The notes under the pieces: model-generated
Seen by the model: only the letters and a program-made list of their open reading frames with translations
The model's database searches: none
Told to the model about the DNA's origin: nothing
Origin: a virus
Direction: 5' to 3' (one strand)
DNA: 23,303 nucleotides
IMG/VR virus record: IMGVR_UViG_3300041405_000346
Coordinates: 1 to 23,303 of that record
Made by a program: the position numbers and the translations under genes
In this document: one piece after another, positions 1 through 23,303 of the stretch
How positions within the stretch are numbered: the first letter of the stretch is position 1
Layout: each line of letters begins with the position of its first letter

Positions 1-289
1 GCCGGAGGCGCGCGCAGGCGGCGACGCCCATCTCGGGCCCGTTGCCCGTCCGGCGGCGCAGCGCCAGATCGCGTTTGGCCTCGCGGCGCTCAGCCTTGGT
101 GGTGCGCCGGGTGTCGGGGATCAGTCCAGCGGCACGCAGCTTCACCCCCAGGTCAAAGAAGCATTCGGTCAGTTGCTCGAACCCCGGGCGCATGCCGTCC
201 ATGGCAGCGACAAGGTTCTCGCCGACGGCCTGGGTGATGGCCTGGAGTGAATCGAATGGATCGTCAGCAGCGATAGGTGAATCGGTCAT
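1..289 (-). CDS. Hypothetical protein, cut by the left window edge
   Basis: The minus strand is open from an ATG at 289-287 to the window edge, giving about 96 residues of an incomplete protein. It begins MTDSPIAADDPFDSLQAI, runs through a probable helical stretch, and becomes very basic (TTKAERREAKRDLALRRRTG). I do not recognise the family. The start is supported by a copy of the recurrent motif on the same strand 35-48 nt upstream (324-337), although there is no strong Shine-Dalgarno sequence. An upstream ATG at 297-295 is followed by a stop after two codons. The gene is co-directional with the hydrolase gene, which ends 75 nt upstream, but it appears to have its own regulatory site. The basic stretch could bind nucleic acid, but that is a guess. 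Confidence 0.55.
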   Translation of the reverse strand, partial: MTDSPIAADDPFDSLQAITQAVGENLVAAMDGMRPGFEQLTECFFDLGVKLRAAGLIPDTRRTTKAERREAKRDLALRRRTGNGPEMGVAACARLR

Positions 290-323
290 TCAGTCATGAT
301 CGCTGACATCAAGGCTGAATCAG

Positions 324-337
324 GGATAAAACGGCTT
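324..337 (-). promoter_or_regulatory. Recurrent motif, minus-strand copy
   Basis: Read on the minus strand this is AAGCCGTTTTATCC, matching the core CCGTTTTRTCC of sites at 2150, 6737 and 10034. It lies 35 nt upstream of the leftward start codon at 289, so its orientation follows transcription. Whether it is a promoter or a repressor site cannot be decided from sequence. Confidence 0.5.
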
Positions 338-360
338 CGAAGCGGCGCGTGCCGCCTTTT
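328..360 (-). terminator. Possible terminator after the hydrolase gene
   Basis: Just past the hydrolase stop codon the minus strand has a GCGGC/GCCGC stem with a 4-nt loop (342-355). It is flanked by an A-run and a T-run (357-360 and 328-331) that could extend it as an imperfect hairpin. The T-rich end overlaps the recurrent motif, so part of the signal may be the motif itself. Confidence 0.35.
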
Positions 361-364
361 CGTC

Positions 365-1222
365 TCATCGATCTCGATAGAGAGGGCGGCGGCGGCTCCT
401 GACCGCATCGGCAACGATGTTCCACAGGTCGTCAGGATTATCGTGCATCGGAAAATGACCGGAGTGCTCGATCGCCTGCTCGATGATGCCGAGCTCCTCG
501 AACCGATCGCGGTGGTGTGCGGGGAAGCCGGAGCGCTCTCCGTAGAGGTAGACGGTGTCCTTGGCCCACTTCCAGTGTTGCTCGTTCTGGGGGTTGTCGC
601 ACCAGGCGACGGCTTGGGCGGCGAAGCTGGCGAGGAACTCAGGGTCGCAGGAGGCCAGGTCGGTGCCCCACCGGCGCATGGCCGGGTCGGTGTCAACGGC
701 ACAGTCGGCGATGAACTCCGCGACGGCATCGGGGCCTTGGGCCAGCTTGCGGGAGGCGAGCGCGCAGTCCTCGCCGGTCATGTTCCCTTCGATAGAGATG
801 AATCGCCCGCGCCGGTGGATGGGGATGCTGTGCCAAGCGTTGTAGGCAGGGATCGCGCCCATCGAATGGGCAACCACGTTCACCACTTCGTTGCTGTCGA
901 AGTCGGCGACCATCTCGACGGCACCTTGCACGCACTCGCTGAGCGTGGTCATGAACCCGTGGCGGTGGTTGCGGGACAGCGGGGAATCGGGAGAGTCGCC
1001 TTGACCGGGGAGGTCCACGGCCAACAAGGTGTGGTTGCTCAGGGCCGGGTGGCGGAATGCCGAGTCGAACCAGTTCCGGTGGCATCCCATGCCCGGGGTG
1101 AACACGATTGGTCCGCGCAGCAAGGAGAAGGAGCTCTCGGGGGCGACGCGGTCAGCTGCGGGTCGGAAGCTGAACGACAGTGGGAAGACGGCAAGGTCAT
1201 GCAGGTAGTGGGTGATTTTCAC
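365..1222 (-). CDS. Alpha/beta hydrolase-fold enzyme
   Basis: This 285-residue protein has the layout of a single-domain alpha/beta hydrolase. The HG-like oxyanion segment is FTPGMGCHR (residues 41-49), followed by DLPGQGDS (70-77). The nucleophile elbow is AHSMGA with Ser120, the probable acid is Glu229 in LYGERSG, and the catalytic His256 lies in HSGHFPMH. The fold is typical of esterases, lipases and related enzymes; the substrate is unknown. No signal peptide or membrane helix is visible, so it is probably cytoplasmic. It starts at GTG 1222 behind AGGA at 7-nt spacing, and that ribosome site overlaps the stop of the membrane-protein gene upstream, implying co-transcription. It does not look like the cutinase-type LysB esterases of phages of mycolate-containing hosts. 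An accessory (moron-like) role is an inference. Confidence 0.85.
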   Translation of the reverse strand: MKITHYLHDLAVFPLSFSFRPAADRVAPESSFSLLRGPIVFTPGMGCHRNWFDSAFRHPALSNHTLLAVDLPGQGDSPDSPLSRNHRHGFMTTLSECVQGAVEMVADFDSNEVVNVVAHSMGAIPAYNAWHSIPIHRRGRFISIEGNMTGEDCALASRKLAQGPDAVAEFIADCAVDTDPAMRRWGTDLASCDPEFLASFAAQAVAWCDNPQNEQHWKWAKDTVYLYGERSGFPAHHRDRFEELGIIEQAIEHSGHFPMHDNPDDLWNIVADAVRSRRRPLYRDR

Positions 1223-1231
1223 GGGGGTGTC

Positions 1232-1570
1232 CTATCGGTGTCGGAGCCGGTTGACGATGCGGGCCGGGACGCGGAGGTGCCTTCCGGAGCCGTTGCAGCA
1301 GGACCGGTCGCTCCAGGTGCCCTTGAAGAAGTGCTTGGAGGTGTTTCGGCCCCCCTTGGGGCACGGCTTCCATTTGCGGACGAGGCCGTGGACGAACCAG
1401 ACGATACCGAAGCCGCTGATGCCGATGATGAGCGCGTTGCGCAGGTCGGGGTAGGTCGTGATGGCCCACCATGCCGCAGCCCCGAGGGCCTTGACGACCA
1501 ACAGCAGGAGACCGCCGAAGGCCCTAAGTGCCTCAAGGAAACCGTCCACGTCAGGAGTGGATGGTCGCAT
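1232..1570 (-). CDS. Small two-helix membrane protein
   Basis: This 112-residue protein has two hydrophobic segments, about residues 18-39 (GGLLLLVVKALGAAAWWAI) and 46-64 (ALIIGISGFGIVWFVHGLV). A basic, Cys-containing tail of about 45 residues follows (KPCPKGGR, SCCNGSGRH). The size and two helices would fit a holin or another small inner-membrane protein, but no family is recognised and no endolysin is seen beside it. The ATG at 1570 overlaps the end of the upstream gene by 20 nt, suggesting translational coupling. A GTG at 1549, one base after that gene's stop, is an alternative start. The hydrolase gene begins 10 nt downstream. Confidence 0.6.
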   Translation of the reverse strand: MRPSTPDVDGFLEALRAFGGLLLLVVKALGAAAWWAITTYPDLRNALIIGISGFGIVWFVHGLVRKWKPCPKGGRNTSKHFFKGTWSDRSCCNGSGRHLRVPARIVNRLRHR

Positions 1571-2039
1571 TGATGTTGGCGATGGCTTCGCCCAGGAGCT
1601 CGTCGGCGGCTTTGAGGCCCTCGGTGATGTCCTCCTTGGATTCGCTCGCCCCCAGGAGGGCGGCGATGGCCTTGTCCTTCGCGTCTTCGAGGGCCTTGGC
1701 CATGCCTTCGAGCATGTCGTCCAGTCCGGCGAGCTTGGCGCTGGCGCTTTCGCATTTCTCCAGCGCGACCTCGGCGTAGGCCTTGGTGCCGTGACCGGCG
1801 CGCACGGCGGCGCCCACGTGCTCGTTGCCTTTGACGACGCTCTGGTCGGCGGCAGTTTTTACGGTGGCGAGCTGCTCGATGAAGGCGCGGATTTTGACGG
1901 CGAGTTCGTCGACGGCATGGCCGACGGCGCCGACGGTGGCTTCGACCAGAGCGCCGAAGCCGTTGATCGCCCCGCCGAGTGTCTGGGTCTCGCCCTGGGC
2001 TTCGGCGGCGGTTTCGAGGTGATCGTGGGCAGCGTCCAT
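1551..2039 (-). CDS. Ala-rich helical (coiled-coil-like) protein
   Basis: This 162-residue protein is almost entirely predicted helix, rich in Ala, Glu, Lys and Leu. It has long amphipathic stretches, for example residues 35-60 (AVGHAVDELAVKIRAFIEQL) and 95-145. There are no membrane helices and only one Cys. The ATG at 2039 follows AAGGGA at about 6 nt on the minus strand. It is the first gene of the leftward block and overlaps the next one by 20 nt. Its helical-bundle look recalls WXG100-like or small structural proteins, but there is no WXG motif and I do not assign a function. Confidence 0.65.
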   Translation of the reverse strand: MDAAHDHLETAAEAQGETQTLGGAINGFGALVEATVGAVGHAVDELAVKIRAFIEQLATVKTAADQSVVKGNEHVGAAVRAGHGTKAYAEVALEKCESASAKLAGLDDMLEGMAKALEDAKDKAIAALLGASESKEDITEGLKAADELLGEAIANINATIHS

Positions 2040-2182
2040 GAAGGTCCCTTTCGATACGGAGTGATTCGTGAGGATATCCCACGACGCGACCGCACGATTT
2101 CGACCTGATACCAGAGGTAAGTACAGTTTTGGGATAGTTACTGATGCATTAGCCGTTTTGTCCGGTTTATGCTGATGTGGTG
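2040..2182. promoter_or_regulatory. Divergent intergenic control region with two motif copies
   Basis: This AT-rich gap separates leftward from rightward genes. On the plus strand it holds two copies of the recurrent motif 30 nt apart: GTACAGTTTTGGGATAG at 2121-2137 and TAGCCGTTTTGTCC at 2150-2163. The second overlaps TGTCCGGTTTAT (2159-2170), which is repeated exactly at 19429-19440. The motif ends only about 15-20 nt before the first rightward start. On the minus strand no good copy is seen; CTGTACT and GGTATCA near 2107-2126 could form a leftward promoter, weakly supported. Confidence 0.5.
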
Positions 2183-2656
2183 ATGAATGACTGGTTGACG
2201 ATCGCGCTTGCCCTGGGCCTGGCCGCCCGCCTCACGCGCCTGATCACGCTCGACACGATCACCCAGCCCATCCGCGACCGCCTCTCAGGTTTCTTCGCGG
2301 CGCTCGTGGAGTGCCCGTGGTGCTCGGGAGTGTGGACAGCCGTCGCGGTGGGACTGTCCTGGATGTGGTGGGCAGACCAGACCTGGTGGCAGGTCACCGC
2401 TCTCATCGGCACCATCGCCTGGGTCGCGGGCGCAGCTGCCGGGGTCGGCGGACCACGCCAAGTCGAGGTCGCCACGGTCTCGCCCGTGGCGCTGGTCCAC
2501 GTCGACGAACCGCCGCAGGTGGACACCATCGAACACACCGTCGAGCTCAGCACTGATCTCACCGACGCCGAGATCGAGAAGGTCACCGAGCAGGTCTTCA
2601 AGCGGATGAACCGGCGCGGGGCGATCGAGGACGACGGCACGGACGGGTCGTACTGA
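2183..2656 (+). CDS. DUF1360-like membrane protein
   Basis: About 157 residues. The N-terminal half carries the pattern I associate with DUF1360 proteins: a first helix (LTIALALGLAARLTRLI), then DTITQPIRDRL, then CPWCSGVW followed by a second helix. A third hydrophobic stretch (VTALIGTIAWVAGAAAGVGG) precedes a soluble acidic C-terminus containing LTDAEIEKVTEQVFKRM. DUF1360 proteins occur in Bacillus and in phages, and their role is poorly known. GTG codons at 2177 and 2180 are alternative starts. No Shine-Dalgarno sequence is visible and the recurrent motif lies about 15 nt upstream, so a leaderless message is possible. The TGA overlaps the portal ATG by one base, indicating co-translation. 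Confidence 0.75.
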   Translation: MNDWLTIALALGLAARLTRLITLDTITQPIRDRLSGFFAALVECPWCSGVWTAVAVGLSWMWWADQTWWQVTALIGTIAWVAGAAAGVGGPRQVEVATVSPVALVHVDEPPQVDTIEHTVELSTDLTDAEIEKVTEQVFKRMNRRGAIEDDGTDGSY

Positions 2657-4395
2657 TGTCCTGGCGCTCTGAGATCAAGAGCCTCACGGCCGCGATGTTC
2701 CGGGGGCGTCCCTCCGGCGTCATCGACGGCCGCGTCAGCATGGGCTCCTACGCCTTGCAGAGCGCCACCGCCGAATGGCAGGCCGAGGCCGCCGAGCTCT
2801 ACAACCTCGTGCCCGAGCTGCGGTACGGCATCTACTGGATCGCCTCCTCCGCCTCCCGCGCCTCTCTGGTCATCGCCAAGAAACCGCAGGGCAGCGCGAC
2901 CGAACCCGAGGCCGTCCCGCGCGACCACGCCGCGTGGGAACCTCTCGACGAGCTCGCCCCCACCGCCCCCGAGCAGGCGATGCTCATCTACCGCATCGTC
3001 ACGCTCATGAAGCTGCTCGGGCGCTGGAGGCTCGTCGGCTTCGACACCGAGAACGGCCAGCGGCAGTGGGTCGTCTCCTCCGAGTACGACTACCGCGAGT
3101 CCGGCAACGGCGTCGAGGTCCACGATGCGACCACCGGCGTCAGCTATCAGCTGAGGTCCGACCAGGTCTGGTCGATTCCGATGCTCATGCCCCACCCCGT
3201 GCGCTCGGCCGAGCCCGACGCCCCCACCCGGGCCCTCATCCCCACCCTCCACGAACTCATCGACCTGTCCGGACACGTCCAGACGGCCGCGAAATCCCGC
3301 CTGGCCGGAGCGGGCCTGCTCCTGGTCCCCAACCAAATCGGCACCGTCACCCCGGGACAGTCCAGCGGCGTCAACCCCCCCGAGGGCAACTCCCTCATGC
3401 AGTCCCTCATGCGCACCGCGCAGGCGAGCCTGCGCTCGCCCACCGACGTCTCGCGCCACCTGCCGGTCATCATCAACGGCCACCAGGAAGCGCTCAACGC
3501 CGTCCGGCACCTCTCGCTGCAGACACCGTTCGACGAGCGGGTCGACAGCTTGCGGACTTCGGCCGTGCGTCGCATCGCAATCGGCCTCGACCTCCCCGCT
3601 GAAGTCCTCAGTGGACTCGGAGAGCTCAATCACTGGACCGCATGGGCTGTCGAATCCTCAGGTCAACGGGTCAACATCGAGCCCACATTGAACTTCGTCT
3701 GCCGAGAGCTGACGACGAAGTTCCTGCGCCCAGCCCTGGAGGCCATGGGCCTGGCGGACGCCGACCAGTACATGGTCAGTTTCGATGTCGCCGGAGCCCA
3801 GTCCGAGGCCAACAAGGGCGATCTCGCACTCGCCGCCTACGACCTGGGAATCATCTCCGCCGACGCCGCGCGTACGGCCCTGGGCTACGGCTCGGGGGAC
3901 GCGCCGCCCCCCGGTACGCCGGTGCCCGCGCAGACCGAAGGGCGTCCCGAGAGCGAGCGGCCCCTGGTGCCCAGTGCGATGGAGCGCCTCGCCGATCGGC
4001 TCCGTGACCAGACGAACCGAGCCGGTCCCGCGTCAGGCGACGAGTCGCAGGTCGGCCTGTCGTCGCTGGTCTCGGATGCGGGTTGGGCGGCGTGCGCCGA
4101 CATCGGGGCGCGCCGGGCGCTGCGTCGGTGCGGGCAGTACCTCATCGGCTCCTCGCGGTCGCTGCGCGGCCGGTACCGGAGCACGCCTCTTGAGGCGATG
4201 CACACCCAGATCCGAGTCGATCCCGAGACGGTCGAGTCGGCCCTGCGCGACGGGTTCGCCGAGCTGGCCGAGGCTGCGCCTCAGCTGGTCGACCCCGTGT
4301 CCCGTTATGTCCGTTTTAGGATAGAAACAGGTACCAAGCACGATATGTCCGAAATGTGCAGGTATCTTCTAGAAGAGTCGCCAACGAGGAGGTAG
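2656..4395 (+). CDS. Phage portal protein
   Basis: This 579-residue protein would form the dodecameric portal ring at the capsid vertex, through which DNA enters and leaves. Recognition rests on the actinophage-type portal layout: an N-terminal region with YNLVPELRYGIYWIASSASR (about residues 50-70), a central region with AKSRLAGAGLLLVPNQI, and LDLPAEVLSGLGELNHWTAW (about 315-335), typical of the portal stem and wing. Its place directly before the capsid protease fits the usual order, and the length is in the normal range. The last 35 residues include sequence that also forms the recurrent motif (4308-4324) serving the next gene, so the coding and regulatory signals overlap. The terminase, normally upstream, is not in the window. 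Confidence 0.88.
   Translation: MSWRSEIKSLTAAMFRGRPSGVIDGRVSMGSYALQSATAEWQAEAAELYNLVPELRYGIYWIASSASRASLVIAKKPQGSATEPEAVPRDHAAWEPLDELAPTAPEQAMLIYRIVTLMKLLGRWRLVGFDTENGQRQWVVSSEYDYRESGNGVEVHDATTGVSYQLRSDQVWSIPMLMPHPVRSAEPDAPTRALIPTLHELIDLSGHVQTAAKSRLAGAGLLLVPNQIGTVTPGQSSGVNPPEGNSLMQSLMRTAQASLRSPTDVSRHLPVIINGHQEALNAVRHLSLQTPFDERVDSLRTSAVRRIAIGLDLPAEVLSGLGELNHWTAWAVESSGQRVNIEPTLNFVCRELTTKFLRPALEAMGLADADQYMVSFDVAGAQSEANKGDLALAAYDLGIISADAARTALGYGSGDAPPPGTPVPAQTEGRPESERPLVPSAMERLADRLRDQTNRAGPASGDESQVGLSSLVSDAGWAACADIGARRALRRCGQYLIGSSRSLRGRYRSTPLEAMHTQIRVDPETVESALRDGFAELAEAAPQLVDPVSRYVRFRIETGTKHDMSEMCRYLLEESPTRR
4308..4351 (+). promoter_or_regulatory. Recurrent motif upstream of the protease gene, inside portal 3' end
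   Basis: TGTCCGTTTTAGGATAG (4308-4324) matches the recurrent motif and resembles the 2121 copy through its GGATAG extension. A partial second copy, TGTCCGAAATG, begins at 4346. Both lie in the last 90 nt of the portal gene; the protease start is at 4402 behind AGGAGG (4387-4392). Confidence 0.5.
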
Positions 4396-4401
4396 AGCGC
4401 G

Positions 4402-6144
4402 ATGCCGGTGACCGTGAATACGGACCTGCCGCTGCACGACGACCGGTCCCGCGAATGGGACGGCGACGCGGCCCGCAAGGCCATGGCGAGCCGCTGCTCC
4501 TCCGATGACGGCGTCAACGCCGACTGCATGGGGCCCGGGTTCATCTGGAGGGACGGCGACGCCGAGGCCTCCACGATCGGCGCCTACAAGCTCCCCGTCG
4601 CCGACGTCTTCGACGGCGAGGTCCACCTGGTTCTCTCCGGCGTCCAGGCCGCCGCCAACGCCGTCTCCCCCGAACGCGAACCCGGCAGCCCCCGCGCGCT
4701 GGAGGCCTCGGAGTCCGAGCTCGGCGAGATGCGCTCGGCCCTGGACCGGATCTTCAAGCGCTTCGCCGCCGAGTTCGACGACGACACGATCCGCTCCCCC
4801 TGGGCCGAGGCGCCCTCCGAGACCGCTACCGCCGCACCCCCCGTCACCGCGAGCGGCTGCTGCGGCGGATGCGGGTGCAAGAGCGGCCAGACCAATGACG
4901 ACGACGCCGCCGATGAGCGGTCCGAACCCAAGCAGGAGGAGGCTGCCATGAGCAGCACCAGCGCCCAGCCCATCCAGGTGCGGTCCCGCAGCAACGTCCT
5001 GCGGGCCTCGGCCACCGGCGGCGAATGGCGGCCGCCGAGCGACCACTTCGCCAACCCCCGCCTGAACGAACCCACCAAGCTGACCGTCACCGCCGACGGC
5101 AGGGTCTACGGGCATCTCGCCACCTGGGACCAGCCGCACATCGGTTACGACGGCAAGCTGGTCTACCCGCCGCGCAACCGGGACGGCTCCTACGGGTACT
5201 TCCGGCAGTCGCAGGTCGTCACCGCCGACGGCTCGGTCGTCCCGGTCGGCCTGATCACCATGAACACCGGCCACGCCGACGAGTCCCTCAGCGCCGACGC
5301 GGCGGCCGCGCACTACGACAACACCGGCACGATGATGGCCGCCTGCAACGTCGGGGAAGACTCGATCGGCATCTGGCTGGCCGGGTCGATGCTCCCCGAC
5401 GTCTCGCCGGAGCTGCGCAACCGGTTCTCCCTGGCCCGTGTCTCGGGCGACTGGCGCCAGCCCAAGCCCGGCGCGCCCCTGGAGCTCATCGCTGCGCTCA
5501 GCGTGCCCAACCCCGGTTTCCCGGTGCGGCAGAACGCCGATCTCCTGGCCGCCGATCGGCTGACGCTGGCCGCCTCGGGTCTGGTCAAGGCCGAAGCGGG
5601 CGAGATCCGCACGTTCATCTGCGCGGGAGCCAGCGTCGTCGACGAGGCCCAGCAGGCCGCGCTCGCCGACGCGGTCCGGTCGGTCATCGGCCCCGACTTC
5701 ATCACGCAGATCAAGGACGCCGTTGTCGAGGCCATCAAGGCCGAGGCGCCCGCAGCTCCTGAGCCCCAGGCCCCGGCCGCCACCGAACCGGCGGCAGCCG
5801 AAGCGGAGGCCAAAGCCGAGGCCCCGGTCGAAGAGGCGCCCCCCGCTGCCCCTGCCGCAGAGGCTCCGGCCGTGGAGGCAGCGCAGACCCCGACCGGCCC
5901 TGCCGATGGGGAAGCAGCGGCTCCGGCCGAGACCGCTCCAGCGGCCACCGACACGGGCGGGGCCGCTGCGGTTCCTGCCACGGACCCTGTTGACGCAGCG
6001 GCCCCGCCCGTTCCCGCCCAGGCCGCTCCGGTCGAGGCCGCCCAGGTCGCCGCCAGCGCGCTGGCGGCCCAGCTGCTCAAGCACCGGTCGGTGTCGGCGC
6101 GCAAGCGGCTGATGGCTGCCGCCGGTCGAGGAAAAAAAGCCTGA
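4402..6144 (+). CDS. Capsid maturation protease with scaffold-like tail
   Basis: This 580-residue protein is the prohead protease. An N-terminal module (about 1-100) has FIWRDGD and SYKLP-like YKLPVADVFDGEV, a pattern seen in front of actinophage proteases. A linker with the Cys cluster CCGGCGC (around 153) leads to the protease domain, which shows GHLATWD (237), GLITMNTGHA (283-292, with a likely catalytic His), HYDNTG (304), GEDSIGIWLAG (318) and SGDWR (348). From about 448 to 560 the chain is Ala/Pro/Glu-rich, like a scaffolding delta domain, and it ends in a basic helix. The ATG is preceded by AGGAGG. Two further signals sit inside the gene: a strong in-frame start at 4948 and an A7 slippery site just before the stop. 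It should process the capsid protein encoded at 6847. Confidence 0.9.
   Translation: MPVTVNTDLPLHDDRSREWDGDAARKAMASRCSSDDGVNADCMGPGFIWRDGDAEASTIGAYKLPVADVFDGEVHLVLSGVQAAANAVSPEREPGSPRALEASESELGEMRSALDRIFKRFAAEFDDDTIRSPWAEAPSETATAAPPVTASGCCGGCGCKSGQTNDDDAADERSEPKQEEAAMSSTSAQPIQVRSRSNVLRASATGGEWRPPSDHFANPRLNEPTKLTVTADGRVYGHLATWDQPHIGYDGKLVYPPRNRDGSYGYFRQSQVVTADGSVVPVGLITMNTGHADESLSADAAAAHYDNTGTMMAACNVGEDSIGIWLAGSMLPDVSPELRNRFSLARVSGDWRQPKPGAPLELIAALSVPNPGFPVRQNADLLAADRLTLAASGLVKAEAGEIRTFICAGASVVDEAQQAALADAVRSVIGPDFITQIKDAVVEAIKAEAPAAPEPQAPAATEPAAAEAEAKAEAPVEEAPPAAPAAEAPAVEAAQTPTGPADGEAAAPAETAPAATDTGGAAAVPATDPVDAAAPPVPAQAAPVEAAQVAASALAAQLLKHRSVSARKRLMAAAGRGKKA
4934..4950 (+). promoter_or_regulatory. 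Internal ribosome binding site and in-frame ATG in the protease gene
   Basis: AGGAGGAGG followed five bases later by ATG (4948-4950) is an excellent Shine-Dalgarno and start, in frame with the protease (Met183). Initiation here would yield a 398-residue protein beginning MSSTSAQPIQ. It would keep the whole GHLATW protease domain and tail but lack the YKLPVADV module and the Cys cluster. An unselected AGGAGG just before an in-frame ATG at a domain boundary is unlikely, so two products are likely. Confidence 0.6.
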
Positions 6145-6169
6145 CCGCCGCCCCGCCGCCTGCGGCGGT
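6132..6169 (+). other. Candidate programmed -1 ribosomal frameshift site
   Basis: Seven consecutive A (6132-6138) fall as A AAA AAA in the protease frame, two codons before its stop at 6142. After a 5-nt spacer, ACCGCCGC (6144-6151) can pair perfectly with GCGGCGGT (6162-6169); an alternative stem is CCGCCGC/GCGGCGG (6153-6168). A -1 slip continues SLTAAPPPAAVGWVDLP into the following ORF, which is open without interruption. The resulting fusion would be 690 residues. Slippery heptamer, short spacer and stem are the standard -1 frameshift elements. Confidence 0.65.
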
Positions 6170-6473
6170 GGGGTGGGTCGACCTGCCTGGGAACCGGAAC
6201 TGGGTCGACGAGTCCGGCGGTACGCAGCGCGACCTCAAGGCGGTGGCTCTGTGGCTGATGGCGAAGGGATTCAGCCAGTCCCACGCGATCGCCGTGGCGA
6301 CGAACGTGATCCGCCGCTGGTGCCGTGGAGGCGCCAGCGGCAATCCGGGCGACAACCTCAACTGGCCCGGGGAGCAGACCGCGACGGTCAGGACCCGGAT
6401 GCGCGGCTGCAAGGCGGTCCTCGAATACAACGCCAAGCGAGCGCTGGCCAAGGCGCGCTCGGCCGCGCGGTAG
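6168..6473 (+). CDS. Small conserved phage domain, probable frameshift extension of the protease
   Basis: The ORF from GTG 6168 encodes 101 residues: VDLPGNRNWVDESGG, then LKAVALWLMAKGFSQSHAIAVATNVIRRWCRGG, then a basic tail with RMRGCKAVLEYNAKRALAKAR. The pattern G.S.SHAIA.A...V..WC, followed by a Lys/Ala-rich helix, is familiar to me from short domains near or fused to capsid proteases in actinophages; its role is unknown. The proposed GTG lies inside a GC hairpin and has no Shine-Dalgarno, while the reading frame is open upstream to the A7 run at the end of the protease gene. I therefore favour expression as a -1 frameshift extension of the protease rather than as a free protein. A separate protein from GTG 6168 remains possible. 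Confidence 0.7.
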   Translation: MGWVDLPGNRNWVDESGGTQRDLKAVALWLMAKGFSQSHAIAVATNVIRRWCRGGASGNPGDNLNWPGEQTATVRTRMRGCKAVLEYNAKRALAKARSAAR

Positions 6474-6497
6474 CGGCACTGGAGAAGGGACGAAGTC

Positions 6498-6683
6498 GTG
6501 GGGTGTGGCTGTGAGAAGAACGCCGCCGGTGGTTTTACGTCGAGCCGGACGCGGTGGCAGGTCGTGACCCCTTCGGGTGCGCGGGTGACCTACGGCAGGC
6601 GCGAGGACGCGGTGCGGCATGCCGAGATCCATAACGGGACGGTCGAGGAGATCCGCCCGGGCATGACTCTGTCCAAAAGCTAA
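6498..6683 (+). CDS. Small MGCGC protein
   Basis: This 61-residue protein begins VGCGCEKN (read MGCGC) and continues with a compact beta-rich unit: RWQVVTPSGARVTYGRREDAVRHAEIHNGTVEEI. Short proteins opening with MGCGC and followed by a pattern like V..P.G....Y.....A are common between protease and capsid genes in actinophages, and their function is not known to me. The GTG at 6498 follows AAGGGA at about 8 nt. The gene starts 24 nt after the preceding ORF and closes this transcription unit; a small inverted repeat and the recurrent motif follow. Confidence 0.75.
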   Translation: MGCGCEKNAAGGFTSSRTRWQVVTPSGARVTYGRREDAVRHAEIHNGTVEEIRPGMTLSKS

Positions 6684-6691
6684 CCCTTAAT

Positions 6692-6705
6692 GCACTCCTG
6701 AGTGC
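6692..6705. repeat. Small inverted repeat after the MGCGC gene
   Basis: GCACT-cctg-AGTGC (one further C:G pair is possible across the loop) lies 9 nt after the stop at 6683. It is short and lacks a U-tract, so it could be a weak terminator or an operator next to the regulatory motif. Confidence 0.3.
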
Positions 6706-6708
6706 TAT

Positions 6709-6750
6709 ATGTCTGTATTTCCGATTAATGTGGTAATGTCCGTTTTGTCC
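6709..6750 (+). promoter_or_regulatory. Tandem recurrent motif upstream of the capsid gene
   Basis: The best copy, TGTCCGTTTTGTCC (6737-6750), lies about 97 nt before the capsid ATG. A weaker copy, TGTCTGTATTTCC, begins at 6710, 27 nt upstream. The stretch is AT-rich (GATTAAT, GGTAAT) in a GC-rich setting, consistent with a promoter region for the most abundantly needed virion protein. Confidence 0.6.
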
Positions 6751-6846
6751 AGTGTCTGGGGCGTGGGTGACCAGGCACTGAGCGGACCGCTGGCGTGAGG
6801 GCCGGGGACGACAGCGACGCGCCCACTCCACATCCGGAGATACGAC

Positions 6847-8598
6847 ATGACGCTCGACGAACTCATCGAGGCGCTGAACGGTCTCGATGCCGAGGAGCGG
6901 CTCGCGCGAATCGAGCAGCTCGTCGGCGAACTCTCTGAAGACGACCTGGCCGCCATCCGCGACGCCGCCATCGAGGCCGCGCAGTCCTACATCGACGAGG
7001 TCCCCAGCGACGAGGCGAGCATCGCCCGCGCCGAAGCCCTCGGCATCGTCCTCGACGCGATCGACCGGCGCTCCAGCACCGAAGAGACCGACGCCGAAAC
7101 CGCCGCCGCCCAAGAGGCCGACCTCGAAGCGCAGGCCGCGCGCTCGGCGTCCGCCGAAGAAGTGGCCGAGCCCGCACGGGAGGGCGAACTCGTCGCCGCC
7201 GACGGCGCTCCGCAGACCCAGAATGCGAGTACTCAGATGCCGATCCCGCTCGCCCAGGCCGCCTCCGTCGCTCCGACGCAGGTTGCCACCAGCGGCCGCA
7301 CCGATCACGTGAAGCACACCGTCGTGGCCGCAGGCGACCTCCCCGACTATCGCGGCGGTACGCCGCTGCCGGACATGAAGGCGATCGCCGCCGCCGTCCA
7401 GGCCGGGATGACCGTCGTTTCCCGCTCCCAGGCCCCCGGCGTCCGCCAGGGTCTGTGCTCGATCCAGCGCGAGGCGCCCGACCACCTCAACTACACCGGA
7501 GCCAGCGACTGGCTCAAGGTCGACGAGGCCACCAAGGAGCGCAATCTCCCCGGAAAGTCCCTCGTGGCCGCAGGTGGGTGGTGCGCCCCTTCTGAGGTGC
7601 TTTACGACACTTGTCCGATTCCGGTGTCCCGGGATGGCCTGATCGACCTGCCGACCATCACCGCGACCCGAGGTGGCGTCAAGTATTCGCGCCGTCCTGA
7701 CTTCGCGCCGTTCTGGAGCCTCGTCGGCTTCGAGCAGACCGAGACCGACGCGATCGCCGGGGTCGAGAAGCGTTGCTTCGAGATCCCCTGCCCTGACGAC
7801 CTGTCCGAATGCCGTATGGACATTGAGGGCATTTGTCTGGTTCAGCCCCTTCTGACCGAAAGGGGCTGGCCTGAGAAGGTTGAGGAGTTTGTCGAGTATG
7901 CGATGCTCGCTCACGCCCACCGGATCAACGCGCTCCGCATCCAGCGCATGGTCGACATGGCCACCTGGTCGATCACCGTCCCCGGCCCGGTCCGCGTGCC
8001 CGCCGACGGCGGTCTCCCGGCCACCGAGATCACCCGCGACAACCACGGGCCCGGCGCGTTCGAATCGCTCCTGAGCGTCCTCGAACTCCAGGTCGAGTTC
8101 TTCCGCTACTCCATGCGCCTGAGCCGCACCGCCCTCCTTGAGGGCATGGCGCCGTACTGGCTGCGCGGCCTGCTGCGCGCCGACATCAGCAAGAAGCTCG
8201 GCATCGACGACAGGTGGGGCGCAGGCTCCGACGAAGCCCTCGACCGCTGGTTCGCCGACCGAGGCGTCCGCATCCAGTTCGTGTACGACTGGCAGGACTC
8301 GATGGCCTCGCAGGACCCGGCCGCGTTCGGCGGTACCCCGCCGACCAAGTGGCCCGAGCAGGTCTCGCTCCTCCTCTGGGAGCCGGGCACCTACTTCGGC
8401 CTGCAGCAGGACGTCATCAACCTGACCGGCGTCTACGACCGCACCGACCTGCAGCGCAACGTCTACACGCGACTGTTCACCGAGGAAGGTTTCGCGGTCT
8501 GCGCCCGCTGCGGCCGCAGCATGCTCATCACCATCCCGCTGTGCCCCAACGGTTTGTCCGGGTCGCACGAACTCGTGCTCTGCACCGAAGGCGCGTAG
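6847..8598 (+). CDS. Major capsid protein (HK97-fold) with N-terminal scaffold-like region
   Basis: This 583-residue protein would build the capsid shell. Residues 1-115 are acidic and helical (LDELIEALNGLDAEERLARIEQL), like a scaffolding domain removed by the upstream protease. A linker to about 150 follows, then an HK97-type body with SREGL-like SRDGLIDLPTITATRGG, FEIPCPDDLSECRMDIEGICL, a long helix (WPEKVEEFVEYAMLAHAHRINALRIQRM) and a C-terminal P-domain-like part. The last 32 residues hold four Cys (552, 555, 566, 579), starting CARCGRS, which could bind metal or form disulphides. The ATG follows GGAG at 7 nt, and the leader to the regulatory motif is about 97 nt. Position after the protease and overall layout support the call. 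Confidence 0.88.
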   Translation: MTLDELIEALNGLDAEERLARIEQLVGELSEDDLAAIRDAAIEAAQSYIDEVPSDEASIARAEALGIVLDAIDRRSSTEETDAETAAAQEADLEAQAARSASAEEVAEPAREGELVAADGAPQTQNASTQMPIPLAQAASVAPTQVATSGRTDHVKHTVVAAGDLPDYRGGTPLPDMKAIAAAVQAGMTVVSRSQAPGVRQGLCSIQREAPDHLNYTGASDWLKVDEATKERNLPGKSLVAAGGWCAPSEVLYDTCPIPVSRDGLIDLPTITATRGGVKYSRRPDFAPFWSLVGFEQTETDAIAGVEKRCFEIPCPDDLSECRMDIEGICLVQPLLTERGWPEKVEEFVEYAMLAHAHRINALRIQRMVDMATWSITVPGPVRVPADGGLPATEITRDNHGPGAFESLLSVLELQVEFFRYSMRLSRTALLEGMAPYWLRGLLRADISKKLGIDDRWGAGSDEALDRWFADRGVRIQFVYDWQDSMASQDPAAFGGTPPTKWPEQVSLLLWEPGTYFGLQQDVINLTGVYDRTDLQRNVYTRLFTEEGFAVCARCGRSMLITIPLCPNGLSGSHELVLCTEGA

Positions 8599-8610
8599 GG
8601 GTAGCGCTCG

Positions 8611-10026
8611 ATGCTCAGGTTCCGAGTCGAAGGGCCCACCGTGCAGCCGGTGCCGCACGGGCTGCTCGACGTGGCCGAAATCGTCCAGCGCGACGACCCG
8701 CACTGGCGCACGGGCATCGAGTACGACAGCGTCGCCTGCTCGACGGCGCGACTGTGGGGCCGCTGGTGTACCGCCGCCGGTATGCCAGCGGTCCTGCCGG
8801 ACACGTCCACCATCGCGCTGGCGCTCACCGGCCAGCTCGCCGCCGGGCGCTACTCGATGCTGGGCGCTGCCGGTGACAACGCCGCCGACCGCCAGATCTC
8901 GTTCAAGTACTACGACGACGGCGTCCCTCGCGAAACGGTGTACCTGACCGGCACCGCGCCGGTCGAGATCGCGGCCGACGACGAGCCGCTGAACGGGCAC
9001 CTGGTGATCACCGACGTGCTCACCGGTACGCACATCGAGTTCAACATCGTCCAGAACGCCGCCACCGGCGACATCGAGAACCCCGGCCAAGAGGCGCTCC
9101 TCTTCCGGGTGCCGCAGGCTGCGGTCCCTGAGGGCTGCGAGTCGATCAGCACCGCGTTCGTCGCCTCGGCGGCCGCCGACCCCGCCACCGGGGTCGACAT
9201 CGTGGTCACCACGACCGGCGAGACCGGCTCCGAGCGCATGGTCACCATCGCGGGGCACCGGCTGATCCTGCAGGCAGGGGACGCCTCCGCGACGCTCAAC
9301 ATTCCGACCGGGGTGGGCGAGGGCACGTGGCCGATCTCCGTCCACGACGTCGACTCCAGCTCGTTCGTCTCCGGCTGGATCTACATCAGCGACACGCTTG
9401 CCGGTCAGGCCACGTTGCTGCAGGCCACGTGCCCGGTCAAGGAAATCCGCTCCGCGCCTTGGACGACGCTGTTCGCTCCGGCGTGGACCGTGTATGCCGA
9501 GGTCCAGTGCCAGACGTTGGGATTCGAGGACGCGGCGGCCGCTGCCTCCGACGTGCTCGCCCTTGCTGAAGCGAAGGCGATCGAGGCCGCTTGGTGGGAC
9601 CTCGCATTCGACCGGGCTCGCGCGCTCGGCACTGGGCTCTCGGTCACCGCCGCCGTGGCTGAACTGGAGCACTACATCGCGACTAACTACGCGGGACTGG
9701 GCCTGATCCACGTTCCGGCGTACTTGGCCGCCTGGTTCGGACTTGACCGCACCGCGCGCGAGGACGCATCGGGAGTGCTCCGGACGCTGCGCGGAACGCC
9801 GGTGGTCATCGGCGCGGGTTACCCCCGGCAAGCCGATGGGGAAGGCGCCGGAGTGGCGCTGATGGCCACCGGCGCCGTCCGGCTCTACACCTCCGACGTC
9901 GATGTCATCGAAGTCCTCGACCGGCGCACGAACCTCCGCGCGGCGGTCGCCGAACGGACGATCGCCGCTGCCGACGACTGCCTGGAACCCGCCGTTGCCT
10001 ACATCGATGTGGCGGTAGCACGCTGA
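8611..10026 (+). CDS. Virion structural protein encoded next to capsid
   Basis: This 471-residue protein has an N-terminal segment of about 55 residues (GIEYDSVACSTARLWGRWC). Beta-rich stretches of Ig-like character follow (about 60-165 and 190-265, e.g. HRLILQAGDASATLNIPTG). The C-terminal half has PWTTLFAPAWTVYAEVQC, an Ala-rich helix ending EAKAIEAAWWD, and LIHVPAYLAAWFGLDR followed by RGTPVVIGAGYP. The C-terminal half recalls proteins encoded after the capsid gene in actinophages and has elements like an HK97 P-domain, so a minor capsid or decoration role is plausible. I do not recognise a named family. It starts 12 nt after the capsid stop behind a weak GGGG site and is co-transcribed with it. 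Confidence 0.65.
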   Translation: MLRFRVEGPTVQPVPHGLLDVAEIVQRDDPHWRTGIEYDSVACSTARLWGRWCTAAGMPAVLPDTSTIALALTGQLAAGRYSMLGAAGDNAADRQISFKYYDDGVPRETVYLTGTAPVEIAADDEPLNGHLVITDVLTGTHIEFNIVQNAATGDIENPGQEALLFRVPQAAVPEGCESISTAFVASAAADPATGVDIVVTTTGETGSERMVTIAGHRLILQAGDASATLNIPTGVGEGTWPISVHDVDSSSFVSGWIYISDTLAGQATLLQATCPVKEIRSAPWTTLFAPAWTVYAEVQCQTLGFEDAAAAASDVLALAEAKAIEAAWWDLAFDRARALGTGLSVTAAVAELEHYIATNYAGLGLIHVPAYLAAWFGLDRTAREDASGVLRTLRGTPVVIGAGYPRQADGEGAGVALMATGAVRLYTSDVDVIEVLDRRTNLRAAVAERTIAAADDCLEPAVAYIDVAVAR

Positions 10027-10033
10027 TGGTCTA

Positions 10034-10047
10034 TGTCCGATTTATCC
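10034..10047 (+). promoter_or_regulatory. Recurrent motif upstream of the major tail protein gene
   Basis: TGTCCGATTTATCC matches the motif at 13 of 14 consensus positions, with the dyad TTTAT-cc-ATAAA at its 3' half. An ATG at 10033 opens an in-frame extension of 19 codons over this site (MSDLSIKQTIRRL), but the composition is that of a control region. The real start is taken as ATG 10090 behind GGGGAGGG. Confidence 0.55.
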
Positions 10048-10089
10048 ATAAAACAGACGATACGTCGGTTACGAGCGGGGAGGGCCGCC

Positions 10090-11619
10090 ATGGCTGAAAC
10101 CAGCACCGTCCGGGGCAGAATGGCCCGGTTCACGCGCCTGGACGATATGGGGCGCCCGCTCTACGGGCCGAGCGGCCAGGCCGTCACCAAGGGCCTCATC
10201 AGCGTGACGTACACGCCGAACGTGACCGAGGGCGAAGCCACTTCCGTCACGAACTTCGCCGGTGAGCAGTGCATCTCGGCGCCCGCGCCGTGCGCGACCA
10301 TCGACAACTGGACCGTCGCAGTCGAATTCTGCGCCGTCGACCCATGCGTCGTATTGATGATTTACCCGTCCTGGATTCCGTATTACGACGATTTCGGGTC
10401 GATCAAGGGTTTTCAGATCGTCGGCGGCCTCTCCTGCGACGTCGGTTTCGCCCTGGAGATCTGGGGCCAGATCGGTTCGGCCGGGTCCAGCGTCCAGTGC
10501 GGTCCGGGAGCAGTCTCCGGCTCGACCTACTGGCTCGCGCCGCGCCTGGTCGGCGCCGCACCCGGTGAGATCACGATCAGCAACGAATCGACGTCGTTCA
10601 CCTTCAGCGGGACAACCACCGGTCCTGTCGGCTGGCGGCGCGGCCCCTACCTCGTCGACATCGTCGGCGGCGTTCCTTCGGTCCTGCGCGAGCCCGTCGA
10701 CTCGGCGGCCCAGCTCGTCGAATTCACGACCCAGGTGCGCCCGCCTGAGCCGACCAACGGATGCGTGGAGCTGCCGCGCCCGGTGCCGGAGGAGGCGAGC
10801 GTCATCATCGACCGCGTCCCCAACGACGCCACCGGCATGTGCGCGCGACTCATCATCGACAACCACGGCTTCGGCCCGGTTTCAGTGAACTGGGGCGACG
10901 GGTCCGATTCGGAGACCAGTGCCGACTGCTCGACCATCACGCACTGCTACACCACGCCCGGCACCTACACGGTATGCGTGGCCGATCAGCAGACCCCGGC
11001 GATCTCGACCTGCCGCGAACTCACCGTCCCGATGCCGGACGACCGGCCGACGATGACGCTCGCCGTCGACCCGTCCGACCCGATGTGCGTCATCGCGACC
11101 GTCGACATGCCGCCGCAGTCCGACGGGCGAGTCGAAGTGCGCTGGGGCGACGACACGACCAACTCGACGGTCACCGTCACGCCGGGCACCCCGGCCGAGC
11201 TGCGCCACTGCTACGCGACTCCGGGCGTCTACTCCATCCGCGCGGTCCGCGTCGAGCAGCCGGACTACTACGCCACCGACACCGTGGTCGTGCCGATCGG
11301 CGCCAACCCGACCATCTCGGCCGCCGTCGCGGGCGACGTCGTGACGCTCACCGTCGACAACCACGGCAACGGCCTGACCTCCGTCACGTGGGGCGACGGC
11401 CAGACCAGCTCTGGCCCGGCCCTGGACGGCGGCACCGTCCAGCACACCTACGCCGACGACGGCACCTACTCCATCACCGTCACCTCGATGTCCAACCCGC
11501 TGAGTTCCACGACCATCCAGGTCACCGTCGGCACCGCCACCGGCCTCGTTGCCTCGGTCGACGCCGACGGCGCTGACGTCTCCGGCATGACCGTCGACGT
11601 CACCTGGAACAACGCCTAG
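10090..11619 (+). CDS. Major tail protein with three C-terminal PKD domains
   Basis: This 509-residue protein has an N-terminal domain of about 220 residues matching actinophage major tail (tube) proteins: TRLDDMGRPLYG (15-26), VTEGEATSVTNFAGEQC, VEFCAVDPC (78-86), GFALEIWG (119-126), EITISNESTSFTFSG and a GWRRGPYLV ending. Three PKD (Ig-like) domains follow, at about 235-314, 318-402 and 405-480. Each is marked by WGDG or WGDD, then H-Y/C-Y and GTYT or GVYS. A short tail ends GMTVDVTWNNA. The tail tube would therefore display PKD domains on each subunit, which are thought to bind surfaces or carbohydrates in other phages. The start at 10090 is chosen for its strong ribosome site. The gene precedes the connector genes, whereas it normally follows them. 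Confidence 0.85.
   Translation: MAETSTVRGRMARFTRLDDMGRPLYGPSGQAVTKGLISVTYTPNVTEGEATSVTNFAGEQCISAPAPCATIDNWTVAVEFCAVDPCVVLMIYPSWIPYYDDFGSIKGFQIVGGLSCDVGFALEIWGQIGSAGSSVQCGPGAVSGSTYWLAPRLVGAAPGEITISNESTSFTFSGTTTGPVGWRRGPYLVDIVGGVPSVLREPVDSAAQLVEFTTQVRPPEPTNGCVELPRPVPEEASVIIDRVPNDATGMCARLIIDNHGFGPVSVNWGDGSDSETSADCSTITHCYTTPGTYTVCVADQQTPAISTCRELTVPMPDDRPTMTLAVDPSDPMCVIATVDMPPQSDGRVEVRWGDDTTNSTVTVTPGTPAELRHCYATPGVYSIRAVRVEQPDYYATDTVVVPIGANPTISAAVAGDVVTLTVDNHGNGLTSVTWGDGQTSSGPALDGGTVQHTYADDGTYSITVTSMSNPLSSTTIQVTVGTATGLVASVDADGADVSGMTVDVTWNNA
11584..11613 (+). repeat. 30-nt segment repeated at 18732-18761
   Basis: The last codons of the major tail protein gene (encoding GMTVDVTWNN) match 28 of 30 bases in the connector gene at 18732-18761 (encoding GMTVEVTWNN). 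Both are in frame on the plus strand and 7.1 kb apart. The match suggests a shared short module or past recombination. Confidence 0.55.
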
Positions 11620-11633
11620 AGGGGGCTGCCGCC

Positions 11634-12932
11634 ATGACCGTTCGAATCCAATGGGACGCCGACGCCCCCCTGACGGGGCAACCCAACGCGGGCACCGCCA
11701 CCAAGGTCTACACCACCGCCGGGGCCGGGACCGTGACCATCACCGACGAAGCCATCGGCGGCGAATCGGTGACCGTGAATTACCTGGTGCCGCTCGACCT
11801 CACCACCGTCGAGACGGACCCCGTGCAGGTCGACTCCGCCGGGGATGCCACCGCCCGCACCACCACCGTGGCAGGCGAGGGATTCCCGGCGAGCACCCAG
11901 GGCACGGTCGCCATCGCGACCGGTGTCCCGGGCGCGTACGGCACCACCGTGGTCTCGACGAACGCGACCACGAACGCCGCCGGAATCTTCACGGACGTCG
12001 CCCTGACCGTGCCTTCGGACACCGCCGCCGGGTCCTATCACATCGAGGCCATGTTCGGTCCCATCGGCGACCTGTCCGAGGCGTTGACGATCATCAACAC
12101 CGAGCTCGCCGCGCCGACCGGCCTGGCGTCGCCGTCGCAGACCGCCACCACGGTGAACCTCACCTGGAACGCGGTCACCGACGCCGAGCAGTACGTCGTG
12201 CGCCGCTCCCCGGCCGGGGCCGGTACCTGGACCGAACTCGCACCCGTCGCGACCACGAACACCACCGTGACCGGCCTCGTGGCATCGACCGCGTATGACT
12301 TCGAGGTCAAGGCCACGGCCGTCGGGTCGACCGACTCGGCCTGGTCGGCCGCGCTCACGCAGGCGACTACCGCCATGCCGACCCTGGCGACGCCCGCGAA
12401 TGCTGCTGCTGGGACGCCGACAGCCAATGAGATCCCGTTCTCGTGGGATGCGGTCACCAACGCCGAGACCTACACCGTGTCCTGGCGTCCGGTCGGGGGC
12501 AGCTTCACCGACATTCCGGATATCGCCACGACCAACACCACGGTCACGGGACTGTCGCCGGACACCGACTACGAGCTGCGCGTCAAGGCCGTCGCCGATG
12601 GATACACCGACTCGGCCTGGTCGGTCATCGTTCCGGCTACCACCGCGACGCTGGGGACCCTGGCTGCCCCGACGGGCATCGCCAGCCCGTCGCAGACGGC
12701 CACGACCATCAGCCTGACCTGGACGGCCGTGCCGAACGCGACGTCGTACGGCATCGAACGCAGCCCGGCCGGACTGAACACCTGGACCGAGGTCCAGACG
12801 TCTTCGACCAACTCGGCGACGGTCTCCGGCATGACCGCATCGACCAACTACGACTTCCGGATCGCCGCCCGCGCGACCGGATGGACCGACTCGGCGTGGT
12901 CCTCGACGTTCACCCAGTCCACCACCGCGTAA
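11634..12932 (+). CDS. Ig-like and FN3 domain virion protein
   Basis: This 432-residue protein starts with a beta-rich segment (TVRIQWDADAPL, 1-55). An Ig-like domain of IPT/Big type follows (about 60-155: GEGFPASTQGTVAI, then NAAGIFTDVALTVPSDTAAGSYHIEA). Three fibronectin type III domains follow at about 158-247, 248-340 and 342-432, each with W near its first third, a TV-TGL turn, Y-[DE]-[FL]-[ER]-V/I and DSAWS. The ATG follows GAGGGGG and lies 14 nt after the tail protein stop, so the two are co-translated. It probably decorates tail or capsid. Direct fusion to the tail protein by frameshift is possible in principle, as the frame is open, but no slippery site is seen. Confidence 0.8.
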   Translation: MTVRIQWDADAPLTGQPNAGTATKVYTTAGAGTVTITDEAIGGESVTVNYLVPLDLTTVETDPVQVDSAGDATARTTTVAGEGFPASTQGTVAIATGVPGAYGTTVVSTNATTNAAGIFTDVALTVPSDTAAGSYHIEAMFGPIGDLSEALTIINTELAAPTGLASPSQTATTVNLTWNAVTDAEQYVVRRSPAGAGTWTELAPVATTNTTVTGLVASTAYDFEVKATAVGSTDSAWSAALTQATTAMPTLATPANAAAGTPTANEIPFSWDAVTNAETYTVSWRPVGGSFTDIPDIATTNTTVTGLSPDTDYELRVKAVADGYTDSAWSVIVPATTATLGTLAAPTGIASPSQTATTISLTWTAVPNATSYGIERSPAGLNTWTEVQTSSTNSATVSGMTASTNYDFRIAARATGWTDSAWSSTFTQSTTA

Positions 12933-15900
12933 CAGCCCAGAGAGGAGGGGCCGCTGTGCCCATTGTGTTGCAGCCTGTTGACCAGGTCGCTCATGCGCAG
13001 CTCGCGCAGCGGCTCGCCTGCTGGGCGAAAACCGCCGATGGCCTGACCGACGACGCGCTCCAGTACCAGTCCTGCTGCGTCTCGCCGACCGGGCAGACCC
13101 TGGGCCGGTGGGTCGTGGACGAAGCGCTGTGCGCGACCTACGGTCCGTTCGATTTCACCGCCAACCAGGGCGACGTCATCCCGTGCCCGACGCCGGGTTC
13201 GGCCGAGTACACCAACTACTACATCTACGACGACGACGTTCACGCCATCGACCCGAACACTTGCATCGAGCAGGTGCTCGCGGCGCCAACAGGTCTGAAC
13301 TCGCCCACGCAGGGACCCACCACGGTGGACCTGGCGTGGGACGCCGTTTCCGACGCCCAGCGGTATGTCGTCCGCTGGTCGCTGGCCGGTCAAGACGACT
13401 GGACGGAGCTGGCTCCGACGTTCCTGCTGACCGCTGAGGTCACCGGCTTGACCGACGAAACGAGCTACGACTTCCAGGTGCAGGCAATCGGGGTGGGCTT
13501 CGTCGACTCACCGTGGTCGGCGACGCTCACGCAGGCCACGACGTCGCTGGGCACACTCGCCGCACCGACAGGTGTGGCAAACCCGTCGTCGACAGGCACC
13601 ACGATCGACGTCACCTGGAACCCGGTCGACAACGCGACCAGCTACACGGTCGAATGGTCGCCTACCGGAGCTGGGACGTGGACTCCGGCGACCACGGCCA
13701 CGAACTCGTACACGATCACCGGGCTGACCATCGGCACGTCCTACGACATCCGTGTCAAAGCGACCGCGCCGGACTGGACCGACTCGCCGTACTCGGCCCA
13801 GATCATCGGCTCGACTGAGCAGCAGCTCGCGACCCCGGCTGACCTCGCATCGCCGTCGCAGACGGGCCTGACGGTGAACCTCACCTGGTCGGCCGTCACC
13901 AGCGCCGACACCTACGTAGTGCGACACTCCCCGGCTGGTGCGGGCACGTGGACGGAGCTGGCGCCGGTAGGCATCACCAGCGCGACCGTCTCCGGGCTGG
14001 CCGCGAGCACGTCGTACGACTTCGAAGTCAAAGCGCAGGCTGAGGACTTCGTCGATTCGGCGTGGAGTGCCACGCTGACGCAGTCCACGGCCGCGCCATT
14101 GGCCACCCCGGTGCTGAGCAGCCCGTCTCAGACCGACACCAGCGTGGCACTGACGTGGACGTCGGTGCCGAACGCGACCTCGTACACCGTGCAGTGGTCG
14201 CTGGCGCCGAGCGGGTCGTGGAACGCCATGCCGAACGTGTCGGGCACCGGGCAGACCGTCACCGGCTTGACTGCTGGCACCAGCTACCGGTTCCGGGTCC
14301 TGGCTCACGCCGCCGGATGGACCGACTCGGCCTGGTCGGCCGTTCTCACGCAGGCAACCGACGCCGCCCTGGTCGCGCCGACGGGGGTCAACAGCCCCTC
14401 GCAGACCACTACCACCATCGACGTGGCGTGGACGGCGGTGAGCGGCGCGGGCGGCTACACCGTCGAGTGGTCCCCGGCCGGGGCGGGCACGTGGACGCCT
14501 GCCACGAATGCCGACACCACGTACACCATCACGGGCCTGACCGCCGACACGTCCTACGACATCCGCGTCAAGGCCACGGCGACCGGGTTCGCGGACTCGC
14601 CGTACTCCACGACTCTGACCCAGACGACAGCGGAGCCGCAGCTGGCTACCCCCACGGGGTTCACTAGCCCATCGCAGACCGACACCAGCATCAACACCTC
14701 GTGGACGGCGGTGAGCGGCGCGGATTCCTATGTCGTGGAGTGGTCCCCGGCCGGGGCGGGTACGTGGACGCCGGTCCCTGCCGCCACCACAACGCAGCAG
14801 ATCACGGGCCTGAGCGCGGCTACGAACTACGACTTGCGCGTGAAAGCCGTCGCCGCCGACCACGTCGACTCCGGCTACGCGACGCTCACCCAGGAGACGC
14901 AGGGGCCGCTGGCCGCGCCCAGCGGGCTCGCGAGCCCGTCGCAGACCGCCACCACGGTCGACCTGACCTGGAACACCGCCATCAACGCCGACGGCTACGT
15001 CGTGCGGCATTCACCGGCCGGAGCAGGGACGTGGACCGAGGAGTCGCAGGTGCTGGTCACCTCAGACACGGTCAGCGGCTTGACGGCGTCCACGTCGTAC
15101 GACTTCCAGGTCAAATCGCAGGCCGACGGTTTCGCCGACTCCGGCTGGTCCGCCACCTTCACCCAGTCCACGACTGCCTAGTTAGGAGATAGCCATGCCT
15201 ATCGTGCTCCAGCCGATCGACCAGACGGCGAAGAAGGAGTTGGCTCAGCAGCTGGCCTGCTGGGCTCGGACCGCCAGCGGCACCACTGACGTCGGAGTGC
15301 GGTTCGGGACCTGCTGCGTCTCGCCGACCGGGGAAACCCTGGGCCGCTGGACGATTCCCAACGACCTGTGCGGGGTGTACGGTGCTCTGCCTTTCACGGG
15401 CAACAACGGGCAGGAGATCGTCTGCCCACCGACCGGCTCCGCCGAGTACGTGTCGTACTACATCTACGACGAGGACGTCGACCCGATCGACGTGGACACC
15501 TGCACGCCGCTGGTCGCATTGGCTGCGCCGACGGCCCTGGCGGCGGGTGCCCCGACCGACACCACGATCCCGCTGACGTGGACTGGTTCGGCGAACGCGA
15601 ACGGGTACACCGTGTCGTACTCGTCGGATGGTGGCACCACATGGCTGGAAGTGCAGGCCAGCGCCAGCCCGTACACGCTGACAGGCCTGACGCCGGAAAC
15701 GGAGTACACCATCCGTATCCGTGCGACCGACTCGACCAATGCGTTCGCGAAGTCGCCGTGGACCACCACGGTGACCGCGACGACGGAGTCGTCGCTGCCT
15801 GAGCTCGCCGTCCCGGCGAACCTGGCGACGGGCACCATGACTGCGACGACCGCGCCGCTGTCGTGGGATGCGGTGCCGAACGCGGTGTCCTACCACGTCC

Positions 15901-16082
15901 AGTACAAGGCGGACGCGTCCTCGACCTGGCTCGACTTCGCGACCGAACCGGTCACCACGTCGACCACGGTCACCGGGCTCGTCGCTTCGACGGCGTACAA
16001 CTTCAGGGTGCGGGCGAATGCCGACGACGTGGCGTTCTCCGACTCCGACTACACCGCTGCGGTGAACGCCTCGACGACCGCG
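12105..16082 (+). repeat. Array of FN3-encoding repeats across three genes
   Basis: Twelve FN3 units of about 90 codons are spread over the genes at 11634 (3), 12956 (7) and 15195 (2). At DNA level phrases recur with few changes, for example ACCGACTCGGCCTGGTCGG at 12337, 12607 and 14320, and CCCCGGCCGGGGC near 12210, 14473 and 14746. Similarity is highest between particular units in different genes, suggesting unequal recombination or gene conversion. Confidence 0.75.
12956..15181 (+). CDS. Virion protein: Cys-rich N-terminal domain plus seven FN3 domains
   Basis: This 741-residue protein starts at GTG 12956 behind GAGGAGGGG; an upstream extension in the same frame overlaps the preceding gene and is discounted. 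Residues 1-107 form a domain with LACWAKTA, CCVSPTG, TLGRW, GSAEY, YYIYDDDV and IDPNTC. About 62 of 107 positions match the N-terminus of the next protein. Seven FN3 domains of about 90 residues each follow to the end. FN3 domains in virion proteins usually extend from the particle and give weak, general binding to cell surfaces or polymers. The N-terminal domain is probably the anchor to capsid or tail, by analogy only. I recognise no named family for it. Confidence 0.8.
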   Translation: MPIVLQPVDQVAHAQLAQRLACWAKTADGLTDDALQYQSCCVSPTGQTLGRWVVDEALCATYGPFDFTANQGDVIPCPTPGSAEYTNYYIYDDDVHAIDPNTCIEQVLAAPTGLNSPTQGPTTVDLAWDAVSDAQRYVVRWSLAGQDDWTELAPTFLLTAEVTGLTDETSYDFQVQAIGVGFVDSPWSATLTQATTSLGTLAAPTGVANPSSTGTTIDVTWNPVDNATSYTVEWSPTGAGTWTPATTATNSYTITGLTIGTSYDIRVKATAPDWTDSPYSAQIIGSTEQQLATPADLASPSQTGLTVNLTWSAVTSADTYVVRHSPAGAGTWTELAPVGITSATVSGLAASTSYDFEVKAQAEDFVDSAWSATLTQSTAAPLATPVLSSPSQTDTSVALTWTSVPNATSYTVQWSLAPSGSWNAMPNVSGTGQTVTGLTAGTSYRFRVLAHAAGWTDSAWSAVLTQATDAALVAPTGVNSPSQTTTTIDVAWTAVSGAGGYTVEWSPAGAGTWTPATNADTTYTITGLTADTSYDIRVKATATGFADSPYSTTLTQTTAEPQLATPTGFTSPSQTDTSINTSWTAVSGADSYVVEWSPAGAGTWTPVPAATTTQQITGLSAATNYDLRVKAVAADHVDSGYATLTQETQGPLAAPSGLASPSQTATTVDLTWNTAINADGYVVRHSPAGAGTWTEESQVLVTSDTVSGLTASTSYDFQVKSQADGFADSGWSATFTQSTTA

Positions 16083-16085
16083 TAA
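15195..16085 (+). CDS. Paralogue of the preceding protein: Cys-rich domain plus two FN3 domains
   Basis: This 296-residue protein repeats the N-terminal domain of its neighbour (1-107: MPIVLQPIDQ, LACWARTA, CCVSPTG, TLGRW, GSAEY, YYIYDEDV), with six Cys positions conserved between the two. Only two FN3 domains follow (about 108-200 and 204-296). The ATG follows TTAGGAGATAGCC and lies 14 nt after the previous stop. The shared first domain with a different number of FN3 units suggests gene duplication followed by gain or loss of repeats. A long and a short version of the same projection would both attach at the same kind of site. A hairpin follows 30 nt after the stop. Confidence 0.8.
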   Translation: MPIVLQPIDQTAKKELAQQLACWARTASGTTDVGVRFGTCCVSPTGETLGRWTIPNDLCGVYGALPFTGNNGQEIVCPPTGSAEYVSYYIYDEDVDPIDVDTCTPLVALAAPTALAAGAPTDTTIPLTWTGSANANGYTVSYSSDGGTTWLEVQASASPYTLTGLTPETEYTIRIRATDSTNAFAKSPWTTTVTATTESSLPELAVPANLATGTMTATTAPLSWDAVPNAVSYHVQYKADASSTWLDFATEPVTTSTTVTGLVASTAYNFRVRANADDVAFSDSDYTAAVNASTTA

Positions 16086-16112
16086 CGCGCGGCCGCGAGG
16101 GCGCGACCAGTC

Positions 16113-16292
16113 ATGCTGGCCCAGCAGAGCTTCCTGCTGGGCCAGACCTGCTCTCTGGCTTGGTTGGCGCCTCATGTTCGGAACCGATCCCCGGCTGTCG
16201 GCGCCACCGGGCACGTCCCCAACACGGGCGAAGACCAGCGACGCCGCCGGAGGACACGGTCCAAGGTCTGGAAGGAACGGGACAAGCGATGA
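16113..16292 (+). CDS. Possible small basic protein
   Basis: A 59-residue ORF fills the 247-nt space between two FN3 genes. It begins MLAQQSFLLGQTCSLAWLA, and its C-terminus is strongly basic (DQRRRRRTRSKVWKERDKR). Third-position GC is about 80%, fitting the neighbours. Its TGA overlaps an ATG at 16289 that opens a 15-codon ORF, whose own TGA overlaps the GTG of the next gene, so translation could pass along the chain. Against it: only a distant GAGGG as ribosome site, no recognised family, and its first codons are also a perfect hairpin. Confidence 0.35.
   Translation: MLAQQSFLLGQTCSLAWLAPHVRNRSPAVGATGHVPNTGEDQRRRRRTRSKVWKERDKR
16116..16145 (+). terminator. Perfect 12-bp hairpin, possible terminator
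   Basis: CTGGCCCAGCAG, a 6-nt loop AGCTTC, and CTGCTGGGCCAG form a perfect stem 30 nt after the stop at 16085. No U-tract follows, which is not unusual for actinobacterial terminators. It could reduce read-through into the genes beyond or protect the 3' end of the FN3 message. It may instead be coding (LAQQSFLLGQ) if the small ORF is real. Confidence 0.5.
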
Positions 16293-16332
16293 GCGAATCG
16301 GCTGCGGGCCGCGCCCGGAGAAGGGCACGCCG

Positions 16333-17190
16333 GTGACGGCCCCACAGGTGCCGCATCTGCTGCGCCACCGGTGGCTCTCACCTGGGGTTGTCGAGCTGTC
16401 GTGGTCGCAGGTCGGTGACACGGTCGCCTGGCATGTGGAGGTCACTCAGGCAGGGGAGACTGTTGCCGACCGGCTGATCGGTGTCCCTTCGGCTGTGGTC
16501 GAGGGCATTGCCTATGACCAGGAGGTACGCATCGCCGTCTCCGCCGTGGGCAAGGACGCGGAGACCGAGCCACTGGTTCGGATCTTCCCTGATTTCCACT
16601 ACCGGCCCGCTGCGCCCCGGGGTCTAATGGTGACCCCCTCTGACACGGTGTTGCGTCTGGCTTGGCTCCAGGATGACTGCTGTGAGGAATGGCAGCTGCT
16701 GTGGCGTCGTTTCGAGGCCGCCCCGACTAGGACGATCCAGCAGGAGCTCGAAGACGGGTCTCCGAGTCTGGCCTCGGGAACGGCCATGGTGGCGGGCGAG
16801 CCGCAGTACACCATCACCGACCTCGAACCTGACACCCGGTACCAGCTGCTCATCGCGGCCTGCTGGCGCGGTTCGTCTTATTCCGAGGCGCTCACTCCGG
16901 TCTTCGCCACTGAGTACACCGGCCCGCGCACACCGCGATTGCGGGCGGGGCGCCTTACTCACAACAGCATCGAGATCCTCTGGGAGGACGACCCGGCCGC
17001 GACCGGCTGGGCCGTGCGGCGCGTGCCGGGCCAGGTGCGCCACCAGCTCACCGGGCAGCCTCGCTGGAACGCCCAGGATCTGACGCCGGAATCAGGGTAC
17101 GAGTTCGAAGTCGTGGCCCTCGACGAGGACCATGGCCTGGAGTCGAAGGAGACGACCATCCGACTCCGGACGAGCGGGAGCCGACCCTAG
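16333..17190 (+). CDS. Three-domain FN3-like virion protein
   Basis: This 285-residue protein consists of three FN3-like beta-sandwich domains, about 1-90, 91-195 and 196-285. Key marks are VELSWSQV, LRLAWLQDDC with YTITDLEPDTRYQLLIAAC, and IEILWEDDP with LTPESGYEFEVVAL. It is more divergent than the repeats upstream and lacks their Cys-rich anchor. GTG 16333 is preferred because GAGAAGGG lies about 8 nt upstream and it overlaps the TGA of a tiny preceding ORF; an in-frame ATG at 16174 would add 53 low-complexity residues. It is the last gene before a terminator-like hairpin and the next regulatory motif, so it may end the tail-protein/FN3 unit. Confidence 0.7.
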   Translation: MTAPQVPHLLRHRWLSPGVVELSWSQVGDTVAWHVEVTQAGETVADRLIGVPSAVVEGIAYDQEVRIAVSAVGKDAETEPLVRIFPDFHYRPAAPRGLMVTPSDTVLRLAWLQDDCCEEWQLLWRRFEAAPTRTIQQELEDGSPSLASGTAMVAGEPQYTITDLEPDTRYQLLIAACWRGSSYSEALTPVFATEYTGPRTPRLRAGRLTHNSIEILWEDDPAATGWAVRRVPGQVRHQLTGQPRWNAQDLTPESGYEFEVVALDEDHGLESKETTIRLRTSGSRP

Positions 17191-17220
17191 ACATCACCTT
17201 CATCCCTTGATGTCCTTTTT
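17190..17220 (+). terminator. Terminator-like hairpin with T-tract
   Basis: GACATCA (17190-17196) and TGATGTC (17208-17214) form a 7-bp stem with an 11-nt loop, followed by CTTTTT. It lies directly at the stop of the FN3-like gene. The T-tract overlaps the recurrent motif, so the same bases may serve two purposes. Confidence 0.45.
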
Positions 17221-17232
17221 GCCGTATATAGT
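17211..17232 (+). promoter_or_regulatory. Recurrent motif with TATATAGT upstream of connector operon
   Basis: TGTCCTTTTTGCCG (17211-17224) is followed directly by TATATAGT (17225-17232), a good -10-like sequence. TTGATG at 17207 could be a -35, but the spacing (about 14 nt) is short. The connector gene start at GTG 17261 lies about 28 nt further on, behind GGGGGTG. Confidence 0.5.
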
Positions 17233-17260
17233 CGAGACACTGACGGTTTGGGGGTGTGTG

Positions 17261-18052
17261 GTGTCCGCGCTGTATCCGTGCGAGCCCTGGCCCATCGACC
17301 CTGCGTGCTGCCCCGACTGGCCCGAGAACGAATCGGAGTGGACGCCGGAGCATTTCGACGCCCAGCGGCTGGCCACAATCGAACTGTGGCGAGCCGTCGC
17401 AGGCGTCATCGGACTGTGCCGCACCACTGAACTGCCATGCCTGGACCGGTGCACCGTCCGCCCCCTAGAAGCGGCGTGGATGCAGCCCTGGCGCAGCGAG
17501 ACCGGCGCCTGGTACAACGCCAAATGCGGCTGCCGCGACACCTGCTCGTGCTCCCAGCTGTGCACCGTCACACTCCAGGGCCCCGTCTGGGAGATCGAGT
17601 CGATCACCGTGGACGGCCAGGCCCTCCCCGAAAACGACTGGAAGCTCCTGACGAACAACCGCGTCGCACGCTGCGGTGGCTGCTGGCCTGCCTGCCAGGA
17701 CTACTGCACCGAGGACGGCCTGGTCATCACCTACCTGCGCGGCACACCGCCGGACCTGGACGCCATTCGCGCCGTCAGCGCCCTGGCCTGCCGCAAGCTC
17801 GCCGAGTGCCCCCCCGGCGGCGGATGCGGCACGCTGCCCAGCGGCGTCACCAGCATCAACCGAGAAGGCCTGAACATGCAGTTCGACTCCACATTCGGCG
17901 GCGAGGACGGCGGCATCTACGTCACCGGCATCGCCCGTGTCGACCGATGGATCGCCTCCATCAACCCCTACGGCGTCACCGCGAACGCATCCGTCTGGTC
18001 GCCCGACGTCGACACCCCGCAGATCTGGCGCACCGGGCCGGTGACACCATGA
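17261..18052 (+). CDS. Head-to-tail adaptor (connector) protein
   Basis: This 263-residue protein matches the Cys-rich head-to-tail adaptors of actinophages. It shows AQRLATIELWRAVAGVIGLCR (helical), RCTVRPLEAAW, the cluster CGCRDTCSCSQLC (89-101), then TVTLQGPVWEIESITVDGQALPE, CGGCWPACQDYC, a helical AVSALACRKLAECP, and a C-terminus with VTSINREGL and VDRWIASINPYG. It carries 18 Cys in all. It would sit under the portal and begin the neck. GTG 17261 is chosen over in-frame starts at 17132 and 17210 because the first runs through the previous gene and the second lies on the regulatory motif. Its TGA overlaps the next ATG (ATGA), showing tight coupling. Confidence 0.82.
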   Translation: MSALYPCEPWPIDPACCPDWPENESEWTPEHFDAQRLATIELWRAVAGVIGLCRTTELPCLDRCTVRPLEAAWMQPWRSETGAWYNAKCGCRDTCSCSQLCTVTLQGPVWEIESITVDGQALPENDWKLLTNNRVARCGGCWPACQDYCTEDGLVITYLRGTPPDLDAIRAVSALACRKLAECPPGGGCGTLPSGVTSINREGLNMQFDSTFGGEDGGIYVTGIARVDRWIASINPYGVTANASVWSPDVDTPQIWRTGPVTP

Positions 18053-18273
18053 TCCCGCTGATCATCAGTCTCGCGTACGCGCTCGTCGCGCTGTTCGTCG
18101 CTCGCCATCTGTTCCAGAAGGCTGTCAAGGGCGGTTTCGAAGTCGACACCACCGCACGCATCGCCGTCGGCGTCGCCGTCTCCCTGCTCTACTCCCTCGC
18201 ATGGCCCCTGCTGCTACTGGGCCTGGGCATTCTGGGGTTCATCGTGCGCCGCGCCAAGACGGGCCAGACATGA
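18049..18273 (+). CDS. Two-helix membrane protein embedded in the connector operon
   Basis: This 74-residue protein has two hydrophobic helices: residues 2-18 (IPLIISLAYALVALFVA) and about 43-68 (VGVAVSLLYSLAWPLLLLGLGILGFIV). A short basic loop (RHLFQKAVKGG) joins them, and the basic C-terminus is RRAKTGQT. It overlaps both neighbours by ATGA, so it is translated with the connector proteins. The family is not recognised. Holins often have this size and topology, but this location, between adaptor and connector genes and far from any visible lysin, would be unusual. An inner-membrane role during assembly or DNA entry is equally open. Confidence 0.65.
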   Translation: MIPLIISLAYALVALFVARHLFQKAVKGGFEVDTTARIAVGVAVSLLYSLAWPLLLLGLGILGFIVRRAKTGQT

Positions 18274-18947
18274 TCGTCCTGGACTACATCGAGGACGAAC
18301 TGCTCTCGTGCCTGTGCAACATGCTCGCGACCGAGGGTCGACCGGCATGCGCGTGCCATCACTACGGCGGCGAGGAACCTCCTGTCGGCGACCGCTGCTC
18401 CAGCAATGACGCGGGCGAGAACGGCCAGGTCTGGGTCCGGCGCGTCCAGGCCTCCCTCACCGCCGAACGTGAAGACGTCACCTTCGCCGGTACCCCCTGC
18501 GGGGGGATCTGGCAGGCCGTCATCGAGCTGGGCATCTACCGGTGCATCAGCGCCGTCCCTGCCGACGACGGCACCGCTCCTCCTGTGGAGAACTACGACG
18601 CCGACCGCGACCTCCTCGCCGCCGACCGCGCCACGCTGGCGCAAGTGCTGTGCTGCTGGCCTCTCGCCGGTGAACCGCCCGTGCCTCTAAGGCTCCAGGC
18701 CGGAGTCAATGTCGGTGCGGCTGACCCTACGGGCATGACGGTCGAAGTCACCTGGAACAACCCCGCCGCAGCCCCCGTGCCGCTGCCATTCGAGATGAAC
18801 GTCAGCGTCCTGGGGGCGACCATCCTCCCCACGGGTCCCACGGGCGGGTGCGCCGGTTCCATTCTGACGATCACCGTGATCACCGCTTTGACCGCTGAAG
18901 AGGAAACCGAACCGATCTGGGTGTCGGCTCCGGCCGGAGGTGGCTGA
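18270..18947 (+). CDS. Connector / neck protein with C-terminal beta extension
   Basis: This 225-residue protein has a first part of about 145 residues that resembles an actinophage head-tail connector: helical DYIEDELLSCLCNML, PACACHH, DRCSSND, NGQVWVRRVQ, and CGGIWQAVIELGIYRCIS before ADRATLAQVLCCWPL. The remaining 80 residues form a beta-rich extension, LQAGVNVGAADPTGMTVEVTWNN through ILTITVITALTAEE. This extension carries the peptide GMTVEVTWNN, shared with the end of the major tail protein. A stopper or tail-terminator role is likely; which one cannot be settled here. It overlaps the membrane-protein gene by ATGA and the next gene by TGATG. Confidence 0.65.
   Translation: MIVLDYIEDELLSCLCNMLATEGRPACACHHYGGEEPPVGDRCSSNDAGENGQVWVRRVQASLTAEREDVTFAGTPCGGIWQAVIELGIYRCISAVPADDGTAPPVENYDADRDLLAADRATLAQVLCCWPLAGEPPVPLRLQAGVNVGAADPTGMTVEVTWNNPAAAPVPLPFEMNVSVLGATILPTGPTGGCAGSILTITVITALTAEEETEPIWVSAPAGGG
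18732..18761 (+). repeat. 30-nt segment repeated at 11584-11613
   Basis: Partner of the segment at the end of the major tail protein gene: 28 of 30 bases are identical, in frame, coding GMTVEVTWNN. Confidence 0.55.
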
Positions 18948-19414
18948 TGGCCAACGTCAAGATCACCATCCACCGAGTACCGATCTTCGAGCTGCTCTAC
19001 TCGCCTTCCGGCGACGTGCACAACCTCGTTGAGCAGACCACCAACATGGTGCAGATCGCCACGCTGCGCGAGGCTCCGGTCATGACCGGAGCCATGCTGC
19101 GCACCATCGGCGATGAGATCCGTGTAGCGCCTGGCCGCTCAGTGCGGGGCGTCGTGTACTCCACCGACGAGGCAGCCCTGTGGGTGCAGCAGGGCACCGG
19201 CGTCCACGGGCCGCTCGCGAAGCCCATTGTCCCGACCAAGTCGCGGGCGCTGCGCTGGCCGAACCGCAACCCTGGACGCGGACGCCGGGGCGATGGTCCG
19301 TTCGTGTACCGCGACAGTGTCGCTGGTCAGCCCGCCAACCCGTTCATGTGGCGCGGCCTGGTGCGCGGCACCGCCGTGGGACGCCAGCGGTGGACACTGA
19401 ATCGCCTGATCTGA
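18947..19414 (+). CDS. Neck / head-tail joining protein (HK97 gp10-like)
   Basis: This 155-residue protein has the pattern of gp10-like tail-completion proteins: REAPVMTGAMLRTIGDEIRV (61-80), then RGVVYSTDEAALWVQQGTGVHG (the usual YA..V..GTG.H element), then ALRWPNRNPGRGRRG, FVYRDSV and NPFMWRGL near the C-terminus. Such proteins join the completed tail to the neck. The ATG overlaps the preceding TGA (TGATG) and has the ideal site GGAGGTGG upstream. It is the last gene of the connector unit; a 44-nt gap carrying the recurrent motif follows. Confidence 0.78.
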   Translation: MANVKITIHRVPIFELLYSPSGDVHNLVEQTTNMVQIATLREAPVMTGAMLRTIGDEIRVAPGRSVRGVVYSTDEAALWVQQGTGVHGPLAKPIVPTKSRALRWPNRNPGRGRRGDGPFVYRDSVAGQPANPFMWRGLVRGTAVGRQRWTLNRLI

Positions 19415-19428
19415 CACAAATACACGAA

Positions 19429-19452
19429 TGTCCGGTTTATTAGTGTTTAATA
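19429..19452 (+). promoter_or_regulatory. Recurrent motif upstream of the tail chaperone gene
   Basis: TGTCCGGTTTAT (19429-19440) is identical over 12 nt to the site at 2159-2170. TTTAAT at 19446 resembles a -10 element and ends 8 nt before the GTG at 19459. A promoter here would give an almost leaderless message, consistent with the absence of a Shine-Dalgarno sequence. Confidence 0.5.
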
Positions 19453-19458
19453 GCCTTC

Positions 19459-20028
19459 GTGACCGATGCTTCTAAATATCCGACAATGTACACTTCGCGC
19501 CCACTTGCGGAGGCACAGGCCGAGCAGTCCACGCCGCAGCCCATCGCCGGGAACACAAACACGCCTGCGGCTGCTGAGCCGGAGCCCACCGGCGCGACGC
19601 CGCGTCGCGCCGCGCAGCTGCCGGTGGTCGACATCAACTTCGAAGACATCCCCGAGCAGCAGTACGAGGACTTCGCCTTCCCGCTCAAGACTGCCCCCGG
19701 CATCGTCTGGGTGCTCGGGATCGACGATGACGCGGTGTTGTTCGACATCATGGAAGTCACCCGCGAGGACAGCCCCAACGAGATCATCAAGTTCTGCCTC
19801 GGCGCGACCTTCCGCTACGCGGTCGACGAGTCCGGCGAAGAGATCGAGAACGGCCTCAAGAAGCTCATGGACTACACCGACCCCCACCGACGCGGCGAGA
19901 AGGAATCTCGCAAGTACCTCATGGAGGTCGTCATGAGCGCAGTCGACAAGTGGTGCGAGGAGCTCACCGACACCTCCATGCGTCCGCAGACCCGGGCGCA
20001 GCGCCGGGCGCGTCCCCGGCGGCGGTAG
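19459..20028 (+). CDS. Tail assembly chaperone, first ORF (gpG-like)
   Basis: This 189-residue protein has a disordered, Pro/Ala-rich N-terminus (1-55). A compact domain follows: EDIPEQQYEDFAFPLKTAPG, VWVLGIDDDAVLFDIMEVTRED, then a helical part with FRYAVDESGEEIENGLKKLM and SRKYLMEVVMSAVDKWCEEL. It ends in a very basic tail (RAQRRARPRRR). Size, place directly before the tape measure gene and pairing with a second ORF match tail assembly chaperones, which coat the tape measure protein during tail assembly. GTG 19459 is used because the motif upstream leaves little room; ATG 19486 is possible. The TAG stop is followed immediately by the second ORF in the same frame, so a normal -1 frameshift would not join them. 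Confidence 0.7.
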   Translation: MTDASKYPTMYTSRPLAEAQAEQSTPQPIAGNTNTPAAAEPEPTGATPRRAAQLPVVDINFEDIPEQQYEDFAFPLKTAPGIVWVLGIDDDAVLFDIMEVTREDSPNEIIKFCLGATFRYAVDESGEEIENGLKKLMDYTDPHRRGEKESRKYLMEVVMSAVDKWCEELTDTSMRPQTRAQRRARPRRR

Positions 20029-20556
20029 TTGCGCTCGTTCGCCAACGAAGTCCGGTTCCCCCTGTCCGCACCGGAGGTGGTGCTGGTGCGGATCGAGGGC
20101 GAAGACTTCTGGCTCAAGGTGCCCCCCACGCTGGAGCTGCTGGACATCGCGGCGAACTACGCGTGGCAGCAGCTCATCCCGGGCGCGCTTGAGGAGCCGG
20201 GGCGCCAGCTCCTGTTGGACTGGCTCGACGACTCCGACCACCCCGCGTCGTGGAAGCGGCTGCACGTGGCGATGCAGCCGCTGGGGCTGTACCTCTACGG
20301 CGTCCCCTACTTCGTCGCGGCGCGAACAGCCGCGAACCTGCTGCACCACTACAGCCTGTTCCGCATGTGGGCGCAGTTGAACCTGCACTTCGACCCTCAG
20401 CAGGCACAGGCGGCTGACTGGATCGCGGCGGCTCTGGCGTGGCTGCTGAGCACGAAGACCGACTCCAAGGAACGCAATGCGCTGTGGGCTGAGCTGACGA
20501 CTCCTGGGCGTCTGCCGACGGATGCGCCGGGAGTGCTCCCTGAATGGATGGCGTAG
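20029..20556 (+). CDS. Tail assembly chaperone, second ORF (gpT-like)
   Basis: The ORF is 175 codons from the TTG directly after the TAG of the first ORF. It shows VRIEGEDFWLKVPPTLELL, a helical core with QLLLDWLDDSDHPASWKRL and GLYLYGVPYFVAARTAANLL, a second helical part (ADWIAAALAWLLSTK), and ends GVLPEWMA. The position between gpG-like and tape measure genes argues for the gpT-like chaperone part. Three routes to expression are possible: read-through of the single amber codon, giving one fusion of about 365 residues; restart at the TTG; or independent start at GTG 20086, which has GGAGG 8 nt upstream and would begin VRIEGEDFWL. The last has the best ribosome site, so the true start is uncertain. 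Confidence 0.65.
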   Translation: MRSFANEVRFPLSAPEVVLVRIEGEDFWLKVPPTLELLDIAANYAWQQLIPGALEEPGRQLLLDWLDDSDHPASWKRLHVAMQPLGLYLYGVPYFVAARTAANLLHHYSLFRMWAQLNLHFDPQQAQAADWIAAALAWLLSTKTDSKERNALWAELTTPGRLPTDAPGVLPEWMA

Positions 20557-20579
20557 CTTTCAGCCTGTAACCGGTAGTA

Positions 20580-20609
20580 TGTCCCTAAATGACCGTTTTG
20601 CGAATTTAG
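20580..20609 (+). promoter_or_regulatory. Recurrent motif upstream of the tape measure gene
   Basis: TGTCCCTAAATGA (20580-20592) is overlapped by a better copy, TGACCGTTTTGCGA (20590-20603). The latter lies in the loop of CTAAAT/ATTTAG (20585-20590 and 20604-20609). The tape measure ATG follows at 20627. No Shine-Dalgarno is obvious beyond GGGGGTG. Confidence 0.45.
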
Positions 20610-20626
20610 TCGGTTTCGGGGGTGTA

Positions 20627-23303
20627 ATGGCGACAATCGCTACCGCTGAGGTACAAGTCATCGCCGACACTTCCCGGTTCGTCCCCGATCTGCGTCGCAA
20701 ACTCCGCGCGGCCCTCACCGGTATCGGTGCCGACGTCGGAAATCAGATCACCGCAGCCATGCGCGGACTGGGCGATCAGATCAGCGCCACCATCGAACGC
20801 GAAGTACGGCGCACGATGCCCCGCGTCGAGCGCACCATTCACAACCTCGGGCGCGACGCAGCAGAGAATTTCAACGACGGATTCAAAGACAGCATCACGC
20901 GAAACGGCGACTACGACCGCTTCTTCGCGCAGCTCTTCCACGGCACGATCGCCGAGGCCCTCGAAGAAGAGGCGCAAGAAGCCGTCCGCGCCTTCGAGAA
21001 CGAGTTCGACCTCGAACAGGCTGCCGTCCGCAAGGCGATCGCCGCCGCCGACGCCATGGACCGTGCCTTCGAAGAGCGCTTCGCGCGCAACTTCTCCCGG
21101 TACGAGGACATCTTCGAGAACGAATTCGACCTCGAACAGGCTGCCGTCCGCAAGGCGATCGCCGCCGCCGACGCCATGGACCGTGCCTTCGAGCAGCGCT
21201 TCGCGCGCAACTTCTCCCGGTACGAGGACATCTTCGAGAACGAATTCGACCTCGAACAAGCTGCGTTCAACAAAGCCGTCGCCGCCGCCGACGCCATGGA
21301 CCGTGCCTTCGAAGAGCGCTTCGCGCGCAACTTCTCCCAGCGCGGCGAAGAAGCCGGACAAGCCCTAGCCGACGGTATCCGAAGCCAGGAAGGACGCGTC
21401 GCCGACGCCTTCGGCGACATCCTCGACGGCATCGACGCCCGACAGCGGCAAACGGTGCTCCGCGCACGCCAGAACGGCGGCAACATCGCCCTGGCCTTCT
21501 CCCAGGGAGTACAGCAGGGGGCACAGCAAGCCGCCGACGATGCCGCCGACGCGCTGGCCATCAGCTTCCAGAACAGCTTCCGCAACCGGCTCCAGCTCGT
21601 CTTCAGCCGCGTCCTGGACCTCGACGACCTCTTCGACAGTTCACGGCCCGCGATCCAGCGGGCGACCGACGTACTGCGCCGGTTCGGTGACACGCTCGCC
21701 AACGTCGCCCGGCAGATCACCATCGTGCCGCTTCAGAATTTGGGCAACCTCTTCAGCGACCTGACCACCAACACCGCCAGCGCCGCTGCGATAATGCTGC
21801 TGTTCCTCGGTGCCCTCGACCAGCTTGCAGGGACGCTGTTCGCTGTTCCAGCGGCGCTCGGTCTCGTCAGCGCGGCTGTCGCGACCGTGGCTGTTGGGTT
21901 CTACGGCATGATCGAGGCCTTCGACAAGGGTGAGGAGGCCCTCAACGGGCTCCCACCGGCGGCGCAGTCGGTGGCGCGTGAGTTCATTGCGCTCGACGAT
22001 AGTTTCAGGCAACTACGGCTCGACGTGCAGGAAGCGCTCTGGTCGGAGTTGGACGGCGCGATCACGGCGGTGGCCGACAACCTCTTGGGGCCCGTGCGGG
22101 AAGGGATGACACGGGCTTCGGGGGCGCTGGGGCGTCTCATCCGTGGGGTCACTGATTTCCTTGCCGAGGCCGAGACGGCCGAGACGGTTGTGGCCATATT
22201 CGATTCGCTTACGGCGATCTTCGAGTCGCTCAGTGACGAAGTCCAACCGTTCCTGCGTGGCATGCGCACCCTAAGTAACGAGTTCCTTCCTGGCCTGGAG
22301 GCGACCGAACGCGTCCTCGACGGGATCGGCACCGCTTTCGAACGGTGGGCCACAGCGGTCACTACCGGTGACCTGCTGTCGGGCATCAGCCCCGCGCAGC
22401 GCGCCTTCCAAGAAGCGCTCCAGGTGATGGAACAGCTGTGGCGCATCACGTTGAACGTGGCCAGCGCCGTTGGATCGGTCTTCGACGCCGCCAGGCGTAA
22501 CGGCAACGGCTTCCTCGATCTGATCGAACGGATCTCCGAAAGCATCGCCGAGGCGTTCGCCAGCCCCGAAGGGCAGGACACCCTGATGGGGTTCCTGGAC
22601 GACTTGGTCTCGATCGCCGATGTCGTCGCGGGCGTCCTGGGCACCGTCTTCGAGCAGTTCCCCAAGATCGCCGAGCCCTTGGCAGACATCGCCGAGGACA
22701 TCGGTCCGGACTTGATGGACTTCATCAACGAGCTCGGCGACGCCTTCGCGGTGTTCCTGGAGGAAGCCGGTCCCGGCTTCGAGGAGCTGGCCTCGGCACT
22801 GGGTGAGCTCGACCTGCAAGACATCGCGAACAACATCGGCGACGCCTTCAGCAACGTAGCGCCGTTCCTGCACGAGATGATCGAGCTGTTCGGCGACGTC
22901 GTCGAATTCATCTCGATCATCGCCCGGACCCTGTCGTTCATCCCCCGGGGCATCGCCGAATTCGCGCGCGCCTTCGTGTTCCTCCAAGAGGTCTTCGACA
23001 ACATCCGCAACATCGACGGCATCCTGTCGGGCATCGGCGATTTCTTCGCGGACTTCGGTCCCCGCGTCGCGGACGGCTTCAGCGACGCCATGGAGTCCAC
23101 AGGAGAGTTCTTCTCCGAATTCGGGCCACGTGTCGCTGACGGATTTGGGGACGCAGCCGAACGCGCCGGAGAGATCGCCAGCCAGATCGGCGAAGGCTTC
23201 ATGGAGCTCTTCGGCCCGATCATCGACGGCATCGTCTCGGTCGCGAGTGCTATCGGGACGTTCTTCTCTGAGACCCTCCCCAACTTGGGAGCCCAAGCGA
23301 TCG
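20627..23303 (+). CDS. Tape measure protein, cut by the right window edge
   Basis: At least 892 residues are present and the frame is open to the window edge. The N-terminus is typical of tape measure proteins (ATAEVQVIADTSRFVPDLRRKL, then ALTGIGADVGNQITAAM). Long amphipathic helices with Ala, Glu and Phe follow, with three 40-residue repeats (123-242) and a hydrophobic segment at about 388-428 (IMLLFLGALDQLAG, LGLVSAAVATVAVGFYGM), where membrane insertion during DNA delivery is expected for this family. Beyond that are many short helical units of the type GDAFA.FL.E, including a 22-residue repeat near 805-848. The protein sets tail length and reaches into the cell on infection. ATG 20627 lies 24 nt after the regulatory motif. 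No peptidase or lytic domain is visible in the part present. Confidence 0.88.
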   Translation, partial: MATIATAEVQVIADTSRFVPDLRRKLRAALTGIGADVGNQITAAMRGLGDQISATIEREVRRTMPRVERTIHNLGRDAAENFNDGFKDSITRNGDYDRFFAQLFHGTIAEALEEEAQEAVRAFENEFDLEQAAVRKAIAAADAMDRAFEERFARNFSRYEDIFENEFDLEQAAVRKAIAAADAMDRAFEQRFARNFSRYEDIFENEFDLEQAAFNKAVAAADAMDRAFEERFARNFSQRGEEAGQALADGIRSQEGRVADAFGDILDGIDARQRQTVLRARQNGGNIALAFSQGVQQGAQQAADDAADALAISFQNSFRNRLQLVFSRVLDLDDLFDSSRPAIQRATDVLRRFGDTLANVARQITIVPLQNLGNLFSDLTTNTASAAAIMLLFLGALDQLAGTLFAVPAALGLVSAAVATVAVGFYGMIEAFDKGEEALNGLPPAAQSVAREFIALDDSFRQLRLDVQEALWSELDGAITAVADNLLGPVREGMTRASGALGRLIRGVTDFLAEAETAETVVAIFDSLTAIFESLSDEVQPFLRGMRTLSNEFLPGLEATERVLDGIGTAFERWATAVTTGDLLSGISPAQRAFQEALQVMEQLWRITLNVASAVGSVFDAARRNGNGFLDLIERISESIAEAFASPEGQDTLMGFLDDLVSIADVVAGVLGTVFEQFPKIAEPLADIAEDIGPDLMDFINELGDAFAVFLEEAGPGFEELASALGELDLQDIANNIGDAFSNVAPFLHEMIELFGDVVEFISIIARTLSFIPRGIAEFARAFVFLQEVFDNIRNIDGILSGIGDFFADFGPRVADGFSDAMESTGEFFSEFGPRVADGFGDAAERAGEIASQIGEGFMELFGPIIDGIVSVASAIGTFFSETLPNLGAQAI
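20993..21343 (+). repeat. Three 120-bp tandem repeats in the tape measure gene
   Basis: Units start at 20993, 21113 and 21233; each is exactly 120 bp (40 codons, FENEFDLEQAAVRKAIAAAD and onward). The first two differ at only a few positions (cgagttc/cgaattc, gaagag/gagcag). The third diverges in its AFNKAV part and after about 21338. Keeping a whole number of codons preserves the frame. Confidence 0.92.
23039..23170 (+). repeat. Two 66-bp degenerate repeats in the tape measure gene
   Basis: Units of 22 residues, DFFADFGPRVADGFSDA and EFFSEFGPRVADGFGDA plus spacer, lie back to back. The amino acids are largely kept while many third positions differ, so this is an older duplication than the 120-bp repeats. 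Confidence 0.8.

Follow-up and report, generated by a model that had tools for sequence, protein, structure and literature searches.

A phage head maturation protease gene with a candidate programmed -1 frameshift into a basic C-terminal domain

Introduction

Does a head maturation protease gene that ends on a run of seven A (A7), with an open -1 frame beyond its stop codon, encode one protein or two? This question is raised by a locus in the virus record IMGVR_UViG_3300041405_000346, of which the whole stretch of 23,303 nt was analysed (hereafter "the window"). An earlier note had proposed a candidate programmed -1 frameshift that fuses the protease to a downstream domain. Conservation of the slip site, homologues with both parts in one ORF and a -1 join in a second clade support this proposal. 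The gene very probably makes two products by -1 ribosomal frameshifting on A_AAA_AAA, with a hairpin probably helping.

Frameshifting by -1 is known in phage structural genes, and frameshifted coat genes have been reviewed (PMC5009743). Frameshift-extended coat and tail proteins occur in T7/T3 (gene 10), Lactobacillus phage A2 and Listeria phages A118/A500, and by a +1 shift in PSA (PMC5009743). As in the window, slippage towards the end of a virion gene yields a minority product with C-terminal extension. In these systems, however, the extended protein is a subunit of coat or tail and often bears an Ig-like domain, whereas here it would be the maturation protease, extended by a basic helical domain. 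No report of frameshifting in a capsid protease was found in the literature searched, which covered few subscription papers.

Results

The protease gene and its 3' end

Coordinates of all features are listed in Table 1. The protease ORF matches the head maturation protease family phrog_18402 (4.8e-48) as well as phrog_29860 (7.6e-47) and related head families, and it is situated between portal and major capsid genes. The name protease is taken from family annotation, proteolytic activity on head proteins being putative. Search by sequence for a relative of solved structure gave no convincing one.

Table 1. Features of the protease locus in the window
Feature	Position	Strand	Remarks
Portal protein gene (context)	2656..4395	+	phrog_776, 3.4e-97
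Head maturation protease, 0-frame product	4402..6144	+	580 aa, 59.7 kDa, pI 4.6
Slippery heptamer A_AAA_AAA	6132..6138	+	in slip phase; invariant 8/8
-1 frame extension with SHAIAVA-type domain	6138..6473	+	111 residues, pI 10.9
0-frame stop TGA	6142..6144	+	one codon past heptamer; invariant 8/8
GC-rich hairpin, probable stimulator	6150..6174	+	arms 6150-6160 / 6164-6174
GTG, rival start codon	6168..6170	+	no ribosome site
Small downstream ORF (context)	6498..6683	+	phrog_2069, 0.0013; own ribosome site, GGAG upstream
Major head protein gene (context)	6847..8598	+	phrog_777, 8.6e-133

The ORF ends with GGA AAA AAA GCC TGA. The A7 run thus lies just before the protease stop in the phase A AAA AAA, as the earlier note had it, with GCC as the single sense codon in between. 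The -1 frame, likewise described as open, reads AGC CTG ACC from position 6138 and continues to TAG at 6471-6473. Full fusion product would have 690 residues and a mass of 71.5 kDa.

The heptamer is a rarity in its surroundings. With 67% GC, 0.05 A7 runs are expected in the window, and this run is the sole stretch of six or more A or T on either strand. Within the protease ORF, A_AAA_AAA is also the only in-phase X_XXY_YYZ heptamer with A or T as Y. Together with C_CCU_UUY, it belongs to the most slip-prone heptamer classes measured in E. coli (PMC4066793). An A_AAA_AAA cassette gave 10% frameshifting (PMC3711429); in E. coli, which may differ from the phage host, A_AAA_AAA is less slippery than A_AAA_AAG (PMC5009743).

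Conservation of the slippery heptamer

Relatives encoding both protease and extension were found on eight IMG/VR contigs from other metagenome data sets. Because one of them (L015) repeats another (L014) at the junction, codon analyses were performed on seven relatives and the window. Fused products of the relatives are 68-92% identical to that of the window, and 20-46% of four-fold sites differ. AAAAAAAGCCTGACCGCCGC is nevertheless unchanged in all eight relatives; no invariant run around the junction is longer than these 20 nt, and when the whole viral collection was scanned with this motif, only those eight contigs were matched.

Conservation of the heptamer exceeds what the protein requires. 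Among ten conserved lysine columns, AAA is used in all eight sequences only at the two columns of the slip site; the other eight columns are all-AAG, mostly AAG or mixed. The preceding codon is GGA (Gly) in most sequences and TCA (Ser) in L006 and L012, the A that completes A7 being kept in both cases.

Downstream RNA structure

The earlier note had assigned a stimulatory role to a perfect 8-bp stem. Its arms, ACCGCCGC (6144-6151) and GCGGCGGT (6162-6169), are indeed present in the window, 5 nt past A7, but the relatives do not retain it: for three of the eight pairs, just two to four of the eight sequences can form them. A more stable, GC-rich hairpin overlaps it and is common to six of the eight. 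In these six, folding energy of the hairpin is lower than that of almost all windows from the same gene, and in five of them it also beats synonymous shuffles. In L006 and L012, no such hairpin lies near the slip site. No compensatory changes were observed in it among the eight sequences, pair counts for either stem being uninformative on covariation. The hairpin is likely to be a stimulator in one branch rather than a conserved requirement.

The -1 frame is conserved from the slip onward

Among the relatives, the extension is 83-97% identical, starting at the first residue past the slip. In the 23 nt between TGA and GTG 6168, most changes fall on third positions of the -1 frame (numbers are small), which suggests that this stretch is translated in that frame. 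As judged from the identity and from the predominance of third-position changes, strong purifying selection acts on the -1 domain.

We wondered if the domain might instead be a separate protein of 110 or 101 residues, made by coupled re-initiation at CTG 6141 or GTG 6168. CTG 6141 overlaps the stop as CTGA, the same layout as the TTGA and GTGA overlaps at a tail gene pair of this group, and GAGG precedes the A run in the window, L010 and L014. This GAGG is, however, absent from five of the eight sequences although A7 stays. Replacement of CTG by ATG, GTG or TTG would leave the protease residue as it is (GCC to GCA, GCG or GCT), yet the C is invariant in all eight, unlike the start codons of the tail gene pair, which vary. 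GTG 6168 does lie within the stem proposed earlier, at its 3' arm, and lacks a ribosome site in seven of the eight sequences, the eighth (L013) having a 3-nt match at poor spacing. A start there would not require a conserved -1 frame upstream of it. Neither start accounts for A7 or for the fused relatives, and in the window clade there is no homologue that keeps the small ORF while lacking the A run or the open upstream frame, an arrangement which the earlier note had named as a refutation. We therefore regard re-initiation as unlikely.

The tail gene pair itself consists, in the window, of neighbouring tail-region genes (19459-20028 and 20029-20556), perhaps a chaperone pair, the second of which is in frame with the first and begins with TTG directly after TAG. 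Four relatives instead have the second ORF in the -1 frame, overlapping the first as TTGA or GTGA, and coupled starts are therefore likely in this pair.

Properties and occurrence of the domain

Pfam, PHROGs and NCBIfam were searched with the domain and no confident family was found. Structure prediction with the eight relatives gave no usable model (pLDDT 50); with 52 sequences, it was of moderate quality (pLDDT 69), with helices predicted at residues 13-16, 22-33, 38-54 and 75-101. The latter model retrieved nothing from PDB at E <= 0.001. Sequence search yielded two weak matches to designed helical repeat proteins, which were taken to represent helix composition. The acidic protease and its basic extension contrast in charge (Table 1).

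Besides the protease, the domain occurs near the N-terminus of an ADP-ribosyltransferase gene that adjoins a protease/MuF gene (L043:3480-7043) and on a separate small protein encoded upstream of terminase (L019:3944-4627). In our reading of the sequence, it is also C-terminal on what reads like a portal protein (L101:2178-3743). Pfam matched none of the domain stretches that were searched. Cultured phages carry only distant copies. Scanning of genome contigs gave a single match, 22 residues on a Verrucomicrobiales contig (L032), which was set aside as chance.

Homologues that encode protease and domain as one ORF

If the extension belongs to the protease, homologues might be expected in which both are encoded by one continuous ORF, a check that had been proposed earlier. 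Such homologues were found in number. A profile scan gave 80 loci; of the 67 that were analysed, 40 encode protease and domain by a single ORF. On a tree of 51 proteases, the domain is in frame and C-terminal at 30 loci, in frame and N-terminal at nine, and in the -1 frame at 12. The nearest sisters of the window clade, L058 and L062, have it in frame. In the protease of the Streptomyces violaceusniger plasmid pSTRVI02 (WP_014043750.1), near which a major capsid gene is found, the homologous protease and domain form one protein in the same order as in the window, the C-terminal domain being 49% identical over 91 residues. Gp55 of Microbacterium phage Hendrix also unites both, with the domain N-terminal of the protease.

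Unlike the window, continuous ORFs such as these contain no slip site, so every copy of the protein carries the domain. Since most in-frame relatives lack a slip site, not all members of the family need a short form. Because relatives either keep the slip site or have one continuous gene, the domain appears to belong genuinely to the enzyme and, in the window, would be made in limited amount.

A second clade with a different heptamer

Four phages of a distant clade likewise connect the same protease with the same domain through a -1 step, here at C_CCU_UUY (C_CCU_UUC in L095 and L107, C_CCU_UUU in L140 and L141). Here the 0-frame stop follows 8-12 codons from the slip. Both clades hence possess an X_XXY_YYZ heptamer in slip phase. 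L139, a close relative placed beside L140 in the tree, has CGC CCG TTT; its heptamer is broken and its frame continuous. In total, an in-phase heptamer is present in 12 of 12 split loci, which are not 12 independent events as they fall into only two clades, and in one of 29 continuous linkers.

This one linker belongs to L114, where C_CCU_UUU (L114:3410-3416) is followed by a -1 stop after three codons. It is possible that L114 yields a short form by slipping, a reversed, dnaX-like use of the same switch. GAGG-type sites are found upstream of the heptamer in L107, L140, L141 and L114. As to codon usage, the protease ORFs of L140 and L141 have 25-26 Phe codons each, and TTT is used for just one of them, at the slip site (position 3312 in L140, 3357 in L141); CCT is likewise rare in these ORFs.

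The second clade also bears on the question of whether RNA polymerase, rather than the ribosome, slips. Since A runs can cause slippage, addition of one A to some transcripts would yield an identical GKKSL junction and the same protein. The A runs cited for transcript slippage nonetheless exceed seven (PMC3711429), while the run here counts exactly seven A in all eight sequences, and C_CCU_UUY of the second clade holds no comparable homopolymer run; transcriptional slippage is accordingly very improbable. It is barely credible that the split stems from an error in sequencing or assembly, or from decay of a frameshifted gene: homopolymers are prone to indel errors and more distant relatives have one continuous ORF, yet the same A7 and TGA recur in eight contigs of other data sets and purifying selection on the -1 domain is strong.

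Discussion

Programmed -1 frameshifting by the ribosome would operate as follows. Most ribosomes would end at TGA 6142 and release the protease of 580 residues. In a minority, two lysyl-tRNAs on AAA AAA would slip back by one base at A_AAA_AAA, probably aided by the GC-rich hairpin downstream, and these ribosomes would read the -1 frame to 6473, producing the 690-residue protease with its basic, mainly helical C-terminal domain. It would be the ribosome rather than RNA polymerase that slips, at a rate presumably in the percent range. A share of protease copies, not all, would then carry the domain, and the extended product may determine how much of the domain the prohead contains. We infer a site of action inside the head, where the domain would probably bind DNA or one of the head components; its role may be one of head targeting or DNA binding.

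Two known systems may be compared. One is the tail assembly chaperone frameshift, lambda G/G-T, as reported by Xu, Hendrix and Duda (2004). It is like the window in its X_XXY_YYZ slip within a late phage operon, in the conservation of this slip among phages and in a ratio of short to long product; it is unlike the window in gene and module, its products being tail assembly chaperones. In dnaX (tau/gamma), as in the window, one slip site provides one enzyme in two length forms. The 0-frame product of the window is the short one, however, and the two genes are not homologous. L114 does have the polarity of dnaX, with a long 0-frame form and a short -1 form.

On balance, we lean towards the view that setting the ratio of short to domain-bearing protease by -1 frameshifting is a recurrent device of head assembly in these phages, with at least two origins, different heptamers and both polarities (L114), which disappears once the frame becomes continuous again (L139).

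For annotation, gene callers would miss the extension or call a false gene at GTG. A domain with no Pfam or confident PHROGs match recurs on protease, portal and ADP-ribosyltransferase proteins. Relatives with a slip site, with a fused gene and with a broken slip site would represent a natural experiment on why a phage limits one domain of its protease. If the proposed frameshift is true, the maturation protease joins the phage head and tail genes that are expressed by frameshifting.
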